From Arcicella aurantiaca (GTDB lineage: Bacteria > Bacteroidota > Bacteroidia > Cytophagales > Spirosomataceae), in assembly GCF_003148625.1 (NCBI RefSeq), contig NZ_QGGO01000014.1:62001-126000 (forward strand): a DNA stretch of 64,000 nt. The letters are read 5' to 3'. Under the pieces are notes generated by a model, which worked only from the letters and a program-made list of their open reading frames with translations, was not told the origin of the DNA and made no database searches. The position numbers were made by a program, and so were the translations under genes. Positions 1-64,000 of the stretch are shown piece after piece. The stretch's first letter is position 1. The number at the start of each line of letters is the position of its first letter.

Positions 1-510
1 AATCCTATTTTGCAGAAAATACAAGAAAATAACGGCTATCCTTATCCTAATAAAAAGTCTCTACATTTATTAATTGACTTAAAAAAAGATGGAAAGGAGA
101 TTCTCATACTTCTCACGGAAAAATTAAAACCTCACAAAAAAGCTCTAAAATACGTAACCATTACAATTAGCGGAGATATGCCAAAGCCAAGCGAATTTAA
201 AGACTTTGACAATATATTTTCATTTGATGGGAGAAAAGAGCAAATTTATTCGACGAATGAGTACAAAAGAGTGACAATCGTGAGTTCGAGTATGAGTGAT
301 TTTGGAAAATATTGGGCAGGCAAAACGCCATTATCGGAAGAAATCGCTCAAAAAATCAGCGTATTTGTGGAGGAAAATCACAGTAAAGGTAAGAAAGTGA
401 GGTTATGGGCAACCCCGAATACAGTTTTAGGATTTGAAACTTTGAAGAATTTGGGCGTTGATTATATTGGGACAGATGATTTGGAGCTTTTAGCAAATTT
501 TATGAGATAA
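1..510 (+). CDS. GDPD/PI-PLC-like phosphodiesterase, C-terminal part (cut by window start)
   Basis: The reading frame is open back to base 1, so only the C-terminal ~169 residues are present; the first possible start inside the window (TTG at 10) is probably internal. The end of the protein (KVRLWATPN ... LGVDYIGTDDLE) matches the last strands of the TIM barrel in glycerophosphodiester phosphodiesterase and PI-PLC-like proteins, where a late Trp/Pro segment precedes a conserved 'GVDYI.TDD' strand. Such enzymes hydrolyse phosphodiesters, often outside the cytoplasm. The catalytic N-terminal half (HRG...E.D) lies outside the window, so neither activity nor a signal peptide can be judged. The stop is followed after one base by a palindromic repeat that can act as a terminator. 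Confidence 0.7.
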   Translation, partial: NPILQKIQENNGYPYPNKKSLHLLIDLKKDGKEILILLTEKLKPHKKALKYVTITISGDMPKPSEFKDFDNIFSFDGRKEQIYSTNEYKRVTIVSSSMSDFGKYWAGKTPLSEEIAQKISVFVEENHSKGKKVRLWATPNTVLGFETLKNLGVDYIGTDDLELLANFMR

Positions 511-511
511 A

Positions 512-575
512 GTAACACAGCCTTTAGTCTGTTATTCAACTTACAGAAGACTAAAGGCTGTATTATTTTTATTTT
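512..575. repeat. GTAAC-type palindromic repeat / terminator after the first gene
   Basis: GTAACACAGCCTTTAGTCTGT (start 512) is followed by an inverted partner containing AGACTAAAGGCTGT and then a T-rich run. It starts one base after a stop codon. The copy is a diverged member of the family seen at 5978, 17370, 19161, 46236 and 63705, and as a long hairpin plus T-run it also qualifies as a rho-independent terminator. Confidence 0.75.
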
Positions 576-632
576 GTAACAACATTATGATAATACTAAA
601 TCCTAATACCTACTTAATATTTTCTCCTTGCA

Positions 633-1562
633 TTATTTTACTTTCACAAAAGTTCGTCCAGCCGTTCTTCCCTCTTCTTGGATTAGGTCAATCTCTAAAT
701 TATCAGGACTTAAAACTGTACAAATTGTATATGGCGTCAGTTTCTCATTAAAAATCAAGGCTTTAGGTTCTGAAAGAATGGTATAATTATTGGCTTTAGC
801 AGCATAAAAAGCAGGTTCTACTTCATCATACAAAAAACCAAGATAGTCGATATGGGAAGTAAATTTGGTGGTATCTCTTTCCAAAACTTGTTCTCTGACT
901 AAACCAAGTGCCTCTGGTTCTGACAAAACAATTTTCTGATTTCCTATTTTCAAAACCGTCGAGCGGTCTTTTTTATCAACAACCTCCGCTCCTAAAACAT
1001 CCTGATAAAATTTGACATTATTCTCTAAATTTTTAACAATTAATTGAATGTGGTCGATGCTAAAAGATGTTTTTACTTTCAAATGCGGACGTTCAACCAA
1101 AACGATTATATTGTTATCAAAACCATACATTGCTACTGCATTAACGTCTGGTTCGTTGGGAAGTGTAAAATCTTCAGCTGCAAAATTATACCCACGCTTT
1201 AACAGTGCTTTAACACTCTTCCTGATACTTTTTGTATTGATTGCCAACCAATGTACACCATAAATCGGTGAAAAATTTTGGGGCTTCATCTCAGTTTCAA
1301 TCTTTGAAGAATCAATAAAAGAAATATTAATAGTTGTTTCGTGAGAATTTAGGGTTAGAATATCCATAAATGTCAAAGGATTTTCGGTTTCTTCCGAAAT
1401 CTGTTTGGCATTGAAGAATACTTTAAAAAAATCAGTAGCCATTTTTTTCGACGCAGAATCACGAACAGTATAGTGAATATTGTCGAGCATGATTGGTTTT
1501 TGAGCAAAATTTGGGAAAGCCAAAAACACCAATAATATGAGATTTAACTTAAATATTTTCAT
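633..1562 (-). CDS. Exported VOC (glyoxalase/bleomycin-resistance-like) protein
   Basis: This 309-residue protein starts with a signal peptide (KIFKLNLILLVFLAFPNFAQ, cleavage near residue 20). Two VOC-like halves follow: residues ~25-155 (LDNIHYTVRDSASKKMATDFF, a WLAINTKS strand) and ~165-305 (FSIDHIQLIVKNLENNVKFYQDVLG, the classical betaalphabetabetabeta opening with an H near its start). VOC proteins are metal-dependent lyases, dioxygenases or binding proteins; the substrate cannot be named. The first half is degenerate, so one functional metal site at most is likely. The gene is monocistronic, convergent with the upstream fragment and divergent from the MFS gene. Confidence 0.7.
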   Translation of the reverse strand: MKIFKLNLILLVFLAFPNFAQKPIMLDNIHYTVRDSASKKMATDFFKVFFNAKQISEETENPLTFMDILTLNSHETTINISFIDSSKIETEMKPQNFSPIYGVHWLAINTKSIRKSVKALLKRGYNFAAEDFTLPNEPDVNAVAMYGFDNNIIVLVERPHLKVKTSFSIDHIQLIVKNLENNVKFYQDVLGAEVVDKKDRSTVLKIGNQKIVLSEPEALGLVREQVLERDTTKFTSHIDYLGFLYDEVEPAFYAAKANNYTILSEPKALIFNEKLTPYTICTVLSPDNLEIDLIQEEGRTAGRTFVKVK

Positions 1563-1765
1563 CGGTTAGGGGGAAACTTAGGGATTGCGTGCAATTTACC
1601 AAGTTTTCCAGTTAACGAAAAGCAATCATTGAACAACTAATCCATTTGAGCTAAAATATTATGCAAATTGGAAGTAAATCAACTTATTTTGGCTGTTCTT
1701 GAACCCATAAACCATATTGATAGTTAATAAAATAAGTCTGATAAGCAAACCAATAGATAATTAGA

Positions 1766-3034
1766 ATGTTTCAAGAAAATATTCAAACGCAAATAATAAC
1801 CCCAAACTGGAAACAAAAATATTACCCGTGGATAATTTGTTTCTCAGGGCTACTGATTTTGATTGTTATCAATGGATTAACAACTACTTCACTTTCAGTT
1901 TTTGATAACGCTTTTTTATCGGAATTTCATTGGACACGTGAAGAACTTAAACTTCGTGAATCTGTTACTAACAGTATTACGCTACTTTTCATCTTTATTT
2001 CGGGTTTAATCATTGATAAAATAAGGGTCAAAAAAATGTTACTTTTCGGGACATTTACTTTAGCATTTACTTTACTTGGTTACAGTTTTGTTCAAAATAA
2101 ATACCAAGCATATTTTGCTCATTTCTTTCTTGGCATTGCCATGATTACAGCTGGTTCAGTGGCTTGTATCATTTTGGTTTCTTCATGGTTCAATGAAAAA
2201 AAAGGTTTAGCATTGGGTATTGTTTTGGTAGGCACAAGTTTGGGAAGTGCTATTTTTTCACCATTAAATATGCACCTTTTATGCAATTATGGGTGGCGAG
2301 AAGCCTTTAAAATCTTATCAATTTTTCCTGCTATTTTATTCGTTTACATTTATTTCTTCGTACACAACTCTCCTGCCAATATCGGAATATTTGCCTTAGG
2401 GAATCCTTCAAAAAACAATAATATTCCTGATTCTGATTTATTAAATCAGGGAATGAGCTATAAAGAAGCATCAAAAACTCATTTGTTTTGGCTTATTTGT
2501 ATTTGTGGATTCTGTACATTTTATAGTTTAGTCGGCACAATTGCTAATACATTTTTACACGTTGTAGAGTCTGGATATACCGAACATAATGCGAGTTATT
2601 TTTTAACCATCTATTTTTTAGTAGCAGGTTTAAGCAAATTAGTTGTTTCTATCTTTTCTGACTATATTAATCCTTACCTTGTATTTACGGTTTGTTGCTT
2701 AATTATGATTGTCGGGCTTTTAGGTTTTGGAACAATGAATACCAGTTTTATTTTACCTTCCATTTTGCTTTTGGCAATTAGTTGGGGCGGAATTTACTCC
2801 CTTTACAATTTAATCGCTGTGAAAACATTTGGACTAAAAGAGGCAGGAAAAATCAACGGAACAATTAGTATGTTTGAAGGCGGAGGTTCATTTTTAGGGC
2901 CATTTCTTACCGCAAAAATTTATAATTTAGAAAATTCTTACCAAGTGCCATTTTTAATAAATGCAAGTTTGATGATTTTTGTGTTTTTCATTTCCATAAA
3001 ATTCAGAGCTTACGTAAACAAAATCAATTCTTAG
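1766..3034 (+). CDS. MFS transporter (monocarboxylate/oxalate-formate type)
   Basis: This 422-residue protein has about 12 hydrophobic helices and no signal peptide. Helix 2-3 carries 'SGLIIDKIRVKKML', the short basic loop typical of the major facilitator superfamily, and the later 'SDYINPYLVF' loop is its second-half counterpart. The pattern (long first periplasmic loop with LSVFDNAFLSEFHWTREELKLR, then TM helices) resembles the OFA/monocarboxylate-porter branch. It ends only 6 nt before the MalY-like gene, so the two are probably cotranscribed and this may be the importer or exporter of that enzyme's substrate or product. The substrate is not determinable. Confidence 0.85.
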   Translation: MFQENIQTQIITPNWKQKYYPWIICFSGLLILIVINGLTTTSLSVFDNAFLSEFHWTREELKLRESVTNSITLLFIFISGLIIDKIRVKKMLLFGTFTLAFTLLGYSFVQNKYQAYFAHFFLGIAMITAGSVACIILVSSWFNEKKGLALGIVLVGTSLGSAIFSPLNMHLLCNYGWREAFKILSIFPAILFVYIYFFVHNSPANIGIFALGNPSKNNNIPDSDLLNQGMSYKEASKTHLFWLICICGFCTFYSLVGTIANTFLHVVESGYTEHNASYFLTIYFLVAGLSKLVVSIFSDYINPYLVFTVCCLIMIVGLLGFGTMNTSFILPSILLLAISWGGIYSLYNLIAVKTFGLKEAGKINGTISMFEGGGSFLGPFLTAKIYNLENSYQVPFLINASLMIFVFFISIKFRAYVNKINS

Positions 3035-3040
3035 AACTTT

Positions 3041-4177
3041 ATGCAATACAATTTCGACGAAGTTATTAATAGAAAAAATACTGATTCTTTTAAATGGGAT
3101 TTCTTCAACGACCCAGAAGGGACTATTCCAATGCCTGTGGCTGATATGGATTTTAGAAGTGCTGAACCCATTTTGGAGGCATTAAGGGAAGTTACTGAAC
3201 ATGGCGTTTTTGGATATTCCGTCATTCCAGAAGTGTTACGAGACGTTTTTCAGGAGCGTTTAGAAAGACTTTATGGTTGGAAAGCTGAAAAAGATTGGCA
3301 AGTTTGGATTCCGGGATTAGTACCTGCCATTACTGCAACTTGTAGAGCTATTGGCGAAATTGGAGAAGGAGTAATGACCTCAATTCCTGTTTATCATCCT
3401 TTTCATTTGGCTCCAAATTATGTTGGAAAAAAGCTACAAACGTTCCCAATGAAAGAAGTTGATAACCGTTGGACGTTTGATTTTGAGGCTCTTGAAAAAG
3501 CTATCACATCTGATACTAAGCTATTTATGCTTTGTAATCCGTATAATCCCGCAGGAACGGTTTTTACAAAAGAAGAATTGGAACAATTAGTTACGATTTG
3601 TAAAAAACATGAAATAGTCATTTGTTCAGACGAAATTCATTGCGATTTGATTTTGGACGAATCAAAAAAACATATTCCAATTGCCAGTTTGAGTGAAGAA
3701 GCAGCCAATATGACTATAACACTTTTAGCTCCTTCTAAAACTTTTAATATTGCAGGATTGGGTTGTTCAGTTGCAGTTATTCCAAATCCTGAATTGCGAA
3801 AGAAATTTGAAGATGCCAAAAATGGTTTCTTCCCTCCGCTTACTCGTCATTCGTTGGTGGCGGCATTGGTTGCCTATCGTGATTGTGAAGATTGGCGTTT
3901 GCAATTAGTGGATTATTTGAAAACAAATCACGATTTTTTGTATCAAGAATTAAATGGTTATAAAGGCTTGAAAATGCTTCCCCTCGAAGCTACTTATTTG
4001 GCTTGGATTGATGCCAAAGAAACAGGAATTGCAGATATTCAAGAGAAAATATTAAAAGCTGGTGTACGACTTATGAATGGAAACGTATTTATGGGTGAAG
4101 GCTTTTTGAGACTCAATTTTGCCTGTCCAAAATCAGTTTTGGAAGAAGCTGTAAAACGTATTAAGAGTGTTTTATAA
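3041..4177 (+). CDS. MalY/PatB-family PLP-dependent C-S lyase / aminotransferase
   Basis: This is a 378-residue fold-type I PLP enzyme. K233 in 'APSKTFNIAGL' is the expected Schiff-base lysine. 'CNPYNPAGTVF' (PLP-phosphate region), 'CSDEIHCDL' (Asp that contacts the pyridine nitrogen) and the C-terminal 'MGEGFLRLNFACP' Arg (substrate carboxylate) are all present. The opening 'SFKWDFF' and 'PMPVADMDF' are hallmarks of the MalY/PatB group, usually cystathionine beta-lyase. Length is normal. It follows the MFS gene by 6 nt and ends in a strong hairpin. An aminotransferase role is the main alternative. Confidence 0.85.
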   Translation: MQYNFDEVINRKNTDSFKWDFFNDPEGTIPMPVADMDFRSAEPILEALREVTEHGVFGYSVIPEVLRDVFQERLERLYGWKAEKDWQVWIPGLVPAITATCRAIGEIGEGVMTSIPVYHPFHLAPNYVGKKLQTFPMKEVDNRWTFDFEALEKAITSDTKLFMLCNPYNPAGTVFTKEELEQLVTICKKHEIVICSDEIHCDLILDESKKHIPIASLSEEAANMTITLLAPSKTFNIAGLGCSVAVIPNPELRKKFEDAKNGFFPPLTRHSLVAALVAYRDCEDWRLQLVDYLKTNHDFLYQELNGYKGLKMLPLEATYLAWIDAKETGIADIQEKILKAGVRLMNGNVFMGEGFLRLNFACPKSVLEEAVKRIKSVL

Positions 4178-4182
4178 ATTTC

Positions 4183-4216
4183 AGAATAGCCAACTTTTCA
4201 AAAAGTTGGCTATTCT
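4183..4216. terminator. Bidirectional hairpin terminator after the MalY-like gene
   Basis: A perfect 16-bp stem (AGAATAGCCAACTTTT with AAAAGTTGGCTATTCT) around a 2-nt loop lies 5 nt after the stop codon and is followed by AATTTAAAAA. It lies between convergent genes (MalY-like on +, HDAC-like on -) and could serve both. Confidence 0.8.
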
Positions 4217-4306
4217 AATTTAAAAAGCCTAAATATTAGTGGTAATCGTTTGTTCATGATGAATAAGTTTTGTTGATTTGAACTGTAATTTACGAATTTA
4301 ACATTT

Positions 4307-5245
4307 CTAAAAAAACATCTTTTCTGCTAAACGAAAGGTATTACAATGTGCCTCAACAATATCTCTAATTTGCGGAGAATACCCTCCTCCCATTGATACT
4401 ACAATTGGCAATTCATTCTTTAGGGCTTGCTCAAAAACAAATTCATCTCTACGATAACAACCTTGTGTTGAAACACTCAATTTGCCCAATTTATCCGTTG
4501 ACAAAATATCTACTCCTGAGATAAAAAATAAGAAATCAGGCTTTTGGTTTTCTATAATTTGTGGTAAAGTTGCGTATAAAATAGAAAGATATGCTTCGTC
4601 TTGGGTGTAGGTTTGTAGCTCAATATCTAAATCAGATTTTTCTTTATGCAAAGGGTAATTTTCTTTTCCGTGCATCGAAAAAGTAAAAACACGTTCTTCA
4701 TTTTGGAAAATTTCAGCCGTGCCATTTCCTTGGTGAACATCTAAATCGACTACCAAAATTTTCTTTGCTAATTGATTATCCAACAAATAGTTAGCCGCAA
4801 TTCCTACGTCATTCAACAAACAAAAACCTTCTCCTCGATTTGAATAAGCATGGTGCGTACCTCCTGCAACATTTAAAGAAATGCCAAATTGTAAAGCAAA
4901 GTGACAACAATCAATCGTTCCTTGGGCAATAATAATCTCACGCTGAACCAACTCATTTGATAATGGAAAACCTATTTTACGAATCATTTTTGGGTCAATT
5001 TTCAAGTTTTTCAAATCTTCCCAATAATCTTTGGAATGAGTTCTCAAAATCCATTTTTCATCAACAGGTTGGGGAGTAAAGAAATTATCAGTGGTGCAAG
5101 TTCCTTCATAAATGAGCTGTTCGGGAATTAGCTCATATTTTATCATCGGGAAACGGTGTCCTTCGGGCAAAGGATGCTGATAAATGGGCGAGTACGCTAT
5201 TTGGAGCATATTTTTAGCGGCATATTGGTCTGAACTATCTTTCAT
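4307..5245 (-). CDS. Histone deacetylase-family (AcuC-like) hydrolase
   Basis: This 312-residue protein of the arginase/deacetylase fold has the family motifs in order: 'YSPIYQHPLPEGHRFPM' near the N-terminus, 'AGGTHHAYSNRGEGFCLLND' (paired active-site histidines), 'DLDVHQGNGT' (zinc Asp/His) and 'SGVDIL' (zinc Asp), then 'SMGGGYSP' near the C-terminus. All zinc ligands are present, so a metal-dependent deacetylase (acetyl-lysine, acetylpolyamine or similar) is expected in the cytoplasm. Homologues usually begin at 'MLQIAYSP', so the true start may be M13 at 5209. It follows rpe by 44 nt, nearly all of which is a hairpin. Confidence 0.88.
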   Translation of the reverse strand: MKDSSDQYAAKNMLQIAYSPIYQHPLPEGHRFPMIKYELIPEQLIYEGTCTTDNFFTPQPVDEKWILRTHSKDYWEDLKNLKIDPKMIRKIGFPLSNELVQREIIIAQGTIDCCHFALQFGISLNVAGGTHHAYSNRGEGFCLLNDVGIAANYLLDNQLAKKILVVDLDVHQGNGTAEIFQNEERVFTFSMHGKENYPLHKEKSDLDIELQTYTQDEAYLSILYATLPQIIENQKPDFLFFISGVDILSTDKLGKLSVSTQGCYRRDEFVFEQALKNELPIVVSMGGGYSPQIRDIVEAHCNTFRLAEKMFF

Positions 5246-5248
5246 TTT

Positions 5249-5283
5249 AACTTCCCGAAAGTAGAAATAACTTTCGGGAAGTT
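5249..5283. repeat. CGAAAG-type palindromic repeat between rpe and the HDAC gene
   Basis: AACTTCCCGAAAGT and ACTTTCGGGAAGTT form a perfect 14-bp stem with a 7-nt loop. It starts 6 nt after the rpe stop codon (minus strand) and fills almost the whole gap. Further members of the same family lie at 47581 and 51071. Confidence 0.8.
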
Positions 5284-5289
5284 GCCATT

Positions 5290-5949
5290 CTATCGCTTAA
5301 AAGTCTTCAAATGAGCAATAGTTTCTGTTGGATTCTCAGCATTGAAAACATAACTTCCAGCTACTAAAACGTCTGCACCTGCTTCAATTAATTTTGGGCC
5401 AGTTACGTTATTTACACCACCATCAATTTCAATTAAAGTGTCCAAACCTTGCTCATCAATCATTTTACGAAGTTTTTTCACCTTTGCATAAGTCATTTCT
5501 TCAAACTTCTGTCCACCAAAACCCGGGTTAATCGACATCAACAAAACCATGTAACAATCAGGTAAAATGTCTTCTAAAACCGACACAGGCGTTGATAAAT
5601 TCAATACCACTCCTGCTTTACAACCAGCATCTTTAATTTGCTTCAAAGTACGGTGCAAATGTACCGTTGCTTCGTGGTGAACAGTGATAATATCAGCCCC
5701 AATTTTGGCAAAAGTTTCGATGTATCTTTCTGGTTTTTCAATCATTAAATGCACATCTAATGGCTTTTTTGCGTGCTTTTTAATGGCTTCAATTACTGGC
5801 ATACCAAAAGAAATATTTGGAACAAACTGTCCGTCCATTACGTCAATATGAAACCAATCTGCTTGAGAATTATTAACCATTTCAATATCTCTTTGAAGGT
5901 TAGCGAAGTCAGCAGCAAGCACTGATGGGGCAATTATTGTAGTATTCAT
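5290..5949 (-). CDS. rpe: Ribulose-phosphate 3-epimerase
   Basis: The enzyme interconverts D-ribulose 5-phosphate and D-xylulose 5-phosphate in the pentose phosphate pathway. The 219 residues form a (beta/alpha)8 barrel with the standard features: 'APSVLAADFANL' at the start, 'WFHIDVMDGQFVPNISFG' (H34 and D36 as metal ligand and catalytic acid), 'DVHLMI', 'SINPGFGGQKF' and 'EIDGGVN' (second catalytic Asp, then the phosphate loop). Length is normal. It lies on the minus strand between the GT39-like gene and the HDAC-like gene, and repeat elements flank it on both sides. Confidence 0.97.
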   Translation of the reverse strand: MNTTIIAPSVLAADFANLQRDIEMVNNSQADWFHIDVMDGQFVPNISFGMPVIEAIKKHAKKPLDVHLMIEKPERYIETFAKIGADIITVHHEATVHLHRTLKQIKDAGCKAGVVLNLSTPVSVLEDILPDCYMVLLMSINPGFGGQKFEEMTYAKVKKLRKMIDEQGLDTLIEIDGGVNNVTGPKLIEAGADVLVAGSYVFNAENPTETIAHLKTFKR

Positions 5950-5977
5950 TTGTACTATTTTGAAAATTTAAAAAATT

Positions 5978-6037
5978 GTAACACAGACTTTAGTCTGTTG
6001 TCGAGCTATTATAATTACAGACTAAAGTCTGTGGTAC
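5978..6037. repeat. GTAAC-type palindromic repeat between the GT39-like gene and rpe
   Basis: GTAACACAGACTTTAGTCTGT (5978-5998) and its inverted partner ACAGACTAAAGTCTGTGGTAC (6017-6037) enclose an 18-nt linker. Each 16-bp core ACAGACTTTAGTCTGT is a near-perfect palindrome by itself, so nested hairpins are possible. The right end lies 6 nt from the stop codon of the minus-strand GT39-like gene. Confidence 0.85.
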
Positions 6038-6043
6038 TTGAAG

Positions 6044-7804
6044 TTAATACCTAAACGTATCACCTTTAAAATCAAAGATTTGTATTTTTCTACCGTCTTT
6101 TTTCTTTAAAAACACTTTATCACGTTCTTGTGCATCAACAGTTTGGATATATTCTGCATCTTTTGGTAAATACAAATTTACGTACTGTGCATCTAAAACC
6201 GATTTCTTAATATTGGCAGTATAAACATCTGATTTATAGACTTCTTTACTGTAAGACGGATAAACAATTGTGTCTCCAGTTTGGTACATTTTAGTTAGAC
6301 TTTCTGCCACTTTTGGATAAGGATTTTCGCCTCTTGCTTTGTCTCGGTAATTATATTTTAATGATTCATCACCCAAAACTTGTTGAATTGTTTGTGTCAA
6401 AGTAAACAAATGAATTACAAAAACTGCCCAAATAGCATAATTTACAGGTTTTGACTTTATTCCTGCTTGAATCAATGCCAAACTAACCAAAATGATAGAA
6501 TAGGGAAATGAAAAACCAGAGTAACGTTGAGTTAGTCCGAAAGTATGTCCATTTTTAAAAGTTACCAAAACCAGAAAAACGGTTGGCAAAAAGGTCAAAA
6601 TCAATAAAAACCAATTCTGTTTTCTTTGCATTTCACCTTTGGTATCTTTCCAATATTCGGTAAGCAAATAAAACAAAAGCCCACAATTTATCACTTCTAA
6701 ATAAGAAATGCTTTGCCCCTTAAATGCAAGAATAGAGGCAAAAACACAAAAAATTGAAACAACTCGCAACCACTTCAAATTCTTGCCTTGTCGGTATTTT
6801 ATTAATGCAAAAACCGAGAAAATTGAAATAAGAAAAGCTAAAATCAAATTCTTTTTCCCAGCAATGGTACTCGCTAAACCGTTGCTACTAATGAATAAAT
6901 CCGTAAAAATGGGTAGCGATTTTTTCGAGACATTGCCAACCGTTGCGGGGTCAATATAACCAGCGTGTAAATTAGGAACTGCATGAGCTTCTTTGTAGTA
7001 AATCTTCGCTTGATAACCAAGTGTTTGAAAAGTGTAATTGCCTCCTCCAAAAGTTATCCAATATCCAAAAGCTGCCGCTCCAATAGTTAGTGATAAGGGC
7101 AACAATATCCACGGACGCATTTTTCTGACAAATAACAAAACATATAATCCGTGTCCCATAAAAACAGTAGCCGTCAAAAAATGCGACAAAAGGCACATGG
7201 CTGAAAGAATGCCATAAAAAATATACAAGCCGTTATTTTTAACGTTTTTCTCTTCATTTTTGATAATTTTCAGAAAAATATGCGTTGCTAAAAGTGTCAA
7301 AAAGAAACTCAATGAATAATTGCGAACTTGCTGACTGTATGCAATAAAAAATGGTTCAATTGCCATCAGAAAAGACGCTAATAATGCTAAAATGACGTTA
7401 TTAAAATGCTCTTTGATGAAGAAAAATAAGAGTAAAAGCGTAGCACAACTAAACAAAACTGATAAAAAACGGGTAGCAAAATCGGATATTCCGAAGAAAT
7501 TTATCCAATTATGAAGAATAACATAATAAAATGGACTGTTCCCAATGTCACTTCTGCGGATACTGTCGTAATAATCTTCAAGATTCTTATCAGCCCAAAA
7601 TTCTTTAGGCGTGAAAGTATTTTTGCCTTCAGTATGAAAACAATTCTTCTGAGAATTTCCTTCCATTGCCATTCCCTGACTTACCAAAACAGAGGCTTTT
7701 TCATCATAGAAAATACCATGTTTGTCGAGGTTATAAACTCTTAAACTAAATGCCAGAATAACAATAAAGGTGAGAAGTAAATATGCGTAACGGGAAAGAG
7801 TCAT
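6044..7804 (-). CDS. GT39/ArnT-like polyprenyl-phosphate-dependent glycosyltransferase (membrane)
   Basis: A 586-residue protein with ~10-12 hydrophobic helices and a hydrophilic C-terminal domain. The first extracytoplasmic loop has 'LDKHGIFYDEKASVLVSQG', with the acidic pair expected in the active site of GT-C (ArnT/PMT-like) enzymes; these move a sugar from a lipid-phosphate carrier to lipids, proteins or glycans on the outer face of the inner membrane. I place the start at M(7804), 'MTLSRYAYLLL', because the longer ORF (to 7864) would run through a hairpin terminator at 7824-7850 that belongs to the upstream minus-strand gene. Donor and acceptor are unknown. Confidence 0.75.
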   Translation of the reverse strand: MTLSRYAYLLLTFIVILAFSLRVYNLDKHGIFYDEKASVLVSQGMAMEGNSQKNCFHTEGKNTFTPKEFWADKNLEDYYDSIRRSDIGNSPFYYVILHNWINFFGISDFATRFLSVLFSCATLLLLFFFIKEHFNNVILALLASFLMAIEPFFIAYSQQVRNYSLSFFLTLLATHIFLKIIKNEEKNVKNNGLYIFYGILSAMCLLSHFLTATVFMGHGLYVLLFVRKMRPWILLPLSLTIGAAAFGYWITFGGGNYTFQTLGYQAKIYYKEAHAVPNLHAGYIDPATVGNVSKKSLPIFTDLFISSNGLASTIAGKKNLILAFLISIFSVFALIKYRQGKNLKWLRVVSIFCVFASILAFKGQSISYLEVINCGLLFYLLTEYWKDTKGEMQRKQNWFLLILTFLPTVFLVLVTFKNGHTFGLTQRYSGFSFPYSIILVSLALIQAGIKSKPVNYAIWAVFVIHLFTLTQTIQQVLGDESLKYNYRDKARGENPYPKVAESLTKMYQTGDTIVYPSYSKEVYKSDVYTANIKKSVLDAQYVNLYLPKDAEYIQTVDAQERDKVFLKKKDGRKIQIFDFKGDTFRY

Positions 7805-7823
7805 TTGATATGGATTAAAATAA

Positions 7824-7850
7824 AAAACACGGAAGAAAATTCCGTGTTTT
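7824..7850 (-). terminator. Rho-independent terminator of the outer-membrane protein gene
   Basis: AAAACACGGAA and TTCCGTGTTTT form an 11-bp stem around a 5-nt loop; on the minus strand the stem is followed by a T-run. It sits downstream of the gene ending at 7922 and upstream of the GT39-like start, which is why the shorter start was chosen for the latter. Confidence 0.75.
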
Positions 7851-7921
7851 GAAATTCGATACAAAAATATGATGAAATATTGCCCTAAGCAATAAAGTGA
7901 ATCGTTTGATTATTTTTTTGT

Positions 7922-8500
7922 CTAAAATAAATAGCCTAATGACAAACCAATGGTTGTATTTCTAAAACCATAAGGATTAGTAACATCATTGCTTAATCGC
8001 CAAATATTGGCACTAAAATTATAACGTCCTTCTATAAAAGCGTTTTCTCCTAATTTAACACCGAATCCTAAAATTCCACCCCAACCAAGTGCTTCTTCAT
8101 TATATACTTTATCGTTTACAGTTGGCAAATATGACGCATAAGGTCCAATTACGGTATAAAGTCCTTCGTCACCCATGTTAATTTTTAATAACAACGGAAC
8201 TTCTATGTAATTTGAAGTGATTTGAGAAGTGTCAATTTTAAAACCCTTTTGAGAAAAAGCAATTTCTGGACACAATGAAATATCTTCTGAAAGAGCAATA
8301 TTTGCAAAAACCCCACCTTCAAAACCAACTAAAGTTCCTTGTGGATTGTAAATGATGTTTCTCCCCCATTGCGTACCTGCATGAGCTCCACCTCTAATTC
8401 CAAATCTGATATTTGACTGTGAAAATGTGGTGTGTGTTAAAGTAATTAGTAGTCCTACAATAAATACTTTGAATATTTGAGCAGTAAAGGATTTTTTCAT
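7922..8500 (-). CDS. Outer-membrane beta-barrel protein (PorT-like porin family)
   Basis: This 192-residue protein has a clear signal peptide (basic MKKSFTAQ, hydrophobic FIVGLLITLTHTTFSQ). The mature part starts 'RFGIRGGAHAG', then alternating hydrophobic strands ('GVFANIALSEDISLCPEIAFSQKGF', 'YIEVPLLLKINMG', 'NAFIEGRYNFSA') and ends '...TTIGLSLGYLF' with a C-terminal aromatic. This is the layout of the Bacteroidota small beta-barrel family related to PorT (OMP_b-brl_2). The family is diverse, so no transport role can be given. It has its own terminator and is divergent from ligA. Confidence 0.8.
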   Translation of the reverse strand: MKKSFTAQIFKVFIVGLLITLTHTTFSQSNIRFGIRGGAHAGTQWGRNIIYNPQGTLVGFEGGVFANIALSEDISLCPEIAFSQKGFKIDTSQITSNYIEVPLLLKINMGDEGLYTVIGPYASYLPTVNDKVYNEEALGWGGILGFGVKLGENAFIEGRYNFSANIWRLSNDVTNPYGFRNTTIGLSLGYLF

Positions 8501-8583
8501 GATTCACAAAATTAGGGACGTGTAAACGTAAAATTAGTTTTATTTTAAGAAAATACTTATCGTTATTTATTATTTGGCGGTAA

Positions 8584-10611
<2,028 letters not shown>

Positions 10612-10691
10612 TATGAAAACCACACAAACATCATTTGTTTGGAAAATATAATTTAACAGTTTCGGATAAAATCCGTATTATACAATTAATA

Positions 10692-11573
10692 ATGAGACCA
10701 AAATTTCATGGCGTAGCTCCAGCCTTAGTAACTCCGATGTTAGCGGATGGGAGTATTGATTTTAACGGATTGAAAACCCTTCTTAACCACGTAAGTGAAG
10801 GAGGCGTTGATTATTTGGTTGTTCAAGGAACAACTGGTGAGTCGGCAACGACGAGTAAGGCTGAAAAAAAGGCTATTCTCGACTTTGTTAAAGCGAACAA
10901 TCCGAAAAACTTACCAATCGTTTACGGTCTCGGTGGAAACAACACACCTGAGGTTTTGGAATACATTAAAGAAACTGATTTTACAGGAATTGACGCTATT
11001 TTGTCTGTTTGCCCATACTATAATAAACCCGGTGCAAGAGGCGTAATTGCTCATTACACAGCCATTGCTGATGCGTGTCCAGTACCTGTAATTATGTACA
11101 ATATTCCTGGACGTTCGGGTATCAATATGTCTTCTGCGACCACTTTGACTTTGGCTCAACATCCAAATATTATTGGTATTAAAGAGGCTTCTTGTATCAT
11201 TGAACAAGTAATGGAAATTTACAAAGACAAACCAGAAGACTTCTTGATAATTTCGGGTGATGATGTGCAAGCTGTGCCAATTATTGCTTTGGGTGGCGTT
11301 GGTGTAATGTCTGTTATTGCTAATGCGATTCCTGCAAAATTCACAGGAATGATTCATGCTGCTCTTGATGGAGATTTTGCCAAAGCAAGAGGTGTTTTAG
11401 GAGACTTTTTAGCGATTGACCCACTTTTATACGAAGAAGGAAATCCAGTAGGCGTTAAGAAAATCTTAGAAATCAAAGGACTTTGTTCTTCTGATGTAAG
11501 ATTACCATTAGTGAAAGCCTCTGAAGAATTGGGAGAAAGAATGGAAGTAATTTTAGCGAAAGATAATTTATAA
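10692..11573 (+). CDS. dapA: 4-hydroxy-tetrahydrodipicolinate synthase
   Basis: The enzyme condenses pyruvate with aspartate semialdehyde, the first committed step to diaminopimelate and lysine. Of the 293 residues, K164 ('GIKEAS') is the Schiff-base lysine and Y136 ('MYNIPGR') the proton relay; 'VVQGTTGES' carries the threonine pair of the triad. The longer ORF from 10635 adds 19 residues unlike the family; 'MRPKFHGVAPALVTPM' from 10692 fits the usual N-terminus. The Dabb gene follows 21 nt later, so the two may be cotranscribed. As a standalone biosynthetic dapA this is secure; a related aldolase such as N-acetylneuraminate lyase is unlikely. Confidence 0.95.
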   Translation: MRPKFHGVAPALVTPMLADGSIDFNGLKTLLNHVSEGGVDYLVVQGTTGESATTSKAEKKAILDFVKANNPKNLPIVYGLGGNNTPEVLEYIKETDFTGIDAILSVCPYYNKPGARGVIAHYTAIADACPVPVIMYNIPGRSGINMSSATTLTLAQHPNIIGIKEASCIIEQVMEIYKDKPEDFLIISGDDVQAVPIIALGGVGVMSVIANAIPAKFTGMIHAALDGDFAKARGVLGDFLAIDPLLYEEGNPVGVKKILEIKGLCSSDVRLPLVKASEELGERMEVILAKDNL

Positions 11574-11594
11574 TTTTAAAAAATATTTACCAAT

Positions 11595-11897
11595 ATGTTC
11601 GTTCACGTTGTAAATTTTTGGTTAAAAAAAGACCTAACTGACGCTCAGCGTCAACAATTTGTAGATGGTGTTAAGTCGCTTGGTGCTATCGAGTCGCTTG
11701 TAACTTTTAATGTAGGCAAACCTGCTGATACCGATAGACCTATCATTGAACGTAGTTATGATTATTGTGAATTAACAATTTTTAACGACCTCGCTGGACA
11801 TGATTTATACCAAGACCACCCGATACACGTTAAATTTGTGGAAGAATGTAACCACCTTTGGGAAAAGGTATTAATTTATGATTCAGAAACAGTTTAG
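11595..11897 (+). CDS. Dabb-family (stress-responsive alpha/beta barrel) protein
   Basis: A 100-residue dimeric ferredoxin-like protein. 'MFVHVVNFWLKKDLTDAQRQQFVDGVKSL' is the typical Dabb opening (V.H.V.FWLK), and 'YDYCELTIFNDLAGHDLYQDHPIHVKFVEE' is the second half, with the conserved 'Y..HP.H..F' segment. Family members include stress-induced proteins and some cyclases or lactonases, so no reaction is claimed. The last 20 bases overlap the next gene in another frame, which suggests translational coupling. Confidence 0.85.
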   Translation: MFVHVVNFWLKKDLTDAQRQQFVDGVKSLGAIESLVTFNVGKPADTDRPIIERSYDYCELTIFNDLAGHDLYQDHPIHVKFVEECNHLWEKVLIYDSETV

Positions 11898-12366
11898 AAT
11901 ATTGAGTGGAAAAACCCTAAGTTTATTTTTGGGAGGGTGTTTATTATTGAGCAGTTCAATGATGAGTTGTAAATCAAATAAAAACTTTCAGACAACTTCC
12001 TATTATCAGCCCAATTATCAAAGTGGTGGATATGAACAAAAATCGGGTTTAGGTTTTCAAATTCCAGATAAATATCCGATTGAAATTCTTATTGGGAATG
12101 AACAACCACAAACTACGGTGCAAGAAATTGAGAAATTAACCATTTCAGATGAAAGCCCAATTCAGCCGAATCAAGTATATAAAGGAACAATGCTAAATCG
12201 TGGAAACGACCAACAGCAAAAGAAAGCTCTTTTAGACAGAATGGTAGCTCAGGCTCAAGATTTAGGTGCAAGTGGTTTAATGAATGTCAATTACAAAGTG
12301 TTTTCAACTGCCAAAACAACAGGTTATACTTTATCAGGAACGGCTTTTAGATATGTTTTGAAGTAG
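11878..12366 (+). CDS. Lipoprotein with a YbjQ-like domain
   Basis: This 162-residue protein begins with a hydrophobic stretch ending at C31 ('LLLSSSMMSCKS'), a plausible Bacteroidota lipobox. The C-terminal half ('RMVAQAQDLGASGLMNVNYKVF ... GYTLSGTAFRYV') resembles the YbjQ/heavy-metal-binding-like fold, in which an 'A...GA..V..VRY' helix-strand is followed by 'GTA..'. The middle is rich in Q and N. Function is unknown. It overlaps the Dabb gene by 20 nt and ends just before a 7-bp tandem repeat block. Confidence 0.6.
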   Translation: MIQKQFRILSGKTLSLFLGGCLLLSSSMMSCKSNKNFQTTSYYQPNYQSGGYEQKSGLGFQIPDKYPIEILIGNEQPQTTVQEIEKLTISDESPIQPNQVYKGTMLNRGNDQQQKKALLDRMVAQAQDLGASGLMNVNYKVFSTAKTTGYTLSGTAFRYVLK

Positions 12367-12370
12367 AATT

Positions 12371-12497
12371 TATGAGTTATGAGTTATGAGTTATGAGTTA
12401 TGAGTTATGAGTTATGAGTTATGAGTTAAAAATAGTATGAATTTATAAGCATAGTTCCCAAAATTCATAATTTTTAATTCATAACTCATATTTTTTT
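12371..12497. repeat. 7-bp tandem repeat (GAGTTAT) and inverted partner
   Basis: From 12371 to about 12427 the unit GAGTTAT is repeated perfectly about eight times, starting 4 nt after the stop of the lipoprotein gene. At 12465-12490 the reverse complement (ATAACTCAT) recurs close to the stop of the convergent peptidase gene, so a transcript of the gap could fold back. No gene is seen here. Confidence 0.85.
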
Positions 12498-15032
12498 TTA
12501 ATTACCTACTACAAAAACGGCATTACCAAAAAGTAGTTTACCATTTTGCCAGAAACCTCTGAAAACTGGGTCGTTTGCTAAATAAATTACTTGTCCTCTT
12601 CCCATATCTTGTGTTCCAAAAACTAAAGAATTTTTCAATTTTTCTTGAGCAACTGAACCTGCAAATCCTGCTAATAAAGATTTTTCTTTGATAACACCTA
12701 CATTCCAACCTTCATTAAGATACTGATAGTCAGAAGATTCTAAGACTAAACTAAAATAGTTCTTCTCAAATCCAAAAGCTAATGGATGAGTAGTGTCCAT
12801 CACAACACGATAAATACTTCCCGGAGTTTCTTCTGAAATCGATTCTCTTTCAGCATTCCCAAAAACCTTTAATTTCTCTGCATCCGATACTTTTTTCTTT
12901 TCTTCTTCTTTATGTTTCAATTCAAACCCATCTTTACCAGCCAAAGCATTTAAAGCACCTTGCACTGCCACTAAACGTCCACCTGCACGCACCCACTCTT
13001 TCACTTTGTTGAGAGTTTTATCTTCTAAAATTTTGCCATAATTACCATCAGCTAAAATCAAAACATCAAATTTTGACAAATCTGTATTAGCAAAATAACT
13101 TTCTCCTAAGACTGTTGAAGGATATTCTATTTGCTTATCGAAAAAGTGCCAAGTTGCTCCAAAAGCAGTTGGAGAAACACCGTCACCTGATAAAATGGCA
13201 ATTCTTGGAGGTTTCAAATAACTAACATTATCCGAACCAAAATCTGAACCTTTGGTTGCCATTCCCGTAGAAACGGCAAATAAATTAACTTGCAAACGTT
13301 CGGTTTCTTCTTTAATAATTTTATCAAATTGGTCACCTAATCTTTCATTTCCCGAACGTGTTATCACTAAAGTTCCTTCATTAAAAGATTGAGTTTCAAC
13401 TTCAAAACTTTTTGCAGCAGAACGAACTTTAATCCCTTTCTTTAATAATGAAGCTAATAATTTCAATTCGCTAAATGCTTGCCATTTTACTAAATAAGCA
13501 TAAGGCTTTTCAACTTTAGCCGTTGCCATTGTAAAGGTTGGTTTACCCGCTGGATTTATTCTATCTTTTATCGCAAAGGTATTTAAGCCATAAGCATAAG
13601 GAAGCGACCAAGACGTAATATCATAAGTAAGCGAATCTTCAACCATCGTTTTTGGCTCTAATAAAATCTTTAAAAACGTTGAACGTGGTTGATATAAATT
13701 GATAACGATGTCTTCGGCATCAATACCAAACGTTTCATTTTTATCGTCTTGATAACTATATCCTGAAGCCATTAATGCTTTTCCTGCCGTTCCGTATTGG
13801 AAGTTTTCACGGTCTAAAAACGTCAAAAATTCACGTACCCGACTTTCATTACCTTTCGTTTTGATTACGAAAGATTTGTATGGTCCAACTGGAAATTTCT
13901 GAGCATTATCAAAAAATTTAATAAATTCTGTCACCGTCTTATCAGCATTATTAGAAATTGCCTCCATACAAGCAAAAGACGTACTGAAATGGTGGTCAAT
14001 TCTTTGTTTAAGCGTCAAAGTATCACCGTCTCTTTTGGTAATTCCCAAACCAGCACGTCCCGAACCACCTTGTTCGTAAGTCATGCCAAAAGCCCCGTTG
14101 TAAGTTGGATAAGTATCGCCATAAGAAGGGTAAAGCAAATCAAAACGTTCTTTTGAAAAATACAACCAACCATTTTTATCGAAATCTTTCTTGTTATAAT
14201 CTCCCAAAATCTTTTGGAATTCTCTTTGCCAAGGCGTTATATCTTCATGATAAGGTTTTGCAGATGGCGAAAAATAATATGGATTTTCAACACCTTGCTC
14301 ATGGAAATCTGCGTGAAGATGTGGCATCCATTGGCGATACAAAGCCATTCTTTCCTGCGTTTCTTTTTGAACTTGCCAAGCCCAATCACGGTTCAAATCG
14401 AACAAGTAATGGTTAAATCTTCCTCCAGGCCAAGGTTCATTGTGTTCAATTGCCGATGGTGTTGGATTGTACGTTCCTCCTACTTTTTGATTGTAAAAAT
14501 TTACATAACGGTCGTATCCATCTGGATTAATACATGGGTCAAGCATAACCACTGTATTGGCAAGAATATTTTTTGAACGGCTATTGGCAGGATTTAACAA
14601 CTCATAAATGGTAAATGGTGCAGTGTTTGAACTACAAGATTCATTACCATGAACATTATAACTTAACCAAGCAATGGCAGGTTGTTTTTTGGTAGGTTTC
14701 CCTTCCATCAAACCGATTGACTTTAAGTTATTGGTTCTAATTTCTTCTAATTGGCTAAAATTTTCGGGAGAGGCAATAATGGCAACCATTAAAGGGCGAC
14801 CTTCGTTGGTTGAACCATACTTTACGATTTTTACTTGTGACGGGTATTTACTGGCAATATATTCGTAGTAACTTACCACTTGGTGATGACGCAAAAAACG
14901 GTCACCTTTTTTGAAATTCAAAAATTCTTCTGGCGTTTGTACAGCAGTTTGTGAAAATATTAAGCTCGACTGAAATAGGAATGTCAGCAAAAAAGCTACA
15001 TAAAATAGTTTTGTGTTAGAGTTTTTCTTCAT
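12498..15032 (-). CDS. Exported M14-family zinc carboxypeptidase
   Basis: This 844-residue protein has a signal peptide (NSNTKLFYVAFLLTFLFQSS...FSQ). The M14 catalytic domain spans about 40-370: 'YNVHGNES' supplies zinc ligands H128 and E131, 'DPCINPDGYDRY' is the substrate-binding Asn/Asp-Gly-Tyr region, 'FDLNRDWAW' has the conserved Asn-Arg pair, and 'HADFHEQG' is a likely third-ligand region. The second half contains a glutamine-amidotransferase-like (DUF4350-type) domain ('PRIAILSGDGVSP', 'FDVLILADGNYG', 'VREWVRAGGRLVAV'). Large M14 proteins of this layout are common periplasmic peptidases of Bacteroidota. It is probably monocistronic. Confidence 0.87.
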   Translation of the reverse strand: MKKNSNTKLFYVAFLLTFLFQSSLIFSQTAVQTPEEFLNFKKGDRFLRHHQVVSYYEYIASKYPSQVKIVKYGSTNEGRPLMVAIIASPENFSQLEEIRTNNLKSIGLMEGKPTKKQPAIAWLSYNVHGNESCSSNTAPFTIYELLNPANSRSKNILANTVVMLDPCINPDGYDRYVNFYNQKVGGTYNPTPSAIEHNEPWPGGRFNHYLFDLNRDWAWQVQKETQERMALYRQWMPHLHADFHEQGVENPYYFSPSAKPYHEDITPWQREFQKILGDYNKKDFDKNGWLYFSKERFDLLYPSYGDTYPTYNGAFGMTYEQGGSGRAGLGITKRDGDTLTLKQRIDHHFSTSFACMEAISNNADKTVTEFIKFFDNAQKFPVGPYKSFVIKTKGNESRVREFLTFLDRENFQYGTAGKALMASGYSYQDDKNETFGIDAEDIVINLYQPRSTFLKILLEPKTMVEDSLTYDITSWSLPYAYGLNTFAIKDRINPAGKPTFTMATAKVEKPYAYLVKWQAFSELKLLASLLKKGIKVRSAAKSFEVETQSFNEGTLVITRSGNERLGDQFDKIIKEETERLQVNLFAVSTGMATKGSDFGSDNVSYLKPPRIAILSGDGVSPTAFGATWHFFDKQIEYPSTVLGESYFANTDLSKFDVLILADGNYGKILEDKTLNKVKEWVRAGGRLVAVQGALNALAGKDGFELKHKEEEKKKVSDAEKLKVFGNAERESISEETPGSIYRVVMDTTHPLAFGFEKNYFSLVLESSDYQYLNEGWNVGVIKEKSLLAGFAGSVAQEKLKNSLVFGTQDMGRGQVIYLANDPVFRGFWQNGKLLFGNAVFVVGN

Positions 15033-15071
15033 GATGAATTTATTATCGGTTTGTTGATTGTTCTGATAGAT

Positions 15072-15287
15072 TTATTTCTTTGGCACAGGGTCATAACCAT
15101 GCCCGCCCCAAGGATGACAGGTGGACATACGTTTTAATCCCATTTGAAAACCTTTCCAAAATCCCCAAACTTGTATGGCTTCAATCATGTATTGAGAACA
15201 AGTTGGGGTATATCGGCAAGCGTTTGGAAAATATGGAGAAACTATTGCTTGATAAATTCTGAAAATAGCAATAAAAATCTTTGACAT
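15072..15287 (-). CDS. yidD: Membrane protein insertion efficiency factor YidD
   Basis: A 71-residue small membrane-associated protein. The family signature is complete: 'FRIYQAIVSPYFPNACRYTPTCSQYMIEAIQVWGFWKGFQMGLKRMSTCHPWGGHGYDPVP', with three conserved cysteines and the 'HPWGGHGYDPVP' tail. YidD assists YidC in membrane protein insertion. It starts 2 nt after the TerC gene stop, so it is cotranscribed with TerC and not, as often, next to rnpA-yidC. Confidence 0.93.
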   Translation of the reverse strand: MSKIFIAIFRIYQAIVSPYFPNACRYTPTCSQYMIEAIQVWGFWKGFQMGLKRMSTCHPWGGHGYDPVPKK

Positions 15288-15289
15288 GA

Positions 15290-16093
15290 CTATTTTTCCT
15301 TTTTGTGATGAGGAAAATTAAAGAAATAAGAGGTAATCATTGGAACAACAAAAATCCCAACGGTAATAAGCGAAATATACATATCGGCAGTTTCACTTTC
15401 AAGAAACTTACAGAGAAAATTCTCATCGTAGAAATGACAAAATGCAGATGATGAAAGTTTAAGTCCTAAAACTCCGATTACTAAAAAAGCTGCCGTTTCT
15501 AAAAATGGATAACGTTCCATCAATTTCACAAAGCCTTGAGCTACAAATCGCATAGCTAAAATACCAATAAAAACGCCTATACAAATAATGTATAAATTAT
15601 CGGTGAAAGCTACGGCAGCAAAAACATTATCAATTGAAAACGCCAAATCCATTACTTCAACCAAAGCGACTGTTGCCCAAAAAGGACCAAAAGCTCCGAT
15701 TGTTTTACGGTAAAACCAATTGGTCTTTTTATCAAGCGTATCATCGTCTTGTTCTGGGGTAGTTTCTCCCTTAAAATAATCATAACATAGATACAATAAA
15801 TAAAAACCGCCAATAGGTTTTAACCACCAAATTTTGACTAACATAGATGCAAAAATCAAACTTAGACCTCTAAAAAAGTACGCACCAAAAATACCGTATT
15901 TGAGGGCTTTTTTCCTTTCCTCTTGTGATAAATCCATGACCATTGTTGCCAAAACAGCCGCATTATCAACAGAAAGAAGACTTTCTATTAAAATTAAATT
16001 ACCAATAATTAAAGCTGCCGCCCCTAAGTCTTCCCCAAAAATTTGATGCAAAAAATCCATACTAAGAATAATAATGTTAAAAAATATACTCAC
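15290..16093 (-). CDS. TerC-family integral membrane protein
   Basis: 267 residues with about seven transmembrane helices. 'LIESLLSVDNAAVLATM' and 'DLAFSIDNVFAAVAF' carry the paired acidic/Asn-Asp motifs inside helices that define the TerC/DUF475 family, thought to handle metal ions (for example Mn2+ export in Alx/YkoY relatives). The likely start is M1 or M12 ('MDFLHQIFGEDL', 16060). It forms a two-gene unit with yidD. A tellurite-resistance role is not implied by the name. Confidence 0.87.
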   Translation of the reverse strand: MSIFFNIIILSMDFLHQIFGEDLGAAALIIGNLILIESLLSVDNAAVLATMVMDLSQEERKKALKYGIFGAYFFRGLSLIFASMLVKIWWLKPIGGFYLLYLCYDYFKGETTPEQDDDTLDKKTNWFYRKTIGAFGPFWATVALVEVMDLAFSIDNVFAAVAFTDNLYIICIGVFIGILAMRFVAQGFVKLMERYPFLETAAFLVIGVLGLKLSSSAFCHFYDENFLCKFLESETADMYISLITVGIFVVPMITSYFFNFPHHKKEK

Positions 16094-16233
16094 GAAGATA
16101 ACACAGGATGATTACATTATCAGAGCATCTGATTTTAAAATGATATGATATAAGGAAATTTTAATATTTTCTCTAAAAATTTTGAGTATAAGCAGTTTTT
16201 TGTTCTCTTTGTCAATAAAATCATAAATACACG

Positions 16234-16563
16234 ATGAAAAGATATTGTTTAACGCTTGACCTAAAAGACAATCCGCAATTAATTTCCGAATACGAAGCCT
16301 ACCACCAAAATGTCTGGACTGAAATCCTCAAAAGCATCAAAGATTCTGGTATTATTTCAATGCAAATTTATCGTTTACAAACACGTATGATGATGCTCAT
16401 GGAAACTGAGGATTATTTCAGTTTTGAGGAAAAAGGAAAAATGGATGCGTCAAATCCTAAAGTTCAAGAATGGGAAGAACTCATGTGGAAATATCAACAA
16501 GCATTACCAACCGCAAAAAATGGTGAAAAATGGATGCTTATGGATAAGATTTTCGAGATATAA
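16234..16563 (+). CDS. RhaM-family sugar mutarotase (probably L-fucose)
   Basis: A 109-residue ferredoxin-like protein of the L-rhamnose mutarotase family. The opening 'MKRYCLTLDLKDNPQLISEYEAYHQNVW' has the family His (H24) after Y20, and the ending 'GEKWMLMDKIFEI' matches the family C-terminus. The enzyme interconverts alpha and beta anomers of a 6-deoxysugar. Its neighbours (keto-deoxy-fuconate dehydrogenase, diketo hydrolase, fuconolactonase and fucose dehydrogenase-like genes) suggest L-fucose as substrate rather than L-rhamnose; this is inference. It is the first gene of the operon, 42 nt before the SDR. Confidence 0.82.
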   Translation: MKRYCLTLDLKDNPQLISEYEAYHQNVWTEILKSIKDSGIISMQIYRLQTRMMMLMETEDYFSFEEKGKMDASNPKVQEWEELMWKYQQALPTAKNGEKWMLMDKIFEI

Positions 16564-16605
16564 TTTTTGTATTCATCAATTTAAAGCCTCTGGCTACATT
16601 AATAT

Positions 16606-17370
16606 ATGTTTTCATTAAAGGATAAATCAGTAATTATTACAGGTGGTGGCTCTGGCATTGGTAGAGCAATTTCATTATTATTTGCCAAACAAGGGGCATT
16701 TGTCAACATCATTGAACTCAATCAAGTGGCTGCCGATGAAACGGTTGCTCAAATTTTGCAAGAAGGCGGACAAGCAAAAGCTTATGCCTGCAATATTGTA
16801 AATCAGGGTAAAGTTTTGGAAGTATTTCAGCAAATTGGACGGGTAGATATTTTAGTAAATAATGCAGGAATTGCTCATGTGGGCAATCTTGAAAATACTT
16901 CTGAAGAAGATTTCGACCGAATTTATCAAGTTAATGTAAAAGGTGCTTACAATTGTCTTTTTGTGGCAATCCCGATGATGAAAGAACAAGGCGGTGGAGT
17001 AGTTTTAAATATGGCTTCAGTGGCTTCAAGTGTTGGAATTTCAGACCGTTTTGCCTATTCAATGTCCAAAGGAGCAATTTTAACCATGACTTTATCTATC
17101 GCAAAAGACTATCTGAAAAGTAATATTCGTTGTAACTGTATTTCTCCTGCACGTGTACATACGCCGTTTGTTGATGGTTTTTTAGCCAAAAATTATCCTG
17201 ATAACATCGACGAAATGTTTGATAAACTTTCGGCATCACAACCCATTGGACGCATGGGAAAACCTGAAGAAATTGCTCATTTGGCCTTGTACTTATGTTC
17301 AGACGAAGCAGGTTTTGTTACAGGATGCGACTACCCAATTGACGGAGGATTTACTCGATTGAATAATTAG
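16606..17370 (+). CDS. SDR oxidoreductase, probably 2-keto-3-deoxy-L-fuconate dehydrogenase
   Basis: A 254-residue classical short-chain dehydrogenase: 'TGGGSGIG' (13-19) binds the nucleotide, 'LVNNAGIAH' stabilises the core, Ser in 'NMASVASS' and 'YSMSK' form the catalytic Ser-Tyr-Lys set, and the C-terminus has 'YPIDGGF'. The operon context points to oxidation of 2-keto-3-deoxy-L-fuconate to the 2,4-diketo acid. SDR substrate cannot be read from sequence alone. The stop codon TAG shares its G with the first base of the long palindromic repeat array at 17370. Confidence 0.85.
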   Translation: MFSLKDKSVIITGGGSGIGRAISLLFAKQGAFVNIIELNQVAADETVAQILQEGGQAKAYACNIVNQGKVLEVFQQIGRVDILVNNAGIAHVGNLENTSEEDFDRIYQVNVKGAYNCLFVAIPMMKEQGGGVVLNMASVASSVGISDRFAYSMSKGAILTMTLSIAKDYLKSNIRCNCISPARVHTPFVDGFLAKNYPDNIDEMFDKLSASQPIGRMGKPEEIAHLALYLCSDEAGFVTGCDYPIDGGFTRLNN

Positions 17371-17613
17371 TAACACAGACTTCAGTCTGTAAAAAGTAAC
17401 GCAGACTTCAGTCTGTAAAAAGTAACACAGACTTCGAGTCTGTAAAAAAGTAACGCAGACTTCAGTCTGTAAAAAAAGTAACACAGACTTCAGTCTGTAA
17501 AAAGTAACACAGACTTCAGTCTGTAAAAAAAGTAACACAGACTTCGGTCTGTAAAAAGTAATGCAGACTTCGAGTCTGTAAAAAAAATCAATACAGACTA
17601 AAGTCTGTGTTAC
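17370..17613. repeat. Array of eight GTAAC-type palindromic units with an inverted closing unit
   Basis: Eight direct copies of about 26-30 nt (GTAACACAGACTTCAGTCTGT plus an A-run of 5-8) are followed by one inverted copy (ACAGACTAAAGTCTGTGTTAC). Units differ by single changes: AC/GC/TG in the flank, TTCAG, TTCGAG or TTCGG at the core, and A-run length. The array begins on the last base of the stop codon of the upstream gene and ends 26 nt before the next start, filling the gap inside the operon. The units are spacer-less palindromes, unlike a CRISPR array. Confidence 0.9.
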
Positions 17614-17639
17614 GATAAAAAACACATAATCTCAAAACA

Positions 17640-18305
17640 ATGAAAAGACTCTTAATTATTACATCGTTATTCTTTGCAATGACTTCTTTTATCCAAGACA
17701 AACCTAAGAAAATTGTCTTCTTTGGTGATTCAATCACACAAGCAGGTGTGCAACCAAAAGGTTATATTACACAATTTGGTCAGATGCTTGAACAAAAAGG
17801 TTTAAAAGATAAATATGAATTAGTAGGTGCAGGAATAGGCGGAAATAAAATTTATGATTTATACTTACGTTTAGAAGATGACGTTTTAAGCAAAAAACCA
17901 GACATCGTTTTTGTGTATGTTGGTGTAAATGACGTTTGGCACAAAGCTACTTCTGGAACAGGAACTGACCCAGACAAATTTGAAAGATTTTACCAAGCAT
18001 TAATCAATAAAATCAAAGCCAATAACATTACGCTTATTTTATGTACGCCTGCTGCCATTGGTGAGAAAAATGATGCGAGTAACCAACAAGACGGGGATTT
18101 GAACCAATACAGTAAAATTATCAGAAATTTGGCTTCAAAAAATAATCTTGCTCTTTGCGATTTGAGAAAAGAATTTCAAGATTATAACTCAAAAAATAAC
18201 CCGGAGAACAAAGAAAAAGGGATTTTAACAACCGATAGAGTACATTTAAACGATTTAGGCAATCAGTTTGTAGCCGAGAAAATGTTACCTTTAATTATTA
18301 AATAA
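17640..18305 (+). CDS. Exported SGNH/GDSL-family esterase
   Basis: A 221-residue SGNH hydrolase: 'FFGDSIT' holds nucleophile S31, 'GAGIGG' is block II Gly, 'YVGVNDVW' is block III Asn, and 'TTDRVHLND' gives the block V Asp/His pair. The N-terminus (MKRLLIITSLFFAMTSF) can act as a signal peptide. Such enzymes often remove acetyl or other acyl groups from sugars. Its place in the fucose-like operon, 4 nt before the FAH gene, suggests deacylation of the substrate glycan; that is inference. Confidence 0.85.
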   Translation: MKRLLIITSLFFAMTSFIQDKPKKIVFFGDSITQAGVQPKGYITQFGQMLEQKGLKDKYELVGAGIGGNKIYDLYLRLEDDVLSKKPDIVFVYVGVNDVWHKATSGTGTDPDKFERFYQALINKIKANNITLILCTPAAIGEKNDASNQQDGDLNQYSKIIRNLASKNNLALCDLRKEFQDYNSKNNPENKEKGILTTDRVHLNDLGNQFVAEKMLPLIIK

Positions 18306-18309
18306 TATT

Positions 18310-19164
18310 ATGAAATTATTCAGATTTGGAGCAATTGGAGAAGAAAAACCCGGTATTTGCATCGACGAAAAGATGTATGACGTTTCTTCTTATGTACAAG
18401 ATTATAACGAATCTTTTTTTGAAAAAGATGGACTTTCAACACTTGCTCAAGCTTTAAAAGACGGTAATGTTGCATTAACGGAAATTCCTGCGGGAGTACG
18501 CATTGCTTCATGTGTGGCTCGTCCTTCAAAAATTGTTTGTATTGGACTAAACTTTGCTGACCACGCTCGTGAAACTGGTGCAGAAATTCCTAAAGAACCA
18601 ATCATCTTCTTTAAATCAACCACGGCATTATCAGGACCAAATGACGACGTAATTATTCCTAAAAATTCTGTAAAAACAGACTGGGAAGTTGAATTAGCTT
18701 TCGTTATCAGTAAAAAAGCTCAGTACGTTGAAGAAGAAAATGCCATGGATTATGTGGCAGGATATTGCTTACACAATGACCTTTCAGAAAGAGAATTTCA
18801 ATTAGAAAGAGGAGGAAATTGGAGTAAAGGAAAAGGTTGCGATACTTTTGCACCACTTGGACCATTTTTAGTGACTAAAGATGAAATTGAAGATGTTAAT
18901 AATTTAAAAATGTGGCTTAACGTAAATGACAAGCAGTTTCAAGTTAGTAATACCGACCAATTGATTTTCAAAATCCCAACTTTAGTTTCCTATTTAAGCC
19001 AATTCATGACGCTTCTTCCTGGTGATGTTATTTCAACAGGAACTCCACATGGCGTAGGTTTAGGCTTCAAACCACCTATCTATTTGAAAGAAGGTGATGT
19101 CATGGAATTAGGTATCGACGGACTTGGAACTCAGAAACAAAAAGCAGTAAATTATAGCAAGTAA
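18310..19164 (+). CDS. FAH-family hydrolase, probably 2,4-diketo-3-deoxy-L-fuconate hydrolase
   Basis: A 284-residue fumarylacetoacetase-superfamily protein. 'IGLNFADHARE' opens the catalytic domain; 'DWEVELAFVI' provides the metal Glu pair, 'CLHNDLSEREFQLERG' the metal Asp, 'WSKGKGCDTFAPLGPF' the conserved Lys loop and 'ISTGTPHGVG' the C-terminal strand. In the non-phosphorylative L-fucose route this branch cleaves the diketo acid to pyruvate and lactate. It follows the SGNH gene by 4 nt. Its stop codon TAA lies inside the next palindromic repeat. Confidence 0.87.
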   Translation: MKLFRFGAIGEEKPGICIDEKMYDVSSYVQDYNESFFEKDGLSTLAQALKDGNVALTEIPAGVRIASCVARPSKIVCIGLNFADHARETGAEIPKEPIIFFKSTTALSGPNDDVIIPKNSVKTDWEVELAFVISKKAQYVEEENAMDYVAGYCLHNDLSEREFQLERGGNWSKGKGCDTFAPLGPFLVTKDEIEDVNNLKMWLNVNDKQFQVSNTDQLIFKIPTLVSYLSQFMTLLPGDVISTGTPHGVGLGFKPPIYLKEGDVMELGIDGLGTQKQKAVNYSK

Positions 19165-19237
19165 CACGGATTTCAATCTGTATAAGTAACACAAACTTTA
19201 GCCTATATTTTTTCTTACAGACTGAAGTCTGTGTTAC
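19161..19237. repeat. GTAAC-type palindromic repeat whose TAA is the stop codon of the FAH gene
   Basis: The segment opens GTAACACGGATTTCAATCTGT (19161-19181), has a second, decayed unit at about 19186, and closes with ACAGACTGAAGTCTGTGTTAC (19217-19237). The TAA at 19162-19164 is the stop codon of the FAH-family gene, so the repeat itself sets the protein end. Confidence 0.85.
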
Positions 19238-19252
19238 TATAATTATTCAAAT

Positions 19253-20080
19253 ATGACCATAGATTCGCATCAACATTTTTGGAAATACAATGCACAAACT
19301 CACGATTGGATAACAGATGATATGAGCATTATTCAACGTGATTTTTTACCTGCTGATTTAGAACCAATTTTAAAACAAAATAATATTGACGGTTGTGTGG
19401 CTGTTCAAGCTGACCAAAGTGAAGCTGAAACCGATTTTTTGATTGAATTGGCTGAAAAAAATAGTTTTATAAAAGGAGTTGTTGGTTGGGTTGATTTATT
19501 AGCCGACGATGTTTACGAAAGTTTAGAACATTATTCTCAATTTGAAAAAGTTAAAGGTTTTAGACATATTGTTCAAGGTGAAAGCGATTCTGAATTCATG
19601 TTGCGTCCAAAATTTAAGAATGGAATTACTGAATTAGGAGCTTACGATTTTACGTATGATATTTTGATTTATCACTTTCAGTTGGAACAAGCCATCAATT
19701 TAGCCAAACTTTTCCCTGAGCAAAAATTCGTTGTTGACCATATTGCCAAACCAGATATTAAGTCGGGTGAATATGCTGAATGGCAGACCAATATTAAAAA
19801 ATTGGCTTTGCATCAAAATGTTTATTGCAAGGTTTCGGGCATGGTAACTGAAGGAGAATGGAAAGGTTGGAAAAATGCCGATTTTAAAATTTATCTTGAT
19901 ACCGTTGTAAAAGCTTTCGGAACAGAAAGATTAATGTACGGTTCTGACTGGCCAGTTTGTTTAGTAGCGGGAAATTATGAAGAACAACTAAATATTGTAC
20001 AAGAATATTTTTCTTCATTTTCAACTTTAGAAAAGAAGAAAATTATGGGCGGTAATGCCGTTAAATTTTACAAATTATAA
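19253..20080 (+). CDS. Amidohydrolase, probably L-fuconolactonase
   Basis: A 275-residue amidohydrolase_2 (COG3618-type) TIM-barrel enzyme. 'DSHQHFW' (H6, H8) starts the metal site, 'VVDHIAKPDI' gives a central His, 'YCKVSGMVTE' is a typical strand, and 'YGSDWPVC' has the catalytic Asp. Family members hydrolyse sugar lactones such as L-fuconolactone and L-rhamnonolactone. In this operon it would open L-fucono-lactone to L-fuconate. It follows the repeat element and precedes the fucose dehydrogenase-like SDR by 33 nt. Confidence 0.87.
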   Translation: MTIDSHQHFWKYNAQTHDWITDDMSIIQRDFLPADLEPILKQNNIDGCVAVQADQSEAETDFLIELAEKNSFIKGVVGWVDLLADDVYESLEHYSQFEKVKGFRHIVQGESDSEFMLRPKFKNGITELGAYDFTYDILIYHFQLEQAINLAKLFPEQKFVVDHIAKPDIKSGEYAEWQTNIKKLALHQNVYCKVSGMVTEGEWKGWKNADFKIYLDTVVKAFGTERLMYGSDWPVCLVAGNYEEQLNIVQEYFSSFSTLEKKKIMGGNAVKFYKL

Positions 20081-20113
20081 GTACATAACCTTACCTCAAC
20101 ACTTAAATTAATC

Positions 20114-20896
20114 ATGAATTTAGGACTAAAAGAAAAAGTAATTATTGTTTCAGGAGGTGCAAAAGGCATCGGCGAAGGCATTTCGGGTGTTTTGGCAACA
20201 GAGGGAGCTTATGTTGCGATTGTTGGAAGAAACGAAGCTGACAATCAAAAAGCGATTGATAAAATACAAGCTGCGGGCGGACAAGCATGGTCATTTGTAG
20301 CAGAATTATCCGACCCAAATGAATGTGCAAAAGCAGTTTTTGAAGTGGTAGAAAAATTTGGAAGAATAGATGGTTTAGTCAATAACGCAGGTGTAAATGA
20401 TGGCGTTGGTTTAGAAAATGGTACGTATGAAAAATTTGTACAATCTCTTCATAGCAACCTAATTCACTATTATTTATTGGCTCATCATGCTTTGCCATAT
20501 TTGAAAGAATCTAAAGGAGCAATTGTAAATATTGGTTCAAAAACCGCTGAAACTGGTCAGGGTGGAACATCCGCTTATGCTGCCTCAAATGGTGGACGTA
20601 ATGCTCTAACCCGTGAATGGGCAGTGGAATTACTCCAATATGGTATTCGTGTAAATGCCGTAATTGTAGCAGAATGTTATACGCCATTGTACGACCGTTG
20701 GATAAAAACTTTACCAAATCCAGAAGAAACTTTAGCAAAAATTACCGATAAAATTCCGTTGGGAAAAAGAATGACAACTTCGGAGGAAATTGCGAATATG
20801 GTAGCTTTCTTGATGTCGAAGCGTTCGAGCCATACAACGGGACAAATTATTTATGTGGACGGTGGATATACGCACCTCGACAGAGCTTTATTGTAA
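20114..20896 (+). CDS. SDR, L-fucose dehydrogenase-like, with Asn at the catalytic Lys position
   Basis: A 260-residue short-chain dehydrogenase: 'SGGAKGIGEGI' is the nucleotide loop, 'LVNNAGVND' and 'NIGSKTAETGQGGTSAY' follow. The segment from about residue 160 ('ALTREWAVELLQYGIRVNAV', then 'AECYTPLYDRW') is characteristic of L-fucose dehydrogenases. The classical YxxxK motif here reads Y155-A-A-S-N159, so the catalytic Lys is Asn (codon AAT). The enzyme might use a different proton relay, or be impaired. Operon context supports oxidation of L-fucose to its lactone. A rho-independent terminator follows. Confidence 0.8.
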   Translation: MNLGLKEKVIIVSGGAKGIGEGISGVLATEGAYVAIVGRNEADNQKAIDKIQAAGGQAWSFVAELSDPNECAKAVFEVVEKFGRIDGLVNNAGVNDGVGLENGTYEKFVQSLHSNLIHYYLLAHHALPYLKESKGAIVNIGSKTAETGQGGTSAYAASNGGRNALTREWAVELLQYGIRVNAVIVAECYTPLYDRWIKTLPNPEETLAKITDKIPLGKRMTTSEEIANMVAFLMSKRSSHTTGQIIYVDGGYTHLDRALL

Positions 20897-20922
20897 AAAT
20901 CACTGAGTATTACTAAAAAACG

Positions 20923-20958
20923 ACCTTGTTTGATGTCTTCAAGCAAGGTTTTTTATTT
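20923..20958 (+). terminator. Rho-independent terminator ending the fucose-like operon
   Basis: ACCTTGTTTGA pairs with TCAAGCAAGGT (one G-T wobble) around a 5-nt loop, followed by TTTTTATTTT. It starts 27 nt after the stop codon of the SDR gene. Confidence 0.85.
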
Positions 20959-21018
20959 TCCCTTAACATATAGAATAGTATAATATTATACCAATTTTAA
21001 AGATTTGATGCGTACTTT

Positions 21019-21051
21019 ACGGAAGTCGTCGTTCAAAACGACGACTTCCGT
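21019..21051. repeat. Perfect GTCGTCGTT hairpin in the gap before the ribokinase
   Basis: ACGGAAGTCGTCGTT and AACGACGACTTCCGT form a perfect 15-bp stem with a 3-nt loop. Outer bases also repeat in inverted form (GCGTA near 21010, TACGC near 21062). It is GC-richer than its surroundings and has no T-run, so it looks like a repeat element rather than a simple terminator. Confidence 0.75.
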
Positions 21052-21150
21052 TGAGACTCAGATACGCAATACCTTTTTTAGGTTAATATTAATTTCAGAT
21101 TGTATTTTATTTGCAATAAGCGTATATTCAAACTCAAAAAAGATAAAATA

Positions 21151-22053
21151 ATGACGCAAAAAAAGATTTATGTAATTGGGAGTTCAAATACTGACATGGT
21201 TATTAAATCAAGTAAATTACCTGCTGCGGGAGAGACTATTATTGGAGAAGACTTTTTGATGAATGCGGGAGGAAAAGGGGCAAATCAAGCAGTGGCATCG
21301 GCAAAATTAGGTGGAGACATTATTTTTGTCAGTAAAGTCGGAAATGATATTTTTGGGAAACAAGCTATTGAGGGTTTTGAAGAAGTGGGAATCAATATCG
21401 ATTTCGTATTTGTGGATGATAAAAATCCATCGGGAATTGCCCTTATTTTAGTAGATGAAAAAGGCGAAAACAGTATTTCGGTAGCGTCGGGTGCAAATGC
21501 AAATTTACATTTTCCAGAAGTTGAAAAAGCCCTTCAAAATATCACAGAAGGAGATATTGTTTTGATTCAATTAGAAATTCCAATCTCGACCATTGAAGAA
21601 ACTATCAAATTTTGTCATCATAAAAAAGCAACGATTATTTTAAACCCTGCTCCTGCTCAAAAAATAGATGAATCAGTTTTTCCATATATTTCTTTTATCA
21701 CGCCAAATGAAACAGAAGCAGAATTATTAACTGGCATAAAAGTAACTGACCTCGAAACTGCTAAGTTAGCTTCAGAAGAATTCCATAAAAAAGGTATTGA
21801 AAATGTTATCATCACTTTAGGCTCAAAAGGTGCATTTCTGCATAATTCAAAAACACAAAAATTGATTTCCTCTCCTATTGTAAAAGCCGTTGATACAACT
21901 GCGGCTGGAGATGTTTTTAATGGTGCATTAACCGTGGCACTTTCTAAAGATGTAGTATTAGAACAAGCGATAGAATTCGCCTGCAAAGTTGCCTCCATTT
22001 CCGTAACTCGAATGGGAGCTCAAGCCTCCGCTCCTTTGCTTGCTGAAATTTAA
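21151..22053 (+). CDS. rbsK: Ribokinase (PfkB family)
   Basis: A 300-residue PfkB-family sugar kinase. 'VIGSSNTDMVIK' and 'GGKGANQAVASAKLGG' are family signature 1, and 'DTTAAGDVFNGAL' is signature 2 with catalytic base D254 in the anion-hole sequence. 'NPAPAQKI' and 'PNETEAELLTG' are typical of ribokinases. The enzyme phosphorylates D-ribose at O5. The longer ORF (from 21100) adds 17 unlikely residues, so the ATG at 21151 was chosen. The gene has its own hairpin downstream and a foldback element separates it from the next SDR. Confidence 0.9.
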   Translation: MTQKKIYVIGSSNTDMVIKSSKLPAAGETIIGEDFLMNAGGKGANQAVASAKLGGDIIFVSKVGNDIFGKQAIEGFEEVGINIDFVFVDDKNPSGIALILVDEKGENSISVASGANANLHFPEVEKALQNITEGDIVLIQLEIPISTIEETIKFCHHKKATIILNPAPAQKIDESVFPYISFITPNETEAELLTGIKVTDLETAKLASEEFHKKGIENVIITLGSKGAFLHNSKTQKLISSPIVKAVDTTAAGDVFNGALTVALSKDVVLEQAIEFACKVASISVTRMGAQASAPLLAEI

Positions 22054-22067
22054 AAAGATTCCTTATC

Positions 22068-22105
22068 AGGAGATTAACTAATTTTTGAAAATTAGCGAAT
22101 CTCCT
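22068..22105 (+). terminator. Long hairpin after the ribokinase gene
   Basis: AGGAGATT and AATCTCCT flank an inner CTAATTTT/AAAATTAG stem; together they form a nearly continuous 18-bp hairpin 15 nt after the rbsK stop. There is no T-run after it, so it may be an attenuator or repeat rather than a full terminator. Confidence 0.5.
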
Positions 22106-22111
22106 ACTTCC

Positions 22112-22325
22112 GTGGATGGTCTCTCGACCAGTCCACTCGTGCGAAAGCAATTCGTTAGTTTTCCAAATAAATGAATCAATCATAAATAGGAAATTCACCA
22201 TCTCCTGCCGTTGTCTGTGTCTCCACAGACGACCCCAATGTATCGTCTGTGGAGACACAGACAACGGCAGGAAGGATTTGCTTTCGCACAATGGCTGGTC
22301 AGGAGACGCAGCCACGGGACGGAGT
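22112..22325. repeat. Foldback (MITE-like) element with a 30-bp perfect inner palindrome
   Basis: The arms 22203-22232 and 22243-22272 are perfect 30-bp inverted repeats around a 10-nt loop. Outside them, 22125-22150 (GACCAGTCCACTCGTGCGAA, then AGCAA) and 22275-22300 (TTTGCTTTCGCACAATGGCTGGTC region) form a second, imperfect inverted pair. The whole is GC-richer than the flanking DNA. No transposase is present. It fills most of the 341-bp gap between rbsK and the SDR. Apart from the hairpin at 22068, no gene is seen in this stretch. Confidence 0.8.
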
Positions 22326-22394
22326 GGTTCTAACGACCAAGTAAAGAAATACACAACAATTTAAAAATCACCCAAAAAAAGAAATCCAACAAAA

Positions 22395-23162
22395 ATGACA
22401 AATAATTCCTTTCAAAATCAAGTAGCTATCGTCACAGGTGCGGGAATCGGTATTGGCTTTGAAGTCGCTCGACAATTGGCTTCTTTGGGGGTAAAAGTAG
22501 TTTTAAATGATATTGATGATGTTTTAGCAAAAATTGCCAGTCAAAAAATCATTGAACAAGGCGGTATTTGTGAAGCATTTGGCGGAGATATTTCTGAAAT
22601 AAATGTCATTAATGGCATTGTAGCTTTTGCCGTTAAAAAATTCGGGCAATTAGATATTTTAATTGCCAATGCGGGCATTACCACCTTTGGTAATTTCTTG
22701 GAATATCACCCCGAATCCATGCAAAAACTCTTGCAAGTGAATTTATTTGGTACATTTTTCTTAACGCAAGCGGCTACCAAACAAATGGTTTTGCAAGGCA
22801 ATGGAGGCAGTATTTTATTAACGTCTTCCGTAACTGCCCACCAAGCTCACGAAAATTTAGCAGCTTATGGCATGACCAAAGCAGGCATTGAACAATTAGC
22901 TAAAAACTTAGTAATTGACCTTTCTCCTCATCAAATCAACATCAATACCATTGCTCCTGGGGCAACTTTAACCGAAAGAACCCTCCAAGATTCAGAATAT
23001 ATTTCTACATGGTCACGTATTACCCCCACAGGCAGGCCATCAACCGTACAGGATATTGCCAACGCTGCTGTATTTTTGGTTTCTCCTTTGTCCCGACAAA
23101 TTACGGGACAAAGTTTAGTGATTGATGGCGGTTGGACTTCCGTAGGCGTTTCGCCTTATTGA
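22395..23162 (+). CDS. SDR-family oxidoreductase of unknown substrate
   Basis: A 255-residue classical short-chain dehydrogenase with 'TGAGIGIGFEVARQL' (nucleotide loop), 'LIANAGITTFG', Ser in 'LTSSVTAHQ', catalytic 'YGMTK', and 'LVIDGGWTSVG' at the C-terminus. The layout is near glucose 1-dehydrogenase or 3-oxoacyl reductase types; the Asp after the second strand ('LNDIDD') suggests NAD preference. Its neighbours are sugar genes, so a sugar substrate is likely, but nothing more can be said. It lies after the foldback element and before a large dehydrogenase gene. Confidence 0.8.
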   Translation: MTNNSFQNQVAIVTGAGIGIGFEVARQLASLGVKVVLNDIDDVLAKIASQKIIEQGGICEAFGGDISEINVINGIVAFAVKKFGQLDILIANAGITTFGNFLEYHPESMQKLLQVNLFGTFFLTQAATKQMVLQGNGGSILLTSSVTAHQAHENLAAYGMTKAGIEQLAKNLVIDLSPHQININTIAPGATLTERTLQDSEYISTWSRITPTGRPSTVQDIANAAVFLVSPLSRQITGQSLVIDGGWTSVGVSPY

Positions 23163-23301
23163 TTTTCGATGATTGTATTTCGATGTTCAATTTTGGCTTT
23201 TCGATGGTCGGAATAATAAACGTCAATCTGAATTCAAATAACTCGTCAGTAAAAAATCAAGCGTACAACCTTTTAAACATAATATTACTATTTAACAATC
23301 C

Positions 23302-26300
23302 ATGTACATGAAATCTCCTATTTGCAGAATTTCAATTCTTGCGATTTCATCTGCTTTAACAATTGTCAATACTGCCGTTGCTCAGAAAAAAGCTCCTGTC
23401 GTAAAACCAATGGTAGTTCGTGAAGACCCCAAAACGGTACTTTCCAAAGCAAAAGAAATTCGTGAGAAAACTGCCATCAAAGTTGCCGATGGTTTACAAG
23501 TAAGCCTTTGGGCATCAGATTCCCTTGCTCCTGACCCAGTTGCTATGTCGATTGATGATTGGGGCAAAGTCTATTTAATTAGAACCAATCGTCAGAAAAA
23601 CTCAGAATTTGATATTCGTGGTCACCGTGATTGGATGACAGAATCTATCAGCTTAAAAACAGTTGAAGATAGACGTGCATTTTTGAGAAAAATCTTCGCT
23701 TCTGATAAAAGCGACAAAAATGGTTGGTTGAAAGACTTAAATGAAGATGGCGTTCACGATTGGAAGGACTTGAAAGTTGAAAAAGACGAAGTTTGGAAAA
23801 TTGAAGATAAAAACAACGATGGCATTGCCGAGACTTCAACCAGAGTTTTGAATGATTTTAACGATGAAATTACGGACGTTGCAGGAGGTATTTTAGTCCG
23901 TAAAAAAGACGCATTTATCAGTATTGCTCCAGACGTTTGGCGTTTGAAAGATACCAATGGTGACGGTGTTTATGACCAAAAAACATCAATTAGTCACGGG
24001 TATGGCGTTCACATTGGTTTTAGTGGACATGGTATGTCTGGTTTGATTGAAGGTCCAGATGGAAAACTTTATTGGAATATTGGCGATATTGGAGCAAATA
24101 TTACCACAACAGATGGTAAGAAATTTGAACACCCGAATTCAGGAATAATTGCCCGTTCAAATCCAGATGGTAGTGATTTTGAAATCTTTGCTTCGGGTTT
24201 AAGAAATACGCACGAATTCGTTTTTGACGATTACGGAAACTTAATCTCTTCAGATAACGACGGCGATTACCCCGGTGAAAGCGAGCGTTTAGTACACGTC
24301 GTTCAAGGTTCAGATGCAGGTTGGCGTTCAAACTGGCAATATGGTAAATACACCGACCCTAAGAACAATAAATACAACGTTTGGATGAATGAAAAACTTT
24401 TCAAACCACGTTGGGACGGACAAGCAGCGTACATCGTTCCGCCAATCATGAATTATCATAATGGTCCAACGGGAATGGTGTACAATCCCGGAACAGCCTT
24501 GGGTTCAGATTGGAAAAATAAATTCTTCTTAGTTGAATTTGTTGGAACGCCAACTCGTTCACACATTTGGTCTTTTGGCTTAAAACCTAAAGGAGCTTCT
24601 TTTGAATTAGATGGTGAAAAAGACATTGTAAGCGGTATTTTACCTACAGGTATCAGATTTGGTCCAGACGGAGCATTATACGCCGCTGACTGGATAAATG
24701 GCTGGGACACAAAGAATTACGGAAGAGTTTGGAAAGTTGATGTTACCAATGATAAAAATGATTTAGAAGCTCTCAGAACCGAAACAAAACGTTTAATTCA
24801 GTTGGATTATGCTAAACAAACAACTGATATGCTGTTTACTTTGCTCGGCAATGTTGATATGCGTATTCGTCAGAAAGCACAGTTTGAATTGGTTGAAAGA
24901 GGTGCAACAGGTTTAGCAGTTTTGAAAAAAGCAATCGCTCAGCGTAGCGACGCCCGAACTGACAATCAATTAGCAAGAATTCACGGTATTTGGGGTGTTG
25001 GACAAATTGCAAGAAAAGATAAAAGTGTTGCTCCAACTTTGATTGGACTTTTAGGTGATAAAGATGCTGAAATTATCGTTCAAGCTGCCAAAATGATTGG
25101 TGATGCTAAAATTACAGGAGCAGGAAGTACTTTAATTGCTCTTTTGAAAAATGATAATCCAAGAGTGAAATTTTATAGTGCGGAGGCATTAGGAAAAACG
25201 GCTCAACAAGATGCAGTTCAGCCTTTGATTGATATGCTTTCTGCCAATAATGATACAGATTTGTATTTGCGTCATGCGGGTGTTTTAGCTTTATCGAAAA
25301 TTGGAAAAGTTGAACCAATTTTAGCTTTGGCAAATAATTCAAGTAAGGCTTTGAGAACGGCAGCAGTTTTAGTGTTGAGAAGATTAGGCAATCCAAATAT
25401 TGCTACTTTCTTGAAAGACCAAGACGAATATATTGTTACAGAAGCGGCTCGTGGAATTAACGATGATTTGTCGATTACGGCAGCTTTACCTGCACTTGCA
25501 TCTGTTCTAAACGAAAAAAGATTTACGACTGAACCACTTTTAAGAAGAGCAATCAATGCAGCTTTGAGAGTTGGTGGAGAGAAAGAATTAGATGCTTTAA
25601 TTGCATTTTCTACAAGAACTGACATTGATGACAACATTAAATCTGAAGCAATTGCTACTTTAGGAACTTGGGTAAGCCCATCTCCTACCGACAGAGTTGA
25701 CGGTCGTTATCGTGGCGTTATCAAACGTGATGTGGCTTTGGTAAAAGCGAAAATCAAGCCTCATGTAAGCAATTTCTTGAAGGAAACTAATCCAGAAACC
25801 ATTATTGCTATGGCTGGTTTAATTTCAGAATTGAATATGACGGAAGCCAACGACCAATTGGCGAAAATCTATGCTGAAAGCTCAAACGAAAAAGTTAAAG
25901 TGGCGATTTTACCAGCTCTTAATCAGTTGAAATACAAAGGAATGGAGGACGTTATTAAGAGCGGAATGGACGACAAAACAGAATCAGTTAGGACTACTTC
26001 AATCGGACTTTTGAACAATAACAATGTTTCAAAAGAGAATTTACCTGTTTTAGTAAATACTATTTTCACAAAAGGCGGAATCAAAGAACAACAACAACTT
26101 TTGACCGTTTTGGGTAAAATGGAAGCTGATAAAACAAAAGTGATTTTATCAGATTTGATTGAGCAATTGAAGAATAATAAAATTTCTCCAAGTCTTTCTT
26201 TAGAGTTAAAAGAAACGGTTGATGCTTCGGGAATCGAAGAATTAAAAGCAAAAATTGCAGGTTTGAAAAAAGCAGATTCATTCTTGGGTGAATATGCAGA

Positions 26301-26730
26301 ATCGCTTCATGGTGGAAACAGACAGGAAGGAAAAAACATTTTCAATTATAACAGTACTGCTCAGTGTGTTCGTTGCCATACAATTGGTAGCGGAGAAGGT
26401 GGTTCGGTTGGTCCTCCATTGACTAAAATCGCCAGCACTTTAACAAGAGAACAAATTTTACAAGCTCTTGTAGAACCAAGTGCAAGACTTTCTCCCGGTT
26501 ATGGAAGTGTAATTTTAACACTTATTGACGGACAAGAAGTGAATGGAATCTTGGCAAAAGAAACTGCCACAGAATTGACCATTACGACCAATGAAGCAGA
26601 ACCTTTAGTTGTGCCAGTGGCAAGAATCAAGAAAAGAGAAAACGTAGCATCTGGAATGCCTCCAATGGGAAGTTTACTTTCTAAAAGAGAAATCAGAGAC
26701 GTTGTAGAATATTTGAGTACATTACAATAA
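23302..26730 (+). CDS. Large exported sugar-dehydrogenase-like protein with HEAT repeats and cytochrome c domain
   Basis: This is a 1142-residue secreted protein (signal peptide to about residue 27, 'TAVAQKKA'). Residues ~50-490 form a beta-propeller dehydrogenase-like domain ('GLQVSLWASDSLAPDP', 'GPDGKLYWNIGDIG', 'TGIRFGPDGALYAADWINGW'), with three Ca-binding-like loops ('DLNEDGVHDW', 'DKNNDGIAET', 'DTNGDGVYDQ'). HEAT-type repeats fill ~510-990. A c-type cytochrome domain ends the protein: C1022-V-R-C1025-H1026 is the haem motif. This is the layout of 'putative membrane-bound dehydrogenase' proteins (TIGR02604/02603 class), which may oxidise sugars in the periplasm; the substrate is unknown. 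Confidence 0.85.
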   Translation: MYMKSPICRISILAISSALTIVNTAVAQKKAPVVKPMVVREDPKTVLSKAKEIREKTAIKVADGLQVSLWASDSLAPDPVAMSIDDWGKVYLIRTNRQKNSEFDIRGHRDWMTESISLKTVEDRRAFLRKIFASDKSDKNGWLKDLNEDGVHDWKDLKVEKDEVWKIEDKNNDGIAETSTRVLNDFNDEITDVAGGILVRKKDAFISIAPDVWRLKDTNGDGVYDQKTSISHGYGVHIGFSGHGMSGLIEGPDGKLYWNIGDIGANITTTDGKKFEHPNSGIIARSNPDGSDFEIFASGLRNTHEFVFDDYGNLISSDNDGDYPGESERLVHVVQGSDAGWRSNWQYGKYTDPKNNKYNVWMNEKLFKPRWDGQAAYIVPPIMNYHNGPTGMVYNPGTALGSDWKNKFFLVEFVGTPTRSHIWSFGLKPKGASFELDGEKDIVSGILPTGIRFGPDGALYAADWINGWDTKNYGRVWKVDVTNDKNDLEALRTETKRLIQLDYAKQTTDMLFTLLGNVDMRIRQKAQFELVERGATGLAVLKKAIAQRSDARTDNQLARIHGIWGVGQIARKDKSVAPTLIGLLGDKDAEIIVQAAKMIGDAKITGAGSTLIALLKNDNPRVKFYSAEALGKTAQQDAVQPLIDMLSANNDTDLYLRHAGVLALSKIGKVEPILALANNSSKALRTAAVLVLRRLGNPNIATFLKDQDEYIVTEAARGINDDLSITAALPALASVLNEKRFTTEPLLRRAINAALRVGGEKELDALIAFSTRTDIDDNIKSEAIATLGTWVSPSPTDRVDGRYRGVIKRDVALVKAKIKPHVSNFLKETNPETIIAMAGLISELNMTEANDQLAKIYAESSNEKVKVAILPALNQLKYKGMEDVIKSGMDDKTESVRTTSIGLLNNNNVSKENLPVLVNTIFTKGGIKEQQQLLTVLGKMEADKTKVILSDLIEQLKNNKISPSLSLELKETVDASGIEELKAKIAGLKKADSFLGEYAESLHGGNRQEGKNIFNYNSTAQCVRCHTIGSGEGGSVGPPLTKIASTLTREQILQALVEPSARLSPGYGSVILTLIDGQEVNGILAKETATELTITTNEAEPLVVPVARIKKRENVASGMPPMGSLLSKREIRDVVEYLSTLQ

Positions 26731-26750
26731 AATAAAGTTTGATTAACAAA

Positions 26751-26789
26751 AAACGTCGATAAGTTTAAGGCTTATCGACGTTTTTTTGT
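26751..26789 (+). terminator. Rho-independent terminator of the large dehydrogenase gene
   Basis: AAACGTCGATAAG and CTTATCGACGTTT make a 13-bp stem with a 7-nt loop, followed by TTTT. It lies about 20 nt after the stop codon. Confidence 0.85.
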
Positions 26790-26814
26790 AACACGGGAAT
26801 CTTTCCCGTGATAC
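26788..26814. repeat. GTAACAC-framed palindrome with a different core
   Basis: GTAACACGGGAATCTTTCCCGTGATAC has the same outer GTAACAC...GTGxTAC frame as the family at 5978 and 17370, but its inner core is CACGGGAA/TTCCCGTG rather than CAGACTTTAGTCTG. It ends 6 nt from the stop codon of the minus-strand lipoprotein hydrolase, the same spacing as at 6037/6044. Confidence 0.6.
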
Positions 26815-26819
26815 AAAAA

Positions 26820-28043
26820 TTATCTTTTTCCTGTAAAAAAAGTATAAGTTCCGATGGCGTAATATTGAAGTGTTGAACCGTGTGTACCACCTTTTGTGGT
26901 AAATAAAGTAACTTTCCCCCCCTTTGCTTTCATAGCTTTTTCGGCAGTGACAGAATTATTGTAAAAAACTTGTTGGTCAGCGTCACCATGATATAATTGA
27001 GTTTCGGTTTGGGGAGCCCAGTCAAAAACATCATTGTCTTTCACCGCATTTAAAAAAGCGGTATCTGTTCCATCGTTGACTGCCTTTTTGAAAGTCTCAT
27101 TGATAGCTAAATTAAAACTGACACCTACATTTGCGTTATTTCCATTCGCTTGAATATCAGTAGCGTAAGGTTCTTTGAAATAGGTATTCATCAAACGATT
27201 TAATCCATAAACTCGGTTATACGTTTGAGTAACCCAAATATACAATTGATTGTATGCTGGAATGGCATGAGTTGTAGTGTTAAACAAGTCTTTCATAAAC
27301 TGAGATTTATTGTAAGCCCCTGCTCCACAAGAAGATGCAACTAAATTAAACTCTGTCGGAAATTGCTCTTCAATCTTTTTTTGTAAAGACATTGTGGCAA
27401 AACCACCTTGAGAATATCCTGTAATCATCAGTTTTTTATTCCAATTTACCTTTTCGTTCGCTAAAAATTCAGATGATGCTCTAATCATATCTAAACTGGC
27501 TTGTGCCAAACTTTCACGATGTTCGTAAGGATGTTGAATACTTTTGGAAACTCCATAACCAATATAGTCGGGACAAGCAATGATATATCCGTTTGAGCCA
27601 AAAATTGAAGCAATTGAATAGGCTTCGCTACTTGGCTGGTAGTTTGAGGGTGCTTGCGTGTCAGTTCTGATAGTTCCATGTTGTTGGCTTATCATTGGCA
27701 GAGCTTCTGAAGTAGAAGGAATAATTAAAGCCCCCGAAGCTTGAATTTCAGTCCCATCAATATTTTTTGTCTTATAAATGATTTTGTAAGCCTTAATATT
27801 ATATTTCAAGAGAGAGTTTACAAAAAATGTTATTTCAGGACTACTTAAATCTGAATCTAAAGCATTAGCCCGAGTCTGTAAAGCGGTTTTGGAATACTCT
27901 CCTATCAGAGTGCTACTTACCAAATATTGATTTTGTTGAGGAGTTGGGTCTGACGTTTTTCCACAACCATTCAGTAGAACAAAGGCAATTGGAAGAATCA
28001 GATAGTAAATTTTGAATTTGTTAAAAATTGATGTCATTTTCAT
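26820..28043 (-). CDS. Lipoprotein alpha/beta hydrolase
   Basis: 407 residues. 'FVLLNGCGK' forms a lipobox with lipidated C27. The hydrolase fold carries nucleophile Ser in 'ITGYSQGGFA', a charge-relay Asp in 'YHGDADQQV' and the His in 'GGTHGSTLQ'; 'QQHGTIRTDTQAP' and 'ACPDYIGYGVS' are typical of the secretory lipase/esterase branch. Probably an outer-membrane-anchored esterase or peptidase; the substrate is unknown. It is convergent with the large dehydrogenase and divergent from the GNAT gene. Confidence 0.8.
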   Translation of the reverse strand: MKMTSIFNKFKIYYLILPIAFVLLNGCGKTSDPTPQQNQYLVSSTLIGEYSKTALQTRANALDSDLSSPEITFFVNSLLKYNIKAYKIIYKTKNIDGTEIQASGALIIPSTSEALPMISQQHGTIRTDTQAPSNYQPSSEAYSIASIFGSNGYIIACPDYIGYGVSKSIQHPYEHRESLAQASLDMIRASSEFLANEKVNWNKKLMITGYSQGGFATMSLQKKIEEQFPTEFNLVASSCGAGAYNKSQFMKDLFNTTTHAIPAYNQLYIWVTQTYNRVYGLNRLMNTYFKEPYATDIQANGNNANVGVSFNLAINETFKKAVNDGTDTAFLNAVKDNDVFDWAPQTETQLYHGDADQQVFYNNSVTAEKAMKAKGGKVTLFTTKGGTHGSTLQYYAIGTYTFFTGKR

Positions 28044-28165
28044 TATATTTTGATACTTGAGTTTAACGTTTTTTTTAGGACATTTGATACATATTCAACT
28101 TACTCATTTTTAAAATGGTTCAATGCTGAATCAGAATTGAACACTCACAAAAATAAGATATTACC

Positions 28166-28600
28166 ATGACTATTCTTGAAGCCTCTAAAAAACATTTACC
28201 TCAAATATTGCGTCTATACGCAGAAGTATTAGACAAAGGCGAAGTTCTTTCAATTACTGATGCGGAAAAGCTATTTGATAAAATGGCAGATTATCCAAAT
28301 TATAAAATTTACGTAGCCGAAATTGACAATCAAGTTGTTGGCACTTTTGCATTATTAATTATGGATAATCTTGCTCACATTGGTACTCCGTCAGGAATCA
28401 TTGAAGATGTGGTGGTCGATACCGATTTTCAAGGTCAAGGAATTGGAAAATCAATGATGAACTTTGCCCTTAACAAAGGTCGGCAATTTGGATGCTACAA
28501 AATGGTATTATCAAGCAATTTAAAGCGAATTGAGGCACATCAATTTTACGAAAATTTAGGCTTTGAAAAACACGGTTTTAGTTACAAAATAAATCTTTAG
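28166..28600 (+). CDS. GNAT-family N-acetyltransferase
   Basis: A 144-residue GNAT protein. 'GIIEDVVVDTDFQGQGIGKSMMNFAL' has motif A with the Q/RxxGxG/A acetyl-CoA loop, and 'CYKMVLSSNLKRIEAHQFYENLGFEKHGFSYKI' is motif B. Length and order are typical. The acceptor cannot be predicted. Transcribed alone. Confidence 0.88.
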   Translation: MTILEASKKHLPQILRLYAEVLDKGEVLSITDAEKLFDKMADYPNYKIYVAEIDNQVVGTFALLIMDNLAHIGTPSGIIEDVVVDTDFQGQGIGKSMMNFALNKGRQFGCYKMVLSSNLKRIEAHQFYENLGFEKHGFSYKINL

Positions 28601-28745
28601 CTATAATAGTGTAAGTAACATTTAACTGGCTTATTCTCTTTTGTCTAATACAAGTGAGTAAATTATTGGCTCATTCTTCTTTCAAGTTTTATAAAATAAT
28701 TCATATTTATTCTTTGATTGATAATTTAATCTAAAAAAAACAGGA

Positions 28746-28775
28746 TTGTTTTTTTGGTTTAATATTCTATATTTA
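28746..28775 (+). promoter_or_regulatory. Bacteroidota-type promoter of the oxidoreductase operon
   Basis: A TTG at 28746-28748 is followed after 19 bases by TATATTTA at 28768-28775, fitting the Bacteroidota -33 TTG / -7 TAnnTTTG pattern with one mismatch. Transcription would start near 28782, just ahead of the LacI-type operator and about 75 nt before the gene. Confidence 0.5.
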
Positions 28776-28794
28776 CAATCATTTGCAATATTTA

Positions 28795-28808
28795 TGCAAT
28801 CGGTTTAA
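28795..28808. promoter_or_regulatory. LacI-type operator upstream of the Gfo/Idh/MocA operon
   Basis: TGCAATCGGTTTAA contains the AAnCGnTT core of LacI-family operators and matches the reverse complement of the operator at 38656-38669 (TGCAATCGGTTGCA) in 12 of 14 positions. It lies just downstream of the predicted promoter, suited to repression. Confidence 0.55.
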
Positions 28809-28855
28809 ATTCCACTTCTTGAAAAGTAAATCCAACTTAATAATCTTAAATAATT

Positions 28856-30277
28856 ATGAATAAAGACCCCAATAACGCCATATCAAGAAGAAAATTTCTT
28901 GATTTAAGCACGAAAGGAATTTTAGCAAGCAGTGCCATTATAAGTGGATTCCCAACTATTTTACCTGCCTCTGTTTTTGGTAAAAATGCTCCAAGCAATC
29001 GGATAAATATCGGTGCAATTGGCGTTGGTAGAATCTCACGTGGACATGATATGCCGGGAGTTTGGAAATATGATAATGCACAAATTACCGCAGTCTGTGA
29101 TTTGGATAGTAATCGTGTAAAATCTGCTCAAGATTTAGTGAATGGGTATTATACAAAAAAAACAGGTAAAGATTTTAAAGGCGTAAAGGGCTACGACCAT
29201 TATCAAGATTTATTAGCGAACAAAGATATTGACGCTGTTTTAGTAAGTACGCCCGACCATTGGCACGCTCCTATCGTAATCCATGCAGTTGGTGCAGGAA
29301 AAGACGTTTATATGCAAAAACCTGCTTCATTGACCATCGCAGAAGGCAGAATGATGTCGGATGCCGTTAAAGCATCGGGAAGAATTGTTCAAGTGGGTAG
29401 TCAGCAACGTTCTGCTTATCAATTTAGATATGCGGCAGAATTAGTAAGAAATGGTAGAATTGGGAAATTACAAAGAGTCTATGTTGGCTTACCCGGTGAC
29501 CCATCAGGAGATGAAGAGCCACAAATGCCAATTCCTAAAAATCTAAACTATGATATGTGGCTGGGAACAACGCCAGAAGTGTATTATACCGAAAAAAGAG
29601 TTCACCCAAATGTAGGATTTGACCGCCCCGGTTGGTTACGTTGTGAACAATTTGGTGCAGGAATGATTACGGGTTGGGGGGCTCACCATATCGACTCTGC
29701 CCACTGGGCTATGAATACAGAATATACAGGGCCAGTTGAAATTTGGGGGAAAGCCGATTTTCCTAAAAGTGGTTTATGGAATGTTCACGGAATTTTCAGA
29801 ACAGAAGCACTTTACGAAAATGGCGTACAAATGACGGTAACGAACGAAATTGCCAATGGAATCCGTTTTGAAGGAACTGAAGGTTGGATTTTTGTTTCTC
29901 GTGGTGATTCAGCCGTAACCACAAGCGACCCAATTGCTAAACAAAACGCCGCTAAGAAATTAGATGCAAGCGACCCGAAATTATTAACTTCTGTAATTGG
30001 ACCAAACGAAATTCATTTGCCAGAAAGCAATGACCATCATGGTAATTGGCTTGACAGCATCGTTACCAGACGAGAACCCCTCGCTCCCGCTGAAATTGGT
30101 CATCGTTCATGTTCAGCTTGTTTGTTGCACCATGCTGCCATGAAACTAAATCGTAAACTTTATTGGAATCCTAAAACTGAAAAATTCAAAAATGACGATG
30201 AAGCCAATAAATTATTAGCCAGAGAACAGAGAGCTCCGTATGCCATTAAAGTGGCAAAAACTGCCAAGAAAAAATAA
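28856..30277 (+). CDS. Tat-exported Gfo/Idh/MocA oxidoreductase
   Basis: 473 residues. The N-terminus 'ISRRKFLDLSTKGILASSAI' is a twin-arginine signal. The Rossmann domain begins 'RINIGAIGVGRISRGHD', followed by 'AVCDLDSNRVKSAQ', 'DAVLVSTPDHWHAP' and the 'YMQKPASLTIAEGR' segment with the conserved K-P pair. The C-terminal domain has 'HIDSAHWAMNTEYTGPVEIWG', a family signature. Such NAD(P)-dependent enzymes act on sugars, possibly in the periplasm. It is the first of three related genes with 18-nt and 1-nt gaps. Confidence 0.87.
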   Translation: MNKDPNNAISRRKFLDLSTKGILASSAIISGFPTILPASVFGKNAPSNRINIGAIGVGRISRGHDMPGVWKYDNAQITAVCDLDSNRVKSAQDLVNGYYTKKTGKDFKGVKGYDHYQDLLANKDIDAVLVSTPDHWHAPIVIHAVGAGKDVYMQKPASLTIAEGRMMSDAVKASGRIVQVGSQQRSAYQFRYAAELVRNGRIGKLQRVYVGLPGDPSGDEEPQMPIPKNLNYDMWLGTTPEVYYTEKRVHPNVGFDRPGWLRCEQFGAGMITGWGAHHIDSAHWAMNTEYTGPVEIWGKADFPKSGLWNVHGIFRTEALYENGVQMTVTNEIANGIRFEGTEGWIFVSRGDSAVTTSDPIAKQNAAKKLDASDPKLLTSVIGPNEIHLPESNDHHGNWLDSIVTRREPLAPAEIGHRSCSACLLHHAAMKLNRKLYWNPKTEKFKNDDEANKLLAREQRAPYAIKVAKTAKKK

Positions 30278-30295
30278 CTTTCCTTTTAAAATATA

Positions 30296-31663
30296 ATGAC
30301 TAAATTTTCAAGCAAAATAACTTTGGGATTATCCTTACTTTCAACGGTAGGATATTCCCAAGCCATAAAAGAGTTCAAATTAATTACGCTCGACCCAGGG
30401 CATTTTCATGCGGCATTGGTTCAGAAAAATATGTACCCAGAAGTTAATCCGCAGGTACACGTTTACGCCCCTGCGGGTGCAGATGTCAATTTTCATTTAG
30501 ACAGAATCAACTCCTACAATAGCCGAAAAGAGCAACCAACAAATTGGCAAGAAAAAGTTTATACTGGTAGCGATTATTTTCAAAAAATGTTAGCAGAAAA
30601 GGCAGGAAACATTGTCGTGATAGCTGGCAATAATCGCATCAAAGCTGACTATTTGGAAAAATCAGTAAATGCAGGATTTAACGTTTTGGCAGATAAACCT
30701 ATGATTATCAATGGGAAGGATTTTGAAAAATTGAAAAAAACATTCAAAGATGCTGCTCAGAAAAAGGTTTTATTGTACGATATTATGACAGAACGTTATG
30801 AAATTAGCACCATGCTTCAACGTGAATTTTCATTACTATCTGCTGTGTTTGGAAAACTTGAAAAAGGAACTTTAGAAAATCCTGCCGTTACGAAAGAAAG
30901 TGTTCACCATTTCTATAAATATGTTTCAGGGAGTGTTCTCACTCGTCCATCATGGTTTATGGATGTGAATCAACAAGGCGAAGGAATTGTCGATGTTACT
31001 ACTCACTTAGTAGATTTAATTCAATGGGAATGTTTCCCGAACCAAGTAATTGATTATCAAAAAGATATTAAAATAGACGAAGCCCACCATTGGACGACAG
31101 ACATGACTTTAAGTCAGTTTAAGAGTATCACAAAAACGCAAAATTTCCCTGATTATTTAAAGAAAGATGTTGTGAAGGATACTTTGTTAAAAGTATTTTC
31201 AAACGGAGAAATTAACTATCAATTAAAAGGAGTTCATGCAAAAGCATCAGTAATTTGGTCGTTTAAAGCACCAGAAGGCGGAGGTGACACGCATTATTCA
31301 ATTATGCGTGGTACAAAAGCAAATTTGGTAATTCGTCAAGGAAAGGAGCAAAACTATAAGCCAACATTGTACATCGAACCGATTGCTAATTCTCAACAAT
31401 ATGAAAATGAGTTAATGCAAAATTTAAAACTCATTCAAGCGAAGTTCCAAGGTATTGAATTAAAGAAAAACGAGAAAGGTTGGGAAGTAGAAATCCCCGA
31501 AAAATACAAAGAAGGTCATGAGGCACATTTTGGTAGAGTAACCGAGAAATATTTCGAATATCTCAAGAAAGGTAAATTACCAAGTTGGGAAGTACCAAAT
31601 ATGATTGCCAAATATTACACAACAACTCAAGCCTTAAAAATGGCTCAAAAAGGAAAAAAATAA
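30296..31663 (+). CDS. Exported oxidoreductase-like protein (putative oxidoreductase C-terminal domain family)
   Basis: 455 residues with an N-terminal signal (FSSKITLGLSLLSTVGYSQA). 'KLITLDPGHFHAALVQKNMY' and 'VNAGFNVLADKPMIING' resemble a diverged Gfo/Idh/MocA Rossmann domain, and the C-terminal part ('LWxxTTHLVDLIQWECF'-like, 'IDEAHHWTTDMTLSQF') belongs to the Bacteroidota family named for its putative oxidoreductase C-terminal domain. The classical GxGxxG dinucleotide loop is not obvious, so it could be non-catalytic or use a bound cofactor differently. Lies in the middle of the three-gene operon. Confidence 0.78.
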   Translation: MTKFSSKITLGLSLLSTVGYSQAIKEFKLITLDPGHFHAALVQKNMYPEVNPQVHVYAPAGADVNFHLDRINSYNSRKEQPTNWQEKVYTGSDYFQKMLAEKAGNIVVIAGNNRIKADYLEKSVNAGFNVLADKPMIINGKDFEKLKKTFKDAAQKKVLLYDIMTERYEISTMLQREFSLLSAVFGKLEKGTLENPAVTKESVHHFYKYVSGSVLTRPSWFMDVNQQGEGIVDVTTHLVDLIQWECFPNQVIDYQKDIKIDEAHHWTTDMTLSQFKSITKTQNFPDYLKKDVVKDTLLKVFSNGEINYQLKGVHAKASVIWSFKAPEGGGDTHYSIMRGTKANLVIRQGKEQNYKPTLYIEPIANSQQYENELMQNLKLIQAKFQGIELKKNEKGWEVEIPEKYKEGHEAHFGRVTEKYFEYLKKGKLPSWEVPNMIAKYYTTTQALKMAQKGKK

Positions 31664-31664
31664 C

Positions 31665-32813
31665 ATGGAAAATAATCGTAGAAATTTCTTAAAAAACAGT
31701 TTAACAGGTGCGGCAGGAATTGTACTTTCTCCAAGTATTATTCAAGATATTTCGGCAAAATCGACACAAATTGAAGTACCCAATATTATCAAAAATATTG
31801 CTCCAAGAATTAAATTTTCAGTAATTGGTATCAATCACTCCCATATTTATGGAATGGTAGAAGCCGTTAGTCGTGGTGGTGGTGAGTTAGTGGCTGTTTA
31901 TGCGAAAGAAGCTGATTTATTAGCAAATTTTGTTAAGAAATATCCTCAAGTAAAACAGGTCAAAGATGAAAAAGAAATTTTGGAAGATAATTCAATTCAA
32001 TTGATTTTAACTTCTGGAATTGCCAGTAAAAGAGCTCAATTAGGTATTAGAGCCATGAAAAACGGAAAAGACTTTTTATCAGACAAACCTGGCATTACCA
32101 CACTTGAAGATTTGGCAGAAGTTAGAAAAGTACAAAAAGCTACCAAACGTATTTATTCAATTATGTTCAGTGAGCGTTTTGAAAACAAAGCGACTGTGAG
32201 AGCAGGTGAGTTGGTAAAAGCAGGAGCCATTGGTAAAGTTGTACAAACTATTGGTATGGGTCCTCATAAAATGAATACGAAGAGTCGTCCAGAATGGTTT
32301 TTTGATAAAAATAAATTTGGTGGAATTATCACAGATATTGGTTCTCACCAATGCGACCAATTTTTATTCTTTACAGGTTCAACAAAGGCAGAAGTTGTTT
32401 CTTCACAAATTGGCAATGTAAATCACCCAGAATTTCCTCTTTTTGAAGACTTTGGCGACTTGATGTTGAGAGGTGATAAAGGAACAGGTTATATCAGAGT
32501 TGACTGGTTTACACCTGATGGACTAAAAACTTGGGGCGATGGTAGATTAACAATTTTGGGAACAGAAGGCTATATTGAAATTCGTAAAAATATAGATATT
32601 GCCAATCGTGATAATGGAAGTAATCTTTATTTGGTGAATAACAAAGAAACCAAATATATTGATTGTAATGGAGACACTTTACCTTTTGGTGGGCAATTAG
32701 TAGATGATATTGTGAATAGAACTGAAACTGCGATGACGCAAGAGCATTGTTTTTTAGCCACTGAATTATCTTTAAAAGCTCAAAAATTTGCTAAAAAATT
32801 AGCGTTAAAATAA
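31665..32813 (+). CDS. Tat-exported Gfo/Idh/MocA oxidoreductase
   Basis: 382 residues. 'NNRRNFLKNSLTGAAGIVLSP' is a twin-arginine signal; 'KFSVIGINHSHIYGMVEAV' opens the Rossmann domain and 'LSDKPGITTLEDLAEV' has the K-P motif. 'GGIITDIGSHQCDQFLFF' in the C-terminal domain corresponds to the catalytic-His segment of the family. It starts 1 nt after the preceding stop and ends the operon in a hairpin. Substrate unknown; probably a secreted sugar derivative given the two neighbours. Confidence 0.85.
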   Translation: MENNRRNFLKNSLTGAAGIVLSPSIIQDISAKSTQIEVPNIIKNIAPRIKFSVIGINHSHIYGMVEAVSRGGGELVAVYAKEADLLANFVKKYPQVKQVKDEKEILEDNSIQLILTSGIASKRAQLGIRAMKNGKDFLSDKPGITTLEDLAEVRKVQKATKRIYSIMFSERFENKATVRAGELVKAGAIGKVVQTIGMGPHKMNTKSRPEWFFDKNKFGGIITDIGSHQCDQFLFFTGSTKAEVVSSQIGNVNHPEFPLFEDFGDLMLRGDKGTGYIRVDWFTPDGLKTWGDGRLTILGTEGYIEIRKNIDIANRDNGSNLYLVNNKETKYIDCNGDTLPFGGQLVDDIVNRTETAMTQEHCFLATELSLKAQKFAKKLALK

Positions 32814-32831
32814 GAAGAGTTTTCATATCTT

Positions 32832-32873
32832 AAATACGAAAAACCAACTCATAAAAGTTGGTTTTTCGTATTT
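32832..32873. terminator. Bidirectional terminator between convergent genes
   Basis: A perfect 18-bp stem (AAATACGAAAAACCAACT with AGTTGGTTTTTCGTATTT) around a 6-nt loop lies between the oxidoreductase stop (32813) and the GH43 stop (32888). A- and T-rich arms give a U-run in both directions. Confidence 0.85.
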
Positions 32874-32887
32874 AAACAGCATAACTT

Positions 32888-33925
32888 TTACTTATAAGCA
32901 TCAATAGTCTGTATTGTTCCGTCGGGGTTATATTTCAATTCTGTCACTTTTACATTTCGTAAATGTGTTTGACCAGACAATTGAACATCGTGATAAAACA
33001 AATACCATTTTCCATCTTTTTCGATAATAGAATGGTGATTTGTCCAACCTTGAACAGGTTTTAGAACTACCCCTTTATAAGTAAAAGGTCCATACGGATT
33101 GTCGCCAATGGCATAACAAATATTATGTGTGTCGCCCGTAGAATATGAAAAATAATATTTACCATTGTATTTGTGTACCCATGCCGCTTCAAAAAAACGT
33201 TTATCATTATTCGCTTCTTTAAATAAATTTCCCTTATCATCTACAATTTTTACTTCTTTCACTCCCTCCACAAAATGTTTCATATCGTGCGACAGTTTGG
33301 CAATTCTGGGCAAATGAGCCAATTCTTCCTTCTTTGCTCCTTCTGCGTTGGCTTGATATTGATTGTCTTTCCATCTTTGTAATTGTCCTCCAGAAATTCC
33401 TCCAAAATAAATATAATAGCTTCCATCTGAATCTTTAAAAACGGCTGGGTCAATACTATAACTTCCTTCAATTGGCAACGACTCAGCTTTAAACGGTCCT
33501 ACTGGATTTTTACTACTTGCTACGCCAATTCTAAAAATATCATCTTTATCTTTTACAGGAAAATACAAATAGTATGTTCCTTTTTTGAAAGTTGCATCAG
33601 GAGCCCAAAGCTGGCGTTTTGCCCAAGGAATATCCTTAATTGACAAAGCAACGCCATTATCTTTCACTTTCCCTCCAATTTTATCCATCGACAAAACACG
33701 AAAATCTTTCATATCGAAATGATTACCGTCTGCATCAGCTTTTACACCCGACTCAATATCATGTGATGGATACACATAAATTTTCCCATTGAAAACATGG
33801 GCAGATGGGTCAGCAGTAAAAATATGGCTTACCAAAGGTTGTGAAATTGGTTTTCTACCTTCTTGCTGAGCGTTTAGGCTTAGCGGTAATATTATTGATA
33901 AAAGAGATAAACAAGTTTGTTTCAT
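32888..33925 (-). CDS. Exported glycoside hydrolase family 43 enzyme
   Basis: 345 residues with a signal peptide (TCLSLLSIILPLSLNAQQ). The five-bladed propeller carries the three GH43 acids: general-base Asp in 'TADPSAHVFNG', pKa-modulating Asp in 'YSIDPAVFKDSDG', and acid Glu in 'RFFEAAWVHKYNGKYYFSY'. Repeated 'G.YYLYF/YFGG' strands are typical. GH43 enzymes are mainly beta-xylosidases or arabinofuranosidases. With the neighbouring GH67 and uxuA genes it fits glucuronoxylan breakdown. It starts 49 nt after the SDR gene. Confidence 0.88.
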   Translation of the reverse strand: MKQTCLSLLSIILPLSLNAQQEGRKPISQPLVSHIFTADPSAHVFNGKIYVYPSHDIESGVKADADGNHFDMKDFRVLSMDKIGGKVKDNGVALSIKDIPWAKRQLWAPDATFKKGTYYLYFPVKDKDDIFRIGVASSKNPVGPFKAESLPIEGSYSIDPAVFKDSDGSYYIYFGGISGGQLQRWKDNQYQANAEGAKKEELAHLPRIAKLSHDMKHFVEGVKEVKIVDDKGNLFKEANNDKRFFEAAWVHKYNGKYYFSYSTGDTHNICYAIGDNPYGPFTYKGVVLKPVQGWTNHHSIIEKDGKWYLFYHDVQLSGQTHLRNVKVTELKYNPDGTIQTIDAYK

Positions 33926-33974
33926 TGAAACTGGGTATTAAGTTTTAAGAAATAAGAACTCAACAGGCATTATT

Positions 33975-34763
33975 TTAGAATCCAATAGAATTTCCACCAT
34001 CAACAGGCAAAGATGCACCCGTAATATAAGCTGCGGCTTCTGAAGCTAAAAAAACGGCTGCCCAACCAATATCGGCAGGTTTACCAAACTTTGCCATTGG
34101 AGTACGATTTAAGGCACGATTCATACGGTCAGGGTCGCTTCCCATAGCAGTTTTCATCATACTTGTTTCGATAAATCCTGGGGCGATAGCGTTAATTCTC
34201 ACATTAAATTTTGAAAACTCAGAAGCCAAGACTTTTACCATTCCCTCCACACCCGACTTTGAAGCGGCATAAGCCACCACACGGTCGATACCATAATATG
34301 CCGCCATTGAAGAAATCATTAAAATTGACCCACTCTGACGAGCAACCATTCCTTTGGCAACGGCACGTGTCAAGGTGAAAACCGCACTTAAATTTGTATG
34401 AATAATTCGATTAAAATCTTCATCGGTAACTTCTAATGCAGGTTTTTTCATGTTAATTCCAGCATTATTTACCAAAATATCAATTGTTCCAAATCGGCTT
34501 TCAATTTCAGTAACTAAGCCTTCTAATTTATCTAATTCGGTTACATCATTCACAACATAATGAGCGTTTTTACCCAATTTATCAGTTGCTTCCTTTAAAG
34601 CAAATTCTCTTCTTCCTGTAATGACAACAGTAGCCCCCGAAGCGACCATACATTCTGCAATGTCGAAACCTATACCGCTACCACCACCTGTAATTAAAGC
34701 AATTTTTCCATTTAATGAAAAAATATTAGCAAAAATTGAGTTATTATTTTCTATTGAATCCAC
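33975..34763 (-). CDS. SDR, probably D-mannonate oxidoreductase (fructuronate reductase) type
   Basis: A 262-residue classical SDR: 'TGGGSGIGFDIA' nucleotide loop, 'VITGRREFAL' (Arg suggests NADP or mixed use), 'LVNNAGINMKK', catalytic Ser in 'MISSMAAYYG' and 'YAASK', 'LPVDGGNS' at the end. Generic homology is to gluconate 5-dehydrogenase/KduD types. In a locus with alpha-glucuronidase and mannonate dehydratase, fructuronate-to-mannonate reduction (as in the SDR-type UxuB/YjmF of Bacillus) is the best reading, by context only. It is separated from the GH67 gene by a 446-bp repeat region. Confidence 0.75.
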   Translation of the reverse strand: MDSIENNNSIFANIFSLNGKIALITGGGSGIGFDIAECMVASGATVVITGRREFALKEATDKLGKNAHYVVNDVTELDKLEGLVTEIESRFGTIDILVNNAGINMKKPALEVTDEDFNRIIHTNLSAVFTLTRAVAKGMVARQSGSILMISSMAAYYGIDRVVAYAASKSGVEGMVKVLASEFSKFNVRINAIAPGFIETSMMKTAMGSDPDRMNRALNRTPMAKFGKPADIGWAAVFLASEAAAYITGASLPVDGGNSIGF

Positions 34764-34805
34764 GTTATTTCTAATGTTATTTATGTTTATTTTTAATATT
34801 TTGAT

Positions 34806-35209
34806 ACCTGTATTTTGGTTAATTGTTATTGGTTAATTGGTTATTGGTTATTGGGAATTAGTTAATTGGTTATTGGTATTCGTGAGCTGGGAATATATTT
34901 AAACCTTGCTAATCATTATTTAATCCTTGCTAATCATTATCATTGTCAATTCCTTTAACTATACTTTTTAGTATGTGGATATATATAACCAGTAACCAAT
35001 TCCCAATTAACCAGTAACCAATTAACCAGTAACCTATTCCCAATTAACCAGTAACCTATTCCCAATTAACCAGTAACCTATTCCCAATTAACCAGTAACC
35101 AATTCCCAATTAACCAGTAACCTATTCCCAATTAACCAGTAACCTATTCCCAATTAACCAGTAACCAATTCCCAATTAACCAATAACCAATTCACCAGTA
35201 ACCAATAAC
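34806..35209. repeat. Inverted tandem-repeat region (TTAATTGGTTATTGG words and 22-bp units)
   Basis: At 34813-34880 words of the type TTAATTGGTTATTGG are repeated on the plus strand. From about 34987 to 35209 the complementary sequence occurs as roughly ten copies of a ~22-bp unit (CAATTAACCAGTAACCTATTCC, with AATT/TATT variants). The two blocks are inverted around a ~105-bp unique centre that contains a doubled CTTGCTAATCATTAT. The right block touches the GH67 stop codon (0 nt). No gene is seen in the 446-bp gap. Confidence 0.85.
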
Positions 35210-37297
35210 TTATTTCAATTGATAAATTTCTACGATTTTTTTCATTTCTTCCAAAGTTCTTGTTGGTTTCACAAAAGGCGTTGGAATGGGTTGCTTTGAA
35301 TGCGTTTGAAAATATAAAACACAAGCATCACGCCAATTTAAGGCTTCACGGTGTTGTGCAGCTAACCTTCCTTTAACATCTTCAAAAATTTCTTCGTCAA
35401 CATTTCCTTTTACCTTCAACCAATCATTTTGAAGTTTTTCAACCTCCGTAACACCTGTGTAATAACGGGTGCATAATTCGTCCCAAAGGGTTTTTCCCGT
35501 AGAAAGTTTTTGATTCCAAGAAACATGATGAAACCATAACAAATACTTCAAATCACAAGTTTGAGGATTATTCCACTGATTTTGAACGTCTTTTGAGTAC
35601 AATCCCAAAGCATTACTTCCATTGGCAGTACGGTCAAAACCAATACCCACAGAATCAGCACGATGGTAATAAATGGCAGTCCAATCTGGTCTTGCACTTT
35701 TTTCTAACCAAGGCTCCATTCCAAAATGGATATTCTGTCCCATGATGTGATGTAAACCCAACGGATTGGTAAAATTCACATAAGTTTCTCTGGAAGTTAA
35801 AAGCATATTACGAATGATTTTCTGAGAATTTGCTTCTTTGGTAAGCGTCATTTTCGTCCATTCTTCAGCAATTTGCTCTGGTGAAATCTCATGATTCCAA
35901 GCCAAACGCCCATATCCATACCAATTAGCTTGCGACATAAAATGCCCTGTCCAATTTCTATCAGAACCTGTATTGGCAACCCCAGCAATAGCCGTTAAGG
36001 GATAATCATGTACTGAACCGTCCACAACTTTGGCAACCGTCGAGCCTTTGCCATTGACGTAAGTATCTGATTCTAAGACTTCTTTAAAAAGTGATGGTAA
36101 GAAAACCAGATTAGTAGAAAAACCTAAATACTCCTGAGTAATTTGAAACTCCATCGCTAAAGGTGTTTTGGGCATTGCCCCAAAAAGCGGATGGAATGGC
36201 TCACGTGGCATAAAATCTATGGGACCATTCTTAACTTGTACGATAACATTTTTCGCAAACTGACCGTCCAAAGGCTTAAATTCGTTGAAAGCCTCCTTGT
36301 ATCTATCTCCTTTCGGATTTGGGCCATACACAAATGCACGCCAAATGACCAAACCATTAAACGGTTTTACCGCCTCCGCCAACATATTGGCTCCATCTGC
36401 GTGAGTTCTACCAAATTCTTGTGGGCCGGGTTCTCCTTCTGAATTTGCCTTTACCAAAAAACCTCCAAAATCAGGAATAAAGCTATAAACTTCTTTCGCT
36501 TTATCATTCCACCATTTTTTTACTTCGGGTTCAAGCGGGTCAGAATTTTTTAGTTTTCCTAAAATTTTCGGTGAGGCAAAATTTATAGACAAAAAAACTT
36601 GAATGCCATACGGACGAAAAACGTCTGCCAAAGCTTTTACTTTTTCTAAATATTCTTTCGTCAAAAATCTCGCACTGGCATTTACATTGTTCAAAACTAC
36701 TGCGTTGATACCAATTGAGGCATTGGCACGAGCGTATTCTACGTAACGTGGGTCTATGTTTTCGGGTAATTCGTACCACTTCCACAAGGAAGAACCCGCA
36801 TAGCCACGCTCGATTGTTCCTAAAACATTATCCCAATGATTTAACATTCGGAGTTGGATTTTCGGAGAACTTGAAAGGTTGATTGAAGCAATGGAGTTTT
36901 CTGTCTGAATTTGTCTCAATAATTCAAACGAACCATATAAAATACCCTTATCTGTTTGTGCAGAAATGACAATATTACCATTTTTTGCAACTATTTTAAA
37001 ACCCTCTTTTGGAAGAGCATTATCTTTCTGAAAAACAATTCCTCCCGAAGTTTTTACCGTTTTAGTAATTGTCGCTCCTACCAATCCAGACAAGCCTTTT
37101 TTCAATTCTTTTTCGGCAGTTTGTATAATTGGGCTTATCGGAAACTGAACATCAATAAAATCACTAAAGCGTTTATATTCAGCGACTTTAGTATTATTTT
37201 TCAATAAATCATATTTCAACCATAGTTTATAACCATCGTCAGCTTTAACGTGAAAAGATAAAATTGACAAAAATAAAATGATTCCTTTCTTGAGCAT
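35210..37297 (-). CDS. aguA: Exported alpha-glucuronidase, GH67
   Basis: This 695-residue protein has a signal peptide (KKGIILFLSILSFHVKA). An N-terminal domain of ~130 residues precedes the (beta/alpha)8 barrel that begins 'RMLNHWDNVLGTIERGYAGSSLWKW'. 'GINAVVLNNVNA' and 'GFLVKANSEGEPGPQEFGRTHADGANMLA' belong to the active-site region, the latter with the expected acidic residues, and 'VIWRAFVYGP' follows. GH67 enzymes remove (4-O-methyl-)glucuronic acid from the non-reducing end of xylo-oligosaccharides. It starts 4 nt after the uxuA stop, so they form one operon. Full length. Confidence 0.93.
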   Translation of the reverse strand: MLKKGIILFLSILSFHVKADDGYKLWLKYDLLKNNTKVAEYKRFSDFIDVQFPISPIIQTAEKELKKGLSGLVGATITKTVKTSGGIVFQKDNALPKEGFKIVAKNGNIVISAQTDKGILYGSFELLRQIQTENSIASINLSSSPKIQLRMLNHWDNVLGTIERGYAGSSLWKWYELPENIDPRYVEYARANASIGINAVVLNNVNASARFLTKEYLEKVKALADVFRPYGIQVFLSINFASPKILGKLKNSDPLEPEVKKWWNDKAKEVYSFIPDFGGFLVKANSEGEPGPQEFGRTHADGANMLAEAVKPFNGLVIWRAFVYGPNPKGDRYKEAFNEFKPLDGQFAKNVIVQVKNGPIDFMPREPFHPLFGAMPKTPLAMEFQITQEYLGFSTNLVFLPSLFKEVLESDTYVNGKGSTVAKVVDGSVHDYPLTAIAGVANTGSDRNWTGHFMSQANWYGYGRLAWNHEISPEQIAEEWTKMTLTKEANSQKIIRNMLLTSRETYVNFTNPLGLHHIMGQNIHFGMEPWLEKSARPDWTAIYYHRADSVGIGFDRTANGSNALGLYSKDVQNQWNNPQTCDLKYLLWFHHVSWNQKLSTGKTLWDELCTRYYTGVTEVEKLQNDWLKVKGNVDEEIFEDVKGRLAAQHREALNWRDACVLYFQTHSKQPIPTPFVKPTRTLEEMKKIVEIYQLK

Positions 37298-37301
37298 ATT
37301 C

Positions 37302-38513
37302 TTAATTATTTGATGATTCTTCCAAACTACGGATTATTCCTAATTCTAAACCTCTTAACTCCGCTAAACCTTTCAAACGCCCAATGGCAGAATATCCGGG
37401 GTAAGTATTTTTTTTCAAATCATCCATCATTTGATGTCCGTGGTCTGGTCGCATCGGGATTGAAAAATTCGATTTTCCATTTTGTTTTCGTCTATTTTCT
37501 TCCAAAACCAACTCTTTGATAACCGCATACATATCCACGTCGCCAGTCAAATGGTCAGCTTCATGAAAATTAAGAGGATTTTCTTCTCGCTTGGTACTTC
37601 TTAAATGGATAAAATGAATTCTATTACCAAATCGTCTGATTATTTGCGGTAAATTATTATCCTCACGGACACCCAAAGAACCTGTACAAAAAGTTATTCC
37701 ATTGGCGGGATGATTATAAGCTTCCATCAGTTGTGCCAAATCGTTTTCGGTACTGACCACTCTTGGCAAGCCCAATAAAGGCTTCGGTGGGTCATCGGGG
37801 TGAATACACAGATTTATACCTAATTCTTGTGCAGTTGGAGCTATTTGTTGAATAAAATAGTATAAATTTTGTCTTAATTCAGCGTCTCCAATATGCTTAT
37901 AATTATCTAAAAGTCCTTGAAATTTATCTAATTCAAAAGCCTCTTCAGAACCTGGTAAACCCAATAATGCCGTATTCTTTAAAGTTTCAATTTCGGCTTG
38001 TGCCATAGAGTCAAATTTCTTTTTTGCAGAAACTTGTACCTCCTCGGTATAATCATTTTGAGCATTTGGTCTTTTGAGAATGTACAAATCAAAAATGGCA
38101 AAATCTTCCCAAACAAAACGTAAAGCCAATGAACCATCGGGCATTTGGTAATTCAAATTCGTCCGTGACCAATCTAAAACAGGCATGAAATTATAACAAA
38201 CCGTTTTAATGCCACATTTGGCTAAATTTTTAAGCGATTCTTTATAATTAGCAATATATTTTTCACGACTCGGAAGTCCTTTTTTAATATCTTCATGAAC
38301 GGGTAAACTTTCAACCACATCCCAAGTCAATGGCGTAAATTGCTCATTATCAGCCTGAATAATATTAATTCTTTCTAAAATGTTTTCTTCATACCAAACT
38401 TCACCAACAGGAATTTGATGCAATGCACTTATCACTCCTGTACAACCTGCCTGACGAATATCCATTAATGAAACGGGGTCGTTTGGTCCAAACCAACGCA
38501 TTGTTTGTATCAT
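37302..38513 (-). CDS. uxuA: Mannonate dehydratase
   Basis: The enzyme dehydrates D-mannonate to 2-keto-3-deoxygluconate in hexuronate catabolism. The 403-residue TIM-barrel protein has the family N-terminus 'MRWFGPNDPVSL..IRQAGCTGVISALH', 'CYNFMPVLDWSRT', 'CIHPDDPPKP' (metal His) and 'FCTGSLGV', and ends with 'MRPDHGH' (metal residues) near the C-terminus. Start chosen at ATG 38513; the longer ORF to 38549 adds 12 unrelated residues. First gene of the hexuronate operon, divergent from the LacI gene across a 312-bp region that holds the operator. Confidence 0.96.
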   Translation of the reverse strand: MIQTMRWFGPNDPVSLMDIRQAGCTGVISALHQIPVGEVWYEENILERINIIQADNEQFTPLTWDVVESLPVHEDIKKGLPSREKYIANYKESLKNLAKCGIKTVCYNFMPVLDWSRTNLNYQMPDGSLALRFVWEDFAIFDLYILKRPNAQNDYTEEVQVSAKKKFDSMAQAEIETLKNTALLGLPGSEEAFELDKFQGLLDNYKHIGDAELRQNLYYFIQQIAPTAQELGINLCIHPDDPPKPLLGLPRVVSTENDLAQLMEAYNHPANGITFCTGSLGVREDNNLPQIIRRFGNRIHFIHLRSTKREENPLNFHEADHLTGDVDMYAVIKELVLEENRRKQNGKSNFSIPMRPDHGHQMMDDLKKNTYPGYSAIGRLKGLAELRGLELGIIRSLEESSNN

Positions 38514-38655
38514 ATTTTTTTGTTTAAAAACATCAAAATTCAGTATCAATAATTACTGAAATCTAATGAATAATTATCTACCCATGAAATCTAAAAATGG
38601 CAAATCTATCACTATTCTCATTTTGAATGTAAATATCAACCTACTTTTCATTTTT

Positions 38656-38669
38656 TGCAACCGATTGCA
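38656..38669. promoter_or_regulatory. LacI-type operator between uxuA and lacI
   Basis: TGCAACCGATTGCA is a palindrome except at two central flanking bases and matches the LacI-family core AAnCGnTT. It lies in the divergent gap about 140 nt from uxuA and 157 nt from the regulator gene, and is 12/14 identical (as reverse complement) to the site at 28795. Confidence 0.65.
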
Positions 38670-38765
38670 TGAAATAATGTTAATATTTAGGATTATGAAA
38701 ACTTTTCATTTGGTAAATAAAATATAGTGACTTCAAGAAAATAGGAGTAATTCGATTATTTATCT

Positions 38766-38773
38766 TAAATTTG
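38766..38773 (+). promoter_or_regulatory. Candidate -7 element for the lacI gene
   Basis: TAAATTTG is an exact match to TAnnTTTG and is placed 52 nt before the lacI start. No good -33 TTG is seen at the standard distance, so the promoter call is weak. Confidence 0.35.
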
Positions 38774-38825
38774 GTTTTAAGATAAAACTATTTTTACCAT
38801 TTTTTAGGCAATTAATTTTATACAC

Positions 38826-39854
38826 ATGAGTAAAGAAATCACCATTTATGACATTGCCAATTCTCTAAAAATTTCCCCTGCAACCGTAAGTAGAGCGTTA
38901 AATAATCATGATGCTATTAGTACGAATACCAAAGCATTAATTCATGCCAAAGCTGAAGAAATGGGCTATCGCTCAAATAAATTTGCCAGTAATTTACGGA
39001 AACAAAAAACCAATACGATAGGCGTAATCGTACCAAGATTAAACAGTACTTTGATGTCCACAATATTAGCAGGAATGGAGAAAGTAGCCAATGAAGCAGG
39101 TTATAACTTATTGATAACACAATCTTTAGAGTCATTCAAGAAAGAAATTTCCAATGTAAAAACCATGTTCAATAGTAGAGTGGATGGGTTGATGGTTTCG
39201 GTATCGTATGATACTGAAGGCTACGAACATTTTAGGTCTTTTATTGACAAAAATATTCCCCTTATTTTCTTTGACCGAACACTTGATAAGTCTGAATGTT
39301 TAAACATTGTAATTGATAATATTAAGGGAGGCTACGATGCAACAAAACACTTATTGGAACAAGGTTGTAAAAATATCATTCACGTAACTGGGAATTTAAA
39401 ACGTAATGTTTATGCTGACCGTATGAGGGGATACCAACAAGCTCTTGCAGAATTTGGAGTTCCTTTTAAACAACATAATATCTTCGAGACAGACCTTACA
39501 ACTGAAGCAGGAAGAAAGGTTGTTCAAGCAATTAAACTTTCCGAAGAAAAAATTGATGGGGTATTTGTTACTAATGATTTTTGTGCGGTAACGTGTATGG
39601 GCATGCTCAAAAAAATGGGATATTCTATTCCCAAAGATATTGCTGTTGTAGGCTTTAACAATGACCCTTTGACAGAAATCATTACTCCTTCCCTCTCAAC
39701 GGTCTATTATCCCGGAAAGGAAATGGGTGAAATTGCAGCAAAGAGCATGATTAACCATTTGAACGGACTTATGGATATTGGTCATACCAATTATATAGTT
39801 CTGAAATCCGAATTAATTGTTAGAGATTCTTCTTCAAGATTGCCTAAAAATTAG
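38826..39854 (+). CDS. LacI-family transcriptional regulator (likely hexuronate/glucuronoxylan)
   Basis: A 342-residue regulator. Residues 4-31 ('ITIYDIANSLKISPATVSRALNNHDAIS') are the LacI helix-turn-helix, followed by the hinge helix 'NKFASNLRKQ'. The periplasmic-binding-like sensor domain starts 'TIGVIVPRLNST', with 'IFFDRTLD', 'GVFVTNDFCAVTCMGMLKKMGYSIPKDIAVVGFNNDPLTEIITPSLSTV' as typical later segments. It is divergent from uxuA, and the operator in the gap plus the copy at 28795 suggest it represses hexuronate genes and possibly the Gfo/Idh/MocA operon. The inducer would be a hexuronate intermediate (inference). Confidence 0.93.
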   Translation: MSKEITIYDIANSLKISPATVSRALNNHDAISTNTKALIHAKAEEMGYRSNKFASNLRKQKTNTIGVIVPRLNSTLMSTILAGMEKVANEAGYNLLITQSLESFKKEISNVKTMFNSRVDGLMVSVSYDTEGYEHFRSFIDKNIPLIFFDRTLDKSECLNIVIDNIKGGYDATKHLLEQGCKNIIHVTGNLKRNVYADRMRGYQQALAEFGVPFKQHNIFETDLTTEAGRKVVQAIKLSEEKIDGVFVTNDFCAVTCMGMLKKMGYSIPKDIAVVGFNNDPLTEIITPSLSTVYYPGKEMGEIAAKSMINHLNGLMDIGHTNYIVLKSELIVRDSSSRLPKN

Positions 39855-39880
39855 CAAAAAATTGGAGTACAATTAAAGTA

Positions 39881-39920
39881 CAAAAACCCTATGGTAAAAA
39901 TTACCAAATAGGGTTTTGTA
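39881..39920 (+). terminator. Rho-independent terminator of the lacI gene
   Basis: AAACCCTAT and ATAGGGTTT plus GGTAA/TTACC form an interrupted ~14-bp stem with a 2-nt bulge, ending in TTTTG. It begins 27 nt after the stop codon. The remaining bases up to 40147 hold CTAAATCC words (40106-40142) and no gene. Confidence 0.7.
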
Positions 39921-40147
39921 TTTCAATCAAATTATAAGTAAGTACAAGGACGATTTAAGAATTACGATTTACGATTATCATAAGCTTGATTATCAATGGT
40001 TTGTGAGATTTTAAAATATCGTTTTATTTTGTCTCATTACTTAATCGTGCAAAATTAAACTATATTTAAAACTTCATAAGTCACTGATAATTAAGCATAT
40101 AAAACCACTAAATCCTAACCCCTAAATCCCAACACCTACTTGTTTTG

Positions 40148-40759
40148 TCATATTCTCTTAAAACTACAAAACAAGAAATTTTGCTCTGTATCAAATGGCG
40201 TTACATGATTTTCATGGAAACATTTTATTTTACTAAAATTAGTAGATAATGTGTTTTCTAAATCAGCTTCAGAATATTGTTTGATTTCCAGTCCACTACA
40301 CTTTTGGGGACCATTTTCAGAAAATGTTCCAATAGTCATAAATTTTGACACAGCAGCACTGGCAGTTCGCACATATTTTTCAATTTCCTGAGTGGTTGTT
40401 AAAAAATGAAATGCTGCTCTATCATGCCAAACATCATATTTTTCCAATGGCTCAAAATCATTAATATCTGAAACAATCCACTTTACTTTTTGAGCTTTTT
40501 CACCCAATCGCTTTTTAGCACGTTCCAAAGCATTTTCAGAAATATCTAAAACTGAAATATTTTCATAACCTTCCGCTAATAGAAAATCAACTAATTTACC
40601 ATCACCTCCACCAATGTCAATGATTTGGGCAGTTTTGGGCAATTGATAGCTTTTTATTAAGTCAATGGAAGTTTTTGGAATGTCTTGCGTCCAACTTACT
40701 TCATGAGATTGTTTTGTTGTAAAAACAGTTTCCCAATGTGCTTTTAATGAATTTTCCAT
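40148..40759 (-). CDS. Class I SAM-dependent methyltransferase
   Basis: 203 residues. 'AQIIDIGGGDGKLVDFLL' is motif I (glycine-rich SAM loop), 'ISVLDISENALERAKKRL' carries the acidic residue that binds the ribose, and 'KWIVSDINDFEPLEKYDVWHDRAAFHF' is motifs II-III. The Trp-rich opening ('HWETVFTTKQSHEVSWTQD') resembles thiol/tellurite-type methyltransferases. The ORF could start with TTG at 40765, but the ATG at 40759 leaves a 2-nt gap after the upstream stop, so it was preferred. It ends a sulfur-related operon; the substrate is not known. Confidence 0.85.
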   Translation of the reverse strand: MENSLKAHWETVFTTKQSHEVSWTQDIPKTSIDLIKSYQLPKTAQIIDIGGGDGKLVDFLLAEGYENISVLDISENALERAKKRLGEKAQKVKWIVSDINDFEPLEKYDVWHDRAAFHFLTTTQEIEKYVRTASAAVSKFMTIGTFSENGPQKCSGLEIKQYSEADLENTLSTNFSKIKCFHENHVTPFDTEQNFLFCSFKRI

Positions 40760-40761
40760 AA

Positions 40762-41244
40762 TCAATGAGGTAGTTTATTTCTTAAATATCCATAAGTCCA
40801 AGTACCTGCCAAAGCACTTAAAAATGTCACAAAAACTGCTAAAAAGCCACTCCCGATTTGTGCGAATAATGGACCGGGACAAGCCCCTGTAATTGCCCAC
40901 CCAAGTCCAAAAATTAAGCCCCCATAAATTTGTCCTTTGTTGAAAGTCTTGTCGTGCAAAACCACTTTTTCACCATCTAAGGTTTTGATATTCAATTTCT
41001 TAATCAAAAAAACTAAAATCATTCCTACCACAACCGCTGTGCCAATTACACCGTACATAAAGAACGACTGCAAACGAAACATTTCTTGGATTCTGAACCA
41101 TGAAATGATTTCGGCTTTTACGAAAACAATTCCGAAAATTGTTCCAACTATCGCATATTTCAGATTTGACGTAAAACTTTCTGATTTAACCTGTTCATTG
41201 GGTGCTTCGCATTCAATGGGGTGTTCTATTTGTGTATTTTTCAT
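40762..41244 (-). CDS. YeeE/YedE (DUF6691-type) membrane protein
   Basis: 160 residues, about four transmembrane helices after a hydrophilic 28-residue N-terminus. 'GLIFGLGWAITGACPGPLFAQIGSG' contains the Cys-Pro-Gly-Pro motif of the YeeE/YedE family, whose members carry thiosulfate or related sulfur compounds across the inner membrane. The second half-size YeeE gene lies 1 nt upstream; the two halves probably make one transporter. Confidence 0.87.
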   Translation of the reverse strand: MKNTQIEHPIECEAPNEQVKSESFTSNLKYAIVGTIFGIVFVKAEIISWFRIQEMFRLQSFFMYGVIGTAVVVGMILVFLIKKLNIKTLDGEKVVLHDKTFNKGQIYGGLIFGLGWAITGACPGPLFAQIGSGFLAVFVTFLSALAGTWTYGYLRNKLPH

Positions 41245-41245
41245 G

Positions 41246-41812
41246 TTAAAACAATTTAAAAATTAATGGTAAAAAAAAGTTGGTCATCATAAAGCCACCA
41301 ATCATAAAACAACAAGTAGCAATGATTGAAGGAACTTGCAAGTTGGAAATTCCCATAATGGCATGACCCGAAGTACAACCTCCTGCGTAGCGTGTTCCAA
41401 AACCGACCATAAAACCACCAATCACAAAGAATATTAGTCCTTTTATGGTAAAAATATTCTCTACACTAAATAAATCTTGTGGCATTAAATGATTAAAATC
41501 TGTAATGCCAAGAGCTTTTAAATCTTGTACTGTGGCAGGATTGACCACAATTGGATTAGGATTTGACAAAAAATTGGTTGCGATAAATCCGCCTAAAAGG
41601 ACTCCAAAAACAAAAAATAAATTCCATGCTTCTTTCTTCCAATCGTATTTAAAAAAAGGAATATTGGCAGGTAAACAAGCCGCACAGATATGACGTAAAC
41701 TTGATGAAATTCCGAATGATTTATTACCAATCAGTAATAAAGTTGGCACAGTAAGCCCAATAAGGACGCCTGCAAAAGCCCAGTGCCAAGGCTGACGAAT
41801 TAATTCTAACAT
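41246..41812 (-). CDS. YeeE/YedE thiosulfate-transporter-family membrane protein
   Basis: 188 residues with about five hydrophobic segments. 'GFGTRYAGGCTSGHAIMGISNLQVPSIIATCCFM' has the Cys (GGCTSGH) motif of the YeeE/YedE family, thought to relay sulfur atoms through cysteines. It pairs with the 160-residue partner downstream. The location beside an MBL-rhodanese protein and an ArsR regulator supports persulfide or thiosulfate handling. Confidence 0.87.
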   Translation of the reverse strand: MLELIRQPWHWAFAGVLIGLTVPTLLLIGNKSFGISSSLRHICAACLPANIPFFKYDWKKEAWNLFFVFGVLLGGFIATNFLSNPNPIVVNPATVQDLKALGITDFNHLMPQDLFSVENIFTIKGLIFFVIGGFMVGFGTRYAGGCTSGHAIMGISNLQVPSIIATCCFMIGGFMMTNFFLPLIFKLF

Positions 41813-41828
41813 ATTTTGTGGGGATTTT

Positions 41829-42219
41829 TAATTGGTTATTGGGTATTGGTTAATTGGTTATTGGTTATTGGTTAATTGGTTATTGGTTAATTGGCTAATT
41901 GGTTATTGGTTAATTGGTTAATTGGTTATTGGGTATTGGTTAATTGGTTAATTGGTTATTGGGTATTGGGTATGGATATGGGGTATAATTCACTATTCAC
42001 TATTCACTATTCACTATTCACTATTCACTATTCACTATTCACTATTCTCTATTCTCTATTCTCTATTCTCTATCCACTATCCACTATCCACTATCCACTA
42101 TTCTCTATCAACTATTCTCTATCCACTATTCTCTATCCACTATTCTCTATCCACTATTCTCTATCCACTATTCTCTATCAACTATTCTCTATCAACTATT
42201 CTCTATCAACTATTCTCTA
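41829..42219. repeat. Two tandem-repeat blocks between the yeeE pair and the MBL-rhodanese gene
   Basis: 41829-41966 is made of TTAATTGGTTATTGG-type words as at 34813. 41989-42219 is made of CTATTCACTATTCA, then CTATTCTCTAT, CTATCCACTAT and CTATCAACTAT variants (period 7 and higher-order 14 and 21). The second block runs into the gene: the minus-strand stop codon TAG at 42217-42219 is the CTA of a repeat unit. ORFs crossing this region are repeat-coded only. No gene is supported in the 404-bp gap. Confidence 0.85.
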
Positions 42220-43635
42220 TTTCATTTTTGATTGACAAACAAAATCCGTTTTGGGAATATCAGTTTTAGCAATTTGAGCAAAACCGCCTGCTACATCAAC
42301 AATATTATCAAAACCTCTTGCTTTTAAAATGGAACACGCAATCATTGAACGATAACCTCCTGCACAATGAATATAATTGGGTTCTGATTTAGAAAATTCT
42401 ACCATATTCTTGCTCAAATTCGCTAAGGGAATATTCATGGCTTCCTCTATGTGTTCTGCCATATATTCAGTTGGTTTACGAACGTCTTTTACCATCAATT
42501 TCCCTTCTGATTCTTTAAACTTTAACGCAAAATCTTCCGCAGAAATAGATTGGATTATGTCTATTTCTTTGCCAGCTTCAACCCATGATTGGAAACCATC
42601 TTCTAAATATCCAATGACATTATCATAACCCACTCTCGATAAACGAGTAATGGCTTCGTTCAAATTGTCATCTTCAACAACAAGTAAAAGTGGTTGTTTA
42701 ATATCAGTGACCAAAGTACCAACCCAAGGAGCAAAATCGCCAGAAATGCCAATATTTATTGAGTTTGGAATAAAACCTTCTTTGAAAATATCTGCCTTGC
42801 GAGTATCAATAATTAAAGCTCCTGTTTCGTTAGCAGCGGCTTCAAAAGCTTGTACAGAAAGTGGTTGTGCATCTTTTAATACTAACGATAAATCTTTTGC
42901 CCCCGATTTATTCATCATTACATTTTGTGGGAAATAATACGGCGGAGGCACTAATTCTAAGCCATCTGTTACTTCCTTGATAAATTCTTCACGAGACATA
43001 TTGGCACGTAAAGCGTAATTGAACATTTTTTGGTTGCCAAGCGTATCAAAAGTTTCTTTACTCATATTTTTACCACAAGCAGAACCCGCTCCGTGTGCAG
43101 GATAAACCAACACGTCATTCGCCAAAGTCATTACTTTATTACGAAGAGAATCAAATAAATAGCCCGCTAAGTCATAAATAGTTAAATCAGATTTTTGTGC
43201 TAAATCTGGACGACCAACATCACCAATAAAAAGTGTATCGCCTGAGAACAAAGCATAATCTTTTCCATTTTCATCAATTAATAAAAAACACGAAGATTCC
43301 ATTGTGTGTCCAGGTGTATGCAAAACTTTAATTTTCACTTTTCCTACTTCCAAAACTTGTCCGTCGGTAGCAATAATAGCCTCAAAACTTGGTTTGGCAG
43401 TCGGTCCAAAAACAATGGGGGCATTCGTTTTCTTTGATAATTCAACATGACCCGAAACAAAATCTGCATGGAAGTGCGTTTCAAGAATATATTTAATTTT
43501 AGAACCTTGTTTCTCAGCTTTATCCAAATAAGGTTGTACTTCACGAAGTGGGTCAATAATTACACTCTCACCTTCTGACTCAATATAATACGCTCCCTGA
43601 GCTAAACAACCTGTATAAATTTGTTCGATTACCAT
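42217..43635 (-). CDS. MBL-fold hydrolase fused to two rhodanese domains (persulfide dioxygenase-like)
   Basis: 472 residues. The metallo-beta-lactamase domain (~1-245) has H54-F-H56-A-D58 and H63 of the metal-binding 'THFHADFVSGH', then 'HTPGHTMES' and 'VYPAHGAGSACG'. Two rhodanese-like domains follow: the first (~255-345) lacks the catalytic Cys (the loop reads 'VVEDDN'), the second (~370-465) has C424 in 'IHCAGGYRS', the rhodanese loop. This is the layout of bacterial persulfide dioxygenase-rhodanese proteins (BlrH/CstB-like), which oxidise persulfides and move sulfane sulfur. The stop codon derives from the downstream tandem repeat. Confidence 0.88.
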   Translation of the reverse strand: MVIEQIYTGCLAQGAYYIESEGESVIIDPLREVQPYLDKAEKQGSKIKYILETHFHADFVSGHVELSKKTNAPIVFGPTAKPSFEAIIATDGQVLEVGKVKIKVLHTPGHTMESSCFLLIDENGKDYALFSGDTLFIGDVGRPDLAQKSDLTIYDLAGYLFDSLRNKVMTLANDVLVYPAHGAGSACGKNMSKETFDTLGNQKMFNYALRANMSREEFIKEVTDGLELVPPPYYFPQNVMMNKSGAKDLSLVLKDAQPLSVQAFEAAANETGALIIDTRKADIFKEGFIPNSINIGISGDFAPWVGTLVTDIKQPLLLVVEDDNLNEAITRLSRVGYDNVIGYLEDGFQSWVEAGKEIDIIQSISAEDFALKFKESEGKLMVKDVRKPTEYMAEHIEEAMNIPLANLSKNMVEFSKSEPNYIHCAGGYRSMIACSILKARGFDNIVDVAGGFAQIAKTDIPKTDFVCQSKMK

Positions 43636-43688
43636 TTTTTAATTTTTGTTAATGATTTCTTTTAGATTTCTATCGTGATTTTCAACAA

Positions 43689-43991
43689 TCACATATTGCA
43701 ATTACAATTTTCAATACATTTTATCAACTTGATAACTTCTTTCTCTTTTAGCCAATAATAGACATTCAAGCCCTCTTTTGTTGAACCTAAAATCCCTTTC
43801 AATTTTAGATTTATCAAGTGATGCGACATCAGAGATTGTTCACATTTCAAAGCATTACAAATTTCTAAAACGCCCATTTTTTCGTTCACATTCAACAACT
43901 CAAGAATGGCGAGACGAACAGGATGAGCAACAGCTTTTAAAATGTAAGCTGCTTTATTTAGACGCTCTTCACTTATTTCAGTAGTAGTCAT
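43689..43991 (-). CDS. ArsR-family regulator, likely persulfide- or sulfur-sensing
   Basis: A 100-residue winged helix-turn-helix protein: 'ILKAVAHPVRLAILELL' (ArsR alpha-helix 2), 'GVLEICNALKCEQSLMSHHLINLKLKGIL' (recognition helix) and 'NVYYWLK' (wing). Cysteines sit at 45, 50, 92, 96 and 98. Sulfide-sensing relatives (BigR/SqrR) use a pair of cysteines that form a poly-sulfur bridge; here C50 with one of the C-terminal cysteines is a candidate pair (inference). A metal sensor is the alternative. It precedes the MBL-rhodanese gene by 53 nt, and two matching operators lie upstream. Confidence 0.82.
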   Translation of the reverse strand: MTTTEISEERLNKAAYILKAVAHPVRLAILELLNVNEKMGVLEICNALKCEQSLMSHHLINLKLKGILGSTKEGLNVYYWLKEKEVIKLIKCIENCNCNM

Positions 43992-44019
43992 TTTGGTCTT
44001 GTTTTAAATAACTAAACAA

Positions 44020-44043
44020 ATATATGACAATATTTTCATATAT
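44020..44043. promoter_or_regulatory. ArsR-type operator, copy 1
   Basis: ATATATGA and TCATATAT are perfect 8-bp arms around an 8-nt spacer (CAATATTT), 29 nt upstream of the arsR start. This 8-8-8 form resembles the imperfect palindromes bound by ArsR/SmtB repressors. It matches copy 2 at 44165. Confidence 0.6.
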
Positions 44044-44164
44044 AACTAAATGGGCTTTCACCAAGTTCCATCATAAGGAAAAAAATATTGATTATTTTTT
44101 CTAAATAATTATAAAAAAGCCTTTCAGAATTATTTTAAGGCATTTTTTGACATAAAAAACAATA

Positions 44165-44188
44165 CATGAAAATATTATCATATATTTG
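44165..44188. promoter_or_regulatory. ArsR-type operator, copy 2, overlapping the -7 box of the DUF1275 gene
   Basis: Read on the minus strand, AAATATATGATAATATTTTCATG differs from copy 1 (AAATATATGACAATATTTTCATA) in only two of 23 bases. On the plus strand TATATTTG (44181-44188) is an exact TAnnTTTG -7 box 23 nt before the DUF1275 start, so repressor binding would cover that promoter. Confidence 0.6.
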
Positions 44189-44210
44189 TATTAAAATTCA
44201 GAAACAATAA

Positions 44211-44849
44211 ATGACCGCAAAGCAAACTTATATTTCAGCCTTATGTTTTTCTTTCATTCCTGGAATAATTAATATTTTAGGTTTGAAATTATTTGGCGTA
44301 GTTTTAACAAATGTGACAGGACATTACAGTGGCTTAGTTCAACAAATTGGCGTAGAAATATGGCATGACTCCTTCCGAATTTTAGGATATATTGTTACTT
44401 ATTGGTTAGGCTCTGTCTTTGCATCAACTTGCTTTATTTTGGGCAATAGAAGAGAAAAATCAATTATAAAAGCAATTCCTACCTTAATTAATTTGGGTTT
44501 GATGCTATTTACAATTTTTACAGGCACATTACCAATAACATTATTTTTCTTGGCTACGAGCATACAAAATTCATTTGGAGCCAATCATAGTAAAAATGAA
44601 ATCAGACCTTCGCAAATAACAGGGGTGGTGATGGCTTCGGGATTGGATTTTGCCAAATATTTCTTTTCAGACGCTACAAAAGCAATAAAGAAGACGATTA
44701 GGTCTTCTTTCATTACTAAAACATTAAATATTTTGGGCTTTGTTTTGGGAGGAATAACGGCTTTTTATTTTACCAGTATTTCAATTTTGTGGATTCCTGT
44801 AATTTTTTACTCGGTCGTTTCTATCTTAATTATTAAACAAAAACTTTAG
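44211..44849 (+). CDS. DUF1275 (YoaK-like) membrane protein
   Basis: A 212-residue integral membrane protein with about six hydrophobic segments. 'FIPGIINILGLKLFGVVLTNVTGHYSGL' near the N-terminus and 'LATSIQNSFGANHSKNEIRPSQITGVVMASGLDFAKYFF' are the DUF1275 signature, including the 'G.Q' region and 'TG.....G'. Family function is unknown. It is divergent from arsR and shares the operator, so it probably belongs to that regulon. Its 3' end overlaps the stop of the convergent eboF-like gene by four bases. Confidence 0.85.
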   Translation: MTAKQTYISALCFSFIPGIINILGLKLFGVVLTNVTGHYSGLVQQIGVEIWHDSFRILGYIVTYWLGSVFASTCFILGNRREKSIIKAIPTLINLGLMLFTIFTGTLPITLFFLATSIQNSFGANHSKNEIRPSQITGVVMASGLDFAKYFFSDATKAIKKTIRSSFITKTLNILGFVLGGITAFYFTSISILWIPVIFYSVVSILIIKQKL

Positions 44850-46219
44850 TTTTTTCCAAAAACAGATTTCCAAATTACCTCATAAACGTCTGTTGCTTGA
44901 ATATCGCCCTCTCCTATTTTTTCATCTGAAATTAGAATTGGATAATATTCTTTAGCAGCTAAAGTTCCACCATGTGAACCTTTTATCAAAGTAGCATCTA
45001 AAGGAATTACGTCCATTAAATATCTGAAACCTAATAATTTACGAGCCAATTTGTATCCTGCACGAAGTTTGATAAATGGATTTTTCGGATTCATAAACAT
45101 TTCAACAGGGTCATAACCCGGTTTTCGGTGAATATCCACTAATCTCGCATAATCTGGTGCTTTCGCATCATCAAACCAATAATAATACGTAAACCATGAA
45201 TCAGCTTCTGCCATTACTACTAAATCTCCTGAGCGTTCGTGATTAAGATTATATTCTTTTTTTCCTTCTTCGTCTAAAACCAAAGCAATGCCTGCGGTAT
45301 TTTCTAAAATAGTTTTAACTCGTTGTTTTTCAGACAAATCATTAAAATAAATATGTGCAATTTGATGGTCTGCCGTAGCAAAAACCTTTGAAGCACCTGC
45401 ATCTAAAAGTTCTAAACCTTGTTCAATACGAACGGAAATCAAACTGTTTTCTCGTAAAATTCTATTAATATGAACAGGACGATTTACGTTATTGATACCA
45501 TATTCAGAAAGTAAAATAATCTTGGCATTTTTACTTTGATAATGTTTTACCAAATCCTCCACCAATTTATCGACTTCCCCTAATTCTTTACTAATTTTTG
45601 AAAAATCAACGCCAAATTTCTGTAAACAATAATCTAAATGAGGCAAATAAATGAGCGACAAAGTGGGGTCTTCAGCTTTATCAACCCAAATTGAAGCATC
45701 TGCAATCCATTTTGAAGATTTAATATTGGCATTGGGTCCCCAAAAACTAAACAATGGAAATGTACCTAATTCGGCTTGTAATTTATCTCGTAAATCTGCT
45801 GGATATGAATAACAATCAGGAGCTTTAACGCCATCTGCGTGATACTGCGGACGTGGCGTAACGCTAAAATCAGCCGAAGAATACATATTATACCACCAAA
45901 ACATTTTGGAACAAGTAAACTTAGGATTCTGTTTTTTTGCGGCTTCCCAAATTTTTTCTGCTTTTACCAATTTGTTAGATTGTTTCCAAAATTTCACTTC
46001 ACTTTCATCACGGTCGTACCAACCATTTCCTACAATTCCGTGAGTATCAGCATTTTTCCCTGTCACATAACAACTTTGAGCAGTTGTGGTAACGGCAGGA
46101 AAAACTGGTTTTATATGTGTTAATTGATGTTCTGCAAGATATTTTTGTATAAATGGTGTATGTTCACCAATGACACTGGTACTTAGCCCGACAATATCTA
46201 TAACTACTGTTTTTTGCAT
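44846..46219 (-). CDS. eboF: Alkaline-phosphatase-superfamily phosphodiesterase, EboF-like
   Basis: A 457-residue nucleotide pyrophosphatase/phosphodiesterase type protein. 'VVIDIVGLSTSVIGEHTPF' carries the first metal Asp, 'PAVTTTAQSCYVTGKNADTHGIVGNGWYD' contains the Thr nucleophile, 'LIYLPHLDYCLQKFG' and 'LLSEYGINNV' give further metal residues, and 'KGSHGGTLAAKEYYPILI' the last His. In the ebo cluster this is the sixth gene. It acts on an unknown phosphodiester; a signal peptide is not apparent. It follows eboE with a palindromic repeat in between, and its 3' end overlaps the convergent DUF1275 gene. Confidence 0.82.
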   Translation of the reverse strand: MQKTVVIDIVGLSTSVIGEHTPFIQKYLAEHQLTHIKPVFPAVTTTAQSCYVTGKNADTHGIVGNGWYDRDESEVKFWKQSNKLVKAEKIWEAAKKQNPKFTCSKMFWWYNMYSSADFSVTPRPQYHADGVKAPDCYSYPADLRDKLQAELGTFPLFSFWGPNANIKSSKWIADASIWVDKAEDPTLSLIYLPHLDYCLQKFGVDFSKISKELGEVDKLVEDLVKHYQSKNAKIILLSEYGINNVNRPVHINRILRENSLISVRIEQGLELLDAGASKVFATADHQIAHIYFNDLSEKQRVKTILENTAGIALVLDEEGKKEYNLNHERSGDLVVMAEADSWFTYYYWFDDAKAPDYARLVDIHRKPGYDPVEMFMNPKNPFIKLRAGYKLARKLLGFRYLMDVIPLDATLIKGSHGGTLAAKEYYPILISDEKIGEGDIQATDVYEVIWKSVFGKN

Positions 46220-46235
46220 AATAGTTGATGAGTGT

Positions 46236-46297
46236 GTACCACAGACTTTAGTCTGTAAGTTAAGTTTTATTGTGTTTCAGACTAAAGTCTGAGTTAC
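46236..46297. repeat. GTAAC-type palindromic repeat inside the ebo operon, supplying the eboE stop codon
   Basis: GTACCACAGACTTTAGTCTGT (46236-46256) and inverted CAGACTAAAGTCTGAGTTAC (46278-46297) enclose a 21-nt linker. On the minus strand the eboE gene ends AAG-TAA, where TAA (46296-46294) is part of the GTAAC of the repeat. The element lies between eboE and eboF. Confidence 0.85.
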
Positions 46298-47493
46298 TTC
46301 AAAATGCTTTGAACCCAAGCAATTTCACGGATAATCGACTCATTTAAAGGCACTTGAACTTCTGAAGGTAAAACGCCCCAAGTATAAGTTTCTATTTCTA
46401 AATGATTGGTAAATGGTTGTGCTTTTTGGATAGCTAAGGTTTTTATAATTTCAGACTGTGTTGAGTCTAATAATCCATAAGTATCCAAAAACAAAGGCAC
46501 GTGAAAATGTACTCGCCATTGGGTATATTTCCCTTCTTCAAAACCATCAATGGCTTGTTTCAAATCTGGGAATTTATCATATTTTCCATCTGAACGAAGA
46601 GCCACAACTTGATGCAAATAAGTTGGTTCGTCATATTGGGCAATTGCTTGTAATTTCGCTTGTGCATCACTTGTGAAATCGACTTTTATAGCAGAACTAA
46701 TCTGAATTTTACCCACTTTAATTCCTAACTCATTTAATTTATCAATGGCTGGTTGTGGTTCTTCGTAACTCACGCCAAAATGACAAATATCGTAGCATAA
46801 TTGAATGTGCGTATGAATAATTTCAATGGCTTTTTCTTCCGAAATCGACTTTTGAGCAAAATGTTCAATTGCCATCGGAATTAAGGTATTTTGGTACCAA
46901 TCCAGAAATTCGGCAGAGTTTTCTAAAATTCCATCGGGTTCGGGTTCAATATCCAAATGAAGAATTTTACCTGTATCCTGTGCAATCAAAAGCAATTCAT
47001 CCACCACAGTAAGCATATTTTGCGTAGCCGTTTGAATAGCCTCCGTCAAAGCCGTTTCATCTTTCCACCAAAAACGATACGATAATGGAGAAGTAGAAAT
47101 TCCACCTTCAGTCAAGTGGTTTGGCAATAATCTTGACAATAATTGGAACATTCTTATGGTATAGGCAACACGTTCATCACTCGTCCAATCGGGAGCGTGA
47201 ACTTGGTCTTTTACGACTACGTCATGAAATCCACCATACGGAAAACCATTCATTGTAAAGACGTAGCAATCTTTTTCAGTCAACCAATTTTGGAATAATT
47301 CAAAATTTTTAGGGTCGAATAAGTCAATACTTGCCAAGTTTGCTAATCTCAAACCGATTCCCATTGGAGCATCAGGAGAGACTTTCGCCTTGATATTAGG
47401 GATATTTTCTTGCAAAACAGCAAAATGATGTTGCCAGTCTTCGCCAGTATGAATGTTACTACAATAAGTTAAATGTCCAAAGGGAGTTTGCAT
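46294..47493 (-). CDS. eboE: EboE, TIM-barrel metabolite-traffic protein
   Basis: 399 residues of the xylose isomerase-like TIM-barrel family. The usual EboE opening 'MQTPFGHLTYCSNIHTGEDW' fixes the start at 47493; the longer ORF (to 47577) adds 28 residues coded partly by hairpin DNA. 'NGFPYGGFHD', 'LHLDIEPEPDGI', 'CYDICHFGVSYEEP' and 'HFHVPLF' carry the acidic and His residues expected at the metal site. EboE belongs to the ebo cluster (eustigmatophyte-bacterial operon), which in Nostoc is required to move the scytonemin monomer to the periplasm. No reaction is known. Confidence 0.87.
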   Translation of the reverse strand: MQTPFGHLTYCSNIHTGEDWQHHFAVLQENIPNIKAKVSPDAPMGIGLRLANLASIDLFDPKNFELFQNWLTEKDCYVFTMNGFPYGGFHDVVVKDQVHAPDWTSDERVAYTIRMFQLLSRLLPNHLTEGGISTSPLSYRFWWKDETALTEAIQTATQNMLTVVDELLLIAQDTGKILHLDIEPEPDGILENSAEFLDWYQNTLIPMAIEHFAQKSISEEKAIEIIHTHIQLCYDICHFGVSYEEPQPAIDKLNELGIKVGKIQISSAIKVDFTSDAQAKLQAIAQYDEPTYLHQVVALRSDGKYDKFPDLKQAIDGFEEGKYTQWRVHFHVPLFLDTYGLLDSTQSEIIKTLAIQKAQPFTNHLEIETYTWGVLPSEVQVPLNESIIREIAWVQSILK

Positions 47494-47504
47494 GGTTTCT
47501 GAAG

Positions 47505-47520
47505 AACCCTTCCGAGGGTT
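47505..47520. repeat. Short AACCCT/AGGGTT hairpin just upstream of eboE
   Basis: AACCCT (47505-47510) and AGGGTT (47515-47520) pair around a TCCG tetraloop, 12 nt before the eboE start on the minus strand. With the CGAAAG palindrome at 47581 it fills the eboD-eboE gap. Confidence 0.5.
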
Positions 47521-47580
47521 TGTAATATTATTTGAAGGGAGATTTTCAAAAAAACGCACCATAATTGACTTGGGCAAACC

Positions 47581-47606
47581 TCCCGAAAGTTTTAAAACTT
47601 TCGGGA
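47581..47606. repeat. CGAAAG-type perfect palindrome between eboD and eboE
   Basis: TCCCGAAAGTTTT followed directly by AAAACTTTCGGGA is a 26-bp perfect palindrome with no loop. It shares the CCCGAAAGTT core with the elements at 5249 and 51071. Confidence 0.8.
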
Positions 47607-47650
47607 AGTTCAGCGTCGAATGATACTTTTAATCTTAAAATTTCCCTAAA

Positions 47651-48793
47651 CTACGAGATTTTCAAAATATCAACAGATTGTTTCATTAATTCAAAGTCGA
47701 TTTCGTGAACTTCTACGCCTTTTCCAAGTGCTACTAAAAGGGTAATTGTCAATTCTCCACCTAAATGTTCTTGAAATTCTTGAAGTCCTTTCCAAAGATT
47801 TATTTTATCATTTTCTGCCAATGCAGGATGATAAATTTCAAAGCCTAAAGTTTTTAATAATGTGATGATTCGAGCGAGTTCATCGGCAGTAATTTGTTCT
47901 TTTAAATGCGAATAAACTGAATCAAGGGCAATTCCAATGGCTACGGCTTCTCCATGACGAATTTCAAAATTGGTTAAATATTCCAATTTATGAGCCGCCC
48001 AATGTCCAAAATCTAAGGGTCGGGCAGAACCTAATTCAAAAGGGTCGCCACTTGAAATATGCTGAACGTGTAACTCCGCACTTCTAAAAATTTGATGAAA
48101 CATCACTGCTTCATCACGTTTTGCCATTGCCTCTGCATTCCCTTCCAACCACTCAAAAAAAGCTAAATCTTTAATCAAAGCCACTTTTATCGCTTCTGAA
48201 ATACCAGAACGCCAATCTCTATCACTGAGTGTTCGCAAGAAATTGGAATCATTAAATACTGCAATTGGGGGTGCAAATGTGCCTAAAAAGTTCTTTTTCC
48301 CGAAGTAGTTTACGCCATTTTTTACGCCAACACCTGAATCATTTTGCGACAAAACGGTACTTGGAATTCTGATATGTTTTACTCCACGATGGGCAATGGC
48401 AGAAGCATAACCTGTAACATCTAAAAATGCTCCTCCACCAATGGCAGCCACAAACGAATGACGGTCAATACCATGTTTGTCAATGGCTTGTAAAATAGTT
48501 TCTAAAACTTGTGGGTCATTTTTTACTTTTTCGCCACCTTCAAAAACTAAAATCTCAGGTACTAAAGTTAAAGCATCTTGATTAGCGAAATAGTTTTTAA
48601 TGGCTTCGGGTAAATATTCGTGGTTTTCAGCTACTCCTGCATCTACTAAAAACAATATCTTCTTGCGGAAATTGGCATTGCCAAAATTTTTCAAAAAGTT
48701 GATAAAAGTCTCATTTTCAAGTGAAAACATATTTTCCGTAAAAATAACATTATACGTAAATGGCACTTGAAATGATTGTTGTATTTGAGTCAT
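47651..48793 (-). CDS. eboD: EboD, 3-dehydroquinate-synthase-like sugar phosphate cyclase
   Basis: A 380-residue protein of the dehydroquinate synthase family. 'LVDAGVAENH', 'AAIGGGAFLDVTGYASAIAHRG' (NAD+ site and Asp), 'RIPSTVLSQNDSGVGVKNGVNYFGKKNFLGTF' and the metal ligands in 'SEAIKVALIK' (Glu), 'RHGEAVAIG' (His) and 'DFGHWAAHKLE' (His) are all intact. In the ebo cluster this paralogue differs from the shikimate-pathway AroB and its substrate is not settled. It follows eboC by 118 nt, with CTAAATCC words in that gap (48812-48845). Confidence 0.9.
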   Translation of the reverse strand: MTQIQQSFQVPFTYNVIFTENMFSLENETFINFLKNFGNANFRKKILFLVDAGVAENHEYLPEAIKNYFANQDALTLVPEILVFEGGEKVKNDPQVLETILQAIDKHGIDRHSFVAAIGGGAFLDVTGYASAIAHRGVKHIRIPSTVLSQNDSGVGVKNGVNYFGKKNFLGTFAPPIAVFNDSNFLRTLSDRDWRSGISEAIKVALIKDLAFFEWLEGNAEAMAKRDEAVMFHQIFRSAELHVQHISSGDPFELGSARPLDFGHWAAHKLEYLTNFEIRHGEAVAIGIALDSVYSHLKEQITADELARIITLLKTLGFEIYHPALAENDKINLWKGLQEFQEHLGGELTITLLVALGKGVEVHEIDFELMKQSVDILKIS

Positions 48794-48911
48794 TGTTGAA
48801 TTTTATATTAGGGATTAGGATTTAGGGGTTAGTGGTTAGTATTTCGAATTTTCTACAATAGAATGTCTAAAATAGTTACAGAAAACTAAAACCAGAAACC
48901 TAAAACCTTTA

Positions 48912-49787
48912 CTAAGTTACCGCAAAAAGTTTTGCGATTTTAATGGACAAAGGTAATAATAACAAAACCATAATTGCCACAAGATAGTTACCAGAAACAC
49001 TTACCCAAGCCGCATCCATCACGATTAACGCAAGTACGCCCGCTTTTACAGCCTTGCCAATATTTGCCCCAATTGGATTTTGAATAGCCGTAAATAGCGG
49101 TTTGAAAATAAGATAAATGTGTAAAAGCACAAAAGGAAGTGTTATGAGAACATTCCCGAATTGATAAGACAAAGCTATTTGTGAAATACTCACAATGCTA
49201 TAAAGAAAGCCAGCAAAATATAAAATTGATTTACTTCCTCCGTGAACTTCTCCCCTACTAATCATGGTAATGGCAGCAATGTACAAAACAGGAAAAATAC
49301 CAATCCACCACCAATCTTGAAAGGACGACATGATGACACTCATACCCAAAAGCAAATTGCCTCCCCGACAAAGCCCCATATTGATTGGTCCTAAAAAAGC
49401 ATGATGTTTTCCAAATTTATCATAAACTAACGCTAAAATGGCTACTACAATGGCGATTACCATGCTATTGAAACTTACTAAAAAGGCACAAAACACGCCT
49501 AAAATCAACAAAATACTACCTAAAAGTGTAGCATTTTGTTTGGAAACTTTCCCACTTGGAATTGCTCTTTCGGGGCGTTCAATAGCATCTAATTCAGCAT
49601 CAAAAACGTCATTAAAAACAACGCCTCCACCATATAAACCAACCGTTGAAAGACTTAGTAAAAGTATAGTTTGAAGTGATAAAGCATCTGTCGAAAACAC
49701 AAATTTTGCAATTGAAAGACCTGCCATAATATCCGCAATAGCCGTAATCAAATTGGCTGGTCGCATCAGTTGTAAGTAATATTTCAT
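48912..49787 (-). CDS. eboC: EboC, UbiA-family prenyltransferase
   Basis: 291 residues with about nine transmembrane helices. 'VVFNDVFDAELDAIERPERAIPSG' holds the first Asp-rich motif (NDxxDxxxD) for the prenyl diphosphate, and 'ALVYDKFGKHHAFLGPINMGLCRGGNLLLG' corresponds to the second motif, which here keeps a single clear Asp. UbiA enzymes prenylate ring compounds in membranes, so in the ebo cluster EboC may tag a metabolite with a lipid for transport. It starts 11 nt after the eboB stop. Confidence 0.9.
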   Translation of the reverse strand: MKYYLQLMRPANLITAIADIMAGLSIAKFVFSTDALSLQTILLLSLSTVGLYGGGVVFNDVFDAELDAIERPERAIPSGKVSKQNATLLGSILLILGVFCAFLVSFNSMVIAIVVAILALVYDKFGKHHAFLGPINMGLCRGGNLLLGMSVIMSSFQDWWWIGIFPVLYIAAITMISRGEVHGGSKSILYFAGFLYSIVSISQIALSYQFGNVLITLPFVLLHIYLIFKPLFTAIQNPIGANIGKAVKAGVLALIVMDAAWVSVSGNYLVAIMVLLLLPLSIKIAKLFAVT

Positions 49788-49798
49788 TTCTTAATTTC

Positions 49799-50818
49799 TT
49801 ATCGAATCACAATCGCATCTTTGTCGATTCTTGGTTGTTGTCCTCCTCTTAAAATAGTATTTCCGTTGAATTTTTGCGTTTGGTCAATCACCACAGGTTC
49901 TTCAAAATCTGCCACATTTATTTGTCCACTTTGGGCAAAAGCATCAATGGCATTTTGGTAAGTTACCAAACGAATATCTTCATCTGAAATTCCTTTCAAT
50001 TTCATCAAAGCAGCCGTTTTCGGAATGGCTAATGGGTCGCTAATGCCCCAATCTGCGGCAGAATTAATCATTATTCTCTCTGAACCGTACTGTTTTACCA
50101 CTTCCACCATGCGTTCATTACCCATTTTGGTAAATGGATAAATCGTGAAAGCTGCATAAAATCCTTGGTCAAGTACCGACTTTACGGTTTCTTCATTATT
50201 ATGGTCGATGATAACCATTTTAGGGTCGATTCCATGTTCCAAAGCAATTGCCATACTGCGTTCTGTTCCTTTCTTTTTATCACGATGTGGCGTGTGAACT
50301 TGCACAGGCAAACTCATTTCTTTGGCTAATTCTAACTGCAAGCGGTAGTATTTTTCTTCGGCAGCCGTTTGGTCGTCAAAACCAATTTCACCAACGCCCA
50401 CAACGCCTTCTTTCATCAAATACAATGGCAATATTTCCATTACTTGCTCCGCCAATGCTTCATTATTAGCTTCACGAGAATTTAATCCGATAGTGCAATA
50501 ATGTTTAATACCAAATTGCGAAGAACGGAAACGTTCCCAACCTACCAAACTACTGTAATAATCTTTAAAAGTAGCCAAACCTGTACGTGGCTGACCCAAC
50601 CAAAAAGCAGGTTCAATAATTGCCACAACACCTGCATCTGCCAACGCCTGATAGTCGTCGGTAGTACGGGAAGTCATGTGGATATGCGGGTCAAAAAACT
50701 TCATGTCCGCAATTAAATCCTTGTAATTACTAAATTCAGTATTGGAAGAAATTATATTGGCTTGCGATTCTTCAAAATGTGAAGGATTCTGCTTTATTTC
50801 ATCGTGATTAAGACACAT
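49799..50818 (-). CDS. eboB: EboB, TatD-family metal-dependent hydrolase
   Basis: 339 residues. 'MKFFDPHIHMTSRTTDDYQALADAGVVA' carries the HxH, 'GVVGVGEIGFDD' the bridging Glu, 'PVQVHTPH' and 'IIDHNNEET' the next metal His residues, 'INSAADWGISDPL' the catalytic Asp. The long ORF adds 38 residues before 'MKFFDPHIHM' (50704); homologous EboB proteins often start close to that Met, so the start is uncertain. EboB is the second gene of the ebo cluster. Confidence 0.88.
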   Translation of the reverse strand: MCLNHDEIKQNPSHFEESQANIISSNTEFSNYKDLIADMKFFDPHIHMTSRTTDDYQALADAGVVAIIEPAFWLGQPRTGLATFKDYYSSLVGWERFRSSQFGIKHYCTIGLNSREANNEALAEQVMEILPLYLMKEGVVGVGEIGFDDQTAAEEKYYRLQLELAKEMSLPVQVHTPHRDKKKGTERSMAIALEHGIDPKMVIIDHNNEETVKSVLDQGFYAAFTIYPFTKMGNERMVEVVKQYGSERIMINSAADWGISDPLAIPKTAALMKLKGISDEDIRLVTYQNAIDAFAQSGQINVADFEEPVVIDQTQKFNGNTILRGGQQPRIDKDAIVIR

Positions 50819-51205
50819 TGTAATGATTATTTTATTTTAAAAGAAATAGCAATTTTGCGAATAACGAACATTCCAACAAAAAGCATTTCATGATTATTTA
50901 AACCTTCGTAGATTTCTACCAAACACGTTTTAACGAAAGTTCAAAGATGATATTTTTTGCAATAATTTATGACCTTATTTATGATTGTTGGGTCAGTTTA
51001 GCATATTTGAGATAGTAACTTTACGAAAGTTTTAAAACTCAAAGAATTTCCAGTTTCAACTCGGATAAGAAACTTCTCGAAAGTTTTAGAACTTTCGAGA
51101 AGTTGTCCTCAAACAGAAAAAATCACGAAAAACTGAGAAAAATAAAAACTTCTAATACGTTCGTGAATAAATCACTAACTCACAATTCACTCATTCAAAA
51201 CTGAA
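50819..51205. other. eboA-eboB intergenic region with no gene
   Basis: This 387-bp gap between eboB and eboA contains the CGAAAG palindrome at 51071-51104 and a decayed relative (ACGAAAGTTTTAAAACT) at about 51022. The rest is AT-rich, without a credible ORF. It is a long gap for an operon, so a promoter for eboB-F could lie here. Confidence 0.6.
51071..51104. repeat. CGAAAG-type palindromic repeat between eboA and eboB
   Basis: AACTTCTCGAAAGTT and AACTTTCGAGAAGTT form a perfect 15-bp stem around a TTAG loop. Compared with 5249 the CCCGAAAG core is CTCGAAAG, and the change is matched in both arms, so the stem is conserved by compensatory change. Confidence 0.85.
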
Positions 51206-52069
51206 CTACCCATAACAAATAGCTGATTGATTTTCTAAATATTCCCAAGACAACATTTCTGGATTTATCGCTAATGAATATTTATTTAGTAAATCTTTCG
51301 CTTCAGAATTTGTCGTTTGGGAACAAACTAAAGTGGCAGCAATTTGATTTTGAAGGTCATTTGAAAGAAATAAACTTTCTAAATCTTTAATAATAATTTC
51401 ATTTAAAAAATTAGTTACCAAACGCCAAACTTGTGATGGAATTCTTCGTCCTGCCGCCCAACGTTCATGGGCAAAATCTGAAAGTGTATCAGCTAAATGT
51501 TGATTAGCTCGTGAATCCAATCCAATAATTTGATGAATTGGTTTCTCATTGAAAATACACTTCAAAACCAATTGATTCCATGCTAATTCAGAAAAGTATT
51601 TTACGGGATAAACATTATTGAAAGCAATTGAATCAAAAATATCTCCTACGTTTGAACGAACCGCATCAGTTGCTCTTAAAAGCCATTTTTCTGGGTTTTG
51701 AAACAATGGTAAAGCTGAATAAAGAGCAATAGATTCGTGGATTTCGGCAGTATCAAAAAGCATATTTATTTGTTCTTCAAAACCTTCTGGATTCATTTCC
51801 TCTAATTTCAATAACAAATAAACTCTCACCAAGCGGTCAAATGTCCAATTTTGGGTTTGATTTCCTTCAATTTCAAAACTTATCAATCGTTTCCCAATAA
51901 ATCTTGGAGCTGATACAAATGCCAATTGGGTAGATTTTGCATTGCTTATTTTTTCATTGAGCCAAGCAAGTTCTTTTTCGTTGGCGTTCTCCTGTATAAT
52001 TTCAAATATTTTATCTAAAGTCCTTACCATTTTCAATAATTCTTGATATTTCCCCAAAGATAAAGCCAA
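51206..52069 (-). CDS. eboA: EboA domain protein
   Basis: This 287-residue protein of unknown fold belongs to the ebo cluster by position and by typical segments ('WLNEKISNAKSTQLAFVSAPRFIGK', 'RVYLLLKLEEMNPEGFEEQINMLFDTAEIHE', 'ALPLFQNPEKWLLRATDAVRSNVGDIFDSIAFNNVYPVKYFSELAWNQLVLKCIF'). It is helical and hydrophilic with no signal peptide or membrane segments. It is the first gene of the eboA-F order on the minus strand. No activity is known. Confidence 0.82.
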   Translation of the reverse strand: MALSLGKYQELLKMVRTLDKIFEIIQENANEKELAWLNEKISNAKSTQLAFVSAPRFIGKRLISFEIEGNQTQNWTFDRLVRVYLLLKLEEMNPEGFEEQINMLFDTAEIHESIALYSALPLFQNPEKWLLRATDAVRSNVGDIFDSIAFNNVYPVKYFSELAWNQLVLKCIFNEKPIHQIIGLDSRANQHLADTLSDFAHERWAAGRRIPSQVWRLVTNFLNEIIIKDLESLFLSNDLQNQIAATLVCSQTTNSEAKDLLNKYSLAINPEMLSWEYLENQSAICYG

Positions 52070-52223
52070 GAAATCAATAATTCTTTATGAATGATTAACT
52101 AACTAATATGACTTTTCTCATTTAGGTCGCTGAGATTTTGTTACAATTATTCCTACAATAATCTAATTAAACACAGATAAAGAATGGGATAAAATATCGT
52201 AATTTCGGGTCAATTAAAATCCA

Positions 52224-54455
52224 ATGACTCTCAAAATCAAAACTATGTTCAAAAAATCCCAACTCTTTATTTCCTTAATTGCCTTCACTTGTACCAATTA
52301 TTTTGTGCAAGCCCAGCAAAATGTTACCATTCCGATTGAAACCGCTAAAAATTCATTAGTCTTACAAACTGATAAGGATAATCGTTTAGGAATTGTTCAT
52401 TTTGGAAAAAAATTACTTAAAACTTCCGACAATGCCCTTATCTCGCAAGAGTTGCGTTACAATGACTCAAACGCAGGAATTTATAACTCTCCGTACACGC
52501 CAAGCGGAACTTGGAATTTGGTAGAACCTGCCATTCAAATAACGCACGCAGATGGAAATTCGTCTTTGGAATTAAAATATGTGAGTCATCAAACCATAAA
52601 AATCGATGATAACGTAACGCAAACCAATATTTTATTGAAAGACCCCAATTATCCTGTTGAAGTAACGCTTTGTTATAAAGTTTATGCCAAAGAAAATGTA
52701 ATTGAGCAATGGAGTTTAATAAAACATCAGGAGAAAAAGAACATTTTGATGCAAAAATATGCTTCGGCAAATATGTATTTCTCGGCTGATAATTACGTGT
52801 TACATCATTATCATGGTGGTTGGGCTGAAGAAATGAAAACCGAAGAAACCCTTTTGACAGCAGGGATTAAAACTTTGGATTCAAAATTAGGAACAAGAGC
52901 CAATTTATTTCAACCACCAACTTTTATGCTTTCATTCGACCGTCAGGCTACTGAAGATGAAGGTAAGGTAATGTTAGGAACGTTAGCTTGGTCAGGTAAT
53001 TTCAAAATTGATTTTGAAGTTGATTCTTATCATAATTTAAGATTATTGGCAGGTATTAACCCTCACGCTTCTGAATATTCTCTTGCTCCAAATCAAGAAT
53101 TTAAAACACCGTCATTTATTTCTACTTTTTCAGATAATGGAAAAGGCGAAGCCAGTAGAAATATGCACAATTGGGCAAGAAAATATCGAATTTTAGACGG
53201 TGAAGGTTCAAGATTAACACTTTTAAACAACTGGGAAGCCACTTATTTCGACTTTGATGAACAAAAATTAACAGGTTTATTTAAAGATGGTAAAAAATTA
53301 GGCGTTGATTTATTTTTATTAGATGATGGTTGGTTTGCCAATAAATATCCAAGAAATGGCGATGTGGCAGGTTTGGGAGATTGGCAAGAAAACCGCAAAA
53401 AATTACCGAATGGCATTGGTTATTTAATGAAAGAAGCTACCAAAGCAGGGATAAAATTTGGTATTTGGGTAGAACCAGAAATGGTAAATCCAAAATCAGA
53501 ATTGTATGAACAACACAAAGATTGGGTAATTCGTGAGCCTGAACGACCAGAACATTATTTCAGAAATCAATTACCACTTGATTTGTCGAACCCAGAAGTT
53601 CAAGATTTTGTATTCGGGGTTTTGGATAATTTATTCACCAAAAATCCAGATTTAGCCTTCATTAAGTGGGATTGTAACGCCGTAACTTATAATGCACATT
53701 CTATGTATTTGCAAAAACAAGGTTTGCCACAAACGCATTTGTACGTTGAATATGTAAAAGGTTTATACAAAGTTTTGGAAAGAATTAGAACTAAATTTCC
53801 AAAAGTACCAATGATGCTTTGCTCAGGCGGAGGCGGACGTGTGGACTACGAAGCATTAAAATATTTTACAGAATTTTGGTTGAGCGACAATACCGACCCA
53901 ATAGAAAGAATTTTTATTCAATGGGAAAACTCCTATTTTTATCCTGCCATTGCTCATTGTAACCACATTACAGATTGGAGTAAAGTAGGCTTAAAATTCA
54001 GAACTGATGTTGCCATGATGGGCAAAATGGGCTACGATATTGTGGTTAGTCAATTGACGGAGAAAGAGCTTGAATTTAGTCAGAAAGCTTTAGAAAATTA
54101 CAAAAGAATTAACCCTGTTATTTGGAAAGGCAATCTTTATCGTTTGCAAAACCCTTGGGAAAAACCATTTGCATCGGTCAATTTTTGTAATGAAAATCAA
54201 GACCACGCAGTGATGTTTAATTATCTGACAACCAATAGATTTGACACAGGTTATAATCCAATGCCAATCAAATTAAAAGGATTATCGCCAACTAAAAAAT
54301 ATAGTGTTAAAGAAATTAATCTTTTCCCAGGAACAACATCAACCCTAAAAGCGGACTTAGTTTACACAGGAGATTATTTGATGACCATTGGCATCAATCC
54401 AGAATTGAGCGGACGTAGAAGTAGTGTAATTTTAGAGTTTACAGAAGTGAAATAA
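52224..54455 (+). CDS. Exported alpha-galactosidase, GH36
   Basis: 743 residues. A signal peptide (FKKSQLFISLIAFTCTNYFVQAQ) suggests that translation starts at M8 (52245). The N-terminal beta-sandwich domain (~35-310) contains 'YDVxxHHYHGGWAEEM'-like strands; the barrel has 'DLFLLDDGWFANKYP', 'GIWVEPEMVNPKSELYEQH', nucleophile D483 in 'KWDCNAV', and 'LSDNTDPIERIF' with the acid/base Asp region (D555-D558). All motifs of GH36 alpha-galactosidases are present. It hydrolyses terminal alpha-1,6-galactosides of oligosaccharides such as raffinose or galactomannan fragments. Confidence 0.93.
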   Translation: MTLKIKTMFKKSQLFISLIAFTCTNYFVQAQQNVTIPIETAKNSLVLQTDKDNRLGIVHFGKKLLKTSDNALISQELRYNDSNAGIYNSPYTPSGTWNLVEPAIQITHADGNSSLELKYVSHQTIKIDDNVTQTNILLKDPNYPVEVTLCYKVYAKENVIEQWSLIKHQEKKNILMQKYASANMYFSADNYVLHHYHGGWAEEMKTEETLLTAGIKTLDSKLGTRANLFQPPTFMLSFDRQATEDEGKVMLGTLAWSGNFKIDFEVDSYHNLRLLAGINPHASEYSLAPNQEFKTPSFISTFSDNGKGEASRNMHNWARKYRILDGEGSRLTLLNNWEATYFDFDEQKLTGLFKDGKKLGVDLFLLDDGWFANKYPRNGDVAGLGDWQENRKKLPNGIGYLMKEATKAGIKFGIWVEPEMVNPKSELYEQHKDWVIREPERPEHYFRNQLPLDLSNPEVQDFVFGVLDNLFTKNPDLAFIKWDCNAVTYNAHSMYLQKQGLPQTHLYVEYVKGLYKVLERIRTKFPKVPMMLCSGGGGRVDYEALKYFTEFWLSDNTDPIERIFIQWENSYFYPAIAHCNHITDWSKVGLKFRTDVAMMGKMGYDIVVSQLTEKELEFSQKALENYKRINPVIWKGNLYRLQNPWEKPFASVNFCNENQDHAVMFNYLTTNRFDTGYNPMPIKLKGLSPTKKYSVKEINLFPGTTSTLKADLVYTGDYLMTIGINPELSGRRSSVILEFTEVK

Positions 54456-54462
54456 AATATTT

Positions 54463-54693
54463 GTCTGAACTATGATTTTTGAGATTTAATGATATTAGGA
54501 TTTTCAAAAAAACAATCTTAAAATCAGGGAATCAAACAAATCATAGTTCAGATAAGATTAATAACACAAATTGAACTATGATTTATAGGATTTAAGGATA
54601 ATAAGATTTTCAAAAAACAATCTTAAAATCTCTCAATCAAATAAATCATAGTTCAGATTAAAATCATTCAATCAAACAAATCATAGTTCAGAT
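54463..54693. repeat. CTGAACTATGATTT foldback elements (two complete, one partial)
   Basis: Two ~88-bp units (54463-54552 and 54570-54658) begin with CTGAACTATGATTT and end with its inverse AAATCATAGTTCAG; a third partial copy ends at 54693. The inner segments are similar (GGATTTAA..., TTTTCAAAAAAACAATCTTAAAATC) but diverged. The first copy starts 7 nt after the alpha-galactosidase stop. This accounts for most of the 312-bp gap before the next gene. Confidence 0.85.
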
Positions 54694-54767
54694 TAAATAT
54701 TTGACAGATTAGTATTTTATCTTTAATTTTATAAATCCTACGAAAATCTTTAACGCTTTATCGAATT

Positions 54768-55178
54768 ATGCAACTTTCGCTCGTTTCTGAAATGCCCGAA
54801 TTAGAAAAGAAAATATTCTTGGATATTTATGCCAAGGTGTATTTCGATACTCGCAGAAATCGTCCAAGATTAAAAACACTTGAAGGGCAAACCATTCCAT
54901 GCGATTTAAAAATTGGTTGTCCTGCCAAAATGATTTCGGATTTTCCAGAAGGCACAATTTATAAATTAGATGCACGTTTAATTCAGAAAAACGGAAGACG
55001 ACCCTACTTTCTCACCATCAACAAAAACAAGGTACAACGTGCTATTGAATTTTTCGACCATAATTTACAAGTTCAAAAAGGCTTAAAACTTGAACAAAAA
55101 GCCAAGAAAATTACGTTTGAAAAAATCAAAAAAGCCAAAGAACCTACCAAAATTTTAGAAGAAATTTCGATTTTTTGA
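54768..55178 (+). CDS. Conserved hypothetical protein (136 aa)
   Basis: I do not recognise this protein. It is soluble, basic and has no signal peptide. A probable beta-rich N-terminal half contains 'KIFLDIYAKVYFDTRRNRPRLKTLEGQTIPCDLKIGCPAKMISDFPEGTIYKLDARLIQKNGRRPYFLTINK', and a basic helix follows (residues ~95-136, K/E-rich). The gene is preceded by repeats and followed 120 nt later by the first OmpA-like gene. The start ATG at 54768 is the only good one. An RNA- or DNA-binding role would fit the charge but is speculation. Confidence 0.6.
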   Translation: MQLSLVSEMPELEKKIFLDIYAKVYFDTRRNRPRLKTLEGQTIPCDLKIGCPAKMISDFPEGTIYKLDARLIQKNGRRPYFLTINKNKVQRAIEFFDHNLQVQKGLKLEQKAKKITFEKIKKAKEPTKILEEISIF

Positions 55179-55298
55179 GTTCTCGAAAGTTTATGAGTTC
55201 ATAGTGAATGAGTCTATGATTAAGCTAATTGACAACAATTAAAACAAAGCTACTCATAATTCGACAACTCATTCATAATAAACTCATTAACCCAGAAT

Positions 55299-57311
55299 AT
55301 GAGATTTACCATAGCTCTTTTATTATTAATCATTTCCTTACAAACAACCGCTCAAAAAACCTTCTGGGCAAGCCGTGTTATTGCCTTTTCATCTGAATAT
55401 TCCGACGCAAATACCACCAAAGAAAACAAAGCCATTCAAGCATTAGGAAAGCCCAACAAACTTCCCCTTTTTGGGCAGAGTGTATGTGCGTGGCAACCCA
55501 TGACACAAGAAAGTCCATTGGAAGAATTCTTAATCGTTGGTTTTGATACCTTAATGCCAATCAAACAAGTGGCTATTGCAGAAAACTTTGGGCAAGGTTG
55601 TATCGTAAGAATTGAAGCTTTTGATGAATTTGATAATTTAAAAACACTTTGGGTCAATAAAAATATGCCAACCAATGAAGTTGGAAGAATGGCGAATCTC
55701 GTTTTATCTAAATTAACGCCGTTTAAAGTTCGAGGAATAAAAATTGTTCTAAATACAAATAGAGTAAAAGGTTGGAATCAAATTGACGCCATTGCCATTT
55801 CTCAGTCAGATGTACCCATCAAAGCGAGTATAAACTTAGCAAAAAATCTTCCTGCCGAAATTATTAAAGAAAATTTGGGTGAAAATGTGAACTCTGCCTA
55901 TCGTGAAATTGCCCCAGTGATTTCTCCAGATGGAAAAACCTTGTATTACACTCGCTGGAAACATCCCGAAAACTTAGGGACAGGAAAAAATCAAGACGTC
56001 TGGTTTTCAGAAATTCAAAAAGACGGAAAATGGGGATTAGCCAAGCCAATGGGCGAACCAATCAACAATACAGAACACAACGCCATTTGTGCCATTTCTC
56101 CCGACGGAAAAACCATTTTGCTCAATAACGTTTATTTGAGAGACGGCTCAATGGCAAAAGGTGTTTCCATGTCAACGAAAACGCCAACAGGTTGGGCATT
56201 TCCGAAGCCAATAAATATCAAAAACTTTAGAAATAAATCTGAATATGCAGAATATAGTTTTTCTCCTAATGGTCGAGTTTTGATTCTAACAGGTCAATTC
56301 GCTGAAACACAAGGAGGTAAAGATATTTATGTTTCATTTTTACAACCTGACGGCACTTGGGCAGAACCCAAAAATTTAGGAAAAAAAATCAACACTGCCG
56401 AAGAAGAAAGCACTCCATTTGTAGCCGCTGATGGCAAAACGCTTTATTTTTCCACAAAAGGTTTGAGTGGTTATGGCAACAATGATATTTTCTTGAGCAG
56501 AAGATTAGACGACACTTGGATGAATTGGTCAGAACCTGAAAATTTAGGTTCTGTCATTAATACACCTGAGTGGGACGGATATTTTTCAATCTCCGCCATT
56601 GGTGATTATGCCTTTTTTAGCTCACAAGAAAATGCTATTGGCGAAGAAGATATTTTTAAATTACGTGTTCCAGAATCAATTAAACCAAGTGCTGTTGTTC
56701 AAGTAACTGGTGGGGTTTATAACAAAGTAGATAACAAACCGATTTCTGCCAAAATTAATGTTCAATCATTGACTGATAAAGATACCGTTTGTGTTACTTA
56801 TGACCCTCTGACGGGAGATTATAAAATGATGCTTCCTTCTAAACAGAGCTACACGATTTCGGCATCAAAAAAGGGTTTTATGGCTGTTTCTGAACCTTTA
56901 GATTTTACAAAAGACAATAACTTTAAAGAAGTAAAAAAGAATATTTATTTACTTCCGATTGAAGCAGGACAGAAAATGACACTCAATAGTGTTTTCTTCG
57001 CTCAAAGTAAAGCCGAAATTTTAGACAATTCTTTTCCAGAATTAGATAGAATAATCAAAGTAATGGAAGAAAATCCAACAATGGAAATCATGTTGGAAGG
57101 ACACACTGATAATCAAGGAGATTGGAACGAAAACTTGCTATTATCAAAACAAAGAGTTGAAGAAGTGAAGAAATATTTAGCGGCAGGAGGAATAAATATA
57201 AAAAGAGTGCAAACTCAGGGATACGGCTCAACAAGACCAATTTCAAGTAATAATTCAGAAGAAAAAAGAAAATTAAATAGACGTGTAGAAGTAACAATTG
57301 TTAAGAATTAA
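55299..57311 (+). CDS. PD40-OmpA family outer membrane protein, copy 1
   Basis: 670 residues with a signal peptide (RFTIALLLLIISLQTTAQ). A beta-sandwich, galactose-binding-like domain ('FWASRVIAFSSEYSD...') occupies ~20-165. PD40/WD40-like beta-propeller repeats ('APVISPDGKTLYYTRWK', 'ISPDGKTILLNN', 'FSPNGRVLILTG', 'VAADGKTLYFSTKG') fill ~195-450. A carboxypeptidase-regulatory-like beta domain ('GGVYNKVDNKPISAKIN') comes next, and the C-terminal OmpA domain (~555-670, 'LNSVFFAQSKAEIL', 'EGHTDNQGDWNENLLLSKQRVEEVKKYL', 'NRRVEV') binds peptidoglycan. The next gene is a paralogue, 259 bp away. Such proteins often act in gliding or envelope complexes. Confidence 0.87.
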   Translation: MRFTIALLLLIISLQTTAQKTFWASRVIAFSSEYSDANTTKENKAIQALGKPNKLPLFGQSVCAWQPMTQESPLEEFLIVGFDTLMPIKQVAIAENFGQGCIVRIEAFDEFDNLKTLWVNKNMPTNEVGRMANLVLSKLTPFKVRGIKIVLNTNRVKGWNQIDAIAISQSDVPIKASINLAKNLPAEIIKENLGENVNSAYREIAPVISPDGKTLYYTRWKHPENLGTGKNQDVWFSEIQKDGKWGLAKPMGEPINNTEHNAICAISPDGKTILLNNVYLRDGSMAKGVSMSTKTPTGWAFPKPINIKNFRNKSEYAEYSFSPNGRVLILTGQFAETQGGKDIYVSFLQPDGTWAEPKNLGKKINTAEEESTPFVAADGKTLYFSTKGLSGYGNNDIFLSRRLDDTWMNWSEPENLGSVINTPEWDGYFSISAIGDYAFFSSQENAIGEEDIFKLRVPESIKPSAVVQVTGGVYNKVDNKPISAKINVQSLTDKDTVCVTYDPLTGDYKMMLPSKQSYTISASKKGFMAVSEPLDFTKDNNFKEVKKNIYLLPIEAGQKMTLNSVFFAQSKAEILDNSFPELDRIIKVMEENPTMEIMLEGHTDNQGDWNENLLLSKQRVEEVKKYLAAGGINIKRVQTQGYGSTRPISSNNSEEKRKLNRRVEVTIVKN

Positions 57312-57570
57312 GTAAGTGTTGAGATTTACGTGGTATGCCATTGCCTTACCAAAGTGTAATCATCAAAGGATTGCACAATACACTAAATCCAAACACCTAT
57401 TTTTACAGTTTAGTAATAATTGGAAAAACACCCAAATAAGTCAGGAATAGAACATTTTTTTTGCGTTTCATTAACAATCTCTCATCAAATTACAAAAAGG
57501 CGAAATACTAATTAAAACCCTTTTTAGAAAACGGTATCATTTTTGTAATTGAGGAATTAACCTTATTTCC

Positions 57571-59607
57571 ATGTTATCAATGTTCAAAAAATCCGCCGCC
57601 TTTTTGTTCTTCTTTCAGCTTATTATTTTCCCAACATTTTCCCAAAAAGTTTGTTGGGCGAGTAAAGTATTAGAATTTTCATCTGAAAGGGTCATTCCTT
57701 TTCAAACTACCGAATACAAAGCAATTCAAGCATTAGGAAAACCTAATGTTCTCCCCAATATCTCAGAAAGTACTGCCGCTTGGCAACCTTCACAACCCGA
57801 TAGTCCAAGTGCAGAATACATCACGGTTGCCTTTGATACGCTCATGCCTATCAGACAAGTTGCCGTTGCCGAAAACTTTGGTCAAGGTTGTATTGAAAAA
57901 ATCTTAGCAATAGACTCAAAAAATAATGTTTATACACTTTATCAAACTCCCGAAAATCAGATTAATGAGATAAAAGATAAAGGTAAAATGTTGAACGTCA
58001 TTCTCTCAGAAATGACTACTTACAGCATCAAAGCCATTAAATTAATCCTTAATACCGAAAAAATTAAAGGACCAAACCAAATTGATGCCATTGGGATTTC
58101 TGATTCTACTGAACCCATCAAAGCAGTTATTAGAGTAGCAGCCGATGCCCCAAAAGAAGTTTACCGAGAGAATTTAGGTAAAGGTGTAAATTCAAGACAT
58201 CAAGAATTTGCTCCAGTAATTTCAAGTGATGGTAAAACCCTTTTTTATACCCGTAATTATCTAAGTATGTTTGGTAAAGAAAAAGACCAAGATGTTTGGT
58301 TTAGCGTACAAGATAAAAATGGAAATTGGGTAAAATCAAAAAATATTGGTTATCCAATCAATAATGAAGATAAAAATGCCGTGTTTGCGGTTTCTGCCGA
58401 TGGAAGAGAAATCCTATTAATGAACAAATACAACAAAGATGGAAAATTATCTCCCGGAATTTCACGCTCATTTAGAACACGGGCAGGTTGGGCATATCCA
58501 GAAGAAATAAAGATTGACAATTACTATAATCAAAGTCCAAATGCTGAATATGCAATTTCACCTGATGGAAGAGTAATGGTAATGTCAATTCAACGAAAAA
58601 ATACAGTTGGAAAAAGAGACTTATATGTTTCTTTCAAAAAGGAAAACACCAATTGGTCTGAACCAATTAGTATGGGAAGACAAATAAATACGGTTGAACA
58701 TGAAGTAACGCCTTTTATTGCGGCAGATGGAAAAACGCTTTATTTTTCCACAAGAGGTTTCCCTGGTTATGGAGATAACGATATTTTTAAAACACAAAGA
58801 TTAGATGACACTTGGCAGTATTGGACAGAACCTGAAAACCTTGGTTCTGCCATAAATACACCAAATTGGGATGGATACTTCACGCTTCCAGCCTCTGGAG
58901 AGTATGCTTATATCTGCTCTATAAATGCAGCAAAAAAAGAAGATATTTATAAATTAGAATTACCTAAAACTGCAAAACCAGAGCCTGTGGCTATTATTTC
59001 AGGAGATATTTTAACGACTACGGACAAAAAGCCAGTTGAAGCCGTTTTGACGATGACTCCACAAAATGATAAATTAAAGCCCGAAGTAAAAAAATATGAC
59101 CCTGCAACGGGTTCATTTAGTTTTGTCGTGCCTTTGAAAGAAATTTACAATTTTGTTCCGTATGCAAAAGGATATTTAGCCATCAATGAAACGGTTGATT
59201 TGTCGAAAGAAATATCTTACCGAGAAATCAAAAAAGACTTTTATTTAATGCCTTTGGAAGTAGGAAATAAAGGAGTTTTGAACAGTTTTACCTTTGAACA
59301 AGGCGAATCACACCTACAAGCACCTGCCTTGAAAGATTTGGATAGAATAGTGCAAGCAATGAATGATTTTCCGACTTTGGAGATACTTTTTGAAGGACAT
59401 ACTGATAATCAGGGCGACTTCCAACTAAACCTAAAATTATCAGAAGAACGAGTAGAAGAAGTTAAAAACTACCTGATTTCTAAAGGGATAGCTTCCGAGA
59501 GGGTTACCACGAAAGGTTGGGGACAAACTCGCCCAATTGCCAGCAATGCTACCGAAGAACGCCGTCGTTTAAATCGTCGTGTAGAGTTTACAATTACGAA
59601 AAAATAG
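57571..59607 (+). CDS. PD40-OmpA family outer membrane protein, copy 2 (paralogue)
   Basis: A 678-residue paralogue of the preceding gene with the same domain order: signal peptide (SAAFLFFFQLIIFPTFSQ), N-terminal beta-sandwich ('VCWASKVLEFSSE'), PD40 propeller ('APVISSDGKTLFYTRNY', 'ISPDGRVMVMSI', 'IAADGKTLYFSTRG'), regulatory-like domain and OmpA C-terminal domain ('FEGHTDNQGDFQLNLKLSEERVEEVKNYL', 'RRLNRRVEFTI'). Identity is strongest in the propeller and OmpA parts. The pair probably arose by tandem duplication. The upstream 259-bp gap has CTAAATCC words but no gene. Confidence 0.87.
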   Translation: MLSMFKKSAAFLFFFQLIIFPTFSQKVCWASKVLEFSSERVIPFQTTEYKAIQALGKPNVLPNISESTAAWQPSQPDSPSAEYITVAFDTLMPIRQVAVAENFGQGCIEKILAIDSKNNVYTLYQTPENQINEIKDKGKMLNVILSEMTTYSIKAIKLILNTEKIKGPNQIDAIGISDSTEPIKAVIRVAADAPKEVYRENLGKGVNSRHQEFAPVISSDGKTLFYTRNYLSMFGKEKDQDVWFSVQDKNGNWVKSKNIGYPINNEDKNAVFAVSADGREILLMNKYNKDGKLSPGISRSFRTRAGWAYPEEIKIDNYYNQSPNAEYAISPDGRVMVMSIQRKNTVGKRDLYVSFKKENTNWSEPISMGRQINTVEHEVTPFIAADGKTLYFSTRGFPGYGDNDIFKTQRLDDTWQYWTEPENLGSAINTPNWDGYFTLPASGEYAYICSINAAKKEDIYKLELPKTAKPEPVAIISGDILTTTDKKPVEAVLTMTPQNDKLKPEVKKYDPATGSFSFVVPLKEIYNFVPYAKGYLAINETVDLSKEISYREIKKDFYLMPLEVGNKGVLNSFTFEQGESHLQAPALKDLDRIVQAMNDFPTLEILFEGHTDNQGDFQLNLKLSEERVEEVKNYLISKGIASERVTTKGWGQTRPIASNATEERRRLNRRVEFTITKK

Positions 59608-59671
59608 ACCGTTTAATATTTTCAAATCAGATTCAGTCGGGTTAAATCGTGCTACATTAATAAAAATCAGC

Positions 59672-59679
59672 TATTTTTG
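59672..59679 (+). promoter_or_regulatory. Candidate -7 box of the transketolase gene
   Basis: TATTTTTG fits TAnnTTTG and lies 49 nt before the transketolase start at 59729. A -33 TTG is not obvious at the usual distance. Confidence 0.35.
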
Positions 59680-59728
59680 TACTCGAATTACGTTTTTTTA
59701 ATTCAAAAGAAGACGAACCCATCTCTGA

Positions 59729-60553
59729 ATGATAACCTCAAAGAACAATACCCTCAATTCTTTTGCAGACTTAAAAAAGTTGCAAAAGACCTTACGCCTC
59801 AGAATTCTCGAAATGTATTTTACAGCCAATGCAGGTCATATTGGTTGTTCATTGTCATGTGTTGATTTAATGATTGGTTCTTTGTTATCTCATAAACAAG
59901 ATAATGAAGTTTTTCTACTCTCTAAAGGTCATGCTGCGGCAGCATTGTATGCTTGCTTAAATGAATCAGGAGAAATTTCAGACGAAGAATTAAAGACATT
60001 TTATAAAAACGGAACCGTACTTCCCGCTCACCCAGCTCCCAATAAAATTGCAGGTATTCCATTTGCAACAGGTTCATTAGGACATGGTTTGCCAATCGCA
60101 ACGGGAATTGCCCAAGCAAGCAAAATCCTTGAAAACGGCGAATACACCTACGTTTTAATGTCAGACGGTGAAACCAATGAAGGTACAACTTGGGAAGCCG
60201 CTCATTATGCGGTTGCTAAAGGTTTAGACAATCTTATCGTGATGGTTGACAAAAATGGCTTACAAGGATTTGGCAATACTGATGAAATTTTAGGCGTTTC
60301 TGCCGATAAAACAAAATGGGAAGCAATCGGCTTTGATGTTGTAGAATGTGACGGACATAATATCGAAGAAATTTACAATCAAATTGACTTGTTCAAAGCC
60401 AAAAAGAACGGTATTCCAAAATTATTAATTGCCAATACGACCAAAGGAAAAGGCGTTTCGTACATGGAAAATCGTATGGAATGGCATTACTTACCCATGA
60501 AACCAGAGCAGTTTGAAATTGCGATGAATGACGTAAATAACAATTACGTTTAG
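59729..60553 (+). CDS. Transketolase-like subunit, N-terminal (ThDP pyrophosphate-binding) half
   Basis: A 274-residue protein covering the PP domain of a transketolase. 'HIGCSLSCVDLMIG', 'FLLSKGHAAAALYACL', 'GSLGHGLPIATGIAQA' and 'MSDGETNEGTTWEAAHYAVAKGLDNLIVMVDKNGLQ' hold the ThDP/Mg2+ motif (GDG...N, here SDGE...N) and the conserved His residues. The Pyr domain half is a separate gene at 62796, with an epimerase-GT2 gene between them. Split transketolases of this size occur in cell-surface sugar gene sets as well as in core metabolism. Confidence 0.87.
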   Translation: MITSKNNTLNSFADLKKLQKTLRLRILEMYFTANAGHIGCSLSCVDLMIGSLLSHKQDNEVFLLSKGHAAAALYACLNESGEISDEELKTFYKNGTVLPAHPAPNKIAGIPFATGSLGHGLPIATGIAQASKILENGEYTYVLMSDGETNEGTTWEAAHYAVAKGLDNLIVMVDKNGLQGFGNTDEILGVSADKTKWEAIGFDVVECDGHNIEEIYNQIDLFKAKKNGIPKLLIANTTKGKGVSYMENRMEWHYLPMKPEQFEIAMNDVNNNYV

Positions 60554-60716
60554 CGTAATTAGGGGTTTGGATTTAGGCATTATCATTTTGCAGCCTAATC
60601 AATTGACTACAAGACTTTTATAAATCAAGTTTGTGTCGATTATTTAAACCAAACCACTTATAGAGTTCAAAATCAAATTGCCCAAAATCACGTTTTCAAA
60701 TCTTCAATAAATAAAA

Positions 60717-62702
60717 ATGACCGATTCGGTAAAAGAAAAAATCCTATCTCTCAAAGGTCCAATCTTCGTTTACGGAGCAAGCGGTTTTATAGGTGCTAAT
60801 CTTTTTAAAGATATTTTTAGTGTACGCAAAGATTGTTACGCACTTACGCATGATGCTCAAAAAGCATGGCGATTGAAATTACTTGATATTCCTGCTGCCA
60901 ATATTGTTCACTGTGATATTGTGTCTAATTATTCGGTTCAAGAGGTTTTTAATACTTATAAACCTAAAACCATTTTTAATTTAGCGGCTTATGGTGCGTA
61001 TTCAAAGCAAAAAAATATAACACTTACCTACGAAACTAACGTAATTGGTACGGTAAATCTTTTAGAAAATCTTGCTTCCGACATGGTGTACATCCACGCA
61101 GGAAGTAGCTCTGAATATGGTTTTAACTGTACTTCTCCAAAAGAAACTGATACGCTTGAACCGAATAGTCACTATTCAGTTTCAAAAGTTTCGGCGGCTT
61201 ACATGATTCAGTTTTACGCAAAAGTTCATGAGAAAAATGCTGTAAATCTTCGTCTTTATTCCATTTATGGCGATTGGGAAGAACCTGACAGATTAATTCC
61301 AAAATTGATTGAAAGCGTAAGACAACACAAACTACCCAATTTTGTTTCTCCTGAAATTAGTCGTGACTTTGTTTATATGTCCGATTGTGTAGAGGCTTTC
61401 ATTGATTCAGCTTTGAAAATGTCTCCCGAAATCAGAGGGAAATCTTATAACATCGCAAGCGGTGTAAAAACAACCATTGGCGATTTAGTAGAAGTTTGTC
61501 GTAAAGAATTTGGCATTAAAGAAGAGCCTTCGTGGGGAAGTATGCAAAACCGTTCTTGGGATTTAGCAGAATGGTTCGGTGACCCAACTGAAGCTAATAA
61601 AGATTTGGGATGGAAAGCAAAAACACCACTAAATCAAGGACTTAGACAATATTTTGATTGGCAAGAAGGTATCCAATACGAAGGAAAATTATTACCTGCA
61701 TTCCAAAATCCATATCTCAATCCTGTAATTACCGCAATTATTGCTTGTTATAGAGATGCCGAAGCAATTCCGTTTATGTATGAACGTTTAGTCAAGACAT
61801 TTAACGAAATGAAAGTTCGCTATGAAATTATTTTCGTAAACGACTGCTCACCAGATAATACAGAAGAAGTTTTAGAAGCCATTTGTAATAAAGACCCAAA
61901 TGTTATTGGAATTACCCATTCAAGAAATTTTGGTTCACAAGCAGGATTCTTGTCAGGAATGGAAATTTCAACGGGAGATGCCGTCGTTTTAATGGACGGA
62001 GATTTACAAGACCCGCCAGAAATTATGCCTAAGTTTTATGAAAAATGGACGCAAGGTTATGAAGTAACTTACGGAGTTAGGGTTCAACGTGAAATGCCCG
62101 CTTGGTTACATTTTTTCTACAAGACATTTTATAAAATCTTCAAGAATATGTCGTACATCAACATACCAAAAGATGCAGGCGATTTCTCGATGATTGACCG
62201 TAAAGTAGTGAAAGAGTTGATTAATTTACCAGAAACTGAACAGTTTTTACGTGGATTAAGAGCTTGGGTTGGTTTCAAACAAACTGGAGTAGATTATGTT
62301 CGTCCAGAAAGAATGTTTGGAGTTTCTACCAACAACTGGCGTAAAAATATTTGGTGGGCTAAAAAAGCAATATTCTCATTTAGCTTTGTCCCTTTAGAAA
62401 TCATGTCATACACAGGTTTCTTTATGACATTAGCGTCAATTTTAGGAATAATTTGGCAAGTTTTAGCAAAATATGTTTTCTATCCAGAAACTCCATCAGG
62501 CTTATCAACAGTTATTATTTTGGTTATGTTTTTCGGAGGAATTAATATGTTAGGAATCAGTTTCTTAGGAGAATATATCGCTAAGATTTTTGAGGAAACG
62601 AAAAAACGTCCAAAATTCATTAGAACGAAAGTGAGAAAAGGCGTTAAACGTTACAACACTTCAGAAGAAATTAAAAGATTAGTAGAAGAACAGAGAAAAT
62701 AA
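60717..62702 (+). CDS. Fusion of a nucleotide-sugar epimerase/dehydratase and a polyprenyl-phosphate GT2 glycosyltransferase
   Basis: 661 residues in two domains. Residues ~15-320 are an extended SDR: 'VYGASGFIGANLF' (NAD loop), 'NLAAYGAYSKQ', catalytic 'YSVSKVSAAYM', and 'YSIYGDWEEPDRL'. Residues ~335-661 are a GT2 enzyme of the DPM/GtrB/ArnC type: 'VITAIIACYRDAEAIPF', 'NDCSPDNTEEVL', 'MDGDLQDPPE' (metal/nucleotide Asp), 'DFSMIDRKVV', 'RGLRAWVGFKQ' and two C-terminal membrane helices (~555-620). The arrangement would let one protein make a nucleotide sugar and move it onto a polyprenyl phosphate. It lies between the two transketolase halves. The fusion appears natural, with no frameshift. 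Confidence 0.88.
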   Translation: MTDSVKEKILSLKGPIFVYGASGFIGANLFKDIFSVRKDCYALTHDAQKAWRLKLLDIPAANIVHCDIVSNYSVQEVFNTYKPKTIFNLAAYGAYSKQKNITLTYETNVIGTVNLLENLASDMVYIHAGSSSEYGFNCTSPKETDTLEPNSHYSVSKVSAAYMIQFYAKVHEKNAVNLRLYSIYGDWEEPDRLIPKLIESVRQHKLPNFVSPEISRDFVYMSDCVEAFIDSALKMSPEIRGKSYNIASGVKTTIGDLVEVCRKEFGIKEEPSWGSMQNRSWDLAEWFGDPTEANKDLGWKAKTPLNQGLRQYFDWQEGIQYEGKLLPAFQNPYLNPVITAIIACYRDAEAIPFMYERLVKTFNEMKVRYEIIFVNDCSPDNTEEVLEAICNKDPNVIGITHSRNFGSQAGFLSGMEISTGDAVVLMDGDLQDPPEIMPKFYEKWTQGYEVTYGVRVQREMPAWLHFFYKTFYKIFKNMSYINIPKDAGDFSMIDRKVVKELINLPETEQFLRGLRAWVGFKQTGVDYVRPERMFGVSTNNWRKNIWWAKKAIFSFSFVPLEIMSYTGFFMTLASILGIIWQVLAKYVFYPETPSGLSTVIILVMFFGGINMLGISFLGEYIAKIFEETKKRPKFIRTKVRKGVKRYNTSEEIKRLVEEQRK

Positions 62703-62795
62703 ATGAAGTAGTAAGTTGTATGTCGAAAGTCACAAGAAAAATGAAATGGTTGATTTACTTATGACTTTTGACTTATAGACTTACCTCTAAAATAT

Positions 62796-63704
62796 ATGAG
62801 AAGAGAATTTTCAGATGCCATCGAAAAAATTGCACTTGCAGACGAGAAAGTCGTTTTTATTACGGGCGATTTAGGCTACAACGCACTCGAAAACTTACAA
62901 GAAAAGTTAGGAAATCGCTTTATTAATGCAGGCGTTGCCGAACAAAACATGGTAGGTTTAGCCGCAGGAATGGCATACAAAGGATTTAAAGTTTTTTGTT
63001 ATTCAATTGCTCCATTCATCGTTTACCGTTGTTGGGAACAATTCAGAAATGACGTTTGCTTGCATAATTTGCCTGTTTTCTTGGTTGGAAATGGAGGTGG
63101 CTATGGCTACGGGATTATGGGAAGTTCGCACCATGCCATTGAAGATATTGCAGGTTTGAGTAGTCTTCAAAACGTAAAATGTTGGGTTCCTGCCTTTGCA
63201 GATGATGTAGAACCATTCGTAAATCAAATAGTTGCAGATGGTCGCCCTGCTTATTTACGTTTAGGAGCAGGAAAGCAAACCCCTGCCCATGAAGGCAACT
63301 TTGGAAGTTTGAAAATGGTGGTAAAATCTGACGAAGCGAAAGGAACAATCGTTGCTTTAGGACCCGTTGCTAATAATGTGGTAGCAGTTTTGCAACAAGA
63401 AGAATTTGCCAATAAATTTAATCTTTTAACTGCCCAAAATGTTCCTTTGACTATTAATAATGAAGGCTTGTCTTTATTGCAAAACACTGAAAATCTATTA
63501 GTTATCGAAGAACACGTTAGTATTGGCGGATTAGCACAACAACTTTCAGTGCAATTAATGGAGAATGGTATTACCTTCAAAAAATTCATTAGTCTTAGAG
63601 CTGAGGGTTATCCAGATGGGACTTATGGCGACCAAAATTTTCATCAAACTCAATCTGGTTTAGATGCAAAAAATATCGCTGATAAATTAAGACTTTTCGT
63701 TTAA
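62796..63704 (+). CDS. Transketolase-like subunit, C-terminal (Pyr) half
   Basis: 302 residues covering the pyrimidine-binding and C-terminal domains. 'ITGDLGYNALE' opens the domain and 'FINAGVAEQNMVGLAAGMA' contains the catalytic Glu of transketolases; 'APFIVYRCWEQFRND' is another conserved part, and 'LVIEEHVSIGGLAQQL' begins the C-terminal domain. It complements the gene at 59729. A repeat element starts directly after the stop (0 nt). Confidence 0.87.
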   Translation: MRREFSDAIEKIALADEKVVFITGDLGYNALENLQEKLGNRFINAGVAEQNMVGLAAGMAYKGFKVFCYSIAPFIVYRCWEQFRNDVCLHNLPVFLVGNGGGYGYGIMGSSHHAIEDIAGLSSLQNVKCWVPAFADDVEPFVNQIVADGRPAYLRLGAGKQTPAHEGNFGSLKMVVKSDEAKGTIVALGPVANNVVAVLQQEEFANKFNLLTAQNVPLTINNEGLSLLQNTENLLVIEEHVSIGGLAQQLSVQLMENGITFKKFISLRAEGYPDGTYGDQNFHQTQSGLDAKNIADKLRLFV

Positions 63705-63758
63705 GTAACTCAGACTTCAGTCTGTAAATTTAAAAGTACAGACTAAAGTCTGCGTTAC
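63705..63758. repeat. GTAAC-type palindromic repeat directly after the transketolase stop
   Basis: GTAACTCAGACTTCAGTCTGT (63705-63725) and inverted ACAGACTAAAGTCTGCGTTAC (63738-63758) enclose a 12-nt linker. The repeat starts at the base after the TAA stop codon. Confidence 0.85.
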
Positions 63759-63780
63759 TATTTACCATAATCCTTATCCA

Positions 63781-64000
63781 TTGAAGAATATTTTACAAAA
63801 AAATGCGATTTGGGGCATCATCATCTTTTTTCCTGTTGCTCTTTATTTTTACTTTCTTTCGGAATATGCTATCAATATTCCGAAATGGGATGACCATGCA
63901 CTGAAAGCATTTATTGTAGAATTTCAAAATGCTAATGGATTTGCAGCCAAAATACAGGCAATCTTTAAACAGCATAACGAACATCGCATCGCTTTTGACC
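63781..64000 (+). CDS. Putative membrane protein, N-terminal part (cut by window end)
   Basis: An open frame from TTG at 63781 runs to the window end (73 residues visible). It begins 'LKNILQKNAIWGIIIFFPVALYF', a good first membrane helix, followed by 'PKWDDHALKAFIVEF' and 'IFKQHNEHRIAFD', a hydrophilic loop as seen in multi-helix glycosyltransferase- or flippase-like proteins of surface glycan loci. The frame is open further upstream through the repeat but has no ATG, so the TTG start is tentative. No family is assigned. Confidence 0.5.
   Translation, partial: MKNILQKNAIWGIIIFFPVALYFYFLSEYAINIPKWDDHALKAFIVEFQNANGFAAKIQAIFKQHNEHRIAFD

Follow-up and report, generated by a model that had tools for sequence, protein, structure and literature searches.

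The window analysed here, a stretch of 64,000 nt of Arcicella aurantiaca DNA, contains three genes whose stop codons form part of a repeat. A gene for a FAH-family hydrolase (18310–19164, plus strand) ends in AAG (19159–19161) and TAA (19162–19164), and this TAA lies within the GTAAC at 19161–19165, the foot of a REPIN-like element (layout > > <) that runs on the plus strand from GTAAC at 19161 to GTTAC at 19237 and folds into one hairpin of −25.8 kcal/mol (z −5.9). The gene eboE (NCBIfam NF035939; 46294–47577, minus strand) also ends in AAG TAA, its TAA (46296–46294) being that of the GTAAC foot of a second REPIN-like element (46236–46297, minus strand), which reads GTTAC at the corresponding plus-strand end. 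The initial annotation had attributed both stops to the TAA of the repeat's GTAAC end, following an AAG codon, and this is confirmed at both coordinates. It had also placed the stop of an MBL-fold/rhodanese gene within a tandem unit, which is likewise correct: the gene (42217–43635, minus strand) ends in AAA TAG, and the TAG (42219–42217) belongs to the first unit of a 7/14-nt tandem array (41988–42220) whose units are of the AGAATAG type on the minus strand. This array is a repeat of another kind than the REP-like element, and it likewise begins at an old stop. The EboE reading lies above the NCBIfam cut-off, whereas the FAH-like and MBL/rhodanese readings fall below it.

Further repeats in the window are similarly placed. 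An array of eight direct units and one inverted unit (17370–17613, plus strand) completes, with its first G, the TAG stop of an SDR gene (16606–17370). REPIN-like elements were found 1 nt past the stop of a gene ending at 510 (512–561, plus strand), 6 nt past the stop of gene 7864–6044 (5978–6037, minus strand, with a GTACC foot) and immediately after the TAA of gene 62796–63704 (63705–63758, plus strand). The window thus has six repeat sites, each on or nearly on a stop (510, 6044, 17370, 19164, 46294 and 63704). Terminator-like matches occurred within the array at 17370–17613 on the minus strand only (8 vs 1.0 in shuffles), none was reported for 19161–19237, and a search of the window against Rfam gave no match above the gathering score. 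Heptamer-type arrays that carry a stop of the upstream strand in their unit (CAGTAAG, TTATGAG, GTGTTAG, AGAATAG) begin at or in stops; in the window they are found at 12370–12428, 34986–35209 and 41988–42220.

The repeat unit consists of a GTAAC foot and an ACAGACT-NN-AGTCTGT hairpin (ACAGACTNNAGTCTGT). Two units in opposite orientation form an element about 52 bp long, which folds as a single extended hairpin (energy −21 to −32 kcal/mol, z −5 to −10); most clusters are such inverted doublets (layout > <). The hairpin core has 31 matches in the window, where shuffles give 0.5, and the 21-mer has 18, where none is expected; genome-wide (5.93 Mb) there are 299 units, compared with 4 for a reversed control pattern. 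The units are almost only intergenic, one of 66 clusters lying deep within a gene. The feet of 117 outward ends include GTAAC (101), GTAGC (9) and GTACC (4), the known REP foot being GT[AG]G. The repeat is a high-copy palindrome, occurs as inverted doublets and is present or absent between close relatives, with empty sites seen in G005, G001, G003, G004 and G007; its anatomy is that of REP/REPIN elements.

A search of 79 genomes, including the host (G000), with up to two mismatches returned nine with at least one match. Besides the host, G005 and G006 have many copies, G002 has four, and a few distant genomes have 1–9 each. Four genomes of the same genus (G001, G003, G004 and G007) showed no copy at up to two mismatches, and 'repeat-free' is used here in this sense, for draft genomes that are 88–99% complete. 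The exact 21-mer GTAACACAGACTTYAGTCTGT is also found in MAGs of Ignavibacteria, Acidobacteria and Helicobacteraceae (L233, L236, L252, L267 and L273–L275), a pattern that suggests either broad horizontal transfer or REPs that evolved convergently. In a Terriglobia MAG the same hairpin occurs with GTAGC feet.

The position of the element relative to genes was determined in a sample of 1.63 Mb, composed of the whole contigs C1–C3, the window plus 12 kb of flanking DNA, and parts of C4–C11 and C15 picked around known copies. Gene ends were taken from a purpose-made dicodon-score caller, and the null model was uniform placement in intergenic DNA. The outward GTAAC-type ends number 117, of which 69 point towards a stop and 48 towards a start. 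Sixty of the 69 stop-facing ends lie no more than 7 nt from the stop, against about 4.5% expected (binomial p about 1e-70). Eighteen of them are at −4, where the stop is the TAA of GTAAC, six are at −1, where a TAG stop shares its G with the repeat's first base, 34 are at 0 to +7, and there is one each at −23 and −41. The start-facing ends are 3 to 1026 nt away, with 16/48 within 15 nt vs 7% expected. Convergent gene pairs most often carry the element (20/208), and 17 of these 20 have 10 bp or less of other spacer. When all GTAA words are considered, the element occupies 9% of those at −4, 30% at −1 and 39% at 0 to +7, and 0.7% of those at +8 to +30, which is a sharp limit at 7 nt. It could be argued that an AT-rich genome has so many GTAAC ends and so many TAA stops that they meet by pure coincidence, and GTAA stops do terminate 15% of the genes; the excess within 7 nt and the fall in GTAA occupancy beyond that distance speak against such an accident, which is refuted and deserves practically no credence. 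In G006, for which the listed copies were fetched, 8/11 ends that face a stop come no further than 7 nt from it; the value for G005, 13/14, comes from a biased sample, as its copies were recruited at such sites. For heptamer-type arrays in the 1.63 Mb sample, the share of ends within 7 nt is 34% for those facing a stop and 16% for those facing a start.

The initial annotation had proposed that the repeat sets the C-terminus and that insertion may have shortened or lengthened the protein. The end codon of the FAH gene is shared by the sister genome G005, which has AAG TAA and no repeat, and by G001, G003, G004 and G007; the SDR gene, too, ends at the same codon in these five genomes. The MBL-rhodanese gene shares its end codon with G005 and G001, and the stop triplet alone differs, being TAA there and TAG here. 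The end of EboE is variable: the residues before the stop are SIL-K here, SIL-NV in G005, SIL-EI in G003 and G007, and GLL in G001, so that the protein is one residue shorter than in G005, G003 and G007 and one longer than in G001. The comparison with G005 covered genes whose stop carries a repeat in G000 and none detected in G005, with genes lacking a repeat as controls, and 7/29 C-termini were found to be changed vs 2/49 (Fisher p = 0.011); for three of these 29 genes G005 contains an interrupted or decayed copy, and all three ends are unchanged. Against the four repeat-free genomes, 17/50 comparisons (19 genes) differ vs 24/92 controls (p = 0.34), where the sites share ancestry and the comparisons with the four relatives are not independent. 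The stop is therefore kept in 22/29 genes relative to G005 and in 33/50 comparisons with the repeat-free genomes, the control rate being 68/92, and the changes amount to 1–3 residues, as at eboE, C2:93246 and C5b:30953. The stop is generally older than the repeat, and a minority of ends has been shifted by a few residues, in excess only at close range. Proteins are mostly unchanged because, as the repeat-free relatives show, the stop was usually there first.

These figures bear on the view that the repeat brings its own TAA and, by inserting in the last codons, resets the protein end through truncation or extension. The excess of changed C-termini over controls in the comparison with G005, together with the shifted ends of the three genes just named, is what such a view predicts, but most ends are unchanged, no excess is seen relative to the repeat-free genomes, and at two sites GTAA predates the element. 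Moreover, the −23 frame, which would add seven residues, is nearly empty. The stops are not random in-frame truncations, since 18 of them are at −4 and only one is at −23, the other frame that ends in the first unit. As a general rule, resetting by the repeat's own TAA is refuted by the repeat-free genomes, and we regard it as an unlikely account of the family; it is valid for a minority of sites. What remains of the original proposal is this minority, which includes eboE, while FAH, MBL-rhodanese and most other sites keep their end codon.

Intergenic DNA turns over too fast for most sites, and only a few can be aligned as exact empty sites. The cleanest of these is L095:10873. In the repeat-free G003 it reads AAATTGTAA followed directly by aatatacctttaac, i.e. 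GTAA and then aatatacc-tttaac, and in the repeat-free G004 and G007 TAG is followed by gttttaac. G000 has the REPIN exactly between the words GTAA and tttaac, and the sister G005 has a different, unrelated hairpin in this very position. At C2:162207, the repeat-free G001, G003 and G004 all have GTAA, and G005 has another hairpin family with GTAAC ends. At both sites GTAA predates the repeat. According to the initial annotation, its proposal would be contradicted by repeat-free homologues with the same stop codon and flanking GTAAC; this is what three repeat-free genomes show at C2:162207 and one at L095:10873, GTAA itself being present in them. GTAA in G005, taken by itself, does not establish which way the change went, because it may be the footprint of a lost element: at the 63705 site the G005 orthologue (L203) keeps GTAA-AATTTGT-GTTAC where G000 has a full element, and this GTAA..GTGTTAC looks like a deletion remnant. 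The repeat-free genomes, unlike G005 alone, can show that direction. Different hairpin families at the same stop in G000 and G005 were observed at C2:165015 vs L213 and at L095:10787 vs L218, and at C2:165015 the two REPs flank an intact terminator-like hairpin.

GTAA itself was considered as the insertion target. G005 often keeps GTAA, which suggested it, but GTAA words located 8–80 nt from the stop are almost never occupied, and GTAA stands at the stop in the repeat-free genomes in 7/31 cases at −4 sites vs 13/92 controls, with no clear excess. A simple GTAA target is therefore rejected as the full explanation.

The host genome encodes seven IS200-like (Y1_Tnp) transposases. Five of these were scanned against NCBIfam: L033 and L036 reach the RAYT cut-off, L035 is just below it (78.3 vs 80), and L031 and L032 fit the general IS200/IS605 model instead. 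The hairpin was found within 1.5 kb of none of the seven host loci (0/7), and near none of 44 outside loci, so no cognate transposase emerged among them. As no RAYT flanked by the hairpin was found, the element is called 'REP-like' and not the REP of a known RAYT. Other REP families with a GTAA foot do flank RAYT-like genes in the host genome, and the two families beside L035 and L036 have the same geometry, with 5/11 stop-facing ends at −4. The RAYT-like gene L035:1078–1824 and the gene upstream of it both end in the TAA of another REP family's GTAACCCG foot. In the canonical GTAG-footed GTAGAGACGTTGCCTGCAACGT family of G000, the TAG stop is supplied in 5/15 units.

The explanation that we favour, and consider probable, is that a non-autonomous element of the REP/REPIN type, presumably moved by a RAYT, has inserted at pre-existing stops or no more than 7 nt after them, and that protein ends have mostly been kept. 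An element with a GTAA[C] foot and a short hairpin, in inverted doublets, would presumably depend on an IS200/IS605-like transposase of the RAYT type acting in trans, and would insert at an existing stop or up to 7 nt after it. At or beside a GTAA stop, its GTAA foot would coincide with the G-TAA of the host and the protein end would be kept; a minority of insertions would shift the end by 1–3 residues. A G-TAA-C foot would be neutral at a stop, and insertion at existing stops, or retention next to them, may have been favoured. The hairpin could be passive or could act as a terminator or as an mRNA-end hairpin. This explanation builds on what was observed, namely the geometry relative to stops and starts, the copy number, the conserved stops and the empty sites, and it is also backed by the common geometry of the two REP families next to RAYT-like genes and by the placement of the copies in G006. 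Against it stand the failure to find, in the host or among the outside loci, a transposase gene flanked by the hairpin, the distribution of occupied GTAA words, which a GTAA target does not account for by itself, the lack of a clear GTAA excess at the −4 sites of the repeat-free genomes, and the chance that GTAA in G005 is a footprint.

It is also conceivable that the element inserts anywhere in intergenic DNA and is brought to the stop later, through selection for a hairpin near the stop and deletion of the spacer. Hairpins of any kind do hug stops: 73% of repeat-free convergent gaps of 30–170 bp hold a strong inverted repeat vs 0% in shuffles, and the outer edges of these inverted repeats are at a median of 6–7 nt from both stops, often extending nearly from stop to stop. 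The share is 24% in tandem gaps and 3% in divergent gaps, with 0–6% in shuffles. The convergent gaps that bear the element, being almost devoid of other spacer, also suit later compaction. However, L095:10873 and the SDR site have the element exactly at the stop and keep the downstream spacer almost unchanged, which indicates that no compaction took place there, and the two sister species differ in the hairpin that occupies one identical base. We give later selection and compaction a substantial chance, somewhat short of even, an estimate that overlaps with the one for insertion at pre-existing stops because in both accounts the stop precedes the repeat. A further proposal is that insertion itself, and not later selection, is directed to the 3' ends of genes, within 7 nt of the stop whatever its codon, and would be coupled to translation termination, transcription termination or exposed single-stranded DNA. 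It would cover the unrelated hairpins of the sister species too, and the exact sites with preserved spacer and the sharp 7-nt limit speak for it; we hold it as a tentative idea, rather improbable at present.

GTAG REPs adjoin the 3' ends of ORFs, and in convergent pairs less than 20 bp separates them from either stop; their distance to downstream starts is variable, and their termini 'often provide' a TAG stop to flanking ORFs (PMC3733652). The same study listed GTAG repeats in Proteobacteria, Cyanobacteria, Chloroflexi and PVC, and Bacteroidetes with CGTC repeats only (PMC3733652). The element described here resembles the GTAG-tagged REPs in its palindromic units, 5' tetranucleotide foot, doublets and proximity to ORF 3' ends, but its main foot is GTAA(C), which gives TAA, and the present analysis adds the comparison of empty sites with repeat-free relatives. 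That REPs hug ORF 3' ends and supply the stop was therefore already known; the present repeat varies this pattern, with a GTAA foot and a TAA stop, in Bacteroidota. As in REPIN/RAYT systems, two inverted hairpins form the unit, IS200/IS605-like RAYT genes are present in the genome and the stop codons of rayt genes are in some cases directly adjoined by a REP; unlike in those systems, no RAYT was found to be flanked by the present hairpin, and the foot is GTAA, not GT[AG]G (PMC3116915, PMC2817692, PMC8266576). In E. coli, REPs occur within 15 nt of the stop, and lower translation has been reported when they are less than 16 nt away (reviewed in PMC12306157). The hairpin immediately downstream of the stop is a shared trait, and here the repeat overlaps the stop itself in many genes. 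Intergenic arrays of TAACTGA and other heptamers contain stops in all frames and overlap upstream stops, and in Beggiatoaceae most of them sit just upstream of starts (PMC4679880). The MBL-rhodanese array is of this kind, but has a unit of the AGAATAG type, and the arrays here adjoin stops.

Two things that are often run together can now be separated, namely a repeat that contains the stop, which is common, and a repeat that changes the protein, which is rare and of small effect. With the sharp 7-nt limit and the different hairpins of sister species at one stop, the old question of why REPs hug the 3' ends of genes can be put to a direct test. In annotation, one to three unusual residues at the C-terminus are to be anticipated where such a repeat meets a stop.

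Follow-up and report, generated by a model that had tools for sequence, protein, structure and literature searches.

Why should the two halves of a transketolase enclose a gene for a nucleotide-sugar-type SDR fused to a GT2 glycosyltransferase, and what could these genes make together? The question is raised by a stretch of 64,000 nucleotides from Arcicella aurantiaca (the window), in which TKn, the fusion and TKc lie on the same strand (Table 1). The open reading frames and their Pfam domains bear out the original prediction of a split transketolase around a 661-residue fusion. We propose that the cassette probably makes an unusual sugar and couples this sugar to a lipid of the membrane, from where it would serve at the cell surface. 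More specifically, it could be the core of a surface-glycan pathway that builds a C2-modified sugar and places it on a polyprenyl-phosphate carrier, a tentative reading to which we give slightly less than an even chance.

Table 1. Features of the cassette and the gene that follows it, in window coordinates
Feature	Position	Strand	Properties
TKn, split transketolase ThDP-binding half	59729..60553	+	274 aa; Transketolase_N 1.5e-31 (Pfam)
SDR-GT2 fusion ORF	60717-62702	+	661 aa; both domains in a single ORF (Pfam)
Fusion N-terminal extended-SDR domain, nucleotide-sugar type	60717..61691	+	aa 1-325; Epimerase 9.5e-37 (aa 16-247, Pfam)
Fusion C-terminal putative GtrB-type GT2 domain	61719..62702	+	aa 335-661; Glycos_transf_2 3e-27 (aa 340-501, Pfam)
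TKc, split transketolase pyrimidine-binding and C-terminal half	62796..63704	+	302 aa; Transket_pyr 5.6e-27 (Pfam)
Next gene, start only in window	63781..64000	+	predicted GT-C-fold glycosyltransferase; 553 aa with TTG start, ends past the window

The association of the fusion with a transketolase extends over many phyla. Among 80 fusion loci, 71 carry both transketolase halves, six have a single half next to the point where a truncated contig ends, and three carry none; at least one half thus stands beside the fusion in 77 of the 80, across distant phyla. Two of the three exceptions (L086 and L112) have the fusion with no transketolase on the contig, and the third is truncated. The usual order is TKn-TKc-fusion (46/80; the order counted for L099 came from a wrong fusion ORF, and by coordinates it is TKn-TKc-fusion), while TKn-fusion-TKc was found in 23 loci, all in the lineage of the window. 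The ‘interrupted’ transketolase is a lineage-specific gene order and not a broken gene, and the earlier emphasis on the interruption was misplaced because elsewhere the halves are usually adjacent, with the fusion after them. Relatives share the order of the window, as had been anticipated: it was found on a single strand in 14 of the 17 loci read, or 15 of 18 with the window, in a synteny set that leaves out genomes G010, G024 and G032, and is therefore not due to chance. The full fusion is present in 20 of 59 genomes, including that of the window, but in only one of 148 genomes drawn evenly from the phylum (E 1e-110), again that of the window, which makes its distribution patchy outside its family.

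Fusion and transketolase have also diverged together. Their distances correlate with r 0.908 (n=62, 0/999 permutations), and outside the lineage of the window with r 0.74 (n=39, 0/999 permutations). In the tree, the 63 cassette transketolase pairs that passed the length filters group in a single clade, although its support is modest (0.671). Both the co-divergence and the loci with at least one half argue against an explanation in which the fusion does no more than epimerise a common hexose and load it, the transketolase being needed for a different step or for a pathway that shares the cluster by happenstance. This explanation would account for L086 and L112, and UDP-hexose 4-epimerases are among the best structural matches of the SDR domain, tied with many others; we nevertheless consider it distinctly improbable.

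Judged by its Pfam domains and residues, the window pair qualifies as a predicted ThDP-dependent transketolase. It retains the equivalents of E. coli H26, H66, H100, E160, N185, H261, E411 and H473, which serve in ThDP binding or catalysis, the first six of them in TKn. Gaps aside, these residues are invariant across the cassette pairs in an alignment of TKc from 72 cassette loci and TKn from 66, plus the window. The acceptor site is different. E. coli H461, D469 and R520, the contacts with the pentose-phosphate substrate, are replaced in the window TKc by G, M and A. The H461 position is G in 72 of 73 cassette TKc sequences, with a gap in the remaining one, and the D469 position is M in 70 of 73. 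The acceptor-site signature of TKc is NGGGYGYGIMGSSHH, and the window has NGGGYGYGIMG where the split transketolase of Carboxydothermus hydrogenoformans (6yaj, 6yak), the best solved sequence relative (TKn 1e-54, TKc 1.6e-22), has THAGLTVGEDG. The 18 halves with H461, D469 and R520 intact owe their grouping to this very motif and serve as an illustration, not as an independent control; the comparison with canonical halves and with those of contig C6 disregards L145, L172, L176, L178, L181 and L186, for which the automatic ORF picks were wrong. E. coli S385 was dropped as evidence since two alignments placed it differently. The loss of the three contacts lowers the claim to a pentose-phosphate transketolase, not the claim to a transketolase.

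Two other split transketolases are encoded in the same genome, one with canonical acceptor residues on contig C11 and a third pair on C6. Together with the restriction of the full fusion to 20 of the 59 genomes, they speak against the possibility that the window pair is the ordinary transketolase of the organism, located in a glycan region by chance. Its intact ThDP residues would suit such a role, but the canonical pair already largely refutes this explanation, which is hardly credible; the window pair is not the housekeeping enzyme. Neither outcome that had been named as a refutation of the original reading, relatives lacking the gene order or a genome lacking a second core transketolase, has thus occurred. 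H461 and D469 are also missing from the C6 transketolase, which sits in a sugar-use locus. The rebuilt acceptor site therefore shows an altered specificity, not a nucleotide-sugar acceptor.

The SDR domain of the fusion has all hallmarks of extended SDRs (Rossmann GxxGFxG, Ser/Thr and YxxxK), with the motifs GASGFIG and GSSSEYG and the residues S130, Y153 and K157. Its predicted structure (pLDDT 94.9) matches UDP-hexose 4-epimerases, dehydratases, reductases and other extended SDRs with Z 34-37, so that the fold does not single out a function. In NDP-glucose 4,6-dehydratases, the catalytic Thr is followed by Asp and Glu (TDE motif). This motif is absent from the fusion SDR, where SSSEY occupies that place in the window, and S131, S132, E133 and Y134 are invariant in 49/49. 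From these residues, a role as ketoreductase or epimerase appears likelier. The second domain had been described as a DPM/ArnC-type GT2 enzyme. The GT2 part of this description holds, but the domain is closer to sll0501 (1.7e-62 over aa 338-635), presumably GtrB, than to ArnC (1.9e-31). It has a DGD motif and two hydrophobic segments close to the C-terminus; D427 and D429, within the metal motif DxD, and D489 are invariant in 20/20. On this strong homology, it is a putative GtrB-type polyprenyl-phosphate glycosyltransferase.

The gene that runs out of the window, whose partial membrane protein had been suggested as a possible next enzyme, encodes a GT-C-fold glycosyltransferase according to its predicted structure (pLDDT 85). 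The best 38 structural matches are nearly all of the GT-C superfamily, and the comparison with ArnT containing bound undecaprenyl phosphate gives Z 16.0 (366 aligned, rmsd 6.7). Beyond position 64,000 glycan genes are present, as predicted. A GtrB-type GT2 domain and a GT-C-fold enzyme are reminiscent of the three-component periplasmic glycosylation systems (GtrA-GtrB-GT-C); GtrA genes adjoin four cassettes (L100, L110, L113 and L119) and one occurs in the sister locus L195. Here, however, the GtrB-type domain shares its polypeptide with an SDR and the set includes a transketolase, and at the window locus (L038) no GtrA was recognised by eye among ORFs of at least 100 aa. Upstream of TKn, 20 of the 80 loci have a gene of a family of about 618 aa, and the gene at this place in L048 matches PMT_2. 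Cassette L085 comes after rmlA, an RmlC-like ORF (by eye) and rmlB.

Transketolase pairs related to that of the cassette bear on the possible acceptor. In L153 (family f9), L195, L198 and L199, such pairs lie directly downstream of RfbF-RfbG-RfbH, the point at which a YerE-type enzyme would be expected. All three Rfb genes accompany the ThDP enzyme at L153 and L195; for L198, the assignments come from HMMs (RfbF and RfbH) and BLAST (RfbG). SDRs occur near all four pairs and a GtrB-type GT2 at L153 and L195. Since L195, L198 and L199 come from a single genus, with two transketolase types, the RfbH-linked sisters represent two families, not three lineages. Flanks were read for L153 and for seven of the best matches (95 of 345 genomes matched), so the association gives no unbiased rate and its weight is limited. 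L200, among the sister loci read, has the canonical motif. The unfused SDRs of the sister loci share 20-31% identity with the fusion SDR over the matched parts. None of RfbF, RfbG and RfbH stands beside the window cassette. At E 1e-100, RfbH was found in 4 of 59 genomes (2 of the 20 with the full fusion) and RfbG in 9 of 59 (3 of 20), and the cassette therefore does not rely on CDP-4-keto-3,6-dideoxyglucose. Co-occurrence in the 59 genomes was rejected as a guide to the substrate: RfbH and RfbG do not track the cassette, and RmlB, present in 55, is nearly universal and uninformative. RmlB was not found in G023 (full fusion, 99% complete) or G032 (partial fusion, 66% complete).

Other related pairs, at L196 and L201, adjoin heptose-type genes (GmhA-like and heptose-kinase-like, labelled by eye). 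Here chain extension is equally plausible, which weighs against branching: the transketolase would lengthen or shorten a sugar chain to a heptulose, octulose or other ketose, other enzymes would activate the product, and SDR and GT2 would act later. In favour of this scheme, ordinary transketolases make sedoheptulose 7-phosphate. Set against it are the missing substrate contacts H461 and D469, and a motif scan (sugar kinases outside its scope) that detected a nucleotidyltransferase-like ORF in only 1 of 80 loci, L085. Chain extension for the cassette is unlikely. A different order of events is suggested by the presence of SDR and GT2 in one polypeptide. The GT2 could first form a polyprenyl-phosphate-hexose, after which SDR and transketolase modify the lipid-linked sugar at the cytoplasmic face. 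A parallel would be the SDR (ORF13) which, in the expectation of Kelly et al., acts on undecaprenyl-phosphate-ribose and epimerises it once the sugar has been loaded (PMC11127046). However, the SDR fold fits nucleotide-sugar enzymes, and the nucleotide-sugar genes in the sister loci would make a keto-sugar ahead of loading. Modification after loading is quite unlikely.

Among the best matches listed from the open-licence PubMed Central literature, no description of this cassette was recognised. The yersiniose pathway (RfbF-RfbG-RfbH and YerE, followed by branch reduction) resembles our proposal in a ThDP-dependent C2 addition within a glycan cluster, and in the RfbF-RfbG-RfbH genes ahead of the sister pairs. 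It differs in the scarcity of RfbH with the full fusion, in the flanks of the window cassette and in its enzyme: YerE belongs to the decarboxylase class and is a single flavoprotein that uses pyruvate (PMC12247030, PMC4753412), not a split transketolase. The miharamycin and amipurimycin clusters likewise have a split-gene transketolase, accompanied by an oxidoreductase; the proposed reaction is the addition of a hydroxyacetyl unit to a keto-sugar (PMC12247030). These are antibiotic clusters of unproven function, whereas the partner here is a polyprenyl-phosphate-type glycosyltransferase. Actinoplanes missouriensis wps-2 has a split transketolase (AMIS_56710/56720) within an exopolysaccharide cluster, but this is of the Wzx/Wzy type with aminotransferases, and the excerpt of its description mentions no SDR-GT2 fusion (PMC13390465).

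In view of the above, the following pathway can be considered for a C2-modified sugar. The split transketolase would attach a two-carbon ketol unit to an activated keto-sugar, at its carbonyl, comparable to the transfer of a pyruvate-derived unit by YerE. The SDR domain may oxidise, reduce or epimerise the sugar, before or after branching, as its residues suggest. The fused GtrB-type domain would transfer the sugar from the nucleotide to polyprenyl phosphate. After flipping, the GT-C enzyme of the next gene could pass it on to a glycan or other outside acceptor. This reading is supported by the 71 loci with both halves, the co-divergence, the single clade, the RfbF-RfbG-RfbH sisters, GtrA and GT-C; the scarce RfbH and RfbG, L086 and L112, and the low SDR identity in sister loci count against it. 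The original prediction that the transketolase builds a sugar which the fusion loads gains from gene association and sister loci. The gene content, the co-conservation, the intact catalytic residues and the altered acceptor site of the transketolase are observations, while we infer the substrates, direction, reaction and product.

A bolder version, which we consider doubtful, is that the clade with the rebuilt site consists of carbon-branching enzymes. These would add glycoloyl to an activated keto-hexose, and the fused SDR would convert the product to an octose with a dihydroxyethyl branch. Polyprenyl phosphate would then be loaded with this sugar, so far undescribed, by the same fusion polypeptide, in bacteria that range from Bacteroidota to cyanobacteria and proteobacteria. 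If true, there would be a widespread route to branched sugars in which a transketolase makes the C–C bond on a ketone. Such a reaction has been proposed for some antibiotic clusters, and according to PMC12247030 in vitro characterisation of transketolases proposed for ketone acceptors is still lacking. With three genes, the cassette is compact and well suited to testing, and in genome data NGGGYxYG[IV]MG may be useful as a signature that sets such enzymes apart from housekeeping transketolases.

Three ORFs, all on the plus strand and with the expected Pfam domains, lie where the original prediction had placed them: the ThDP-binding half of a split transketolase (TKn), a 661-aa fusion of an SDR with a GtrB-type GT2 protein, and the pyrimidine-binding and C-terminal half (TKc). 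The host genome measures 5.93 Mb, and the window covers 62001-126000 of its contig C14. The model of the SDR domain (pLDDT 94.9) scores Z 34-37 against extended nucleotide-sugar SDRs, with no clear winner, and S131, S132, E133, Y134, Y153 and K157 are invariant (49/49). The GT2 half matches sll0501, which we take to be the GtrB structure, and also NCBIfam PgfS, below its cut-off.

Coordinates of cassette genes, neighbors and compared loci
Feature	Locus	Position
PD40/OmpA tandem pair	window	55299-57311, 57571-59607
TKn	window	59729-60553
SDR-GT2 fusion	window	60717-62702
TKc	window	62796-63704
553-aa gene	window	starts 63781
Second GT-C gene copy	L154	6904-8634
Split transketolase	L039 (host contig C6)	9554-11382
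Yersiniose-like cluster	L202 (host contig C24)	6206-12124
Metallo-hydrolase-like ORF, 248 aa (by eye), between RfbH and TKn	L195	7190-7936
Same	L198	5144-5890
Same	L199	5057-5803
Related split transketolase	L196	9285-11029
Related split transketolase	L201	8030-9837

The full-length fusion is present in 20 of 59 genomes, the window's own included, and one more carries part of it at a contig end. Nineteen full fusions and the partial one belong to the window's family (37 genomes) and one to another family of the order (22 genomes); at E 1e-110 the fusion was found in one of 148 genomes drawn evenly from the phylum, the window's own. The predicted conservation of gene order holds among relatives, TKn-fusion-TKc being found in 15 of 18 loci read (the window's and 17 from relatives), with the genes in some cases separated by a small ORF or one resembling a methyltransferase. 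Contig ends truncate loci L041 and L057, and the pair missing from L057 is located at the terminus of a different contig from that genome. L049 sits on a short contig that carries TKn and the fusion, with TKc not found there.

A collection scan for relatives of the fusion was read for the best 80 of 581, each matched over most of the query. By title they span Bacteroidota, cyanobacteria (Nostoc punctiforme NIES-2108), proteobacteria (Azorhizobium, Caenimonas), Planctomycetota, Myxococcales, Bdellovibrio and others, though for the many metagenome bins among them the label could be mistaken. Among these 80, both transketolase halves occur in 71 and one half, at a contig end, in six; neither half was found in L086, L112 or L111, the last being truncated by a contig end. 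The contigs of L086 and L112 extend 3.2 kb and 1.5 kb upstream, and stand-alone use of the fusion is possible there. The order is TKn-TKc-fusion in 47 (46 plus L099 after correction) and TKn-fusion-TKc in 23 (L058-L077 except L075, plus L088, L092, L097 and L104), with an inverted pair upstream in L094. Titles of the 23 are Arcicella, Larkinella, Dyadobacter, Runella, Spirosoma, Siphonobacter, Emticicia and kin, genera which we take to form one GTDB family; three that were looked up stand in different families of Cytophagales in NCBI taxonomy. The exception, L071, is titled Flavobacterium sp. SUN052 and has the gene order of the window's lineage at 74% identity; its name may be wrong. The most economical history has TKn and TKc adjacent in the ancestor, with the fusion gene later placed between the halves in the window's lineage. 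Fusion and transketolase distances are correlated (r 0.908, 62 loci, 0/999 permutations), also outside that lineage (r 0.74, 39 loci, 0/999 permutations).

The cassette transketolases keep the ThDP and catalytic residues; H461, D469 and R520 (E. coli TktA numbering) count as acceptor contacts. Across 73 cassette TKc, H461 is replaced by Gly in 72 (one gap) and D469 by Met in 70, the R520 position is variable (R in 14) and R358 is kept in 70. Since the presumed contacts are replaced, the acceptor specificity is predicted from sequence to have changed; the residues by themselves do not name the new acceptor. In a tree, 63 cassette pairs cluster together (support 0.671), with weakly supported deeper branches. 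The alternative that the pair is simply the housekeeping enzyme of a genome without a second transketolase is contradicted by two further split transketolases in the same genome. One, on contig C11, retains H, D and R at 461/469/520, as does E. coli TktA, and 18 further halves were called housekeeping-type on that same motif. The other, on C6, also has a non-canonical site, with Ser and Leu at 461/469, and adjoins a ribose-type ABC transporter, an isomerase-like gene and other sugar-use genes (by eye).

The partial membrane protein downstream, guessed to be the next enzyme, is a predicted GT-C glycosyltransferase fold. This 553-aa gene has no Pfam match at cut-off; the top alignments of its model (pLDDT 85) are with the oligosaccharyltransferase STT3 (Z 16.7, aligned 324, rmsd 4.6) and with undecaprenyl-phosphate-bound ArnT (Z 16.0, aligned 366, rmsd 6.7), and the 38 leading matches are nearly all GT-C-superfamily structures. 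Among the 18 loci read, the gene adjoins TKc in 14 of the 16 having TKc; in L046 that position is taken by other genes, and the L052 sequence stops before it. In L064 and L154 a second, divergent copy lies between fusion and TKc. GtrA genes adjoin four cassettes. Among the best 80 of 581, a gene of about 618 aa lies upstream of TKn in 20, and the gene at its position in L048 matches PMT_2. Class I methyltransferases stand beside many cassettes, mostly outside the window's lineage (clusters in 22, 19 and 14 of these 80 loci, one member of each scanned). In the window, a PD40/OmpA tandem pair directly precedes TKn; a conserved family of about 684 aa near the same place in lineage loci (19 among these 80) resembles it by eye.

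Related split pairs outside the cassette offer a comparison. In genome G235 the order is RfbF, RfbG, RfbH, SDR, FkbM methyltransferase, TKn, TKc, GtrB-type GT2 and membrane protein, the three Rfb proteins exceeding NCBIfam equivalog cut-offs. L195 has RfbF-RfbG-RfbH, the metallo-hydrolase-like ORF, TKn, TKc, SDR, GtrA, GT2 and membrane protein; the nearly identical L198 and L199 share the start through TKn-TKc, with the SDR further on. These three loci represent one genus and two distinct transketolase types. The glycan-linked sister transketolases have Gly461 (6/6), with Leu or Ser at 469. RfbH presumably yields CDP-3,6-dideoxy-4-keto-glucose. The same compound is given as the YerE substrate in PMC12247030. 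A YerE-like acetolactate-synthase-type enzyme was not noticed at the sister loci, where the transketolase pair may therefore stand in for YerE. The window's genome itself holds a yersiniose-like cluster of RfbF, RfbG, SDR, a YerE-like 575-aa acetolactate-synthase-type ThDP enzyme and RfbH. By eye, the neighbors of the L196 and L201 pairs include SDRs and genes resembling GmhA and heptose kinases, which suggests that their transketolase group serves several unusual-sugar pathways; L197 has a related pair with aminotransferase-like genes (by eye or weak BLAST).

A description of the cassette was not found in the open-licence PubMed Central literature searched. The proposal that the transketolase builds the sugar which the fusion loads is favored by association, co-divergence and the sister loci, but RfbH (4/59 genomes, 2/20 with the full fusion) and RfbG (9/59 and 3/20) do not follow the cassette. 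RmlB occurs in 55/59 genomes, though it was not found in the full-fusion genome G023, and the cassette of L085 stands after rmlA, an RmlC-like ORF and rmlB. The best explanation, at slightly less than even odds, is that the transketolase adds a C2 unit to a putative keto-sugar acceptor. The cassette is real and widespread, and we judge it to serve an unusual lipid-linked sugar.
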